Assembly (NCBI RefSeq): GCF_036417845.1
Contig: NC_089978.1
Coordinates: 136,952,288 to 137,016,287 of the forward strand
DNA from: Apteryx mantelli
Taxonomy: Eukaryota; Chordata; Aves; Apterygiformes; Apterygidae
Length of the DNA stretch: 64,000 nucleotides
Direction of reading: 5' to 3'
This document shows, piece by piece, positions 1-64,000 of the stretch. The notes under the pieces are model-generated. The model saw only the letters and a program-made list of their open reading frames with translations. It searched no databases and was not told the origin of the DNA. Numbering within the stretch: position 1 is the first letter of the stretch; the number at the start of each line of letters is the position of its first letter. Position numbers and translations under genes: made by a program.

Positions 1-899
1 AAGATTTAAAAAGAAGAACCCATCTTTGTACAGCTGCCTCATTCAGAATTGTGAATCCAGAGGTTTGTGCTAAGCTAATACAGAGAGAGAAGCTGTTACC
101 ACCAAGCACTCATGCTGGCTCTATTTCTGTGCCACTTGCTATTTTGTGGCATGCCATCTCCAGGCCAGCTACCAACCAAAAGCCACATAGAAAAAGACCT
201 GGCACAACAGAGCTGCTCCAGCTGTGGACTCTGCTGCAGAAGTAACCGGGTATTGGTGTCCTCAGTGCCTGAGCAAAGGCAAACAGGATAACTTCATTGT
301 GTATCGGATCTCTACACAAACCATAGACTGGATGTTTGAGTAGAATAGTGGAGGCAACGGAGGAATCAGAGCTCTAAGCAGATGGAAAGAGGGCCAGGGC
401 AGTAGCGGTGACAGAAGAGTGCTTGATTGGCTGCTTGCACATCTGTCATTGTTAAAACAGCTGGATGCAAGAGAGACAACAAACAGGTTCATCCTTCCAA
501 GTCACAGTGCAGCTATGTTCAATATGAGAAAAGGAGCACACAGAGATCCTACTCTCTCTGGGTCTGAGCCCCAAAACAGATTGGGACTTCAGCCAGGGAG
601 ACCAGAATTGTACCTGAAACCTCTGGCTGGGCTTGTTCTCAGAAGGCTCTTTGCAGCCTACTTCAGCAATAGGCTTCTAGTAGCTCAAAGTTGTACAGTT
701 TTACCAGCTAACAAAAAGCGTATCAGCTGAAGGCAATAGACCTTTGGCTCAACACTTTTCCCCAAAACAGGCATGTGTGGAGCTGTTTGACTAGGTGCAG
801 CAGTGACCCAGCTCCCTCCCCAAGCCTTCTGTCTTTTCCTTCAATGACTGGCAAGAGGAAAATGGAAGCCCAAGCCCCGAGCCAGAGGGAAAGTCTTAC
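1..899 (-). other. FOXM1 intron downstream of cassette exon
   Basis: I found no convincing FOXM1 exon in this stretch. The short reading frames on either strand have no similarity I recognise, and the expected next exon was not identified, so it should lie left of the window. Confidence 0.5.
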
Positions 900-944
900 T
901 GATTCAGAGTGCTCAGGCGATGTTGGTGACCCCAAGTCCAGCGG
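900..944 (-). CDS. FOXM1: FOXM1 cassette exon Va/A1 (45 nt, 15 residues)
   Basis: This in-frame 45-nt exon lies between a CCACCAG acceptor and a GTAAGA donor and encodes PLDLGSPTSPEHSES (residues 348-362). In mammals the matching 15-residue exon (Va or A1) follows the forkhead domain, is alternatively spliced, and separates FOXM1c (included) from FOXM1B (skipped). The GSP serine corresponds to the ERK site Ser331 described for human FOXM1c. The bird exon carries a second Ser-Pro three residues later, at S356. Neighbouring introns are 594 nt upstream and at least 899 nt downstream. Whether it is skipped in this species cannot be seen. Confidence 0.88.
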
Positions 945-3900
945 CTGGTGGCAGCAAGGCATTGAGAGGGAGAAAAATAAGAGGAAGTTATCAACCAAAG
1001 GGGAACAAATGGGGCATTTTAACCTTGTATAATCTGAGCAAACTAGAAATTGAATCTGCCCACCCACTGCAAGAAACAGGAAAGACTGACCACACCTACA
1101 CCAGACTCTGGTTTCTTTCACAAAGTGATAATTCCTAAAACATCCATCTGGGAAAGGGCAAGTCTGCCTTGTGACTCTTTAGTCAAAACAGCATAGGAAC
1201 TGTACTAATGACCACTTCAGTGGAAACCTTCCCACTAGGAGTTTACATCAGGCTCCTGGAAACAGGTCAAACAAGCTCATTATTACATTTGGCACGCCAC
1301 CTGAAGAATACAAATACACATGTCCCAAAGAAGTTCCAGTTTATGTACACAGCCACGACACCTTCTCTTTCAAATACAGAGCTTGTCTATTTGTCAAGCA
1401 AGAGAGACCTAATCCAGCTTCTACAAAAAGGCTGATGTCAAAGCAGCTTAACCTTCCTGCTAAAATAAGATGCCTCTGGCAAGTGTGGTGTTTAAGGACT
1501 GGATAGACTGTGAGATTTTCTTTGCATGAGGCACTCACCTTAAACACCTGGTCCAATGTCAGGCAACGGTTGGCATCGGGGTGAATAGTCCAAAAGGAGA
1601 TTTTACCATTAGCAGATGTTTCACGGACAAACATATCATGAAGGGACAGGTTGTGCCGAATAGAGTTCTGGGGGAAAGAAAAAGCGGTAGTTTTATAAGC
1701 ACAGCAGGACATGCCTCAGACATGACTGCCCTGGCACAATAATTCTGTTCCAAAGTCTAGGTGAAGTGGATCTTCATGTTCGCTGCATACCCAGCCAACC
1801 CTGTCATAGAAGCCTCGTATCCTCCTTACTCCCGAGATCCCTATTCTTACTTCAGTGACCAAGCATCCCACCATCTTTCCTATGTGGCATGAGAAAAAAG
1901 GATACTGGAAGTGGAACATGGACATCTGGAATGAGAGGGCACTTGGGGCGGGGGGGTTTTAAATTAAAATTAAAATTTCCATCTTGCTCTGCAGGCTGGG
2001 GAACAACTTTTCATTTTCATCCAAAAGGCTTACGATATTATCACCCTGTGGCCCACAGCTACTTGGTGGTCTGCATGTTACCTTCCAACCTGGCTTAGCC
2101 ACATGTTTAAAATAAGGGAAATGATCTTCAATCCAGGTATAGATGTCCTTCAGAGTCATACGCTTCTTCTCAGTGCTGTTGATGGCAAACTGGATCATGG
2201 CCATGTAGGAGTAAGGGGGTCGTTCTGATACTGAATCCTGCCAGGAGGAGGAAGATGAAGAGGTAGGAATGGTAGCAGCAGAATCTTCTTCAGTCTGAGA
2301 TACAGAAGGAATAATACATGAGTGCTTGCAAAGCCAAGGAAAAGGGCCATGGAACACCCCTGGATGCTCCAGGTCCTGCTATTCAAATCAGTAAAGGGGA
2401 ATCTCTGATTACTTAGAGATTGTCATGCCTGGTTCTTTCAAGCCATCTGACCCACAGGCATTGCTTCCCTATAGTTTTAGTGCATGCTCTGTTGTCTCCT
2501 CCTGCTTACCTTGATTCTTTCCTGCAGAGGTATCCGGTTCTCTTTCTCTGTTTCCTGCTTCACAGAACAAGGACTTAGCCCATCAGATCTCATCTTCCCC
2601 AGCCACTGGATGTTAGTGAGACTATTATCCAATACAGAGCTAGTTGCCTCACTGCTGCCTGTTGGGATAACAAGCCCATAGCTCTGTTTACTCATGAGTA
2701 ACACTCTTCCCCCTTAATCCCAAGTGCCGAAAGGAAGAGCCTGGCCACTCTTCTCAAAAAGATCTCTCTGTCTCAGGATAGGGACAAGATAGTATTGCAA
2801 AGATAGTGTCTTGTGGATATATCTTGAATTCCTGATTTCATAGGAATCTGCCCAATTTCTGAAAAAAAGCTGCAGCCCGAAAATCCCCATTGAAACTAGA
2901 CTATTGCTCTCGACCAAAAACAGGACTATGTTGACTAGAGTACTTCAAGAATTCAAGTATTTTTAGCTAAAGGATAAATCTAATAGGCAGAGGCCAAGAA
3001 AGGTGATGGCATAAGCTCCAGCAGAAAGATCCCATCACAAGACCTAAGTCAGAAGCTCAGATATCTGCAGATTTTTTAACAGCAGTGATGAAAGCTAACA
3101 GATATGGTTTTACTACTTCTGGTGAGGCTGTTTGTAGCAATACAGCTACTGGAGCTGCCTATGGATTCTGACAGACAGTACTATACCATGGGATAAGATT
3201 TGTTACAGCCCCAAAGAACCAAAGCTTTTTTTTTTTTTTTTTTTTTTTTTAAGTAGTAAACACACATTTGTTCCGAGCAGCCATTCAAAATAAAATCCAT
3301 CCCACTTCTAGCCTTTGGCCTGAAGCTTCATGAGACAGCCAAGAAGGAAAGAGACTTGCCACACAGTTATTAAAGGAGGGGAAATCATCTCTGCTTCAAA
3401 GTTCTAGGCCCATGTGTTTTGCTGCTCATTAGAATGCTCTGTGCTAGTCTTGATTCCAGTCACAAAACTTTTGCTAAATGGAAGTTAGTATTTTGTTCTA
3501 GTCTTGATTTCCTCAAACCACCTCCTCTTTCTTCCCCAGCACTAAAATTTTGCTCTACTATATACACCTTGATATGTCAGGCCTGTTTCTTGTACAAAAA
3601 TATATCCACTAAGATCCTTCAGGATTCACTACATATGAATAGCTAATGCACATCAATTATTTTGTAGTTAACTGAATAGTTGTCACTATTGTGTACTGAT
3701 ATTTGGGCACCACACTCATTGGTATACTTCAGGTCTCATTCTCTACATGGCAGGACAAGAAAAGGGTAAAGACTACATACTGTTGCCTTCCTGTTCCTGC
3801 CCAAACATGGAATCAGTTCCTGAGCGCCAGAGTGTTGTCCCTCCTGCAAAATCAGGGGTCTGGATAACATTCTTCTCTCTTTCCCAACCATTTGCCTCAC

Positions 3901-5990
3901 TGGGTGCTGTATTGGCTTTCTCTTCTGATGGGAGATGCTGCAATGCTGCTGGATCTGCTGAATGAGAGGTGCCCCCACTGCTAATGAGAATGAATTTGTT
4001 GGGCCCATTGCTGCCACATTCTTTTCCTTTTGCTGTCAGTGCCTCAATGATGCTCTGGATATCAGCACTTGTAGGGATGGCCACCACTTGTGTGTTGGGC
4101 ATAGTAGGATGGTTGATGATCTTTATTCCTGCTGGGAATTTCTGCAGGCCACAGTCCATTTTGTGTCTGGGTTGGTTGTTGTGTTGGTTCCCTTGGCTGT
4201 ACTCCTGCTTAGGAGTCTTTTTACCCTGACCACTGGGCTCATCTCTTGCTGAAGCACTGGATGCATCCTTCTGTGGGAGGGTCAGTTTCCGTCTTTTGAG
4301 AATTAAGGGCCTGCGAGGGCTGGTCCTCATTATTGATTTGTGCAGTCAGTCTCCATTGAAAAGGACAAGAACAAATCCTGCAAAATAAAGGATGCAAAGT
4401 GAGAATGTGAAGGGCAGGAACAGCTAGAAAAGGTGAGGCAAATCACTGGGGGTGCACACACATGCTCAGCAATTGCTATGAATCTAGAAACAAGGAAAGA
4501 ATCAAAAATGAATGCTTTTAACAAGATTCACAAAATAGACACAAGAGGTGCCTTAAACCTCAAGACTTAGCTGTGAAATGACTTGTCCAGAATCAGTCAG
4601 CAAGCTGGAAGGAAGAGAAGCTGGAACAGAAAAATAGCAGTCCTGATTCTTATAGCTCATTGCTCTAGACATCAGATCACACAGCCTTAGAGAAAAGAGG
4701 ATTTAACAGATGGTATAAGATCTAGGAAGCAAAGCTCTTTCTAGATATTGTCTCCTGGACACTACAAAGTCACACAATAAACACACCTGAAGCTAGAAGT
4801 GCTTTAAAACAAATTCAGACTAAATGCTTTGGCCATTCCTTCTGTAGGCTTCTTAAGAACTAGAAAAATATTCATCCTAGGGCAGCATACAATTTTAATT
4901 TAAACCTTCTGGACAAAAAAAATATGTAAATTTTAGAATGGCAGGGAGAGGACAGGACAAGGGAGTAGATCAAATTCAGAGACACTGATTTCAGGGTAAG
5001 ATGCTGTGGGGTCCTTTTGAGAGCACCACTGACAAATATCATTCCAGTCACGAACTGAACAGAGATTGTCTCTTGTGGCAAACTGTAAAAGAACAACAGC
5101 ACACACATTGTATTGATTATTTATCATTTGACATCATAGGCAGAATAGAAACAAAAAGAAAATATGTCATTCTGTATTGGTGGATTTGATTCAGCCAAGT
5201 AGCAAACAAGAAAATTCTTAGTAAGAGTCACCTACACAGCTACAAAAGGGAAAAAGTCCAGCAGATAAAAAACTGAGTTGCTGTCCTGTGTGCTGGGAGT
5301 GGACAGCCATGGGATCAAACGCTGCCCAGCAGCTGAAGGCCACCAGCAGGAACACTCAGCATTACACAGAGGTCATGTCACCCAGGCACATGTCAGGGCC
5401 CTTTGCGTTCTGCTCCACTCCCTTAAACAGAGATCCCCACAAAATAAAGATGGATGTGTAACCTTTAGCCAGTTTCCAATAGGTTGCATCCCTACAGGAG
5501 CAAGTCACTTCCTGAAAAGGCCCAAGCTGCTACCAGTAGAAGCCCGGGAGCAACCCTGTTGTATGCACAGCCCCATGGGGGCAGTAAGGAGGTGAGCGCT
5601 AAAGGGCCAAACACAGAGCCCCAGCTCTTTCTTCTCCCCAAGTTCAGCCTTCTCCATCCCCCATCCTCCCCTCCCAGACCGTGGGGTACTGCCAAGCCTG
5701 CCACACTCACCGGTGAATCTGGGTTGCCTCCACCAGCACCCTGACGTGTCCAGGCCCAGGCCCAGGCCCAGGCCTTTCCCACACCCCAGCCACCCTGAGC
5801 CCTTAACGCGACTCTCACACGGGTGCCCGGCCACTACTTCCAGTCCCCACGAGAAGACATCGGGGGGGGGGGGGGAGCGCGAGGGATGACGGGTACAGAT
5901 CGCCACTCACCAGCTTCCCGGCCGGGAAGGAGACGTAGAGGGAGGAGGCGACTCAGACGCTTCCGGACTCCACCACCGCTCGCGGCGCAG
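900..5990 (-). CDS. FOXM1: FOXM1, forkhead box M1 (5' part of the gene; 3' part off window)
   Basis: FOXM1 is a nuclear forkhead transcription factor that drives G2/M genes such as cyclin B and mitotic kinases. Five coding exons are visible on the minus strand, joined by consensus splice sites, and their lengths (550, 149, 213, 129 and 45 nt) sum to exactly 362 codons. Residues 1-20 form a basic start (MRTSPRRPLILKRRKL). Residues 64-75 are the conserved KFPAGIKIINHP block of the N-terminal regulatory region. The forkhead domain occupies about 257-347. The C-terminal transactivation domain is not in the window and should lie left of position 1. The first exon is noncoding and shares a promoter with RHNO1. 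Identification rests on near-identity of the forkhead and N-terminal blocks to vertebrate FOXM1. Confidence 0.95.
1539..1667 (-). CDS. FOXM1: FOXM1 coding exon: second half of forkhead domain
   Basis: The exon encodes 43 residues beginning NSIRHNLSLHDMFVRE, the recognition helix H3 of the winged-helix domain, and ending LTLDQVFK in the second wing. The acceptor is a pyrimidine tract ending CCCCAG and the donor is AAG/GTGAGT. It is phase 0 at both ends, so skipping of the next 45-nt exon keeps the frame. The helix residues N, R and H that contact DNA bases in forkhead proteins are intact. Confidence 0.95.
2082..2294 (-). CDS. FOXM1: FOXM1 coding exon: first half of forkhead domain
   Basis: The exon encodes 71 residues: a short linker with a run of six serines, then ERPPYSYMAMIQFAINST and TLKDIYTWIEDHFPYFKH, the first two helices of the forkhead fold. 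It is phase 0 on both sides, with acceptor TATCTCAG and donor AAG/GTAACA. The forkhead begins at about residue 257. The serine run directly before the domain is a low-complexity feature. Confidence 0.95.
2510..2658 (-). CDS. FOXM1: FOXM1 coding exon 3
   Basis: This exon supplies residues 184 (split codon) to 233 and contains NSLTNIQWLGKMRSDGL and IKQE-like VKQETEKEN, which match the conserved segment between the N-terminal regulatory region and the forkhead domain of vertebrate FOXM1. The acceptor CCAACAG/GC completes the single nucleotide left by the previous exon to give AGC. The donor AAG/GTAAGC leaves phase 0. The VKQE tetrapeptide resembles a sumoylation consensus, an inference only. Confidence 0.9.
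2659..3780 (-). other. FOXM1 intron between coding exons 2 and 3
   Basis: Intron of 1122 nt; apart from the 25-nt homopolymer nothing was recognised. Confidence 0.6.
3226..3250 (+). repeat. poly-T run (25 nt)
   Basis: Homopolymer in the FOXM1 intron between exons 2 and 3 (on the FOXM1 strand it is poly-A). Confidence 0.9.
3781..4377 (-). CDS. FOXM1: FOXM1 exon 2 with start codon
   Basis: The acceptor TTTTGCAG ends at 4378 and the ATG is at 4330-4328, leaving a 47-nt leader piece in this exon. The exon encodes 183 residues plus one nucleotide and ends at donor ACA/GTATGT. The N-terminus MRTSPRRPLILKRR and the block KFPAGIKIINHPTMPNTQ are strongly FOXM1-like. The later part of the exon (about residues 110-183) is rich in Ser, Glu and Gly and is not recognisably conserved. 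In mammals this N-terminal region represses the transactivation domain until phosphorylation by cyclin-CDK. Confidence 0.93.
4545..4685 (+). repeat. ancient MIR-like SINE remnant
   Basis: The order of short phrases (a GTGAAATGACTTGTCCAGA-like core, then a GTCCTGATTC stretch and a GCTCTAGACATCAGATCACA end) resembles the MIR/CORE-type tRNA-derived SINEs spread through amniote genomes. Divergence is high, and the assignment is by eye. Confidence 0.4.
5751..5774. repeat. tandem hexamer (CAGGCC)4
   Basis: Four perfect copies of CAGGCC occur in FOXM1 intron 1 near the CpG-island edge. It is a simple repeat. Confidence 0.9.
5862..5875 (+). repeat. G14 homopolymer
   Basis: Fourteen consecutive G lie 35 bp inside FOXM1 intron 1, next to the divergent promoter. 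The run could form G-quadruplex structure on the plus strand and is prone to length variation and sequencing error. Confidence 0.9.
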
Positions 5991-5995
5991 GTCGT
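5911..5995 (-). other. FOXM1: FOXM1 noncoding exon 1 (start approximate)
   Basis: On the minus strand a perfect donor, CTG/GTGAGT, occurs at 5911/5910 inside the GC-rich island. It lies just downstream of the CHR/E2F/CCAAT promoter cluster and 1.5 kb from the acceptor of the coding exon. A noncoding first exon ending here fits the known FOXM1 gene plan. The transcription start is not determined; 5995 is only the edge of the promoter cluster. Confidence 0.6.
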
Positions 5996-6002
5996 TTCCC
6001 GG

Positions 6003-6016
6003 TTTGAATTTGGCGC
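6003..6016 (+). promoter_or_regulatory. abutting CHR and E2F-like elements
   Basis: TTTGAA, the LIN54/MuvB-bound CHR consensus, is followed immediately by TTTGGCGC, an E2F-type site. It lies on the FOXM1 side of the promoter, where repression in G0/G1 and activation in G2/M would be expected. Confidence 0.65.
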
Positions 6017-6095
6017 CCGGCGGCTCATTGGCATCACGTGCCAGTTTGGCCCAATGAGATGCAAGCCTGCGAGGGGCGGGGCGCCGCGGGCCAAT
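6003..6095. promoter_or_regulatory. FOXM1/RHNO1 bidirectional promoter core
   Basis: Within 93 bp there are a CHR-type TTTGAA (6003-6008), an E2F-like TTTGGCGC (6009-6016), ATTGG (6027-6031), the E-box CACGTG (6035-6040), CCAAT (6051-6055), a GC box GGGGCGGGG (6073-6081) and a second CCAAT (6091-6095). There is no TATA box. FOXM1 starts leftward and RHNO1 rightward, with first-exon donors only 288 bp apart. CHR plus CCAAT boxes are the hallmark of DREAM/MuvB-NF-Y cell-cycle promoters, and the human FOXM1 and RHNO1 genes also share a divergent promoter. Element calls are by motif only. Confidence 0.8.
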
Positions 6096-6099
6096 CGGC

Positions 6100-6198
6100 G
6101 ACGGCGGCGGGGGATACGGATGTGCTGGGAAGCCGCGAGGCGCTGTGGTTGTCCCTGTTCTATGTGCCGGTGGGTTGGCGGCGGTGGCGCGTGCTCTG
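6100..6198 (+). other. RHNO1: RHNO1 noncoding exon 1 (start approximate)
   Basis: A donor CTCTG/GTGAGG at 6198/6199 lies about 100 bp downstream of the last CCAAT box on the plus strand. No ATG-led RHNO1 coding sequence is present here, so this would be leader only. The 5' end is a guess from the promoter position. Confidence 0.5.
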
Positions 6199-7624
6199 GT
6201 GAGGGTTCCCCTTCCCTGGGGATGTTACACAGCGGGTGCTGGAGGAGCCTTCTCACTGCTTGGCGCGGGTCCGGAGGGGCGCTGGCGTGGGGTTGAGTGG
6301 AAAATCCCCCTAATCGTGTCCTTGTGAGGCCGCAAGTCTCTGCGTGATGCACTGGTACCTATTGCTGTATAAAAAGCACTGACTTCAGTAGCTTGCATTA
6401 AAGTGTGTTTTGTGAAGGGCAGCTGAGTTTTATTGGCTAACAAATGTTAAGACTGTCTTGCTATGGAAGCGTACAAGATTCACTAAATACGATGTACAGC
6501 TTTTGTTAAAGACTGCAAAAGAATTAAATTGTTGTATAGCCTCTTATGCCTTAATCAGAAAATGTGTTTCTTGGAAAATGTTCTCTCTTTAAACTTCTTC
6601 ACCTGTGCTAACCTGCTCTTGAATGGAAATTAAAATGCCATTAAAACTTATTCACTAAATAAATAAAATCATGCAAGTATATAGAATACATGAGGGAAAC
6701 AGCAAGTTATATTCTGTGTTTAAAAAAAAATTTAATTCCTGAAATGGAAAAAATAGGGGTGGCTAGCAACTAGAAATGGAAAGGCTTCTGGTCCTTTCTA
6801 ATTTTAGACTAGTAGATCTCAGCCTTGCAAAGCAGAAAAACTTCCTTTTTCAATTCATAGATAAAGCTGACTTTCAATTCCTAAGCCATTTTTCAGATAC
6901 AACTAGACTAGATATAGTGCTGTTGTGAAGAAATTATTTCTTTAAGTCCTCTGGAGAGCTGGTTCAATAGTCCAACAGACTCTTATTTCATATTTGTTTC
7001 TTTTCTAGCAGCTTAGTGGTTTGAATTTCCTTAAAATTCCAGTGACCAAGCCTGTTCTGAATACAGCTGGTTTTATATTTCAGTATTTTAGTCAGGCCTT
7101 ATCATAGACTGATGTATTTCTTTTAAAAGTTTTTAATGAAGAAAAATGCTTATATGAGTTTAAAGTATCTGATTTGTGTATCTAAAATATGTACTTTCAT
7201 AGGGAGCTAATTTTCCCAATAATGATGAGTCTTGCTCAAAATGCCACTTCAGAACTTCCTTTGCAGCTGGGGCATTTTTATGTTGTTTGCCTGTCTCTCT
7301 TCCCCCACTGTATCTGGCTACCTGCTTTCAAGAAGCCAGAGGGCATTTAATTATCTATCCTATTGTGCTTTTGCTAAATCTGCATGAAATCAGCTATGAC
7401 GTTCAAAACTACTAGTGTAAATGTGGAGTTTACATAGAGCTATGAACATGGTGCTGTTGCATAAAGGTTCTACTCATGTTAAAAATTAGATCTGAGGTTT
7501 CCAAATAAGTTTGTCTTCAAATCCATTTATTTGCCTTCTACAGATTGGAGAGCATTTTATCATCTTCTTAAGGTGCTTTCCTCTTTCTCCAATTGATACT
7601 AACAAGCATCATGAGGTTTCTAAG
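6199..7624 (+). other. RHNO1 intron 1
   Basis: AT-rich intron sequence without recognisable genes or repeats. Near its 3' end it carries a perfect TACTAAC branch-point consensus at 7597-7603, followed 21 nt later by the likely acceptor AG (7623-7624). Confidence 0.5.
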
Positions 7625-10015
7625 TGGTTTTACCATATTTCTTGATGCCTCCAAAGAAGAAATGTACCCACAAGGCCGGGAAGGCAGAACTGGTATTCCT
7701 TGAGAGGCCGCGAGAGGGACCTATCCATTCCTATGAATCTCCACTACTCTTGGCTGAGAATCCAAGACTTGTTCCTACCAAACCTGTAGACCAAAACACC
7801 TTTCCTGCCTGGGTTGGTATAAATCATCTTTCCTTCTGTGTCCCACCAAAATGTTTTTTCAATATTCTCTTTCATGTCTCAACAAAAACCTATCTGTCTC
7901 AGATACTGAAAATCAGTAGCATGGACCTGCATTCATTATAGCAAGTATGTTTGAGTCGCTTCACATTTAAGTCACAAACAACCAGTGATGTCTTGGTTAT
8001 TTGAAAGCATAAAACTGTACAGTGTATACTGATCACTATTACTATTTGTCTTCTGAAAGACTAACTCTCATGAGAACACTTTCTGCTTTATATGGCAACT
8101 GAAAATTCTGCATGTGATAAAACATTATTCTGGGGCTTTTTTTTTTAATTGGCTTACTGCTTGAAATAATTCCTGAACTCTAAATGTTAGATGTTAAAGT
8201 ACTAGGCCTTTCATTTAAATCAGGCTCTAGGTATTCTGGTGCTATGTTAAATTTACAACAAATAATCCTGGAGTGGAGGCCTGGAGTGGAGTTCCCTAAC
8301 CTGCCCTCTTTTTCATTCTGTGTGTTTTGAACAGTTTCTCTTCAAACAAGGCATCCTAATGGGCTCCTTTTCTGTTTTGAAAGAATATTCCAGGGATTGT
8401 TTGCACTGTCCCAAGACACTATATTTTATCATGTAATGTGTACAGATCTACAATAGAAAATCACAACCCTTAATATAAATTACACAGTAGTATTTAATTT
8501 TTGAGAGACTGCAGTAACTTCAAAACGCTGAAAGGGTACTGTAGTTGTTGTAGCTAGATCCTAGGCTATTCCGAGGGCCACATCCTCTAGAGGAAAGCAG
8601 AGCACAGAATGTTGAACCTGACCCTTTCTGTTGAGACCCAGGAAGATAAATAATACTTTAATAGAAGGGTTTCTAGCCTTTGAGTAATAGTCTGGAATCT
8701 TTCACAGAAACTTAGATTGTTCAGCTTTGACTATCTTCTATAAAACACTGACATTGGATGCCCAGTTGGTTTCTTCACCTTAGATTACATTAATAAGGCT
8801 TTCAAAATACTCCCCCAAAACATCTTTATTTCATAACACATAGTTAATCTCTGTATTCCAAAGTAACACACCATCAGAAAGCCACAGGTAACTGCAGTCA
8901 CTTAATACTTCTAAGTGGGCATCCTTTACTTGAAATCATCTTATAAGTATTGATGTCAGTTGAACCTGAGCCTGTTTAGGGACAGTGAGGTTGTAATTTG
9001 TTTAATTTATTCAGAGTTATGCTAAGACACAGCAAGAAACAGTATCCAGCTCTGAACTGTTTTAAATCAGCAAGGGTTAGAGGAGCAGATGTCAATTAGA
9101 CTTTTGTTTAAATCCCAGGTCTTGTGTGCTTAAGTTGCAGACAGCAGCTCACTTAAACTTTACTCCCTTTTCAGAGAAGAGTGGCAGAACATAGTTTCAA
9201 AGTTCAATGGGGTCTCCTGCTTACCAACTTGATTAATGACTGATTTTCTCTGCTGCAGACCAGATTATCCACTTAATGAAAACACTGAAGAAAGATGGGA
9301 GGGGGGAAGTAGAATGGGGTTGACATTCCTTTGTCTGAAGAAAATTAATCCTTTCATCATCTGTCTTGCCTTTTAGGTGTGCCCACAGTTTGAAACATCT
9401 GAGCCAGTAAGCTTGAAAGGATGTCAGAAGAAGCATTGTGGTCCTCACAAAGCCCAGAATCGGGATGCCAACCACAGTTTGCTTCATCCAGGAGGTGCTT
9501 GCCGAAAAGCTATAGCCTGCAAGTTTCCTCCTTTAACTTTTGAGACTTCAGAAGAACATGCAGTCCACTCAGATTGTCTGGATCACTCAAGGAAGAACAC
9601 ACAACTCTCTCATAGGCAGCCCAAAAAAAGGACAGCAGCAAAAGCCAACATCCAAGTGGATAGTCCTAAAAACTGTAGAGAAATATCTTCATTACCTGTC
9701 GCTCAGCCTGTAGAACCAGAAGTCTCTAGTTCCCCAGACATACAGACTCCAAATCTGCCTTCCGTAAGGAACTGGAGCTGCAGCAGCACTTTGCCACAGA
9801 TGAGTAGCCATGCCTGGCTTCCACATAATACTTTGGCACCCAGTATTGATCCCCCTGGGAGGGTGGACTTGGCAACAGTACTGGTTACAGATACTCCAGA
9901 GCATGAGTATGGAGTAAAGGTAACCTGGAGACAGCGGCCTCATATAATGAAATACCTGAGGGAGAGAGGAAAGCTGAGTGTTGGTGACATATTCGTGAAG
10001 ATGAATCAATCCTGA
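7625..10015 (+). CDS. RHNO1: RHNO1 (RHINO), 9-1-1 interacting nuclear orphan
   Basis: RHNO1 binds the RAD9-RAD1-HUS1 clamp and TopBP1 and helps activate ATR signalling at damaged or stalled forks. Two coding exons (7645-7812 and 9377-10015) give 268 residues, against 238 in human. The start MPPKKK is a basic N-terminus like the human one. PTKPVD...TFPAWV (about 44-57) corresponds to the 9-1-1-binding stretch that reads SWV in human. The last 44 residues (LVTDTPE...YGVKVTWRQRPHIMKYLRERGKLS) are the conserved C-terminus. The middle (about 65-210) is poorly conserved, Ser/Pro-rich and probably disordered. Expression is likely coupled to FOXM1 through the shared promoter. Confidence 0.92.
7645..7812 (+). 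CDS. RHNO1: RHNO1 coding exon 1
   Basis: The start ATG at 7645 gives MPPKKKC, 20 nt after the likely acceptor. The in-frame codon upstream at 7624 is GTG and is not a plausible start. Fifty-six codons end at TGG in phase 0. The donor is the weak GTTGGT at 7813; a stronger-looking GTATAA at 7817 would shift the frame and stop within five codons of the junction. Joining TGG to GTG of the next exon restores the AWV motif, aligned with human SWV. Confidence 0.85.
7813..9376 (+). other. RHNO1 intron 2
   Basis: AT-rich and without recognisable repeats or exons. It ends with acceptor CTTGCCTTTTAG. Reading straight through from the first coding exon adds 42 residues before a stop at 7939, so a retained-intron form would be truncated. 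Confidence 0.6.
9377..10015 (+). CDS. RHNO1: RHNO1 terminal coding exon
   Basis: The exon begins GTG TGC after CCTTTTAG and encodes 212 residues to TGA at 10013-10015. VCPQFETSEPVSL aligns with the human VSPDF segment after SWV, and CKFPPLTFE matches the next conserved patch. PDIQTP recurs in the middle. The C-terminal VKVTWRQRPHIMKYLRERGK is nearly identical to mammalian RHNO1. No AATAAA or ATTAAA signal was seen in the 400 nt after the stop, so the 3' end is unknown and may approach the TULP3 promoter. Confidence 0.93.
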   Translation: MCPQFETSEPVSLKGCQKKHCGPHKAQNRDANHSLLHPGGACRKAIACKFPPLTFETSEEHAVHSDCLDHSRKNTQLSHRQPKKRTAAKANIQVDSPKNCREISSLPVAQPVEPEVSSSPDIQTPNLPSVRNWSCSSTLPQMSSHAWLPHNTLAPSIDPPGRVDLATVLVTDTPEHEYGVKVTWRQRPHIMKYLRERGKLSVGDIFVKMNQS

Positions 10016-10493
10016 TCTCTCTAGGAGAGGCCAAGGTGACTTTAGACTTGGTGGGAGCAATAATTCAGTTATATGTGAAGACAAGTCTAAACAGAAAATG
10101 GTGTTTTCAAGGATAAAGAAAGTCAGTAACTTAAGCCAAAACCTGTACTATGGCTTGCTGATCCTACTGAGAAATGCTCTTCAGATGTGGGGTTATTTTT
10201 ATTATTTTTTTTTTATTTTGGTTAGGTTTCCTTTCAGAATGGGGTGCCTCCTTTGCAGCTTTCTAGTCTACATGACTTCTTGCAAAAGCTGCTTTCTAAA
10301 CTCAGTGGTGATGAAACGCAGGGAGCACTGGGATATGGAGAAGGGCCTGGCACTCAGCTGCGACAGGCGAGGTGACAACAGAGGGTTCTGAGCCCTCAAG
10401 GGAGATGCTGGGCAGGACTAACGCTACTCGCCCTCAGGTCGCTGCCCCCGACGGCGCCTGTCTTCCCTCCCACCGCTCCGGCGCACCACTCGC

Positions 10494-10727
10494 GGGGGCG
10501 GGGCGCGGTCTGGCTGCAGCGCTCCGGGGAAGGCGTGAGCGGTGGCTCGCACTACGCATGTGCGGCCCTCGTTCCACCCCTCTGAGGGGCGTCACGGCCA
10601 ATGGGCGGGCCGAGTGCTGCGCCTCCGGCCAATGGCGGCGGGCTTCAGTACCGAGTTCCGTTGCCAATGGTAGCGGCCGGGGCTGGGCGCGAGTGACAGG
10701 GGTCCCATAGCAACGGTGGGGGCGAGG
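10494..10727 (+). promoter_or_regulatory. TULP3: TULP3 promoter and 5' leader
   Basis: This GC-rich, TATA-less region carries a GC box (10494-10506), three CCAAT boxes at 10598, 10629 and 10664 spaced 31 and 35 bp, and an X-box-like motif at 10701-10714 just before the ATG. Regular CCAAT spacing suggests NF-Y. The region starts less than 500 bp after the RHNO1 stop codon. Confidence 0.7.
10701..10714 (+). promoter_or_regulatory. X-box-like RFX site
   Basis: GGTCCCATAGCAAC fits the two-half-site RFX consensus (GTNRCC and RGYAAC with a short spacer) with one weak position. RFX factors switch on ciliary genes, and TULP3 is a ciliary trafficking gene, so the site is functionally sensible. It lies 13 bp upstream of the start codon. 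Confidence 0.6.
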
Positions 10728-10768
10728 ATGGAGAGCGTGAGGGGCCGCGGCGCGCCCGGCGGGGGCAG
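10728..10768 (+). CDS. TULP3: TULP3 coding exon 1
   Basis: The ATG lies in a good Kozak context (GCGAGGATGG) and starts [13 protein letters not shown]. The donor is CAG/GTGAGC. Two nucleotides (AG) carry over to make serine with exon 2. The Gly/Arg-rich start differs from the human one, as expected for this variable end. Confidence 0.85.
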
Positions 10769-13700
10769 GTGAGCCAGGCCCAGGCGGCCGGGATAGCGAG
10801 GGAGGGAGGAGTTGGGCGGGCGGCGGCCAGGACTGCGGCTCGGGTCGGCGCCGCGGGTCGCTGGAGGCGGTCCAGTGCTCCGGATGCTTCCCGGTTCGGG
10901 CCCACCATGTCGCGCGTGGGCGGTAGTATCTGCCCAAAGCAGACCTGGCGGGCGACGGGTATGCGGGGTCCCTTACGCTTCGGGGTGCTCTGCTTCGGGG
11001 TCGCTTCAGGAGTGGTTCCTGCGGCTACGGAGTACCTTGTGGCCGTGTTGTTCAGCATCTACTGCGGGGCCTGAGTATAGTAACACGATATAGCGTTTAC
11101 ATTGCCATAACCCTACCAAGGTAAAAGCTATGGGCAATTGTAAATGGTGAATGGTGCTTAGAGCAGCATACTGGCACTTACTACCTTGCTGGAATAGCAT
11201 TAAGTACCTGCATGCTAGCGTAACTGTACTCACCCTGGGTGTTGTGGAAATCATAGCATAATAAAATTCACTTTCAGTTGACACATACAAAATGTTATAA
11301 AACCTGGCTGTATTTTATGTACCTCACTATCCTATACAGATTATGCATCATCTAAATACTTGTAGATTAAATTGGTTTTGTGGAGTCTCAATCTGCTTTG
11401 CTTGTTTCTAGTTGTTGCTGTGAAGCATTTTTGCAGTGTTACTTTGCTCTGCTGTTCCTAAAGAAGCTTTACAGGCACACGGTAGCACAGTGTGTATACT
11501 ATTGCAAGGGAAAGGAAGGAACAACTGAAGGGAACTTAACCAATATGACAAGAAAAACTGTAAAGTTCAGAGAAGCTAGTTTGGAAAGAAATCATTCCTG
11601 TGGTGTTTGAATAGATCAAAAATAAAATTATTTGACAGGTAAATGTGAGGTTATGGACAGGCAGTGAAAACAGATTTTGACAGAATGAATGTGATTCCTG
11701 TAGTGAGACTCTGTAAAAACACAGAAGAAAATCTGCCAGTAATGCTTGGATGGGGGAAGTAAAAGCTAGTAAAGAGAAAAACTTAAAGAAATTTCAAACA
11801 ACTGAATTATGATAAACACAGTGTAGAACAGTATTTATCTGTGAGATACACCTGTAAATTTTATTGGGAAGAGTGAAAAGAGGCAATAGAGTTATTATGA
11901 AACCCATAATCTTCTGGGACCACCAAATACGCTGTGACACATTAGAAGACTTCTTTCTGCAGACTTTAAAGACTGAGGTTTATATACCTGTTTTAACAAA
12001 AGGATGAGCAGATGCTGATAAATTTCATTGCATAGATATATTAGACTTTAATGTTTGAGAGCGTTGAAGTCAGAGGATATGTTTTTTCTTTTTCTGATAG
12101 CAACTGTAACAGTATAATTTCTCTCTCCTAAGAAACTTGTTTTGCTTACTTCTATAGGTGCTTCATCAAAATAGCCTAACAGCAGTGCCAGTTTATGTTA
12201 TGGCTACTTCCTTCCCTCCTCCCCCTGGTTTATTAAACAAACAGTCCCCTTCCTCAACTTTCTTAGTCTCCATGGTAAGGTATGAAAACTAGAATACATG
12301 AGCCAAAATAAAGGTGTGTAGGCCTTATGTATCTATTTAAAAATTTCTTATTTTGAGCAGGAGTCTGACTTGGAATGTTCAGCAGTACTAGAATAAATTG
12401 CAGGAAGGCAAAAGACTATATCCTTCCTAAGAAGAAAGGAGTAAAATTATTTTTACATTAGCAGAAATTGTTAATTCAATAGTTAGAACTCTTCCTTGGT
12501 AAAGTAATTGTTGCTTGTTCAAACAGTGGTTTGTGTAGGAGAAAGTAAATATGGTGTGTAATAACTGGACAGTTAATAGCCATCAAGATATTACATATGA
12601 CTTTATAGAAGAAAGGCTCTGAAGAGTTTTTCAAAAAAGTATTTTAAGCTGGACATGATAGCCAGCTGGCCTACATTTGTAGCTTTTTCTCAAATGAAAT
12701 AGTTTAACTATTGAGCAGTATGTAAAAGTTACAGTAGGAAGTAAAGAATACTTGATTTCCGGTGGACAGTGGTGAAGGCAATAAGTAGAAAAGAAAAGCC
12801 TGTAGTTTTGTAAATGTGCTGTGGGATACTTGATGATAATTAAGCACCTTGGATCTTGACTTTAGGCCTTATCTGAAAGGTGTTGTCCCTTAAAACCATG
12901 GTATTGTGTTAACTTACTGCTTGTCCACCAGTGCTACCTTCTATTTAAGATGGCCGTAATTGAAAATGTTCGAGTTCATTTTGAAGTTTGATTGGCTTGC
13001 AGTTAGACATAGCACAACTGTCTTGATACTTTAGAAAATGCTAAGATTGATAGTGCTGTTTCATGGTTTTGCTAAGTACTAAGCCTTCCTTCTTCATTTG
13101 TGAAAGTCCATACTGAGATTTGACATGAAATGAAAAATGGTTTATGTTCAACAAAATAGAAACATTCAGATAAACTCGTTCTAAAAACATTGTAGTATTT
13201 TAAAATATTGAGAAGGGAATTTGGATTATGGTGGTATGTATCTGAGAATCTTGGGAGACTGATGGACTTTACCTTTTTGCACAGTAATTATGCAGTATAC
13301 AACAATATTTCCAGCTTCCCACAGGCAGTCTTCCAAATATGATTCAGCTTCTGACCTGAGGGTGTCATGTATAAAGAACATCATTTTCAGGGTGCAAAAC
13401 TTTGACTGAGTTTATGGAAACTGCAAAACATGGGTATAACCATTTGGTGGCTTCCGTAATTTGGATGCTTCTCCAGTGACCACAGATGCATGAGTTAGTG
13501 GTTTTCAGTTTGTGAACTCAGGAGCTCTGGGATACTTCCTCAGTGTCTATGTAAGTTAATGAAGAAAATAACCTATTGTCAGTTAGCTCCATTTGAAAAT
13601 GATTAGGAGTCCATGGACTTAAAAAGTTTCAAAAGTCATTTCATATATTGATGCTCAGCCAAAAATCCTTGCCATGTTTGAAAAACCTTAGCATTATTGA

Positions 13701-16700
13701 GGGGATATCAAGAATCTTAGTCTGCTAGGCTTGACTGTTTTGCACAGATACACCTAAATTATAATTTGGGGGGGGGGGAGGAAAAAAAAAAAGAACAACA
13801 GATTTGCTAATGAGTTTAGGTATACTTATAATCCAGATGAGACAGATTTCCTTTTAAAAGTCTATGTACATCTCTGTTAGTCCTTGGGGGTATTTTTATT
13901 TGGATATGAATGACTTTTTTGCAATTAACAAGCACTGTTTTGTAAATTCCAGGATTTATTATTCTGCAAATCTTATCCTTAGATAAAAGAGAACTGGCTT
14001 AATATCTTGTTTGTCCCATCCCTTTCAAGCCTGAACAATATCACCAAGAAATCTGTCCAAACTGAGATAGATTTGTAAATGTTTACAAATGTGATTTAGC
14101 TGTGCTCATAGGAGTACATTTTAGAAATAATAGAAAATCTTTTGTGACTGAAATTTGATGTTGCTATAGTCAGCGTGAATGAAGAAGGAATCACCTCATT
14201 TCCCTGTAAGGTAGACGACACTGGCAAGAGAGAGGAAGAAGTAGCAAAACTGTATACCAGTCACTAAAATTTCCAGATACATCTTGAAATGCAATTGGTA
14301 ACTGTAATTGTTAGAACAATGAGCGAGTCTTCTTTAAGTTGAAGGTTACTTGATAGTTCTTCTCCCATCCTACCCCTATCCTCTAACATTTTAATGATGA
14401 CCCATTTACTGATTACTGATGACCCATCCTTATAGAGAGAACCATTATTTTTCTCTGCTCCTGCATTTTTTTTTTTTAAAACCACTGTCAATATGGCATC
14501 TGTAGGAGGGACAAGTGCCCTGGTTACAAGAGAATTATGACTGTGTGTGTGTGCTTGCGCATGCGTGTGTGTGAAAACTTTCTGCTGATTCACACTGGGA
14601 TAGCTCTAGACTCTTGTTTTGTCATTGGGACACAGTTGGATGCTCTTCACAGTAAAATTGTTGACTGGTGTAGTTGGATCATGGAAGCCATTTGTAAGTG
14701 AATTTGCTGATATGCCCAAATCTGTTGTCTTAGACTACCGCAAGAATACTTATTCTCACTACTAGTGTTGTTTAAAATATATATTCTGTGGGATCTTGAA
14801 CTTTAACATCTTATGATACTGTTATAGAAGCCTGTGTTGTCACACGTTAACCTTCTGCAATCTAGCAGCTGAATTTTGCTTAGTCACCTGGTTTGCGGTG
14901 GAAACTAGTTGCTAGGAGAGAATAGAATAGCAATTGCTTTATGTTTCACTGGTTTCATGGTGTAATGGAGTACAATGTCAGCAAAAGTGACCGAGACAAG
15001 GTTTAATAATTCACAAAGTGGCAATCAGACGAGTCCGGATTCTAAGACCCTGGTGGATCTTGCTCCTCTCTTTCCCTAGTCTATTTCATAATACCTTTAA
15101 GTTGCTTGGCATAGAGTAGCTTTTATAAATGAAACAACCTTGGGAATTTGGAACATATAGTTGAGATGACTAAATAGAAAGCTGGTGTTCTGCTTATGGA
15201 ATAAAGGTGTCCTTTCTTTTCCCTGTCTGAAACCCAAGTTTTAGCTGAATTTAAACAAAAAATGAACACTCATTTTTGGAAGCATAGCATTCTGCAGTTG
15301 TGTTGGTGGTCCAGAGCTGAAAAGACCTTACTCAAGTTACGTCATGGATTTGTATCTTCCCTGTCAATTCCAGGGTCATTGGGAGTCACCAGTTATGAAC
15401 TCTCAAATGAATGTACCTGGCAGGTGATTCCTTTGTCCCCCTCCTCTTACAAGTATACGTAATTAAAAACAATTTTTTTTTTTTGCTCAGTCTCAGTGTG
15501 GTTTGTTGAGATTAATTCTTCCAGAATTTAAAACTTAAAATATTTTCCTCTTGTTCTGTTTGGCTACACAGTTGAACATAAGTGAACATGTAAGTCCCTA
15601 TTCTTATTGTTGTCTTCCTCTGTGCCTCCTTCCCAACCTCCCTCATGGCTTTAACGGTTAATGGCTTGTGTTGATTTCTGGTTCCACTTGGTCTGCCTTC
15701 CAGGAAAACGATATTCCTTTCACTTTAGATATACTGCATTGAACTACTTAAGCCTTTTCTTGCTAATAAAAGGATCTACCTTCTATTCTTCTACTGTAGT
15801 ATAGTAGAGAATGGCACATGCTTTTGTTTGCACTCTTCTTTGTCTTCCAGATACAAGATTTGCTAGCTTCTGTCCAGAGAGTGCTGCTTTATTTTCATTG
15901 CTCCATTCTGTAGTTACAAGTAGTAGGAGCTAATCTTTGGTACCCGGTAAGTCTGTTTTGAATGGCATATGAAATACTAACCAGTACATCAGCTTAAATA
16001 GCTCTGAATTCTTAGTTTAACCTTTTTGTGCCACTTGTGTTCCTATAGAATTTTCTTGTAACAGCCTGTATTCTTTATTGTCATCTAGCTCCTTTCATAC
16101 CTGAGTCTAAACTATTTCCATTTGTCTTGTAATCTCCAGAACTGAAACGGACAGTATCAATCCATTTCTGAAAAAGGGTTGAGATAGGATATGCTTTATT
16201 CTTTATCTCACCATAATTCAACTTCTTGCATAGACCCTTCATTTCTCAATGTTCTATTACTTTACTAGCAGGTTCCTGATTAGTTTATATGACAGTCTCC
16301 TGCAACATTAGACTTTTCTGTTTCACGGTGTGTTTGTGTGGGTATCTAATAGTGCAAAGCACATCCCATTGCATTTATGAGATCATGTGATTTTACTAAT
16401 TCTATGCTAGGGATTTGTGCTTCCACCGGCTCCCATTTTGAAACTGAAGATAGGGATGATTCTTCTGAATGGTCATTTCAGCTTGTCTACTTCATTTTAT
16501 TTAACAGCACTCATTCCAATGATTTTGTAAGGTAAAGAAGAGAAAGTTTGTGTCTTCTACACTGATAAAGATAGTTTTCTGCATTAACTAGTTCTGCACA
16601 GGGGTTTCTCTAATGGAAAATGGCAGGTTCTTTCTTACCTTTACACTCTCTGATATTGTTTTCTGTTCAGTGAGAAGAGCATCCTTAGCTGCAGGTAGTC

Positions 16701-19700
16701 AGTACTAGACTGCAGCAATATTAACCTAGTTGCATTTGACATGCAAACAGTCACCCTAAAACAGATGGCATGAATTTCCAAAGGAACTCCTTTAGGCCAA
16801 GTCTAATGTGTTTTTCTGAGCTGTTTTAACTCAAACAGCCTGTCACTTCTTCACTCACTATGAGGGTGTTTAATGGCATTATAGACTTATCATGTAAGTA
16901 TGGAGACTGTGGTGCTGCAAGGGTAGGTTTGGATTAAATTGGTTGCTCTCTTCGCTTTACCCCAAAAATAATTTTTAAGCTGTTCATGTTTTCAAAACAA
17001 AAGATTTTTCTTTACCACATGTGCATCCGATTGTTTCTCTTTGAATTCCTTTCTTCAGTATGGTATTTCTATTGCTCCGTGTTGCTGGGGCAGCTGTTTT
17101 GCCACAATAGTGAGTTTCAAATGAGTTTGTGTGAAGACTTTGGTATTAATTTTACCCCAGAATTGCTAAATACAATACTGTTCAAATAAAAAAATGCATT
17201 GGGTTCTGAAATAGTGCCAAGTTACTTGCTGAATTGTTGGGGTAGCAGAAATAAGCAACAAAAAGGTAATTCCTAAGATTGCTGCATTAGGCTCCTGGTC
17301 CTGAGTTATCAAATAATGATATAAGTAAAACAGAAGGTGACTGCTGTTTTTAGGATTCTGTTGCTATGTATTACTGCCATTTTCATAAGTCTAGATTATG
17401 TCCAAAGAATAAGGAGCTGTCAAAATTTCGAGACTTTTGTCCCCCCTCTTCCACAAATGTAGTGTTTTCTTCTTTCCTTGTCATATTGCTTGTCCCAATT
17501 TTCATTATCTATTCTTAGTTTTGTCTATTTGTTGTATTTCTTAAAATAAGATATCCCAGCCAAATGAATCCAATCCCCAAAGCCTAACAGTTAGGAAAAA
17601 GAGTATATTGTACTAAAATATATAGTTCTACCTCTATTAGTCATTGGTATAATGAGATCACTGAGTGCAGTGAGATTTCTTGTTTTGCCTTAACTCTTCT
17701 GAGATCACGTTTCCCATCCAGCCTCACTAAACCACTCCTACTCTGGTTCCACTCCCATGCTTTTCTGCTCAATACCTTTTGTGCCACCCTTGAACAGTCA
17801 TCTCCTTTCTTAAACCAAGATTATGCAGATGCTGCAAAATGCATGGTTTAGCAGTGCTGGCAGCTGTTCTGGAAGTAAGGTGTCTGTTTGGTTGTAATGG
17901 ATAGTCATTTCTTGTTAGGTAATATGCAAGTCACTGTGTTCCTTTCATGTGTGCCAAGTCATCTGCATCCATTTGAACAGATTCTGGGGTCACTTGCACG
18001 TGACATCAGATTAATGGATAAATAATATCTGCTTACTTCATAGGTCTTGTCTAGTGGTTTTTACCTGTGGTTTACAAATAGAGGGAAGGGAAGGGATTGT
18101 GGCTGTGGATAACTCTTACAGGATTGTAGAGGATGATGAATTAATTTGCATTGTACATATGGAAGTTATACATTTATGTCCATGTGTATGGAATGTTTTT
18201 CAAAAAAACACTCTCAAATCCTCTGAGGAAGTCAAACAAATACTCAGTCTAGAAGACTGAGAAAGTAGTTATTAACAAGTTACAAAATAGTACAGGTCTA
18301 AACTGTAAACTAGTTACAAAATAAAATTGAAGACCTAACTACCACATTGCCTATTATCTCAATGTGAAATTAAAGTTTGGAAGATGAGTAAAACTTAGAA
18401 TGTATAATTGAGATGAATATACAGATAGTGTGAGATATTCTGATTGGTTGTTTACATACGGAAGGAAGACTTATAACATCATGTAACAGACATGATTTTT
18501 TTTCCCTTATTCCTTTGGCTAAGCTTCATCTGTTTTGAAAGAATAATTTTTTTCTATCCTATTTCCTTTCTTTTTGAGATATTCTTTGAACATAAGTAAC
18601 CCATAGACCAATTGTGCTATGTTATTAATACTGTAAAGGTTGCATATGCAGTGAAAGCTGGATGAATTGAGAGAAAAAAAAACACCTATAGACTCCAATT
18701 GACTCAAGTTGGTTCTGATGGTGCTCCTAAAATCAAATTTTTAAGTGAAATCACTTTCTAAGTACAAACCAGGTCTTATTCTTAAGAGTATCAGCCATCT
18801 TCTTTTTTTAAGGCATATTTCTAGTCCATGTGACTTCAAAGAAAAGTACCTAATAATTCCACAGTGAAGTTCATTTATTAAACTCAAAGGTAGGCAGGAA
18901 TAGAAGCTGTAAAGGACTAACTTGCCCGTGTGTTTCTGTAGGATATTCTTTAATAAATTTAATGACTGTTTAGATGGTTCAGATAGTCACTGCTGGTTAT
19001 TGGCAGAAACATGCAGTAGTTAGAGGACTGCAGTGTATTTTAAAGTGGAGTAGGACATACAGATCCAGATTTTTGTCTCTACTCCCCACCACACCCTAGT
19101 CTGGCATTTGACTTTGTTGCTCTTGTTAGTTCATTTTATACCTCTTTTCAAATATTCTAAGATAGCTGCTCTTCAGTCTATATAACATGTGGCATATATT
19201 TGTGTATTTAAGCATTTCCAAGAGAGTCTTTATATGCTGCAGTATATTCATTCATTCTGAATTGTTTCCAAAATTAAACATTTGCTGCTCTGTGCATTGT
19301 GTGACTATGTGCGTGATATGTTTAGTAGATGAAAGACAAGATAAACAAATTTTGTGAAACCATTCCAAAAATTGTTATTGGCATTAAAAAAATCTATGCT
19401 TGTTTCTGTGGGGGAAGTCAAAGGCAAAACTGATTTCCCTGGAGAAAGGATTGTCCTTGTGAAAATCCAGCCAGAGGCTAAAATTTGTTCCTGATAAAGT
19501 ATCAGCTGCTTGAAATGTTGATGCAATCTCAGCTGTGTCACATAGAAATGGGTGTGGTGTTTCATAACTGCCTAACAACAGGCATAGTTTTACCTTACAA
19601 GGCTTTCTGGCAGTTCATTTCAATATGAAGGAAAAATATTCAGTATCTGACAAAGAAAACTTCTCTGCCTTTGGGAAGGCAGAGAAATCTGATAATCCTC

Positions 19701-22700
19701 ACTCCTTTGGGTGCTATGCTATGCATTTTCCCAGACATGAGTAATTACAATTGTGTCAGTTACAAGGGAAGTAAAAAGATGTGACTCCTCCCTTTTGTGG
19801 ACAGTAAGGTGCTTTACAGATAAATTTTGTTTCTCAAGCAGTTTCCAGAAGAAATACTGCAATTTTAGATTTGCTAGGAATATATTTTTTAAAAGATCAA
19901 AATCCTGCTTAAAATATCTGTTCTCCACAGCTTCTGTTTTCCTTCGTAGCTGGAGATCAGATGAGAACAATTCCCAAGAAAGTTCATAGTAAAAACTCTT
20001 TCAGTTGAATCAACCAGCTGACTTAACACTTCTTAATGAAGTTGCTTTTTCTCATGTTTCTACCACTAAAAATAAAATCTAATGGACAAAGATGTGTGCC
20101 ACAAGCCATCATTCCTTGACTCCTGTTAAATGTTAAGTGTATTGCTCTGAGACATAACTACTGCTACCATATTAATAAACTGTTCTGCAAAGAAAGGAAA
20201 AAAAAAGTTGTGTTAGCTTTGTTAGACTCCTGATATAAGCAGCCCTCTGTAGAGTGAGGGGTAAAACATTAAGATACTAGCAACTGTAGCTTCTTTTGTG
20301 GAAAAAAATGTTATGGAGTACCTTTAAAGGAAATATAACAATGGAAACAGTTAAAAATGTAAGGATCTTTGTTTAGAATTAGGCTAATATTTGCATCAAT
20401 ATTGGAAGACTGTGTCAGTTGAGACCAGGACCTAGAAGGATTTATGTGACAGACTGATGCACAGTATCAGGCTTGTGTGTAACAAGACACAGTAAACATG
20501 ATCTCTAGTCAACTTAAAATGAGCTAAAAGTTTCTACTGGAGATTTTCCCTGAATTTCTATGCCAAACTGCAGAGTATCAGAATTTTTAATGACTTTCTT
20601 ACAACTGTGTACAAACAGGCGATAGTGCTTGAATTTCTTTCACCAAGAATTCAGTGCATATGTACTGTCAATATATGCTCAGACTAAGTTTAGAACACAG
20701 TTTTTTAAAAACAAACAATCTTCTCTCATGTCTGATTCTATTTTAAGGCTGGGATGGTTTCTGTTTCTGCCATCTAGTCTGATCTGCTTAAGAGAGGCCA
20801 GTGAACTTTATTTTTTGAATTATTTATCAAGCGTGTAACTACTTGAGCTACAGAATAGCTTTAAAACAAAAGGAGGGAAGGGTGTCTTTAGTTGTAGCTA
20901 ATCTGCAATGCCTTGCTACATTGAGTATTTAGGAGGAGAAACTCAATAGGGTGTTTCTTCAGGGAACTTCTGATATGAGGAATGAACCTATTTCGCTGAA
21001 TACAGGAAAAGCAATCATCAGATTTTCCATTGCTTAATGTATTTCAAACCTGTTTTTCCAGTGAATTCTGCATCACATAGAGCATTTTCTCTCTAAAGGC
21101 TGCTCTTCCAATGGCTTTTCTCATTTCCTCTGGCTTGCTGCCTCTCTCTCACAGCTGCAACCAAGCAGTTCTTCACCAAATCAGTTCCCAGTGAAAGCAG
21201 CCGTTTATTTGCCTCTTGGCTTCAACAGTCAGTGTACAAAAGAAAACTTAATTGATCCCTTGATGTAACCTGAAAGAAGAGTGTTTTGCACTTCCATTTG
21301 GGATAACCACACCTGTAATCTGAGGTAGATCATAGTGTTACTTTGTGACAGCAGTTTTTAGGATAATAATATTCAGCCGTGATTAAAGGGTACTGTTTTC
21401 TGTTGAAATTCCACAGCTCCATGAGGTATTCCAATGATTAATCAGCCACAGTGTTAAATATAACTTTTATTTGCAGTCTGAATTTGTTTAACTTCAGCTT
21501 CCTATGACTGGATTTTGTTGTCTTCTGCTCACTTGAATAGTCATTTCTGGCTTCATATCCATGGAAGGTATATTTTCCAGTCCTCAGTCAATTTTTTCTG
21601 CTTTCTGCTGAAGTCATTCCAGTTCTTCGGACTCCTTCCCGTTGTGTGACCTTCAGGCTGGAAATGGTTTTCCCATTCTGACTGACTTCCCATTCTTCCT
21701 GCCCTGCATTTTCTATTCTCCTGTTTTAATATCAGGGTATTTCATTATTCACAGAATGACATCATACTGTGATTTTGTATTTGGTTAATTTAATGCTCCT
21801 TTGCCTAATTATTCCCAAGTGCTTAGATTATAACTCTTTTGGTTTTTCAAGTCTAATATATTCAGGAACATAGGAAAGTTGGAAGGAAAGCATGTTAACT
21901 CTGCCAATCTACACTTATGCTTTACAACATATTTTTGAATTACAAAACAGGAGTCTTTTCTTTAAAAAAAGTCATACTTTGCTTCTAAAAGAGCTAGCAA
22001 TACTGTGCCTTTTTTACAATAGTGAAAAGCATACAAACTGCATAAAAATGGACTCTTAATTATATGTGAATGTCTATTAAATAATTTGAGTTATGTCTTC
22101 ATTGCAATTAGTTTGGTATTCTGAAAATGGTTAGGAAAGACCAAATAAATGCAAGTTATTTCATTTATAGTTAATAAGTTTGTCATTCATATTCCTATTG
22201 CAACACTTTAATTTCTGCTTATGATATGAAAACCGGGCTAATTCTGATTTCAGCAGGAATCTGAGGTGCTATCAGTTAAAAAGGAAGCGTTTCACTTCGT
22301 CTTGAACTGTGTTGAACCTGGAAAGGTAGTGAGGAATGCCATTATCTCTCACTATTCTATTCGGTATTCAAACATGTTTTTGTATCTTCTCTATTGAGTA
22401 TTTTTGTTAAACAGTTGCCTTCCCACTCCATTTTTATTTTATATACTGGGTAATCATTAGTCTTCACTGCTATGTTATTCTTTGGGTGGCTGTCTTTTTC
22501 TGCTGCATGTGCCATAGGAGAGGTAGTGGATTCAGCTAAGCATAGCAAAGGAATTGGTGGCTGAGGAATTGGATAGTCTATTCTCCACTACAACAGGTGG
22601 AAAGAGGAAAATCGTGACAAGTTACTTGAATACTTTCAGTTCATATTTATCAAGGGTAAATGGACCGTTCCAGCCCCGCCCTGTCCCGACTATGCTGTTA

Positions 22701-25700
22701 TATCTATGGAAATGCTATTTTTCTCTGTTCCCAGTGAATATTTAACTGCTCTTCCTGCATGTAAATCCAGCAAACAGAAAAGAGCATAGTGAATAGCGTT
22801 GTGGTTTTATGCAGGCATGACCGAAGAGCTGTGTGCTCTTAGATGTGCTGTGTAGTCCCTCCGCAGGAGGATTCTTGCTGTAGCCAGCAGCTGTGCTTGC
22901 ATTCTTTGCCGATGAGCTGTGGGAGTGCCTCTTGCAAAGCCTTTTCCTGGAAGGTTCGTAACAACACCAGCTTCGCGGTGGCAGGCAGAAAAAGTTTGAA
23001 GTGGGGAGGAAAAAAAGCTCCTTTGTCTGGCTATTATGTTACTTTCCTGGTGGCCAAGTGCTGGAAGGAAGGTTGCAGGAGGAATAAATGAAAATAGTGT
23101 GGGGGGGTTGTTTTGTTTTGGTTGTTTGTTTGTTTGTTTTAGTTACAATTTACACTGTCACAGTGCCCATGGTTTTACCTTTTCTTCTTATGTAGATCCT
23201 TTATGTAGATCCTTGTATTACAGGGAGGATTGATGGCTTCTTTCACTTTGTGGCATGCTAGGAGATGTTTTTAGTCTGTGTTTAACAGTAAATTGTAAAG
23301 GAGAACACTGTCTTTTGTCCTCTAAAAAGTTTTCAAGAGTGTTTTTGCTTTTGTCCCCCCTTTCTATCTTTTCAAGGGAGAATGGGAATCTCCATTCACT
23401 GTGCAGTCACTTTTTGTGTGGTTTTATATAAGGAAAATTAAGATTCTGCTTGTCTTCAGACAGTTTTGTGACCTTTGCTGTACCATTATGGAGACATTGT
23501 GACCTGTTAGTCTTTCTATACTTTTAACCACTTTTGAGTCCCAATTAAGTGGTTAAAAGTGAGGCATTATGTAATCTGCATTATGGTCCTGTTCCTACAG
23601 TCTTCAGACCTATCTTTGAAGTTATATAACTTTATTCCAGTGCACGCATAAAATTTAAAAATGCATGACAAATATTTCAATTTTTACTGAGGATATCTGC
23701 AAGTCTTATATGTGAGTGTTAATATTCCATATGTTAATATGTTAATATTTTGTCATCTTCTACATAAAAAGGAAAATCTGCAACCTTATTTCCAAAAAAA
23801 TTTTTTTTTTTTCTTAAGGAGAGAGGAAAAGACTCTGAGGGTGTATTTTCTGTTGCTAGAGGAAAAGTAACAGAAATACAGAAGCTAGTTTGTATCTGCA
23901 GAGTACAACTTTGTGGTTCTTTTTAATTACATGAGAATGTGTTCATAATCTAATATTGATGCATGCTACATATATCACTTTATAACAAACTTTTGATAGC
24001 AGTCAATAAACGTCATCCATTTATTAAGTCAGTACTGCCTTGTCTTTTTTTTTTTTGTCCTGAATATTTTAACTGAAACTGTCAAGCATTATTCTGATTA
24101 TGCCAGAAGTATCCTTTTCCATCATCTGTGCTTTATATAAAGAGCATTTCACATTTTAACCTTATAGTCAAGTTTCACGTGACAACTAATGTTTATCTTG
24201 CTGCACTCAGTAGAAATGTCTCTGTGTTTCTTGCTTAAACGATGGACTCTTTTGAGATGGAGACAAGTGCACCACTATAACTGTTGCTGCAAGGACACTC
24301 ACTAGCTCTCTGTCAGTCTTCAAGAAAGGCATCAGTTTTTTCAAGGCCCTCCTTTGCCTTTGAATCCCAGGTGAATACCTATTATTGGCCCTTTGGAGAA
24401 TAAAGTCAGTTTTTAAAACTGAGGTGCTTTCAGGTTTCTAGACCTCTTATTTGATGATACTTTACAAATATTAGAAAAACAATTCTAGAAATGGGAAAAA
24501 TTGCAACATAAAAACCAATGACGGTTGTGACCTCCCTTTAAAATACCATTAGTTGGGCAGTAAGCACCAATTTTAGGGTATTTAAAGTGTTACTTACAAC
24601 GTACTAATAAGAAATTTTTGCTCTAATCAGCAGCCCCAGAGCTGCACATTTCAGCATCCCAGGACAGGGCCCATGTTGTACACAGTAATCTGCCAGTAAG
24701 AAACTCGGAGCTGTTGCTCTGTTCATTTGCTTAGCTGACTGGAAGTTAAGTCAGATACAGATTTAGTAGGGATCAAGGGGTCTCTGGGCCCTTTCTTCTC
24801 TCATTAGCACCATATGCTGTGCTCCATGCTCCATGTCATGTGTTTTGTAGCGACTGCACCCCTGCTACCTCCCTCTCTCCCTCTCTCTCTCCATCCGTCT
24901 CTCTACTGTTTTCTGTGTTGGGGTTATATTCACCAACATCTGCCAGTTTGTGACATCACATCACTGGTCATTTCTGCATGCCTCAACCAAACAGGGAATT
25001 TCCTGTTTAAATAGGAACTTTGGCTGGTCCTGCTTTTCTGCTTAGCATTGCTAAAATATATAATGTTTCCTGTATAAGTATCTTCTTTCTCCAGCATTAA
25101 GGTTCTCCCACTTCAAGAGATGTCTTTGTCAAAGTCCCAGTGCGGGAGAAAGGTGCACAACTGTAGTAGTCAGAATGTGTGCTTACTTGTCAATTAACCT
25201 TTGTCTTTTCTAGGGTTAGCTGCTCTAAATTGCTCTTTATGTAATACTTACTCATCATAAAAAAGGAAGTGGGAAGTCTATATGGAATATGACTCAGGAT
25301 CAAAAACCAGAGCTGTTGTGAAAGTTAGCTATAAAATGCTTAAATAATGAAATAATTATTTTTTTCCATCTGTGAGAATTAATATCAGGTGGTGTAAACA
25401 GAGATTCTCTCAGGTTATTAACAGTAATTTTGGCAAGTCTGGTGGGAGGAAAAATTGGTGTAGGGTTGACCCAAGAAGAACCCTCAAATTTTGGGTTAGT
25501 TTGGAATTGGGTATTTTATGAAGGAACAGGGATTTTAGTGAATTCATTTGAGCTGTGTTAAGTCTTCAGATGTAAATTGTCTCATAGCCCACCTACCTAC
25601 TGGTTCATAATCCACCCATCAGCAGTGAAACTTTTTTTTTTGCTTACAAAATGTTTTCAGAACAGTTTACTAAGGTGATTAAATCACTGTTTGGTCCTAT

Positions 25701-28700
25701 TTATCACTGAATATGAAGTATGTTTGTTTTATTCTTCAAATCTTTGTAACTTGATCTCCCTATGGGGTAGATATTATGTCTTACAGTTGTTTTAAAGTCT
25801 TGATGGTGAAGTTGTTGTAGTCTATAAATATTGTACACTCTTTTAATGCAAACTATCTACTAACAATAATTATTTCTTTCTGTTTCCCAGCATCTTTGAG
25901 GATGAAAGCATGAAACTACGACAACTGAAACTAGAAAATCAGGTAATGGTAGCGCAGAAGCTGGCAAGAATCAGTATAGGAAAACAAACATTAGCCATCT
26001 CCTTTTTCTAAGTAGGAAGGAGATGAAATTGTTTGTACTTCCTTTCCTTTCTCCCCCATTTTTCGTCATGATAGCCTGGCCTGTTGTTGTCATCTACTTT
26101 GTAATGTTTTACCTAGAGCTATGTAAGATTTGTGGCAGCAGTGAATCCAGCCCCTATTCTGTGATATGTAAGGCTGTATGTGGATTCAGAATCAATGTCT
26201 TGGAGACTTGAGAATTGGGGGTGATGTGATTAAAAACGCTTGGTCTAAGCAATAGAAACAGAACTAATTTCTAACACTTCTCCTTAAAAATTTTCCTGGC
26301 TTTTGTTAGTTTGAAAATCATCCTTGCCATGGTTGGTAGGCTTGATTTCTTTGATACATTTATGCTTCATATAGAAACTCTTACTCATTTCATTGGGATT
26401 GAGTCACCACAAGGCAGGAATCAGTCAAAATAGAGGAAACTCTCTGTAGGGAACTATCCAGTTTAAACATCAAAGAAAAATGTTCCTTGAGCTATAAAAA
26501 GATTTGCTTAACACTGCTGTTGAGACAGATTTCCAACATCTTTCTACCTTTTCTTTTTTCTCTCTAAGAATAAATTTACAGCCAAGCGTTTACCATGTAT
26601 TAGGTAAAGTACTTCTGTTTCTAAAGCAGCTGAGTGCTGTTTGCTGGATGCTTAGATCACCATACTCTTCGAAGTCATAATGTATCCGTCCTTAATATTC
26701 TGCTTCTGTGACATTTTAAATGCTTATAGATTAAAAGTCTTAAGATGTATGGTTATTGTGATTATCAGGCTGGCCATTCCACGTGGACCAGAAAACAGTG
26801 CATCTTGCAGTAAATTGAATAACATACAATTCAACTAGATAGAACATAGAGCTGAGTTTGAGTTAGTGTTTTTTAGAAAGGACCTTCTGTTTCGGCTGAG
26901 GATTTTTAAATCCAGACACAGAAGTCTTTAGAGAACTGTTCCAGTGGAAACTAACTGATGTAATATATTATTTATAATAATGTATAACATCAAGTTCCAT
27001 CTGTGGGCTAGATCTGTCTGCCAGGATGCTTTTGTCTAGCCTACTGCCTTTTCCTTGGAGGAGAAAGTGGGTGGCTGCTCAGGCAGTGCTTTCTTCCTCT
27101 GCAACAGAACTGGTTTCTCTGTGCTCTGTAAGGCATCTGGAGCCCAAACTGTACTGCTGCGATGTCCACATGGGTGGAGAGGGTGAAGCTGATGGCATGT
27201 TTCTGAATGCCCCTAGTGTGGCACTTACTCTTGGCAGTAACTTTCATTAATGCCATCATCATTGGCATTATCATTGCTGCCTCAGTATGAACTTAGGGTA
27301 GAGGAGGAGCTGGAAGAGTAGTGAAGAGGTTTCAGAGCTAGGATCCAGCATGCATGGCCTACTGAGGTAGGACCATGCCATGATATCGCACCCTCAGTGG
27401 TGCAGGGGTTGGAACCTTCCTGTGTACCATCTTACTGTTGATCACAGTTGTACAAAGAATATCAAACTAGCTGTCTTATTAGTCTGCTGTGGTATTTTCA
27501 TCCTGATGCAAATTCATTAGAACCAGTGTTGTTGGTTTGAGTTTATTAAAATCTGACTATTTAAACATCTTGTATTCTGATGTTATGCTTTTCTCTGTGG
27601 TGCAGGGAAAATGTTTTTGAAGAAGTTTTAATACATGGAGTTCACAAAATGAATCATGACAATCAGTGTCTGTTATTTATTTAATGGATTACATGCTCCT
27701 GTGCCTTATCCCTGAACTATCTGAATTTTTTAACTGTAATACTATATGAATTTTTAATGTAATACAGAGCTGGAGGAAAAGCCTGGTTAGTAGACAAAAT
27801 GAAAAGAAATATAGTTTGGGTGGTTTTTTGATTCTATTTTAGTGAAGTAAGTTTCAAAAGAACACACAACTCTGAAGGTAAAGCTGCTATGCCACCATGT
27901 GTAGACAGAATGAACTGCTACCAAACATCCTGTCAGTGGGCTAGCAGATTTTCTATGTCTCAAACAAGCAAAGTAGTAGAGAGAAACCTTTCTAAAACAA
28001 ATGAAATAACTATCATGTTTTACCCCTCTGGTTATCCTGAAGCTCTTCCTAAATGAAGGTCAGTCTCATCTACCAAGAATAAAGTATATGTTTCAATATG
28101 ATCCTATTACCCAAAGCCTGCTTTTTTTCTTAAGGAGAGTCCTGGAATCTCTTTGATAAAACAGAATGTACTATAATAAGAAAAAATAAATTACTAGACC
28201 AGTGAGCAGTAAAATATTTCAAAAATGTGATCTATTAATTAGTAAAGTAGCTCTTTAAAACTATTTATTCTATTTGGCCCCAATTTCGATTTCCAGTTCT
28301 AACAGTAGTTATGCACTTTCTTACTGCCTTTAGGATATGTCTCTTTTCCTTCTTGTCTGTCCATTTGCCAGGTAGAGAAGCCTTGGCAACAATTTTTCTC
28401 AGATTCTTATTCTGAGGATAATGTTTTGATTCTTGTTTCCCCCTCTCCTTTTATTTCCACTATTAGAGATTTGTAAAATATTCTGGAATTTTTTACTTTT
28501 CACTTAGCATTAAAATATAATAAAAAAAGATTGAAATTCTCCTAGAGGGCCTGACTATCTTTCTAGAAAACAATTCTGATTTGTGGTGAGCATTTGCAAA
28601 GAATTGTATTTTTTCTGCTTATTTTTCTTTCCTTCTTTCTAGACCAATGCTTTAATCTCTTTAAAATTCTATGTAACTTTTGCTATACAGGCCAGCCCTT

Positions 28701-31700
28701 GCATATAATTCTGCAATAACAAACACTACCAAATAGTACAGGTTTCAGAAATTATTTCAATGACAAGTCAACCTGGAAAGAATAACTTTCACAGTTAACA
28801 ATACACTAACCTTAGTTGCAGCCCACTTCTCAGGAATGTTAGAGAGAATAATAAACTGTGTCAGGTAGCATCACTCTCACAAGCATCATTATGAAAATAA
28901 ACATATTGCAGTCTAGTCTTCAAATGTAATTGTGCTTTTTAAAAAAAATTATTGTTTTGGAGAAAATTACTTTAAAAGTAGAAAGAGTAAAGGAGGATCA
29001 AGAATTGACTTGTTTTGGAGTTCCTGAGGGAGAGGTTGGATGAGAAACCACCATTGCTTGAGATAAAAAGCCTAACGAGGAAAAAACCAACAGGAGAGAT
29101 AAAAAGCGTAACAGGAGAGGAAAGGGCTCTAAAGACATTTATGTCTCAAGTGGATTGAGTTCTTGTCCTATTTATCTGATGGATACTTGGAGACTGAGAA
29201 GAATTGGATGGAGAAAGAGTTTTTATCATCCTGAAGAACTTTCAGGAGGTTAATAAGGTGTCTAAGCAGGCATGGATAAACTGCACCTACAACAAGGAAC
29301 TTGCACATTGTTTGGCATAGTGGTGCATTACAGAATATTGAAATATGATTCTTCCCTTTCCTTAATGCACCTTAAAAGTTAAAAGAATTAAGTATGGCTG
29401 TCTTTAAAATGATATGATGTGCCCATTTACCTTGATTTATGTTCAGAAGTTGTTTCTATTTTCATTTACTAGGAAATCATGAACATCAAATCTATATGCA
29501 TGTTGGAAAAGTATTGTTTCATTTTTAACACTAACATGTGGATTTACAGTTCTTTCCTTTCAGTCCTAAATTGCATGGGAAAAGTTTGCAAGGTAGATCA
29601 GATTTCCTATCACTGAATAAGTCCAATATTAATGACTGAATTATCTGTCGTCTTCTTTTCCTTTTAATTTACTTATTTTACCCCTACCTTTGTGTCTTAT
29701 CTCAGAGAACCAGTTTCTGAGAGCTGTCTGTTGTGAGTTCTCCCTATTAGGTCACAGCTTTTGTCATAAAACCTGTTTCCTTTGCAAATCTTGACTTGCT
29801 TTTGCTGCATTGTGAAGGCATTCATAACTTCAGCAGCAGAGTCAACTGAATGAATGAGCCCTGGTTAAGGGTTTTTAGAAATGGTATGTGCTAGTATAAG
29901 TCTCTATTCCCATGTAATGCAGGGGGCAAAGACTGTCATCTTTACTCTGGCATTTCCTGATAGTCTTGAAGATCAAACCATAGCAATATAATAAACATAT
30001 TTCTCTTAATATGAAGTTTGTTTAATTGTACTGAACAGTGAGGAAAAATTATCCATTTCCTAAATACACCAGAAGATGTTGTCCTAAAAGACAGAATGTT
30101 TAGTCCAATCATAACTGCAGTGGAAAGAATGGAGAGTCCTTGTGAGCTGTTTTATCTGCTCTATCAGCTTAAATAAGTATGATGCACAGAGTAATAAAAT
30201 CAGAAGGACATGTTGTATATTGTAAAATTTACTTTGTGAAATGCTTCGTTTTGGATTCTAAATGACTCTGCTGAATTTATCTCTATTTATATTATGGATT
30301 AGTGCAGTTTAGACTGAATAAAAGGAGTTAAAATTATTTGCTGATGGCCTCAGGATAGATGAGAAAATGAGGAAGTGTCTTCATCCCCATCCACCACTGT
30401 TGGAGAATCAAAGGCAGTGTCTCGCTCCAAAGACATTGTGATATCTGTCTCTAGCATTTCTGTCAGATCACAGCATTCCAGGTCGATCAGTGATCTTGGT
30501 TAGTAACTTGCCTTTGCCAATATCTGAAGTATGCTTTCTGCCTCTCTGAATGTGGTTACTCATCCCTATTTCATATTCTTTCTTTATTTCACAGAGAGCT
30601 CTTCTGGAGAAGAAGCAGAGGAAGAAGCGTCTTGATCCCTTGATGGTACAGCCAAATCCTGAGGCAAAGCTGTGCAGGTCAAAGCCCAAAGGGTGTGAGG
30701 AGCAGACTCTCTTAGTAGAAAACCCAACTCCTTTCCACAGTGATGTTACATTACATGGTAAGTAATCATCCTGATTACAGCACTTCCCAAAAATGCCAGT
30801 GCATGCACTTTATGTCAGAGATGGTCACCTACATTGCTGTGACAGTGGTCAGGGAGAAACAAGATTGATTACACATTTCTCTATGTAAAATTAGAATTGT
30901 AACACAGCATGGTTGAGCAATACTGAACTGTAAAAACAAACAAATCCTTATCTTGAGTTTTGTGACAGTTGAGAATCATCTGCCTTTGAGTAATCTCTCT
31001 CTTGTGTTAGGCTACAATGAACTTCCAAAATGAGTTAGGAACTTCTAGAAAGGTAGGGAGATAAGAATCTGGAGTAAGAGTTTTCAGAAGCAGTAGGATA
31101 AAGAAGAGAGAATAATCCAGTAGTGGATGCCTATACTATCCTTCAAGGCAGAACTCTCAAGATTGGGTATGACTGAATGATAAAGTAGATGAGAGCAAAA
31201 CAGAGGGCTTATGAATACCAGATGAGGTTCTTACTGTTTTTTATCTCATCTGTTGATTTCTGTGAGCTTTTGGGAGAGAACAGGAACATGACAAACGAGC
31301 TGTAGTGGTCCAGAAAGTCATAAGCCCAATGAGATATCAGGGAGCCAAAGGCAATGACTCAGTGGTCTCACAGCATTATAGTAAAATAGCGACCATTCTG
31401 TTAGGAGTGAAAAAGAATAGTAGAGCCTTAAAGACTTCCATGTGTATGTGTGGTGGGGCGGGCAATGAAACCTCCTACATTCCGCTGGAAGTATCAGAAA
31501 AGAGTTTGAGAGCCGTGATCCCATCAGCCTATCAAGGAGGTAACAGGAAGCATCCTCTGACTTTGAGATGCAGGATGCAATAATACCACCATTATATCAG
31601 CAATAGAGTAAAATTAAAAACAAACAAACAAATCAGCGTTACTTGGCTTGAAGATCACATTTAAATGTTTTTTCGTTCTCCAGATTTCTTTCAGGATCGT

Positions 31701-34700
31701 AGAGCGGTGACATGGGTGGTAGCATTTGTGTGTTTAAAACCAGGTTGGAGAAAGCTTCTGTTACAGGACACTTCTAAGTCAAAGAGAGAGTAAAACAAGA
31801 TGAAAAAAAATTAGATTAACTTTGAAATTAGAAAACTTCAGTACTCCTTCAGAACAAAAATGAAAACTGACCACTTTCTCACTAGCTTACACAGTTCTGA
31901 AGCTTTCCCTATACAAACAGATTTTGTTAAGAAGTGGTAACGGTTGTAAACATCTCAGAAATCTGATGACTAGATAAACTAGATAAGTATAGTTTTAAAA
32001 TGAAAAACAATAGGAATCCAAGAAATTCAAAGCTGAAACTACACTTATGTATTGTGTGCTCCACAAACGTGTTTGCAATATTATGCCAGTCCCTGAAATC
32101 AAGACATCTCTTGCAATTAAGAAGTGCAGTCCACAGCCGGGTTGCCTGTTTAAACTTGATATTTTCATTTCTACCAAAAAGGTAGATAGCATCTATTTAT
32201 AGTGTATCCTGCCTGTGGCTGTAGATATCTAATCACATCAATTGTGATGTTCACTGTAGAGCACCCCACTTAATGGCACAGGAGCAAACAAAGAACCTGA
32301 ATATCAGGACAGGAAAAGAAAATAGAGTAGCTGTAAATAAATAAATTGAAGGATATTAGTGTGCATGACAAATATCACTGCCTTAAGTGTTCAAGCCCTT
32401 GTAAAAAAAAAAAAAAATAATAATAATAAAATAAATACAATTGCAATATTTATAAATGGGGGAAACTGATGCTTGACATGTTTAAAGTAAATTACTCACA
32501 ATTTTCCTGACCAAAGTTTAAGCGAACAAAAATAAATCAGTATTTTAAAGGGATGCTTGAGCAAAGGAAGGTGAAATGAGGGACTATCTTGGGACACTAC
32601 TGTAGCAGTAAAAATTTGGCTTTTGGATTCTGCTTAATTTTGGCCTGCAGGCATTGATGGACCAGCTGCTTTCCTGAAATCAGAAGTGCAAGATTTAAGG
32701 ACCAAACTCCAAACTCTCTCTGCTGGATCTTCCATAGCAGAAGACAATGCAGATCAGGAAAATGATGGAGAGGCTCTAACAGATACAGCAGGAAAGCCAG
32801 ATCTGCAAGAAATCTTACAGAAACGAGGTAAGATAATGGGGCAGAGGTCTTTTTTCAGGGTTCTTCTACTTCTTTTTTTTTTTTTTTTTCTGTAACATTA
32901 AAAAAGTGTGTGTGGGGGGAGATCAAGCAAGTGTCTGTAGGACCTTCCTCTTAAATACACAGCTAGCAGTTTCTCCAGTGTGTAGTTAAATGCAGAACTG
33001 CAGTTTCTCCTTTTTCTGATGTGCTGATATTGATTGGAGCACTAGTTATATTTTAAAGGTTTGTCAATGTCCTGTATTATTTCTGGCCTTTCCAAGGAAG
33101 TTGGTCACAAAAAACTACACTTCTCATTTTGCTAAAGTTCAAGGTATTTTTATTCCAGATATAATATATATGCCTATAATGCCTGGATATTATGACAACA
33201 GAGGGACCTTTTATAGACAATAATGCAGTAATTATTTAATTGTTGAGGAGACCTTCAGGAAAGGTACTCTTCCTGAGTCAGAAGATACCACAATCAGCAG
33301 TTTTGGAGTTTTATTTTCAATAGTTGAAACTACTCAATCCCACTGAGTAGTTTCACATTGGAGTGTCCATCCCTGCCTGCCAAGTATCTTAATTTGCTGC
33401 CAGTACCACAGGAAATCTTTTGTTGCATGCTGTCCAAGCACTTTGCAGCAAAATAAAAGTGACTTGCCTATAATATGGTACACAGCTTGCTTTATTTTGC
33501 AAAACCTGTCTCCCAGAATGTGTCCAGAACACTATGAATTAAGGTACCACCATATGTAGAAATACTTTCAGTTGTCAGATGCAACAGCTGTTTACCTATG
33601 GATAGCAACATTATACAAGAGTTAGGACAGGAAGCAGGATAGAATGTCTGAGTAGAAACTTCAGGGGAAATTAGTGGAGGCAGAATGTAAACAATGAGTT
33701 TTGAAACCGGCCAGAGCACTATGGTTAACGCCTTTCCTCTTTCCAAATGTGCTTTGGGAAGTTTATTGACAGGTTGTTAAGACTACATTTTTCCGTTTCT
33801 TCTGAGACAGAGAACTTCCATCAGTGCCCTTTCTATTCAGTGCCATGTTGGAATACTGCTATAATATTGGTTCACAGGAAAGAATTCAGATTAACAGGCT
33901 GCTGCTGTTCCTATTCTGTAGTGCTTTATGCACTTTTCCATTTCACAGCCAAATTATAGGAAGGAAATCACAGAACAAGATGATGCAACTCCAAGTGGAA
34001 GGAAACATCAAATAGTAATGTGTACAGAAGTTCTTTTAAATTCATTTAGCCAGAGTTATTTTAATTATATACCACAATCATGAATGAAAGCATAAACTAA
34101 GCAATACAGTATATCATGTAAAATGTGTAGTGATAAAAGTCAGACAGCTGCTTAATCAGCTGAGTAGTGAAAAATGTCACTAGTGGTTTGGATTACAAGG
34201 CTCGGGAAGCAATATACCACAAGAAGAAAATAAGCAGTTGGAACAGCAGAGATTAATTATGAGGGTAGAAGCAGAACAGCTATGTAAGAGGCATATGTGA
34301 ATTAGTGATTCCATGAACTTATGATGCTTCTTTCAGAGGTTGCTTGCTTGATCCTCTGTTCTGACAGGAATTTCAGGCAGTTTGAATTTTGATGAGGAGG
34401 ACACAGAAGAGGATGAAGAAACTAGTAAGAGACCAGCATATCATTCACCATATCCTGAATCTGAGAGGCCTAGTTCTGCAACCAGCCTAAAATCTTCTGA
34501 AGTAAGTGTCATGAAATCCATTTCCAATAAGGATTGGGCACGTACTTGTTTTTAGTACTCACACCTTGAGCACTATGTAAAATAGTAGTTGCAACTGCTG
34601 TAGCTAGCATGCTCATTCCTGAAGGCAGAGAAAGGTCAAAATTGTCAGGTTATATGACTGGCTCATCAAGTTAAACACAAAGACCTAGTAATGATCAAAG

Positions 34701-37700
34701 GAGCAGTGGATGGAGGAACACAAGTAACCTTATCATCAGTGAAGAAGAGAAGACAATGAATCGGCTACTCCTCAGAGACCCTTTAAGGAGAAAGATGAGT
34801 CCGTTGTCTCTGGTGCAAAACTCGCCAAGATGACAAAGAGTAACTAACTCTCCCCTCGGAGAGATCTGTTGGGCGGGGGAGGCAGGAGTCTTTCCTAAGA
34901 TCAAAAAAGTCTTCAGCCAGGACTCTTCTCAACAGGGAAACACAGGTGGTTTCTTGCTAAACTCCCCTTTCCCAAATATCTTCCTCTTGAAACATGAGGT
35001 CTTCTGTTTCAACTGACCTTTCTTTTCTTGAGGAATACCAGAGCCTCTGATCTGATCCTAATCTGCTAATATGATGTTTCTTCCCACAGGAAACAGGTGC
35101 TTCCTATACTCCATCCCCTCAGGCAGATGCACAGCTGGGAGAAGTAGAGAACTTGGAGGATTTTGCATTACGCCCTGCACCCCGTGGTATTACAATCAAA
35201 TGTCGAATCACTAGAGATAAGAAGGGAATGGACCGGGGCTTCTTCCCTACTTATTACATGCATCTGGAAAGGGATGACAACAGAAAGGTATTGGGACCAG
35301 CGCACAGTATCTTGGCTATTGTACTCCTACCACAGACTGTTTTTGGTGTAATGGGGAGCAGTGCATAAACTGGTAAGAAATCAGAAGCAGAGGAGAAAAA
35401 GCATGCTGATGAGAACAGCTTATATTTGGCAAGGCGCTAAGCAAGGTTTAGAAGCAATAATAAAATGAAAGCTGAAATACAAAAGTATAAAAGCGTAAGG
35501 GATAAAGGAGAACAAAGGGACTGAGTTGTTCCAAAAGAAAAGGAGGGCAGACAAAAAATTAAAGTTGCTTTGAATCTAGACTGTTGAGGGGGCTGATTGG
35601 AGGATTAGGATTTCAGGCTGTTCACTTGTGGAAGAGGTCAAAAGTGTGGAGACAGTAGTAACAGCACAAAGCAAAAAGGGGAATGGGTGAGGGGAAACAG
35701 CTGAGAGTTTGGGTAGCAATGCCTAGCTATGCATCTGGGTTCTTTGAAAACTCCAGCCTTGATCAAAGTTTTGTCTTTCCAGACATTCCTTCTTGCAGGG
35801 CGAAAGCGGAAAAAGAGCAAAACGTCCAATTACCTCATATCAGTTGACCCAACTGACTTATCTCGGGAAGGGGAAAGTTTCATTGGAAAACTCAGGTGAG
35901 AGCCACAGATGAAAAACAGAGACAAATATACAGCTTCTGCGGTAGGAGAGATTGGATTTTCATTTTAGCTGACTTGGAATTGCGAATAGCAGTCTGGTCT
36001 CAATTCAGAAAGAATGAACTTGCCTCATCCTGGTTAATGTAATCTGTATTCACCTGGGTTGGCAACCTTTCTTCAGAGTTACCATTCAACGGTGCAATTT
36101 AGAGAAGGAATCCCGTCTTGATGCTTTTCCAGGACAGGTTACAAGCTTAGTTTACTATGGACTCTTCTGTTGAAGCTCCTTAGTGAGCTGACGATAGGAA
36201 GATTCAGATGGGAGTGCCTGGAGATGTGTAAGTGGTTTCGCTGTGCTGCACAGCTACCTTTAGAAGATGACAAAATTTTCCACTGACACATCTCTCTCTT
36301 TCTGTCTCTTCCCATTACCTGACATTAGGTCAAACCTCATGGGAACTAAATTTACAGTTTATGATCATGGAGCTAGCCCAATCAAGGCACAAGATCTAGT
36401 GGAAAAGGCTCATACTCGACAGGAGCTTGCAGCCATTTGTTATGTAAGTAGTGCTTCTCCCCTTTTGCCCCCTTTCCTTTTTTGTAGCCTGGCTTCCAAG
36501 GAAGCTAGGCTCACAAAATCATGCTGTCTGGCAACTTCCCCTATTTAACTTTTGAACTAGCCGACAAATTTCAACCAGATTGGACAAAGGGCAGAGGCCT
36601 CAAAGAAAAGTTCCAAGTTTCATGAAAAAAATCAGTGCTGGGGTAGGGAAGGAGGGAGAGAGACCCAAACTAATATATTCACTGAGGGAAAGATGCCAGT
36701 GTGAGCACATTCATTACCTGTTCTGAGCTTGCTACCTGACCCATCATCAGGCATGTGGCCAGCCAACATATCCTTGACCTGGAGCCAGGCACAGCATGAT
36801 TTGCCTTTTGCTCAGCTGGTATCTGGTGGACATTAAGAAGGAACTGGTGGTACCATGTGAAGGAGAGGTATTTTTGGCAGGACTAAAGGTATTGTGGTGG
36901 ATAGGAGAGAGCTGGTATTATTTCAGTAGCAGCATGTTGTTAGGAAAGGTATGTTACCAGGGGAAATCATGATTCACTAGCTGTGTCCTAAACATGTTCT
37001 CTTATTCTGATCTTGTGGATAACCTCAATCCAGGCTATGGAGAGGGGAGGCACTTGTAGCCACATCACTCTAGAATTATGTGAAGATTCGCAAGCTGCAT
37101 TGTTTCATATTTCAGTCCTGAAGTTTGAGGTCTGGAAGGAAAACTTGAGATTCTTCACTAAATGATAGTCAGCCAAGTAGAGGGATTTTTATCTTTACTA
37201 TAGTTACAGCAGCAGAAATTTAAAGGGGTATTAGTCTACTGGAGCATGATCCTGATCTTTTTGCTAATGGTCTTAATGGCACTTGGGAAAAAAAAAAAAA
37301 AAGAAAGATGAGATAATTCCAGTACTAACCTGTTTATGTAAATGTCACTGGATGTTTTCTTTGCATACAGTATTCTTCACTTCCCTGCCTAATTGTGCAG
37401 TGAGGTGTTAAAATGAGCAGACAATATAAAGCCAGCTTTTCAGAATTCTGAAGGTCTGAAATGTTTTATCTACATCAAATTATTAAAGTTTACATATGAA
37501 TAAAATCAGTACCCTGGTTCTCATATGTACCCCTAGATTTTCTGAAATGAGATAATAGAGGTTGCACCTCCAAAGACTTATTCTGTGTCTGTACTAGCAC
37601 ATTAGAAGAAGCTGTATAACTTCTATTAATCAGTATTTCTAAAAGAGCCTGGTTTTGTTTGTTTTTTGGGGAGTTGTTTTGTTTGTTTTTAATCTGTTCT

Positions 37701-40700
37701 TTGGGAATTTTAAAGGTTATTATTGACATGATGTTACAGAGCACCTTAAATGGACTGGATGGTTAAGAGACCAAGAAAGACCATTTTTCTTTGCTTTATA
37801 CCCAGTCCACTTGCAGCAGTCTCTTGCTGCACTTTCAGATAGATCTGCTTGTCTTAAAATTGAAGCTCAGATAGATCCTGACTACTTTGCTTTCTGGGTC
37901 TGTTCTTCATCATTTATAAAAGAGCACAATTTCAGAGAAAATTGTAGATATACTCTTAAACAAAAATAACAGAGCCTAAAGATAAATAAGTCATTCATTC
38001 TCCAGGAACATTCTAGCCTAAGTGGTGGTCGTTTAGATAATATAAAGACCCAGTCAAAGACCCATCAATTTTATCACATTTAAGCCTTGTTCACTAGCAA
38101 TATTTTAGCATCTTTTTGTCTCAAATGCAAAAATTTTTGCCTGAGATCACCCTTGTCTGATTTTATTGTAAATGTTTGTTTCATTAGAACAATACAGGTG
38201 TGCTACAAGTTAAGTAAGTAGAACTATGTACGTCTTTTAATACAGCTCTCAAAATGGAGAGAGGCAGCTATTCTCAGTAGTTAAACACAATTGCAGTTAG
38301 ATAACTGCTAGTACAGTTGTAGCTAACAAATCTCTAAAAAACAGTACAGATGTGGATTCAAGATCAGCCTTGCTGTCTTTCCTTCTGTGAGATGGAGTAT
38401 CTAATTTCCTGAAAATAATGTCTCTCCTTGTCTTTCAGGAAACCAATGTGTTAGGATTCAGGGGTCCCAGGAAAATGTCTGTGATCATTCCAGGAATGAA
38501 TAAGAATCATAAGCGAATTCCAGTCCGGCCACGAAATGTGAGTTTGGTCATGTTTCAGTCTGGAGGAAGAGGTTAGAACTTTCTCCTAGAGATCTGGCTG
38601 CTACTGACAATTGTGGTTGTCAGAGCAAGGTTGTTGATGGCAAGGATTGTTAGTATGTTTCATGGGCAGTACACTTTTTACAGTGCAATGTAAAGGTCTT
38701 GATTAATGTCCTTGCATTTTGCCTCATTTGTAGCCTTTTGAATAGTGTTTGTATCCTTACTTGCTGTTTAGTTGGACCTTATCTAGCTGTTTATTTAGCT
38801 ATTGCAATGACTATTGTATCTTGTTGCTATTGCGCCTACAACCCCTTCTCATAGACAGGACACTTATGCTGAGAGTTGTATCAACACAGAACAAATTTGC
38901 ACCTCCCAAAAGCTTAAATTTAGTCAAATATGATTTACAAGAGATGGATAGTAGCCCACAGAAAGATTGAGGCAGTATTTTGGTGTAGTAGCAAGAGTGT
39001 AAGTACATTTGTGATCAGAATGTTGTCAATCTCTTTGTAGGAATCACAGAAAAAGAGGATTCTGTACTGAGAAACTGGGATGAAAAGGATGGAGTTTTGT
39101 GCTGGCTATTTAGTAAGGACTTCTCATACATGTGGGAGATTTTCTAGTTAAAAGCTTACAAGGACAGGCCACTTGGGAGGGATATAGGGACGTCATGCGA
39201 GTATGCAGGGATGGTACTAGGAAGGCCAAGGCCCATTTGGAGTTTAATCTGGCAAGGGCTGTCAAGAACAGCAAGAAGGGCTTCTTTAAATACAACAGCA
39301 ACAAAAGGAAGACTAGGGAGAATGTGGGCCCACTGCTGAATGGGGCAGGGCCCTAGTGATGAAGGATAGAGAAGGCAGAGATACTGAATGCCTTCTTTGT
39401 TTCAGTCTTTACTGCTGAGACCAGCCCTCAGAATCCCAGAGAGCCTGATAGACCAGAGGGCTGTGCTGCCATTCAGAGGGACCTCAACAGGCTGGAAAGA
39501 TGGGCAGAGGGGAACCTTATGAAGTTCAATAAAGGCAAGTGCAAAGTCCTGCATCTAGGGAGGAATAACCCCCTGCACCAGCACAGGCTGGGGGCTGACC
39601 TGCTGGAAAGCAGCTCTGCGGAGAAGGACCTGGGAGTGCTGGTGGTCACCAAGTGGACCATGAGCCAGCAACATGCCTTTGTGGCCAAGAAGGCCAATGG
39701 TATGGACTGTATTAGGCAGAGAGTTGCCAGCAGGTCGAGGGAGGTAATCCTCCTCCTCTACTCAGCCCTCATGAGGCTGCATCTGGAGTATTGTGTCCAG
39801 TTTTGGGCTCCCCAATACAATAGAGACATGGAGCTACTGGAGTGAGTCCAGCAAAGGGCTACTAAGATGATTAATGGGCTGGAGCATTTCTCCTATGAGG
39901 AAAGGCTGAGAGAGCTGGGCCTGTTCAGCCTGGAGAAGAGAAGGCAGAGAGGGGATCTTATCAACGTAAGTACCTGAAGGGAGGGTGTAAAGAGGATGGA
40001 GCCAGACTCTTTTCAGTGGTGCCCAGTGACAGGACGTGAGGCAACGGGCACAAACTGAAACACAGGAAGGTCCGTCTGAACATGAGGAAAAACTTCTTGA
40101 CTGTGAGGGTGACAGAGCACTGGAAGAGGTTGCCCAGAGAGGTTGTGGAGTCTCCTTCTCTGGAGATATTTAAAAGCTGTCTGGACAGGGTCTTGGGCAA
40201 TGTGCTCTAGGTGACCCTGCTTGAGCAGGGGGGTTGGACTAGTTGATCTCCAGAGGTTCCTTCCAACCTCAACCATTCTGTGATTCTGTGAGAAGTGTAT
40301 TTGAAGTGTATTTGAACGGTGCATGGCCGTTCTTAGTTGGTGGAGCGATTTGTCTGGTTAATTCCGATAACGAACGAGACTCTGTCATGCTAACTAGTTA
40401 CGCGACCCTTTCACTGTGAGGGTGACAGAGCACTGGAAGAGGTTGCCCAGAGAGGTTGTGGAGTCTCCTTCTCTGGAGATATTCAAAACCCGCCTGGACA
40501 CGATCCTGGGCAATGTGCTCTAGGTGACCCTGCTTGAGCAGGGGGGTTGGACTAGATGATCTCCAGAGGTCCCTTCCAACCTCAACCATTCTGTGATTCT
40601 GTGAAGATGTTTTAGTGTGGGATGAAAAAGACTTCTGGTTCAGATCCCTTAGTGTGGGTTTCATGTTTAGTGTAATAGAGAAGAGGGCAGTGGCAGGAAA

Positions 40701-42955
40701 GATGGAGTAAACAGAGAGACATGGTCAGTGTTATAAGCTAGAAAATAGTATTGCAGCAATGTTTTGAGTGGATATGAGAAGAGAGAAAAGAATCTTTAAG
40801 AGTGGAAACTAAGAGTCATAAGAGTCTGGAAAAAAGATTTAATTCTGTGGATGGGCAGGAGAATTGAATCTGGAGATGGTCACTGATTCATCATCTCTCT
40901 ATAGGTATTTCCATCTCCACCAAACAGTACAGTAACCATTTCATGGCCCTGCCTTTATTTTTCTCTCCCATTTTCCCCAATGTTTTGTTAGCAGGTAAGC
41001 ATGGTGGCAGTGGTCAAGGCTGAAATACAAAGTTGTTCTGAGATGTTGTCAAAGCCTGCAGGGTAGCAGTTTGACATTTCGTTTTTGCTTCCTTCTCCGT
41101 AGTCTGATGCCATCAGTTAAGCAATACTGTCCCCACTTTAAAGGAGAAAAAATTGCATTTCTAAATGCAGTTTGGCAACTATTCTCGAAGTTCTCTTTGC
41201 ATGTTTATAAAAGCAGACAAATATAAAAATAAAGATATAAAGTAAGTAGATTAACTTGAACAATAAGCTTTAATGAAAATATAAAAATTGATTATCCTCA
41301 AAAATCCATTATCATATCTGTATATACTAGTACTAAAACATCTGCCATAGTTGTATTTGCTAGACCTGCACAAGAGGTTTTTTCCAGATCATCTCCTTCC
41401 CATTAAATAACTTCAGTTTGGATTCTTTTTCTTGGTAGCTTTTAGCTTATATTATTTCAGGCTGGATTTTATTTGTTGCATAACTTTTAAAATTAAATCA
41501 TAGGTCATGTGTTTTCCTCACTACTGTTGGCAGCTCCTTATAATTCCCTCTGTTTCTCAAACATAATGTGTTGTTTTACCTTTTTTTTTTTTCTCTCTCT
41601 CTCTCTCGTCTCTGTGTTTCTTATTTTATTTCTCTTATTAGACCTGGTAGAATGACATTTAACCTACTTAAGGCATACTTGCAGCCCACTGTAGCCTTTA
41701 GACTTCCTACAGAAACACCCTAGGGCCTGGCACTCTGGAGTTAAATTAGATGATTTTTCTTTGTTTAAAAGTTGGAGATCCTGTCGGAGAAAGCTTATGT
41801 GAGTCTTGGAAATGATTCCTGCCAGCAGGGTGATAGTCTGTGGAAAAAATAAATACCTGTGACCTGTGGAGCTCACACTTGTTCTCTTTCGCTCTTTTTT
41901 TTCTTCTTTGGTTAGAGATATGATGATAGGTTATTGAGGGGAAAGAAACCCTTGGACTGGAAATGTGGGAAAGTATCTGCCTGGTACCTGTAGGATATTT
42001 TCAGTAGGACAAAGTTTAAGTGCTGTCATTGTGTTCCCTCAAACACAGAATGACTTTCAAGTGATAGAGTGCATACACTTGAGAGGCAGTACTTGAAAAC
42101 AGAGCCGTTCCAAATCTGATAAACATATTTATTTCTTCTGAACAGGAGCATGAGAGTCTGCTATCAAAGTGGCAAAACAAAAACTTGGAGAACCTCATTG
42201 AGCTACACAACAAGGCTCCAGTCTGGAATGATGATACTCAATCCTATGTTTTGAACTTCCATGGGAGAGTCACTCAGGCCTCAGTGAAGAACTTCCAGAT
42301 TGTCCATGACAATGACCGTAAGAGTCTCTTGGAGAGCTTGTGGGGCTGTCATTACAACAGGGAAATCCCAGTATATTTTGTGAGGTTTGGGAGATGTAGG
42401 ACACCCTTCCTGGAGAAGGGAGACTGAGTGGAGAAATTCAGCCCAGGGGATACTGGGGACTTCTGATCTATCAAGCAAATGATATGAGACTTCCCTTTTT
42501 CTGAGGTGGGTGCAGAGGCTGCTGTCCACAGCTGCACCAAAATAGGGGACAAATGCAAGCCTCCTGAAGGGAAAGAAAAGGATTAACATGACACCTTCTG
42601 CCCAACCAAATAGTGGTTTGAGCCTTGGCTCTGTGAAAGAAGGTAATCCCAGCAACACAGTCACTCTAGAGAACAGATTTTAAGGCCAATTTGGTAAGAA
42701 GGAATAGATACACCAACCACATATATTTGGTATTGTTTGACTCCTGGTTTGATTTGTTTGTTTGTAGTTTTTTTGCCTCCATGTGAAATTGCTGTTCTCT
42801 GAGTCTTTCTTTTTTCCCCAGCTGACTACATTGTGATGCAGTTTGGTCGTGTAGCAGAAGATGTGTTCACTCTGGACTATAATTACCCTCTCTGTGCTCT
42901 CCAGGCCTTTGCTATTGGACTTTCCAGCTTTGATAGTAAATTGGCCTGTGAATGA
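10728..42955 (+). CDS. TULP3: TULP3, tubby-like protein 3 (complete, 11 coding exons)
   Basis: TULP3 binds PI(4,5)P2 at membranes through its tubby domain and the IFT-A complex through its N-terminus. It ferries GPR161 and other membrane cargo into primary cilia, which restrains Hedgehog signalling. Eleven exons (41, 52, 163, 177, 134, 198, 113, 115, 99, 172 and 134 nt) join in frame to 465 residues plus stop; human is 442. The N-terminal helix (about 14-44) with KKQRKKRL is the IFT-A/nuclear-localisation region, residues 50-205 are variable and acidic, and the tubby domain spans about 211-465 and ends in the signature [15 protein letters not shown]. The K-L-R pair corresponding to human K268/R270, needed for phosphoinositide binding, is present at K291/R293. 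Confidence 0.96.
14541..14573. repeat. alternating purine-pyrimidine tract
   Basis: CTGTGTGTGTGTG followed by TGCGCATGCG and TGTGTGTG makes 33 bp of nearly perfect alternation, a sequence class able to adopt Z-form DNA. It is a microsatellite inside TULP3 intron 1. Confidence 0.75.
23520..23560. repeat. perfect inverted repeat, 14-bp arms, 13-nt loop
   Basis: ACTTTTAACCACTT at 23520-23533 is the exact reverse complement of AAGTGGTTAAAAGT at 23547-23560. The stem is too short for a typical microRNA precursor. It could be a remnant of a small inverted-repeat element. Confidence 0.8.
24870..24904 (+). repeat. CT-rich simple repeat
   Basis: CCCTCTCTCCCTCTCTCTCT and related units, 1 kb upstream of TULP3 exon 2. 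Confidence 0.8.
25891..25942 (+). CDS. TULP3: TULP3 coding exon 2
   Basis: This 52-nt exon has acceptor TTTCCCAG and donor CAG/GTAATG. With the carried AG it encodes [18 protein letters not shown], which aligns with the human SVFHEEMMKMRQAKLDYQ helix used for IFT-A binding. Confidence 0.93.
25943..30594 (+). other. TULP3 intron 2
   Basis: No gene or clear interspersed repeat was recognised. A 36-bp-period imperfect duplication (GAGATAAAAAGC..TAAC) lies at 29060-29118. Confidence 0.5.
30595..30757 (+). CDS. TULP3: TULP3 coding exon 3
   Basis: The exon encodes [26 protein letters not shown] through to DVTLH plus one nucleotide. The basic KKQRKKR cluster (37-43) and VQPNPEA block are hallmarks of TULP3 N-termini. 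The acceptor is ATTTCACAG and the donor is G/GTAAGT. Confidence 0.95.
30758..32650 (+). other. TULP3 intron 3
   Basis: No gene was recognised. An A-rich tract grading into an AAT repeat lies at 32402-32432. Confidence 0.5.
32402..32432 (+). repeat. poly-A / (AAT)n tract
   Basis: About 15 A followed by AAT triplets form a simple repeat in TULP3 intron 3. Confidence 0.85.
32651..32827 (+). CDS. TULP3: TULP3 coding exon 4
   Basis: The exon starts GC ATT GAT GGA, so that with the carried G it reads GIDGPAA, the same as human. It covers the variable acidic linker and ends LQEILQKR plus one nucleotide at donor GAG/GTAAGA. The acceptor is GGCCTGCAG. Confidence 0.93.
32828..34367 (+). other. TULP3 intron 4
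   Basis: A poly-T run lies at about 32872-32890 and a perfect 12-bp hairpin (TGAAACTACTCA / TGAGTAGTTTCA, 7-nt loop) at 33325-33355. No gene is seen. Confidence 0.5.
33325..33355. repeat. perfect 12-bp hairpin with 7-nt loop
   Basis: The arms TGAAACTACTCA (33325-33336) and TGAGTAGTTTCA (33344-33355) are exact reverse complements. The role is unknown. Confidence 0.8.
34368..34501 (+). CDS. TULP3: TULP3 coding exon 5
   Basis: With the carried G the exon reads [18 protein letters not shown]..., matching the human ISESVNFDEE motif, and continues through a Ser-rich stretch to LKSSE. The acceptor is TTCTGACAG and the donor is GAA/GTAAGT, phase 0. Confidence 0.92.
34502..35089 (+). other. TULP3 intron 5
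   Basis: Short unique intron; nothing else recognised. Confidence 0.5.
35090..35287 (+). CDS. TULP3: TULP3 coding exon 6: start of tubby domain
   Basis: Sixty-six codons in phase 0. After a variable 21-residue lead, [20 protein letters not shown] begins the tubby domain, followed by [19 protein letters not shown]. The acceptor is TTCCCACAG and the donor is AAG/GTATTG. Confidence 0.96.
35288..35782 (+). other. TULP3 intron 6
   Basis: Short unique intron; nothing recognised. Confidence 0.5.
35783..35895 (+). CDS. TULP3: TULP3 coding exon 7
   Basis: The exon encodes [20 protein letters not shown] and [13 protein letters not shown] plus AG. The phosphoinositide-contacting K-L-R (human K268/R270) sits at the very end, and its arginine codon is split across the junction with exon 8. 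The acceptor is CTTTCCAG and the donor is CAG/GTGAGA. Confidence 0.96.
35896..36328 (+). other. TULP3 intron 7
   Basis: Unique intron of 433 nt; nothing recognised. Confidence 0.5.
36329..36443 (+). CDS. TULP3: TULP3 coding exon 8
   Basis: The exon encodes (R)[20 protein letters not shown] and [12 protein letters not shown] of the tubby barrel. The acceptor is GACATTAG and the donor is TAT/GTAAGT. Confidence 0.95.
36444..38438 (+). other. TULP3 intron 8
   Basis: AT-rich, with an A run at about 37288-37302. No gene or interspersed repeat was recognised. Confidence 0.5.
38439..38537 (+). CDS. TULP3: TULP3 coding exon 9
   Basis: The exon encodes 33 residues, [20 protein letters not shown] and [13 protein letters not shown], a segment nearly invariant in tubby proteins up to IIPGM and variable after it. 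Phase 0 on both ends; acceptor CTTTCAG, donor AAT/GTGAGT. Confidence 0.95.
39130..40290 (+). mobile_element. CR1 LINE, 5'-truncated and internally deleted
   Basis: The copy encodes broken pieces of CR1 ORF2: a linker segment ([21 protein letters not shown]) and a late reverse-transcriptase/C-terminal segment ([13 protein letters not shown] and [20 protein letters not shown]), with stops such as at 39356 and 39843. The main reverse-transcriptase core expected between these parts is missing at about 39462. It ends with the CR1 3' terminus, two copies of ATTCTGTG, at 40290. It is non-autonomous and dead. Its left edge is approximate. Confidence 0.9.
40318..40408 (+). pseudogene. 18S rRNA fragment (about 91 bp)
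   Basis: The fragment includes GCATGGCCGTTCTTAGTTGG, TTAATTCCGATAACGAACGA and TGCTAACTAGTTACGCGACC, all in the correct order and spacing of the 3' major domain of vertebrate 18S rRNA. From memory I see one difference, T instead of G at 40384. This is far too short to be functional rRNA. Confidence 0.92.
40318..40603 (+). mobile_element. 18S rRNA-CR1 chimeric retroinsertion
   Basis: Positions 40318-40408 read as 18S rRNA, and from 40409 the sequence is a CR1 3' end (CACTGTGAGGGTGACAGAGC through to two ATTCTGTG units at 40603). The order, ncRNA at the 5' side and LINE 3' end at the 3' side on the same strand, is what template switching during target-primed reverse transcription would leave. 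It starts 27 bp after the end of the neighbouring CR1 copy and is less diverged from typical CR1 than that copy. No clear target-site duplication is visible. Confidence 0.85.
41580..41609 (+). repeat. poly-T / (CT)n tract
   Basis: About 13 T followed by eight CT units, 500 bp upstream of exon 10. Confidence 0.85.
42146..42317 (+). CDS. TULP3: TULP3 coding exon 10
   Basis: The exon encodes [28 protein letters not shown]... and [17 protein letters not shown] plus one nucleotide, the conserved C-terminal half of the tubby barrel. The acceptor is TTCTGAACAG and the donor is ACC/GTAAGA. Confidence 0.96.
42318..42821 (+). other. TULP3 intron 10
   Basis: Intron of 504 nt; nothing else recognised. 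Confidence 0.5.
42822..42955 (+). CDS. TULP3: TULP3 terminal coding exon
   Basis: With the carried C the exon reads [20 protein letters not shown]...[11 protein letters not shown] followed by TGA at 42953-42955. The C-terminal hydrophobic helix typical of the tubby barrel is complete. The acceptor is TTTTTCCCCAG. Confidence 0.97.
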
Positions 42956-43705
42956 GCGAGACAACAGACTTGAGACATGGAACTCACTGTCATCCCTGCA
43001 TCTTGTTGTATGAGTTCCAGGTGGAGTAATGAGAAACACACTGGGGATGGGAGGGAACTGGAGGACAAATTTCTGCAGACTTATTAGAAAGTAAATAGCA
43101 GGCCTAAGGGCATTGTGGTAGTCAACAGTAGACTATCTTGGGAGACTGTCCCAAGACGGAGCACTCTTTGTACGTATTGTGGAAGAACAAGGCATATGCA
43201 TAATGTTTTTGTAGTCAGTATTAATACTGCTTTCAAAATTCTGAAACAGATGCTGCATGAGAGCAGGCTAAGAAATTTAGGCTACTAATTGGAACGTGTT
43301 CAGCTGGAATTAGAAAAATGGTGGTTTAGTGTCCATATACCTTGGATCTTCAGCAGTGCCCCTGGAGCTGATGCTGCTGATCTTACTCAGTTCCTGAAGA
43401 GATTAATTCAGAGAAAGGAGGATAGTTATGGTATGTATTCTATTTTGCTCTGTGTGTTATCTTGCTGTCTGTTACAACATTCACAGAAACAGAGGGAAGG
43501 GTTCAGCTTATGCCTCTGTGCAATTGTAGGTAGTATTCAACGAATAAAGAGCTGGAATGAGACACTGGTTTTAATAATCCACTTCTCTCTTACTCTGAAG
43601 AATGGTTCTCTGTTAAGGCTGATGGTCAAGTTCCCTTTCATTATTCTAATTGCTCCATATCCCTTGACGATCTTTTTACCAAATAAAGAAGAATCAGATC
43701 TCCAA
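42956..43705 (+). other. TULP3: TULP3 3' UTR with two AATAAA signals
   Basis: AATAAA occurs at 43543-43548 and 43682-43687, the first two candidate polyadenylation signals after the stop. Either would give a 3' UTR of roughly 0.6-0.75 kb. An open frame inside this stretch shows no protein similarity I recognise. Confidence 0.55.
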
Positions 43706-44917
43706 TAGTCCCTTCTTAGTTGGTGATATTATATCATATCCATTCTTTCTCTTATTCTTAACTGCTTGAAAAATGAGATTGAATAGATGATAGAATCTGA
43801 CTGAATTTGGCTGAAGGTAGTATTGTAACAATTTACAGTACTATTCCTGAAAAGTAGTGTTCTGACTGAACAGTAGTAGTGTTCTGACTCTAAGCAGATC
43901 AGGATTTTTATTTTTTTTTTCAATTTGTATACTGTTTGTAAAATTTGTCACATTTTTAGGAATAAGCTACTGGCTGAATTCATTTTTTGTTTAACATAAT
44001 ATCTCAAATCATGACCTATTGAAATATATTTTATGTAAATATTTTTAATCTGAATATAGGAAGGAGAAACCTCTTTCCAAAGGAGAGTACGGGTGTTTTC
44101 AAAGGCACCAGTAAGTTTAAAAAAAAGTTGCATCATGGGGTTCTGCAATGTGTCCTTCTGCTGTTCCATATTTAATGCTGGATTGTACAACATGGAGAAT
44201 GCAGGACCTAGCATGGAACATTTCTTGATTGAAATCGCCTTGACTCATCAGAGTGAATTGCTGCACACTGTCATGTAAGCTTCATAGTCCACACATCTGC
44301 TGCGTACTAAAGCAAAGAACAGCTACTAGCTTGCCTATTTTGTGACATTATGCATATCCATGATGATTCTGGAAAACTGTATCCCTCCATTGAACCAAGA
44401 ATAGGTGTTCTCCTATTGCATATTGTCATTGTCAGCAGACTAGCTCTGTTTCATGCTCCCAAAGGCCAGCTTTATTGTTTTTGGTCTCCTGAGTCCTCAC
44501 AGTGGTAGATACCACGTGGTCTTTCAAAATAATGAAAATTTGTAAAGACATTTTCTGATATTGCCAGGAAAAAAAATATTGATCATACTTATGTGTAACT
44601 CTGTATTTAACTGTAAATTGTGAATTGTTGCTGAGGGCTCCAGCTCTAGAAAATGCTTCTCTCTGATGCCCATTCTACATTAGCTGGGGAGCTGTTGTCT
44701 TGAGAGTGATCTCATTGGCAGAGCACTTGACAAAGAGAAATCGAATTGTATGTGTCTTCTGTGCTTGTGTACTTCATGCTCTTCAGCCTCGGAACAAGAC
44801 CTGGCAGTGTTTTCCAGCTGTGCTCTGATGAGTTCTCGCCTGATGGCTCTGCACTCCCTTTACCCTTCCAGAAAAACTAAGAAATCGGTTCAAAATCTGT
44901 CTTGATCGTTTTTGGGT

Positions 44918-44958
44918 TTTTTTTTTTTTTTGGGGGGGGGGGTTGTTTGTTTGTTTGT
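44918..44958 (+). repeat. poly-T / poly-G / TTTG compound tract
   Basis: About 14 T, then about 10 G, then GTTT units: a composite simple repeat likely to vary in length. Confidence 0.85.
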
Positions 44959-47261
44959 CTTTTGACTTGGACTGTATGACTGCCTTCTGTTAGTTTGTGG
45001 TGACCTGAAGATAGGACACTAATTTCCAGCTCAAGACAATTTTCTCTGTACTGAGAAGACCATGGTAGCATCCCTTTACTCATCCTTTCACTTAGGTCAG
45101 TCAGCAATGGCTTTTCAAGCTATTTGTTGGCTTCAAAATGATCCTAGCAGAGTCACCCTGACCTCTAGGTCTTTCTGTCAAATTATGCAGACAGATGAAC
45201 TGCTTCAGTGCTCTTTGATTAGCTACTGTATTACATGAATTGTATTTACAACTTTTATATCTTAATGAAAATAAACTAATTTATAAATTTAAAAACTCTT
45301 TAATTCCAAATTATTTTTGTAGGATTTTGCTGTTATGTGTGGGTGGTTTTTTGTTCCTCCTGTACTACCTGCTACCTCACATTCTTCCTGTCTTCTCATA
45401 CTTCATCTCTCTTCTTACTCCCCTTTTTCCTTTATAATTCTCAATTCTCTCTTCCTTTGTGGTGGTTTTTACATACATTTAAAAGTATGAGAATGAATGT
45501 AAGGGCTACTGCCTGTTTTTCCACCACCAGGAAGCTTCCTGTGCTGTTCTTGATTCCTGTTTGATTCTTTGTTCAAGCTAGTTACACTTCTCTTCCCCAT
45601 ATTCTTAGTGCTTCTCCCAGCCTCCAGCTAGGGCTTTTGGGATGGTTCTTTATGCATTTTCCTACCCTCCATCTGAAGCCTTTGTACATGCCAAGTACAA
45701 CACAATATATTTCTGAATCAAGAACTGAAATAATGTAAGGCAAAGAGGAACACAAAGTTGAAATGATTATGTTTCTTATTTTCACTGGAAGACGTATGAA
45801 CCTCACTAAGCGGAGATACAGTGGTTCCAACAATCAAATACTGACACGGCTGTCTGTGTAGGCCCTATTCTTTGATGCAAGCTGCTCACTATCTCTTCTT
45901 CCAACTCTTTCCATCTCAGCCAAATTAGGTATAGTTGGGAGGGAAAACTGTGATTTGCTCAGTAAAGTAATATTAGTTGCCACTTATTTACCTTTGCATA
46001 CAAATGTAACATCCAGGAAATCCCAAGAAGAGCTTAGAACAAGGAAAGCATCATATTAAACTGTTAAGTATGAATCCTAAAGGCAGGCATAGCAGACTAC
46101 AACAGCTCATAGGCTCACAAACATCAAAGGCAATGAATAATTTCTTGTTCTTTTTAGGGATGAGTCCCACTCTCATTGAAGTTTTGCTGCTGAATTTGGT
46201 ATTAGCAATAGCAGAGTTTTTGCTAAAGTATAATAGAATTATTATGCAGACAGTACTTAGAGTACTCTTCCACTTGCTGATATTAATAGTTCTATAAACC
46301 TCTCAGTTGTAATTGAATTAGATTTCCTGTCCCTGTTACAGAAGGCAAGCAAGCCTTCCTCATGGTTTATAGGCCAAGAGCTGAGAGTTTGTGCAAAGTC
46401 CTGTGAAACAGAATTATGGACTGGCTTCTTATTTGATAGTCAGTTCCAACCTCTCAGCTATAGTGTCAAATTGTTGTCCTTAACTGTAGTTTGGAGTCAC
46501 TACAGCTGAATCCCAGAACTTAGAAAGAAACTAAGATATCTATAGCTGAGCAATTTGTTGCTACCTAGACCAGTGCACAGACAACTGTGGTGTGAGGGTT
46601 TCCTTACTAACAGGGGAAGAACCTCTACAACTGTGAGGTAGTAAGAATCAGAAGCCCTGCAATGAAAGAAGGCAGAGACCCTGTACCAGCTGTTACTGTT
46701 ACATCTCTTGAACTGCACATTCTAGAGTTTTTGTCTTCTCATTCTGTCCCTTAACATGTTCTATGTGGAGTTACTCTTTCCCTGCTGGAAGTTGGAAGTC
46801 ACTTCTTTGGTCCCAAGATGGGAGGAAACAAATCCAGAAGCAAACCAGACTTCACCAAAATGTGTTAAGGTAAAGGCTATTATAACTGTAACCTACTCTG
46901 GTATTTTAACATTTAATTTAGAGATTATATACATAGATGAATATATTCTAGAGGATGGAATTGGTGGAAATATTACTTTAAGTAAATGACCAGACAAGGG
47001 GGACCACTGCACTCTCTACAACAAAACAGCTTAAAATGCAGAAGAAAACATAGGATTGATTTTTCTTAATGCTTAATTGAGTTGAGCCCTCTATTTATTA
47101 AGGGGCATATTTTACTGTGAACAGTGTCTTTATTTTAAAAGTTGCATATCAAAATCATTCAGCTAAACAGAGTAAAGGGTCAGGGAGTTAGGTCTGTTCA
47201 GCTTGCCCAGCTCCCTCTGCTTCCCGTTCTAAGCAGAATGGTTTGCTTCACCATCACCACT

Positions 47262-47276
47262 GGGGGGGGGGGGGGG
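47262..47276 (+). repeat. G15 homopolymer
   Basis: Fifteen G in a row in intergenic DNA between TULP3 and TEAD4. Confidence 0.9.
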
Positions 47277-48999
47277 AATACTCCATTCTTTTGAGTGGAT
47301 TTGACTGGAGTCCTGCAAACAATTTATGTGATGATTCACAGGAAGGAATAGGATTCAATTCCTTCTCTTTGAGCTATGTTGATTCTGCAGGAGAATGGGA
47401 GCAAAACTGTTCATTAGTCACATTATCATCAGACCTGGCCTAGAGTTCGCAGAGGGAGCAGATGCGAAGAGAAATGACCTACCTTTTATATATGCTCATT
47501 TTTCATAAAATTACATATTTTTCATAGGACTTAATAGAAGCAGTAGCTGGATGAGATCATTATAGGGCTTTATATTAAAAAAGGCTGAATAATTTAATTG
47601 AATTTAGTAACTTCCTCTTATTTATATTGTATATACTTCTGATTCCTACAGTTGCATCAGAAAAATTTTTCCTTAAGTATTCATAAAATGATTACGGCAT
47701 TGCATTACAAAGAAAAATAATTGTATTTAAAAAGATTACCAGCAATAGTTATCTTCAGCACTGCCAACCTCAGAAAAAAAAAATTGCTTTCCAAATCACA
47801 AGACTAATTTTTTTGAAAGTGGTGCTTTTTGCCATCTGGTTTCTGAGGCTTTAGAATGCATTTAGGTCCTGTTTTCAGGCTTTCCTATGCAACTGAAAGA
47901 GTTATGAACTTCTTAGCTTTGGGTTTTCCTTACCAAAAGCTGAGATTTTTCTCAGACCATTTCCTGAATAGATTGAAGTTTCAGACAAAACCAACTTTGT
48001 TGTAACTCTAGCACAGGTAGTTATATGCACGCTACAAACATCTGTGACAATGTCACCTGCTGGAGACATGAAGAAGTTTGATTGTTTTGTTGTTGTAGCT
48101 GCACTGTCCAAAGCCCCTAATAGGATGTATTTATATTTATTAAATTTGCAATTTTGCTAGGACTGTCTGCTTTTGTTCTTAGGGATGTGTCTTTTCAACT
48201 CTAGTGCAGCTCTGAACTTCATTGTATCAGCATTTTCTAGTGCAGCACTCCTATGCTGGTCAAGTGTTTCTAGTATACATGTAACTTGGAAAATAGATCA
48301 TTTTTGCTACTTTATATGGTTTTTGCTGATCAACTGGTTAAAACTCTCTAGTATGCATGCACTTAACAGTGTAATAGGCTTTTTACCAATATACTTCTTT
48401 TTTCAATTCAGCGTTATTACTGGCCTGGTATTACTTGGGTTGGGACCCCTTGTGCTACATGGCACAAAACAATCAACCATCCCCCAAAATTTTCTAAATG
48501 AATGTAGGAAAAAAGACAAAAGAGGCAGGAAGGCAAGGATGTATAAGGAAAGAGTGGGGCAATGCTGAATCAGGATGATGTGCTACATTTTAACATAACA
48601 GCCTAAAGGTAAAGTTTTCTTTAGCTATCATGATATGCAAAAGGGATTTTGAAGTTAGGATTTCATAATCAGTAAGATGATTTTTGTGCACATTAAAATG
48701 AAAAGGGGGATAGGCACACAGGCAGTGAAAAGTGCCCACAGTTACAGTGCTCCAGACAGAAATGGCTAAAGTCCCTTGGCTTATTTTTGACTGTGGTTTT
48801 GCTTTTTCAGATGTTTATGGTGATCTATTTCCGAGTATGACAACAGCAAAGGAGAAAGAATGCTGATGAAAATTTAACAGGAGGGCAGCAGAAGCTGTCA
48901 TAGACTGACCAAAGGTGTAAGTGACTGTGACCGCTGAATAAGAGACAGTAAGCCCCTGCCGGGGCCGGGAGGGGCTGCGCAGCCGCGGGCGGCACCGTC

Positions 49000-49749
49000 T
49001 TGGCGCGGTGGATATTCCAGCAGCCCCTGCCGTCTGTTGGGGGTGTTTGGCTCCCGTCTGTGTCCCCAAGTTTAGGAAAGCAGCAGGCAAGCAGGAGTGT
49101 TTTCACGGTTCTTCCACCGAGAGGAGGACGACCCAGCCCAAACACGGACTCCAACTTCTCTGCCCGGCCCAGGCGCCCCCTCCTCTGGTGCCGCCGCCGC
49201 CCTCTGCGCCGCACTGATTTCTGGAGGCTTCCTGGGCCGTCTGGCCGCCGCTCCCGACACTTGCTGGGGCTCCTGCCGCCAGGCTCCCCCTTCCCCTCCC
49301 CTCCCCTCCCCCCCCTTCCTTTGCGGATGCCTGGAGTTTCCTTCCTGTGCTTCCTTGTTCGTGGGGCAGCGCCTTCCCGCGCCTCCCCCGCCCCTTTCTT
49401 CCGGCTATTGCCCGTGTTCCCTCCTCCGTGGTCACACACGCCCTGGGCCAGCGAGCGCCGATCCCCGCTGGGTTTTGTTCCGAACTCCGCCTCAGCCTTT
49501 CTTTCACCTCCCCCCCGGGGGCAGTTCCCTCCCCAGCCCTGTTCCAGCCTCTACGTTAGACAGGAGTCCCCTCCCTCGGCCGCGTTCATTTCATACCAGC
49601 TCTCATTCCTCGCATTCCTCACTTCCTCCTTTCAAACTCCAGGGGAAATAAAAACCTTTCCTTTTCCTCCCAAACTGCTGCCCGGCCGCCTCCTCCCTTT
49701 CCCGCTGCTGCTTGCGTTTGTCGTCCCGCTGCCTTCTCGCGCTCCTCAG
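49000..49749 (+). other. TEAD4: candidate TEAD4 noncoding exon 1 (start unknown)
   Basis: A consensus donor CTCAG/GTGAGT occurs at 49749/49750 on the plus strand within the CpG island. The upstream 0.75 kb is very C/T-rich leader-like sequence. Vertebrate TEAD4 genes begin with noncoding exons. The start position is arbitrary within the island. Confidence 0.4.
49604..49619 (+). promoter_or_regulatory. tandem M-CAT (TEAD) sites
   Basis: CATTCCT occurs twice in direct orientation, at 49604-49610 and 49613-49619, two bases apart. CATTCC(T/A) is the core bound by TEAD family TEA domains, and closely spaced direct pairs are a known cooperative arrangement. Confidence 0.55.
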
Positions 49750-50064
49750 GTGAGTTGCCTTCCCCTGCCCTGGGGGGTGCTTTACGTCCCTTCTCCCACT
49801 CACGTTTACTGCCTCTACTTGCCTCCCCGCTCCCCGGCCAGCTCGGCCATCGGGCATGCCCTGCCGGCATTGTTTGCGCTGCGGCGGCGGGACCCGCGAG
49901 GGGGGAGCCCCAAAGCCCAGATACAGCCGTGCTGGGGGCAGACGCGGCTCCCTGACAACTTTTTTCTCTCGCTGCTTTGGCGGTGTTCAGTGAGAAACTG
50001 CTCTGCCTGCTCTCCCGGCCCAACCCTTTCTCCCACCCCTGAAGACTCGGGGGTGGGAATCGGG

Positions 50065-50084
50065 CGAGAGAGAGAGAGAGAGAG
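50065..50084 (+). repeat. (GA)10 microsatellite
   Basis: Ten uninterrupted GA units in the CpG island, 40 bp before a candidate exon; GA tracts near promoters can bind GAGA-type factors. Confidence 0.85.
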
Positions 50085-50124
50085 GCAGGCACATAGTAAT
50101 AATCCTCATCTGCTCTTTTGGCAG

Positions 50125-50203
50125 AAAGTCCTGGAGCAGAAGAAGGATTTGAAGCCGGTCCCCGTTGCCTTTGCAGAACAACAGCCGCTCTCCGCTTGCT
50201 CAG
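50125..50203 (+). other. candidate second noncoding exon
   Basis: A 79-nt stretch lies between a pyrimidine-rich acceptor (CTCTTTTGGCAG) and a CTCAG/GTCAGA donor. It could be an alternative or second leader exon of TEAD4. The support is splice-signal only. Confidence 0.3.
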
Positions 50204-53200
50204 GTCAGAACACGCAATTTCACACTCGCTTCCGCGCGGAGCAAAGGGGAATGGGTGCCTGCTGGAGAAAAGGTAAAAGGAAGGGTTTGAAGCTGGTCGT
50301 GTGTGACAGAAAAGGCACAAATGTACAAAGGAAGTGATCAGGAAATTCTCAATGGAGGCTGCTGGCCGCTTCCCCCATTCCGTTTATGCGCTGGGATTTT
50401 GGGAACTCGGCAGCTTGTTGTAGCAAGAGAAAACTGCTAGTAATTCTAATGGAGAAAAAATAGATTTCTGTACCTTTTTATAGAGATGTTTTGAGGGGAG
50501 GGTGGAGAGGAGGATTAGGACGTTCTGTAGTAAGGGTATGATTTTTACTATAAATTCTGGAAGATGTTTTTGGGGAAAAAAAGCCCGTCCATGAAAAAGC
50601 ATGTGAGGTTTTTTATATGGCAATCAAAAGATGAAATAATACTGTTTTCATACATAAGTTATTCAGAAGTTAGAGCAGTTGAAATTTGGTGGCATGCCTC
50701 GGGAAGGGATTTTTAAAAACAAAGCAAACAAAAAAGCTTCCCTAACTTATCTTTTGTCTCATGTAGATAATTCCACTTAACTCCTTGCATATGATGCTGA
50801 AGACAGTGCTTTTTTGTAGAAGCGGGGGAGGGGGGGAGTGTAACTCAAAAAGGCAAAAAAGGACTTTGGTAAAGTTCTTTATGATGTTTTATATGTAAAA
50901 AAAGTAAAAAAACAATCTACCTTTGTCTTGCTTTCTTTGAACCTGAAGCTGCACTTCTAACCTTAAGATATGAGCTCTCTGAGCACTCGACAGATAAATG
51001 ACCCAATACTTTTCAGACACAGGGGGATAGGTGGGAGAGAGGGGAAAAAGAAATTTTTTTTCTTTCTTTCTTGTCTCCTACCACTCAGAACAGATTGGCT
51101 TCCCCTAGACTTGATCCCACTGCCTGTGTACAGACTGGATGGAGCATTTATTCACCTGTCTGTCCGTCTGTGTAGATGTTGGAAACTTTGTTGTTTATGC
51201 CTCTACAGAGAGAAATAGGCAGTAGGATAGGGCATAGAGCAAGGGAGAGGAGGGAGAGGGACAGAACAAGGGGCAAAACAGAGACTGATGGTATAACAAG
51301 GGTTAGGGCCTGGTTAAAGCTGCTCTACGATCAGCAGTAAAGTTAAAAACTTTTGGTCGTGATAGCTTTTTCTTACGACAGAGAAAAGCCCGGGCTGTGC
51401 TGTAGTGAATACAGAGGGATTTCTTTATGAAAGCTGTTGGATGCTGAGGGACTCAGTGGTTCTCTTTGGAAGTTTATTTCACAGGCGAGTTTAAAGGCAG
51501 CCAACCAGGGTTGCAGAGTCACCTTACGGGTTTTTCCAAAATCCTGGTCTGGACTTTTCGATCAAACTCAAGAGTGTGACACGTCTGTTATGTCTGAACA
51601 GGAGTATCCGCTCATTGGTCGTGGCCTCTCAGAGGTGATTTCTGGAGGAATCAGTGTACATGAGAATTCCTGTTGGTGGTAGATGTTAGGAATTTCCCCA
51701 CTCTCTTGGCTTCCTGGTACATCTTTTGGATTTTGAATTAATTTTACTGTCAGTTTTAAAGTATTTTAAGTTATTACTGTGGTACATGTTTTAATGTTCA
51801 TATATCATGGAAATTCTGTGAAAAACTGCATGAGTACAGTACTACCAAGCTCTGAAGAGAAGAAGGGCTCCATGGCACAGAATCTTGCTTGTGTTTAAAA
51901 TAAAGTCACAGTTGTTGTTCTTTCAGTCAGATGTTTGTTTTACAGAACTCGTACAATAAGTAGAGTTTTGAGAAGGCTGTTGAAAAGTACAGAGTCTCCA
52001 GTAGTTCCTGCCTGAAATTATTCCTGTTTGGAATGATGCTGTACTCATCCTCACAGCTTTCCTTTCTTAGTAACGTGGGATTTTTTTTTTTTTTTTTTTC
52101 CTGACCGTATCTTTGAGCTCTTTGTTCCATCTCAACAGAGTTCAAGGGGTGGGTCAACAAATATTTTAGACTGGTACTGCTGAAGAAAGAAGCTGTCCAC
52201 ACAGCCTCCAATTGTGCGTTTCTCTACTGGTGGTGGTACTTTCCTTTGTCGCTGGTGTGGGTATTTGCACTGCCAGTTGTTGACCCAGGGAGCTCCCATG
52301 CCAGGGAGCTGATCCAGATGAAAAATAACCCTATCTTTTAGCGAATTAGTTTTCAGCCAGATCTGTTCCCCAGTCCGGTTAACCATATGGTCACATAAAT
52401 GCTGGTGTGTGTGGTTGATGAGGCACAATGACTAGAGTTGAGTGGTGGGGAAGATTGGGGCTGTTTCTCTTGGCAGTATTGTCATCTTATGCCAGCTCTT
52501 TGGGACCAGTGTTCCTTGGACTAGGCCTGTAGTCACTTCTGTGGTAGTCACATGATTTTCTGTCTTACCTGGCCACTGGACTGTATCTTAGGAAAGCAAC
52601 AATTCAGTGTTAACTTCTTTGTAAAGATCTATCATACCATCCCTATAGCTCAGATTTGTCCTTTGTCCATTCTTTTTTTCTAAATACCACGCAGTGGATC
52701 TTCCATTAATTTTCATAGGCAGCTTTTCCATAGCCCAGTGTCATCAGGAAAGTTTACCTGACATTCAGACTAATTCGTCGTATTCTACTGCAACAGTTTT
52801 TGCCTTGGTGCACTTCTTTGAAATGATTGTTTTTTCTCTTTTTTGGCATTTGCACCTTCTAAGTTGTTACAGACTATTAAACAGACTCAGTTTTTAATAT
52901 TTTTCAATGTCTGTCCTTCCAGGCCTAATGATTGTTGTGATACTCTTCTCTGAGCTTTCTTCAATTTGTCCATTGTCCTTTTTGCAGAATGAGATGTGAT
53001 ATTCCACATGTTGGAGGTGATTCATATCTCTTTGTTGCATGAAGTGATAGCTGAGCACAGACAAACAAAAGTTACATCCATTATTTTGTAGAAGTATTTG
53101 CTTTTCAAGCTGCTCTCTCATTCTCACTCTTGCATGTTTTGAGCTCCTGCTTCTAACAGGGCTTTTTCTTCACTTGATTTATCTCTGGTTTTCTGTTGGT

Positions 53201-56200
53201 GTTTCTTCAATTTCTTGGCCTTACATTTTTCCAGAGAGTCTTATTTTGGGATATTTTTCCACCCTTGTTGTCTTGTTTTTTGAGCTGTCTGAATCCCTTT
53301 GAATTGTCTCTGCACACTGGTGTTTGTAAATTTCATTCTATATCATCTGCAAATTTCATTAACATGCCTGTTCCAGTCTTCTAGATCATTAATTAGTAAA
53401 ACTGGACTAGCACAGATCCCTGCAACAAACCAATAGACATCCCTGTGACTGTTGGTTACATGAGTATATATCATTATTTTTAGTTTTGAAGCTGTTAGTT
53501 AATTTACTGATCATATAAGCAATACTATCCAAGCAATTTAAATTAATTTTCAGCTATGATTTCCTTAGAAAGTAGCAAATGCAATTCTAAATGTAAACCT
53601 GTTACATCATCCACTGTATTCTTTTCATTTTCTAACTTCATAGTAATTCTCTCCTCCTTTGAAAAGCAATCAAGTTTATCAAGATTTACAGTAGCATTTA
53701 TAAACTCATGCTACTTATTGTTCATAATACACTCCCCTCTCATTCCCGCGGTTTCTGCAATATGCTCATCGCCATGTTAAATAAATACCTAACACGTTAC
53801 TTTCTACAGCCATGATCTGGGAAAGAGCCTTACAAAAAATCAGCGGTATGCCTGCATGGAGCGCACTACAAGATCTGAGACTACATGGTGAGAGGATTGG
53901 TGGGGGAATTTTTTTTTTTTTTTTTTGATTTTTGTTTTGTTTTGTTCCTGCCCCTGAGGTCCTCCTTTTTCTGGAGATGATCAGTCAATCCCCTTTGTTT
54001 TTAACACCATATGAATTAGATATTTTCCTGATAGGGAGGGGCAGGTTTTCCAGTTCCTGGTGCCACTGGCTGAGTCATTGGCTCTGTTTTTCTGTTCCGT
54101 TGTAGTTTTATAGTTACCTTGTTCATATCTTAGAATATGATTGCTAATAGCTAGATGTTTTACTTTGCTGTGCTTCTGAGACATGACTGTGAGTGGCTTT
54201 CAAAGCCTGGATACAAGCCTTTGAAAATTCTGCTTTGCTATTGCCAAAGAGAAAATAAATTACCATAGTCCTCAGAGTGCTTCCTTTCGAACAGTATGGT
54301 AACCATTAATGACAGATGTCCAGACAAAGTCTAATCTATTGTAACCAGAACTGCTTTAACTGAAGGAAAAGTCAGGAGAGCATTGAACATGTGTTAACTG
54401 AGATAGGAAAATGCAAAAGAAAGGATGATTTACAGATGTATGTAAGTTCATCTTGCCTGACCATGCATCTCCTGAACAGGTCATTGAAATAAAACTCATT
54501 GATATCAGAGTAGCAGGATTTAGAGAGGTTCTCTTGGTTTGAAAATCTTGTCAGCTTGGCGGGGGGGAGAAAGAGAGGTCTGAAATAGGTTTGCATAAGA
54601 GGACTTTCTCCTTACTTACCACTTTTTACTTTATCTCACTAACTTAAAAAAAAAAATTCTTTTCCCTCCCTCATTCATGTGTGAAACATCTACACAAATA
54701 GAAGAAAATGACTCTGCAGGACAAACAATGAAAATGGCTGTATTGTATCCATCTAGTAAGCTAACTGAAAATTAAAGAAGAAACATCTTTTTCCACTGTT
54801 TGTTTTTGGTCACAGCTTTTATTTGTAAGAACATGTTCTAAAAAAAATGGAGTCAAGTCTATGTTGGCTGTGTCCCTTTAAGAATCTAGTTTTGCTTGGC
54901 TGGCTGCCCTTGTTCCCCTGTAGATTAATCCAGCAGAAGGTGTACAACCTGCTGACCTTCCTGGGGAGAAGGGGCTGGAAGGGCAAAGAGATAAATTAGA
55001 AGGTTTGTGCTTTCCTGTAATATCTAGGGGTAAGTTTAACTTGTGTTTTTCAGTTTTTGCTTTTTCTTTTTCCTCTTTCTCTGCTTAGCGCTTCCAGTTT
55101 GAGAGTTGGGGGTCGTAGTTAGAGGTGCTCACGGTTTTTGCTTGCTTTCTGTGAAATCCGTATATAGCAGTTTAAATTGTGGCAGTAAACACGCTCTTAT
55201 TTCCGAAGGGAAGGGTTCTGACCACAAAATTACACTACTCTGAGTTGAGGACAGCTCCACTGTCAGCTGGTGGGAGAACTGGCTAAAATGTCTGGCATCT
55301 GCTTGTCTGCTAGCAAGATTCAGGCATTATGGAAGAACAAATCTGGTGGCCTTTTCTGAGTGTCAGTCCTTAAGAAATGATCTTTTGAGTTTTTTGAGCT
55401 GTAAACAGTGAGTGTTCACTTGCTGCATGTTTCAGATGGAGTGTGTGTACTCCAACTCTGAGCTGAGGTGGGTTCTGAGTCCCCAGAGAACATGCTGCTT
55501 GGTAGGCAGTAGTGAGTAGAGCTCATCCATGGGGCATATATGCTTCATGGTTGTTCCTTACTTTTAGGCACTGGTTTATCAAAATTACCAAATACCTTTT
55601 AGCTCCTGCTTAACTCCTACTACAGTCAGGGCATATGCTTAGTTGGTTGACTGAACTGAGGTCCCATTTTATATGCACAGTCTGCCTGTGTGTGGTTTGT
55701 TTTTGTCTTGGGGCTTTAATAATGGACCTTCTTAGCCCTGGCTGGACAGGGCGATGCACAGATTGTTCCACAGCACAGACTACCTGAAAACACTACAAAT
55801 GTGGAAATCTGGCTGCGCTCATGAGCTGTGGTCAGTGCTTGCATCTATTCCGTGGAAAGACTGTTAGCCCGCGTTCAGCTATTGCTTTTGTTGTAGGCTC
55901 GTTATTGTTTTGGAGCTGAATATTTTCACTGCTTTGGATGAGATTTTAGAGAGGATCAACATCTGTCTCCTGTCTGAATTCATGTGAAATTATGCCATTG
56001 GTGTCATGGGAACCTAAGTATGTCACAGTCGTGAGGTTTTTTAGGACATCTACCCTTGAGTCCTAGACAAGAAGATGAGAGGCATCATGAACAGAAGTCA
56101 GGAATGGGAAACAACCACTTAATGCCCTCATGTTTTGTAATATCCAAATTATGAGTCCCTCAATTTTGGAATACTTGATAGACTCAAAAGATGCGCGATT

Positions 56201-58260
56201 TCCAGAAAGTATTAAACTTCAATCCAAAGAAAAATGAGCCCCTTTGAAGTTAAAGCACCTGCGATTACAAATTGCTTTTAAAGGTCATCTTTTCTTGTCT
56301 TGAAATTCTTGACTGTATTTTACCCTCAGTCTGATTTTTGCCTCTTTGTGCTATAGTTTTTTCATACGTCAAAGGGGGGCTCTCTGAGTCTGACAATGAG
56401 ATTTTCAGAGAACTGCCTTTCAGTGAATTTAGGAGCAAGACTTTTTTAGGTTCCTGTTAAAAGTTCCCTAACCTTTAATACTAAGGTAAAGAATACTCTT
56501 TGGTAAAATGCTAAGCATGATTTATTTCTGCCTTAAGTTTGATTTGGTAAGACCTAAGTCATTTTAATCAGTCTCTACACTTGCCTGTACTTGAAGAGTC
56601 AGTCATGCTTTAAACATGTTAGTTAACACTACAGATGATTCTGTGGTAGTAAAGGAACATGATTATTGTACTTCTTCCTGGGTAATTCCTTCCTAACCAG
56701 CTCCATGCTTGTTGGGAATATAACTGCTACTAGCACAAGCCTGGCTAACCCTTTCCACCCTACCACAACCTTCATCTGTTTGGAAAGCTGCGAGACACAT
56801 GCCACATGTCTCGGGACATCAGGGAGAATGGGAACTCTGGGAAGAGCTCCCACGTGCGAGATAACAGTGACTCCCCAGGAACTGCACTGTTCCTTTGAGG
56901 GCTGGGGCCAGCCCAGTGTGTTGTTGGATCCCAGGGCAACCTGGCAGTGTCAGTCTCAGCTGCCCTTTCTGGCTCATTTTCTCTTCCAGTTGAGATGTAG
57001 ATTACCCAGTAGTCATTTTGTCAGCACAGTCCCTGGCTAGTGACCTTGTAACATAGCCCATACAGGGGAGCTATATCTGAACTGTTTGTGGCTCACAATT
57101 AATCCCCAAATTGGCCACCCTGGACTAGTGGGAACAGAACCAGCTTCTCAGTGGGCATTTGCCTTTTCTTTCTTTTTTTCTTTTTTCTTTCTTCTTCTCC
57201 TTAGGGCAGCAAGACTTTGTGTTCTGTTTCATTTATCACAAATGTAACTGAGTGGATGGTGTGCAAGGCCACACACAGTCTTATCTTATCACATCCTGTT
57301 TGACTGCATTATCCAGGGCTGTACTGATAGAAGTTCTCGTCTCTCCTTGTTTTGATTTATATCACTGTGCTGGACACTACATCCTCTCTCTGTTTCAGCC
57401 AGAGCTCAACTACTGCAATAATTTGAGTGTTGTTTTGCTTTGCTCAGGAAGTCGGGTGCCTTTTGAACAGCAGCTGCTGCAGGCAGTTTCAGTGTACCAA
57501 GTAAACCGAGCCTGATCTTGTGCTAGGCAGTGTGATAAGCATTCTGCTGGAGCCCAAGCGCATGTCAGATGTGATCTGAGACTAGTAGTACTCCTTCCTT
57601 TGTAGACTAGTCTTATTCAGTGCTTAGAAAGAGACAAAAATCTCAGAGCACAATCTCTAGATGAAATGTAGTGATTGCATCACCTTGCCTGATGCACATA
57701 GGGAAATCTCAGTTCTCCTTTCTTCCTGGCCTGGCCTTGTGCTGCTGCCTGTTAAAGAGTTTTTGCTTCACCTACACAATGTAACACCTACCCGGACTGG
57801 TTTTACTCACAGGATTCAGCAGTGATTCTTTGGTGTCCTGGATGGACAGGGGTATTCACAGGTAATAGTCAGCATTGCACAGGGATTGCAGGAGGCCCAG
57901 GGCGAAAGCTGAGATTGTAAACAGTCTCAACACTTGGATAAGTTGTTACAGAAGGAGTGAAGCCCTCTGAAAAGTATCTGTGAACTGTTCCTGCTTGTCT
58001 CCGATGTCACTGGAGCTTCTGACAGAACCAGAGTGTCTCTGGCTTTAGACTGATTTAATGACTAGAGTACAGTTTCTGGGGAGCCCGAGTGACTGGTTGC
58101 AAGGTAATTACTAATGCATAGGTGCTTCCCCACCTTTGCCCTTTCCAGTACTTTTTTTTTTTTTTCTTCTCTTGCAATCTTTGAGTTGTTCCCCCTTGGA
58201 GCTACTCATCTACTGATTGCACTCATTCTTCTCTTTCAGAGGAACTGAGCCATTATTGTA

Positions 58261-58603
58261 CAGGCATATGTCATTTCATTGCTCTTTGCTTTATTGCGCT
58301 TTGCAGATATTGCTTTTTTTTTTTTTTTAAACAAATTGAAGGTTTGTGGCAACCCTGTGTCAAGCAAGTCTATTGGTGCCATTTTTCCAACAGCATGTGC
58401 TCACTTTGTGTCTCTGTGTCACATTTTGTACATTGTCTTTTTAGACATAATGCTATTGCACACTTAATAGACTACAGTATAGTGTAAACATAACTTTTAT
58501 ATGCACTGGGAAACCAAAAAATTCATGTGTCTTGCTTTATTGCGATATTCACTTTATGGCGGTGCTCTGCAACTGAACCCACAATATCTCCGAGGTATGC
58601 CTG
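58261..58603 (+). mobile_element. Tigger1-like non-autonomous DNA transposon
   Basis: The 343-bp element starts CAGGCATA and ends TATGCCTG, with TA duplications at 58259-58260 and 58604-58605, as expected for the Tc1/mariner-pogo group. The inner sequence, including GCTTTATTGCGCTTTGCAGA, GAAGGTTTGTGGCAACCCTG, ATTGCACACTTAATAGACTA and AATATCTCCGAGGTATGCCT, matches both ends of mammalian Tigger1 as I remember it. The whole transposase region is missing, with the join at about 58427-58433. A T run at 58315-58328 has expanded. It cannot move by itself. Confidence 0.88.
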
Positions 58604-59019
58604 TAGTGTCCTGTAGAATTTCCCTACTGTCTTCTGCTGGTAAGTTTCAGCACTGTGTGCCACTGTGCCTTACTCAGTAGCTTTCCTCATGTTCCAAACT
58701 GTTAGTTTTCTAAAACCAAATCTCCTTGTATTACTACACTACATTGTGGAAACACACTTGTTAGTATATTCTGCATGGAAGTAACAGGTTCTTGCTGTTT
58801 CCAGGTTTTCTTATTGCTATAAACTACTTCTCTAAAGCTATAGTTTGACCAGTAGGACATCTCTTCTGGCTGGACTCATTCTTTTTTGAAATTATCTATT
58901 TGACTGCGTCTGTTGGTGATCAGACATGAAAATGCTGTGGTTCGGATCCTCTGTAGTAGCAGTATTTGGCTCATGTTACCAAGCCAGCAAGTGCCAGAAT
59001 TGTGCATTTTTATTTGCAT

Positions 59020-59215
59020 TACAATAACACCAAGGAATACCTGTAATGAGAAGCAGTGCCTGCCCCAAGAGCTTGCAATTCCATTAAATGAGGCAAAGGA
59101 TGAGGTGAGGAAGAGGGGTCCACAGTAAAGTGAAGTGACTTGCTCAGAGTGAAGCCTGCTCAGAACCGAGACTAGAACCATGTTGTCAGACTCCCCAAGG
59201 CTGTACTGGCAAGCA
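59020..59215 (+). repeat. ancient MIR-like SINE remnant
   Basis: GCCTGCCCCAAGAGCTTGCAAT, AAGTGAAGTGACTTGCTCAGA and a GAACCGAGACTAGAACC stretch appear in the order of old amniote MIR/CORE-type elements. Divergent; assigned by eye. Confidence 0.45.
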
Positions 59216-62200
59216 TTCCTGCCCGAGAGGAGTAAATAGGGGCGTCTTTGCTTAGTGTATCATGCTTGATACTGATTCCAGGAGGGAAAGGGGGTGGACA
59301 TGGGGGGGGGAGGGGGGGAGAGTCTTTTGGACAGAGCAGCTCTAAGAAAACTGAACAACTGGAGACAGCTGGCTACAGTTTTTCAGATCCTCAGGAAAGT
59401 ATGATTTTGTGTTGAGCAGCTGCTACAAACACTTAGGAGGGAGCTGTTACCAACAGCAGTTAAGTGTGGGACTGATATTAGAAAGCAGATGTGTCAGACT
59501 GTAGAGTCTATTAAAGATGCACTCCCTGTCAGTGAGTCCTCTGCTGAAGGGCTCTTGGCAGCTGTCTAGCCCTGCAGGATCTCTGAATCTCAATGAGATG
59601 CCATGTGTGAGAGGGAAGAGAGCTAGCATTGAAATTATCAGTAGCAGAACAATTAAACCGAAGCTGCTGGAGCTGAAAGATTTTTGTGCTGTTCTCCATG
59701 GTTTTCCTTTCCTCTGACCCAAAAGGCTGCCTCTGTGAGTGCTGTGAATTAGAGATGGGCCATGGCAGAAAGAAATACAGGGACTGAGAATGTTTGAACA
59801 GAGGGCAACGTAACAAGGAAATGGAGATGTGGTGATGAGGTGGAGGTGTTGTGAGGGGCTAGTGTCTTTGATCCTTGTAGAGAGGGCATGACTGGAGTCC
59901 GCAAAGAAAGATAGTTAATCATCTCTCAGCAAAATAATAAAGAATGGGATCAGAATAAGAATCACTGTAAGGTACAAGACCAGAAATGCAAAAGCTAAGA
60001 AAAGGAGTGGAAGGTTAAAACTGAGGGAATCTAAAGAGGGAATCTAGCCTGGAAGCTCTAGCAAAGTTTGCCATTATGAGAGAGGATCAGCAGAGTCGGA
60101 GGTTGTTGTCCGAAAGAACTGTGGCTAGTGAGGGCATTCAGATTTGGGCAAGTCTGTCTGTTTAGTGAGAAACTCCCTTTCAGAATCAGATTCCTCCCAC
60201 AACAGAAGAAGACTTTGTGGTTACAGACTCTGCCACAAGCAGAAATTAAAAAAAAAAAAAATTACAAATACTAAAATACCTTAGGATACTAGAACACTCA
60301 ATAAAACAAAACACCATTAAAGTTACTGTATGTATATAGTTATTATTGAATAGGAAAATAGAAGCAAATTGAAATCTAGATGCTGAAAAGCAAAGTAGTT
60401 AGACATTAATGAATATTATTTAAACCTTTCCTATTAACAATATATTCAACATAAATGTTCTAATTCTGATCAGACTCCTTTTCTGATGGAAAGTGATTCC
60501 ACTGACAGTTTTTTGTCTTGCCATACTACCAAACCTTTTACCATAGAGTTTGGCCCCCACTTTCTCTATAGTTTGCTTTGCTTGGTTTAATAAATGGCTA
60601 CTTCAGCCAGTTCAAAGTTCTGTTCAACAGCCTAGGACACTGAAGGCCTGAAGTGTTCAGCTGAAGAGAGCTACAGACCCAGGTAGCATCTGTCCAAATT
60701 TAGCCATACTAGTGTTTCTTTTCTCTGATCTGGGTGGTATTGCACATGGAGCATACTATTTGAGCAAAATTATTTAAGAAAACTGCACAGGCCCTTTAAG
60801 TTCTTAACATGAAGCAGTCCCTTAAAGCCCCCAGCACATTACTGAATGAGAGATTTTCATGGTCATTTCAGTCTGTGGCATTTCTTCTTAAGCTGTCAGA
60901 AAGAAGACTGATTAGTATTAGTGTACTGGTGATTTTTGATTTTTCAGGCAGAGATCACCAAACATTCTGCTTAATTTTACAATCCACCCAATTCCACTTC
61001 CCTCACCATCAGTCAGGAATAGCTTTAGTGACAAGAAGGCAGAGGAGAATCAGGCTCCAAGGTATAGAAAAGTTAGGATTGGCCATGATAGTGCTTGTCA
61101 TTGCCTACTGACTTAGGTGTAGCTTGGGCTAGGACTAACATTGCTGATCTAGGATGAAAAATGAGAAGAAACCTTTTATTTTTTTTTAAATTTTTTTAAA
61201 TGCATCTAGTCACTTCAAGATTAATCCCATTTCTTCTCTCATTGCTTCAATGTTCCCCATCTCCCTTGATTTAGACCAGTGTGAGATAAGGTTCAGATAT
61301 TCTGTTTCTTGTTCTGTGGATTCTCCTGAATATTGAAACAACTTTAGCTGAAGTCAGTGCAGCTTTTCTTTTGTATTTGGAGAAAAGAGTCCTGGGAGTT
61401 GACAGTGTGCTGCATACAGCATGTGTTTCCTCCTCTACTTATTTTGGAGCTTGGACCAGAAAGGACCTAGAGCTTCCTCCATCACTAAAGATGGTTGGCA
61501 CAGAACTGAAGCCTCATAAACATGAAATGATCAGGCAGCAACTTCTAGAGTGTGGATGCAGAGGCAAAAAGAAAAGTTATGTCTCGGATGTGTTTGTTCA
61601 GTTTCCAGCATAGAGCGCATCTTGCTCAAATTGGCTGCTAGGTGTTCATCCATGTCTGCAGGGGCATTGAGATTAAAGTAACTTGGTTCAGAACTGATTC
61701 TTTCTATGTTTGATGGCCATACATTGCCTAGGACATGATTTTGTCTGCTCACACACATTGCTGGGGGATTCGGCTCTTGAGAGCAGTGGCTGTAGCTTCC
61801 CAGTGGCTTTGGAAGTCCTACTGCTGAGCAGTAAGAGTATGTTTTTACTTGGTGGAGAGCCTGTTGACTATTTTGACAATTGCAGCTCCCTGTGCTGTTT
61901 GCAGTATGAATACATTTCCTACATCAAACCTTAGGCTTCTTTATGCACGCCTCCATTTCTCAGTCTGTCAGCCTAAGTTAAAACTAGTCTTTGCCTTGTG
62001 TCTGTGGAGATTTTAATGTTCATTAAATATGCAGAGTGTGGATAGCCACCAGGGATGAGGGATGCCTGGGGAAACCTCAAAAGAACAGCTGAAACAGGTA
62101 GCTTCTGTTTCTCTTCCTGTGTCTGAGTCTCCATGTGGAAACTTACTCCTCTACTCTCTGCTTCCCCAGCAGCAGAGTCTCTCAAATACCCACATAATTT

Positions 62201-63589
62201 TTTGTTGAGCATCTGCCAATGAAAGGGAGAGCATTGGTGATAGATGCTTACTGAAGGAAGCAACTGTTATCATTTATTTCAGGGCCTCTAAAAGCCACAC
62301 TGCCTGCTTTGGTGCCATTCACAGTCTGCTTTAGATATCTGTCCGAGTGATAAAGTCCGAGCTCCCTTCCCCCCCTCCCTCCCAATTTGTATTTCTTCCC
62401 ACATTTATTACAGTGCTAAAAATGCATAGCATGGGTCAAGAGGATTAAAATAATGTAATGTAGGGATTGAAATGGACTGATGGATGGTGGTAGGCCATAC
62501 TAGTGGTTCATATATTCCAAACATCCTAACAGGAGAAATAAGTCTTGTACTAGATTTTCTGAATTTCCATCTCAACCACTTGTTGATACTCTGCATCATG
62601 ATGTGAGAAGTATACTGCATCCAAAAATTTATTATACAAACACCCAGTGTTATCTTACTTGTTTCTTGAGCTTATGGAGATGTAAAATAGATATTTGCTG
62701 CTGCCTAAAGTCATTAAAGAGCAGTAGAACCTTCTGAGAACCAGTGTTGTCAATTTTACAACCTTTTACAGTTTCAGCTTTTGAAGTGATAAAATTCATC
62801 AGAATTTCAGCTTTTATTAAAAAAAATATATATATATAGCCAATCATGGTCTTGGAGAAAAGTTTGCAAAGCATGAAATTCAAAGAGGTCAGAAACAATA
62901 CAGAGAATAAAAAGGAGCCCATGATGTCACATTTTTAAGTCAATGTCATGAGAGTTTCTGGATGCCTGAGCCCTGAATTTTTGAAAATTTGAAGTTGACT
63001 GAATGGGTCTGCTTTATCTTTTTACCAGCTAGGGTTTGGCAAAACTACACTAATTTTATTCTAGATACTTTTCCATTTAGACCATGCCCAGTCTTCTCCT
63101 CTGTCCTGCTTATCATCATCACTGTGATATTTCTGAGCCAGTCTGTCTTGGAATGTCTGAGCTCTTGATGATTCTGTTGCTCTTGCAAAAAAGTCATATT
63201 GTGATTTCATTGCTACTCAGCTCAGTGTGGTGATACACAAGAAAGTTTTGAGCTCTCTTATTTTGTTTCACGAGGTTAGCTGGTGGTTTGTGAGCCTTCT
63301 TTGTGGCTCAGATAATAAAGCTATTAAAAAGGTAAACAGTTTTGGAATTGAAGCAGGGGAATGGTTGAGGTCTGTAGAAGACATTTGTCTGTGTGTTTGG
63401 CTGGAAGCATCCATATGGTCCAGAAGTGTTTTCTGAACCACAGTTTTAGCAGCTCCAGTTAATGACTTCTGTCTTATTGCAGGGGTTTATAAGTAGACTA
63501 TAACTTATTGTAGTTTTCAAGAGCTAGTAGCTGCCTACTTAGGTTCAAGTTTCTACTCCTGTCCACTGGCAATCTAATAGCCCAAGATC

Positions 63590-63740
63590 TGTAAAGGATA
63601 AAGGGGCAGAGAGCCGCAGAGAACTGTAAGGGATTTGCCCAAGGTCATTCTGAAGATGAGTGGTAGAAACAAGCTAAGCACCCAAGATTCTTGACCTGCA
63701 ACCCAAGGCCTTTATCCTTTAACTCATGGTGCCTTCTGCC
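63590..63740 (+). repeat. ancient MIR-like SINE remnant
   Basis: GGGATTTGCCCAAGGTCATTC, a GAGTGGTAGAAACAAGC stretch and a terminal CCTTTATCCTTTAACTCATGG resemble MIR core and tail. Assigned by eye. Confidence 0.45.
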
Positions 63741-64000
63741 CCTGCCAGCGTATAATGCTGAGATTTGGGAGACATTCCATTAAACTGCCTGGCTCCAGGA
63801 ACTGCTTTTTAAAAGTGCAGCTGATCATTAAGAAGCAGAAATGTCAGTGTTTAAAAATGACACCAACCACTAACTCCAGTCCAGTGAAACAGTATCTAAG
63901 AAAATTCCAATCCCAGTGCTCAGTGATGACTAGATAATTCATCACAGCTTTATTTTGTGTCATGTCATTCACCCAGACTGAATCCCTGTATGCATGCTTC

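Follow-up and report, generated by a model that had tools for sequence, protein, structure and literature searches.

A 91-nt fragment of 18S rRNA is joined directly, in the same orientation and without an intervening base, to the 5' side of a truncated copy of the CR1 retrotransposon in the genome of Apteryx mantelli. Such a direct join between a non-coding RNA and the 5' side of a LINE is what structurally defines an ncRNA/LINE chimera, and we consider it probable (roughly 70%) that this one arose by a single target-primed insertion during which the CR1 reverse transcriptase exchanged its CR1 RNA template for an 18S rRNA fragment. The window, that is, the whole 64-kb stretch of DNA that was analysed, covers positions 136952288-137016287 in a 1.504-Gb assembly of 408 contigs. 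Read from left to right, all on the + strand, the locus consists of CR1 copy 1, the older copy, which lies outside the chimeric insert and whose 3' part occupies 39439-40290; a 27-bp spacer (40291-40317); the 18S rRNA fragment, internal and truncated at both ends (40318-40408); CR1 copy 2, a 195-bp 5'-truncated 3' end with a (ATTCTGTG)2 tail (40409-40603); and an unrelated right flank (40604-40640) that begins with AAGATGTTTTAG. The tail of copy 1 is likewise (ATTCTGTG)2 and ends at 40290, 27 bp upstream of the 18S start. A preliminary description had already proposed the 18S identity, the CR1 tail ending in two ATTCTGTG units and the order, orientation and gap-free join of the two parts, and all of these are borne out by the evidence that follows.

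The identity of the 18S part rests on a covariance model search. In a cmscan run over 501 bases (40200-40700), the Rfam model RF01960 (SSU_rRNA_eukarya) matched from exactly 40318 with 64.4 bits (gathering threshold 50) and an E-value of 5.9e-17, its positions 1279-1369 being aligned gap-free up to 40408. Compared with the all-eukaryote Rfam consensus block, 59 of the first 63 bases are identical, and 72 of 91 overall. The vertebrate 18S sequence presumably differs from 40318-40408 at a single one of the 91 bases, and by this comparison the 18S part would be little changed. Detection of the fragment is filter-dependent, as a fast Rfam run over the entire window in gathering mode gave no hit at all, the 18S site included. 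When the wider stretch from 20000 to 62452 (42,453 bases) was scanned, the 18S site was the sole Rfam match at E <= 0.01, and it was called there SSU_rRNA_microsporidia (40266-40461, 36.3 bits, E 9.4e-7, below the gathering threshold of 50). A tandem rDNA segment at the locus, named beforehand as a finding that would argue against retrotransposition, can be rejected: the match is limited to 91 bases, CR1 comes next, and 20000-62452 holds no further rRNA match at E <= 0.01. A search for intact tRNAs found no tRNA genes in the window. Folding of the RNA from 40318 to 40603 gave a z-score of -1.86, with 7 of 200 shuffles folding equally well or better, and is given no weight as evidence.

The 3' part can be assigned to CR1 by its tail type and by its likeness to other copies in the genome; the family name is one that we take from the characteristic tail of the family and from papers, not from a repeat library. 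The 195 nt of copy 2 are 95% identical to the upstream CR1 copy, 313 bases away. Of 29 further CR1 loci in the genome, 28 show 93-97% identity to copy 2 across at least 189 bases, the alignment to the 29th (L022) covering just 54 bases. Of the two exact double ATTCTGTG tails, one begins at 40275 and the other at 40588. At the boundary between the two parts (40408/40409, within TAGTTACGCGACCCTTTCACTGTGAGGG), the 18S part ends in GCGACCC at 40408 and CR1 begins with TTTCACTGTGAGGG at 40409. The base that precedes the homologous TTTCACTG is a T in all 29 other loci and a C at the junction, and thus the CR1 homology stops at 40409, sharply at the 18S end. The same comparison reveals no base common to both templates at the junction. 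Both the 18S part and copy 2 lie on the + strand, the sense arrangement that either a template switch or a ligation would give.

The two CR1 copies differ in how far they have diverged from their relatives. Over the 195 aligned positions copy 2 departs from a 28-copy consensus at 3, none of them private, whereas copy 1 departs at 14, of which 11 are private. The 28 copies come from 29 loci that were picked by a match of 32-36 bp to the junction query, with the 54-base match in L022 and second matches in L011 (89.3%) and L023 (76.6%) omitted by the limits on length and identity. The longer 3' body of copy 1 (841 bp) diverges by 10.1% from a 24-copy consensus, whereas 23 of the 24 members diverge from it by 2.5-6.5%; this consensus comprises the copies with a match of at least 820 bases, and one outlier at 21.8% was retained in it. 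Pairwise, copy 1 is 81.8-88.6% identical to 23 of the 29 other loci over 841-891 bp and 75.1% identical to L023, with shorter pieces aligned in the remaining 5. By these divergences copy 1 is clearly older than copy 2, and copy 2 is a young copy in its own right. All 11 differences between the two are departures of copy 1 from the majority, which makes a tandem duplication of copy 1 unlikely as the source of copy 2. All three non-consensus states of copy 2 are, on the other hand, also found in copy 1, and one of them, a G at alignment index 100, occurs in 0 of the 28 sampled copies; this counts against an independent insertion by template switching. Because selection of the copies relied on a short match, the three common states probably reflect a subfamily missing from the sample; they also leave room for local exchange between copies 1 and 2. 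Copy 1 extends leftwards to at least about 39350 and lacks, at about 39440, some 770 bp present in other copies (762-790 bp in the 18 copies that aligned on both sides). Around this break 2 bases overlap in most copies, and the gap is best read as an internal deletion that this old copy has undergone.

The preferred reading is as follows. Target-primed reverse transcription would have placed a young CR1 RNA either some 27 bp downstream of the older CR1 or in the tail of that copy. Starting at the CR1 3' end, the CR1 reverse transcriptase would have transcribed about 195 nt before it jumped to an 18S rRNA molecule, either internally or at a broken 3' end, and it would have stopped after a further 91 nt, so that a sense chimera with 18S at its 5' end and CR1 at its 3' end would result from a single event. 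This switch is supported by the gap-free sense join at the 5' truncation of a young CR1. The single event, the template switch and the target site are the parts of this account that we infer. Two further points weigh against it: the evidence comes from one locus, with no replicate junction, and a simple switch leaves the 27-bp spacer, with its 11-bp repeat, unexplained.

The closest competitor is a ligation that preceded reverse transcription. An 18S fragment and the 5' end of a truncated CR1 RNA would first have been joined, perhaps by an RtcB-type RNA ligase, and the fusion product would have served as a single template for the reverse transcriptase. Such a ligation is the named alternative for sense LINE-1 chimeras in PMC13174262, and it would yield the identical order, orientation and gap-free junction; the lack of a common base at the junction fits it no worse than it fits a jump of the enzyme. 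It requires, however, that the CR1 RNA was cut at this point and that a suitable 18S fragment end was at hand, and nothing else in the locus prefers it over a jump. We therefore regard prior ligation as unlikely. The template-switch origin advanced in the preliminary description is accordingly upheld in part: a LINE chimera formed in a single event is the best reading, but the sequence cannot tell switching from prior RNA ligation.

The spacer and the flanks bear on how the 5' end was completed. Tandem Repeats Finder places 2.3 units of an 11-bp repeat, GAAGTGTATTT, with 100% matches at 40292-40316, exactly between the tail of the older CR1 and the start of 18S. Nothing in the window or in the 29 other CR1 loci marks the spacer as a known repeat: blastn at E <= 0.001 places 40292-40317 only once in the window, and none of the 29 loci contains an exact copy. 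The spacer is either old flank of copy 1 or filler that arose when the 5' junction was formed. No convincing target-site duplication emerged when it was aligned locally with the initial 31 bases of the right flank. The best alignment scored 14, and 16 under slightly different limits, and we rejected it as a duplication because a score of 14 was reached by 14% of 4000 random 30-mers from the window. With no target-site duplication bracketing the insert, a single event is argued and not demonstrated. CR1 insertions lack target-site duplications according to PMC2169234, but passages of PMC5729268 and PMC8665684 mention such duplications for CR1-type insertions, and the absence at this locus is thus not fully covered by the rule of the former paper. 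If copy 2 entered the tail of copy 1, the (ATTCTGTG)2-A found on either side could conceal a target-site duplication, and the spacer would then be filler. The double ATTCTGTG tails are the only two exact ones in the 64-kb window, 313 bp apart and in the same orientation; degenerate tails escape this count. The pairing of the tails would follow if CR1 preferentially targeted tails of older CR1 copies, though chance may also account for it.

The spacer is also the main argument for a second rival, in which CR1 copy 2 was inserted alone and the 18S piece, as cDNA or rDNA, was captured together with the spacer as filler by end-joining at the 5' end. Slippage or templated filler synthesis can leave short tandem repeats, and the perfect 11-bp tandem repeat of the spacer would fit such an origin. 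A clean 91-nt sense stretch of 18S at the CR1 5' truncation is nevertheless obtained more simply by copying, an argument that is itself weak since the sense orientation is expected in 50% of captures. Altogether, we think it quite improbable that the fragment was captured as filler.

Two further scenarios fare considerably worse. In a sequential one, an 18S retropseudogene came first and a CR1 was later inserted exactly at its 3' end. CR1 copies certainly abound in the genome, where the junction query has 472 first-look candidates, but the CR1 5' truncation would have to match the 18S end with single-base precision, and the 18S retropseudogene would have to lack a CR1 tail, a class that should be rare for a tail-specific LINE under the stringent model set out in part of PMC4476161; two such events are very hard to credit. 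A local rearrangement, with the 3' end of copy 1 tandem duplicated together with 18S filler or copy 2 converted by copy 1, could draw on the 95% likeness of the CR1 ends over 195 bp and 313 bp apart, on the three departures from consensus that they have in common and on their holding the window's only exact double ATTCTGTG tails, but it is highly unlikely, given the 11 private differences in copy 1 against 0 in copy 2, which resembles other copies in the genome (93-97%) just as closely as it does copy 1 (95%) and needs no special tie to it. An assembly error, in a contig of 222.9 Mb, is likewise highly unlikely.

We also asked how common such a structure is. With a 161-base junction query against the same genome, the present locus alone spans the junction among the 40 scored of 472 candidates; of the other 39, 38 contain CR1 only and one, L002, reaches 4 bases beyond. 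L002, the second-best candidate (query 126-161, 97%), was rejected as a junction copy, its 4-base reach into 18S being attributable to chance and the sequence there being ordinary CR1. No rDNA gene was returned among the 40 scored of the 472 candidates either, and since a true 18S gene was missed, the junction search is unreliable for finding 18S copies and its negative result is weak. The suggestion that the locus might belong to an rRNA-headed SINE-like family consequently finds no support among these 40, within the limits of that weak negative, and the head is an internal 18S fragment and not the tRNA-derived head by which a CR1-mobilised SINE of the TguSINE1 type would be recognized. Independently of the junction query, Rfam scans of the 29 other CR1 loci (87,932 bases) gave a match at E <= 0.01 in none of them; many of these copies extend up to, or almost up to, the limit of the sequence scanned, and some 5' ends fall outside it. 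Since a positive control of 42,453 bases, comparable in size to one of these scans, recovered the 18S site, RNA beside CR1 appears uncommon in that sample. A broader proposal is that the CR1 enzyme repeatedly switches onto rRNA fragments in birds, giving an rRNA-headed class and possibly the start of a SINE, and that priming here took place inside an older (ATTCTGTG)n tail, with a hidden duplication and a spacer of newly made filler. We hold this combined proposal to be speculative, with a small though real chance of being right.

Chimeras of this general type are known from other LINEs. LINE-1 chimeras with 28S, 5S, tRNA, U6 and other RNAs have been catalogued, those with 28S at 18 loci, 83% of them sense, and the 28S chimeras have been read as products of ligation or template switching (PMC13174262). 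The latter resemble the present locus in carrying a fragment of a large rRNA on the 5' side of the LINE, mostly in sense, and differ from it in the partners, which are 18S and CR1 here; the main text of PMC13174262 contains no mention of 18S, CR1, birds or chicken. In platypus, 40 U6 chimeras with L2 or its SINE Mon-1 were analysed and read as template switching, almost all of them placing a truncated 5' portion-less U6 ahead of a short L2. L2 is a LINE whose 3' tail, a short simple repeat, is stringently recognized, and a LINE with specific tail recognition thus forms such chimeras too; target-site duplications of 1-9 bp accompanied 72.5% of the 40. PMC4476161, the source of the platypus data, also describes lizard U6 chimeras that involve several LINE clades, and in turkey a single U6 copy adjoining a CR1-like element, where an assembly gap prevents resolution. 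A truncated RNA ahead of a short tail-recognizing LINE is common to the platypus chimeras and the kiwi locus, the RNA being 18S rRNA in the latter; the junction is complete here, in contrast to the gap in turkey.

Within birds, the passerine elements TguSINE1 and PittSINE combine tRNA-derived heads with CR1-derived tails and are multi-copy, and for PittSINE template switching of the CR1 enzyme to a tRNA was proposed, in a model that includes a target-site duplication (passages of PMC5729268). An RNA-derived head on a CR1-derived tail is thus common to these elements and to the present locus, which differs in its internal 18S head, in its one known copy and in that no target-site duplication of the PittSINE type is seen. 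18S rRNA itself has been copied into a genome by a LINE enzyme in human, where a portion of PMC5322556 reports two 5'-truncated tailless 18S retropseudogenes; these belong to a tailless class made by the LINE-1 system and are not LINE fusions. The 18S/CR1 pair was not found among the open-licence papers listed, outside which most subscription papers lie, and we do not claim its absence from print; nor did the open-licence papers listed yield a complete CR1 chimera with a structured RNA. Against the known ncRNA/LINE chimeras, the locus is a clean example in which the mechanism is an expected one and the partner pair, 18S with CR1, is new. Its complete junction would make directly visible the CR1 switching step that was proposed for a passerine SINE, and it shows what to seek genome-wide in CR1-rich birds.

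The insert lies within an intron of a Tub-family gene. Tub-domain exon frames on the same strand, delimited from stop to stop, are found on either side of it at 38391-38576 and 42083-42427, so that the host intron context spans 38391-42427 (+). Their peptides match Pfam PF01167 with E 4.8e-6 (26.9 bits, against a curated cut-off of 27) and E 6.9e-21 (75.5 bits), respectively, and all four exon peptides tried match this family, two of them with scores marginally below the curated threshold. The gene had been named TULP3; PDB chains of TUB and TULP3 score nearly equally (262.6 and 259.4 bits), and we therefore name it only as a member of the Tub family. Finally, weak Rfam matches to mir-3524 occur on both strands at 40569-40632 (25 and 22.8 bits, against a gathering threshold of 99), over the CR1 tail and the adjoining flank, and the mir-3524 family may itself be derived from CR1.
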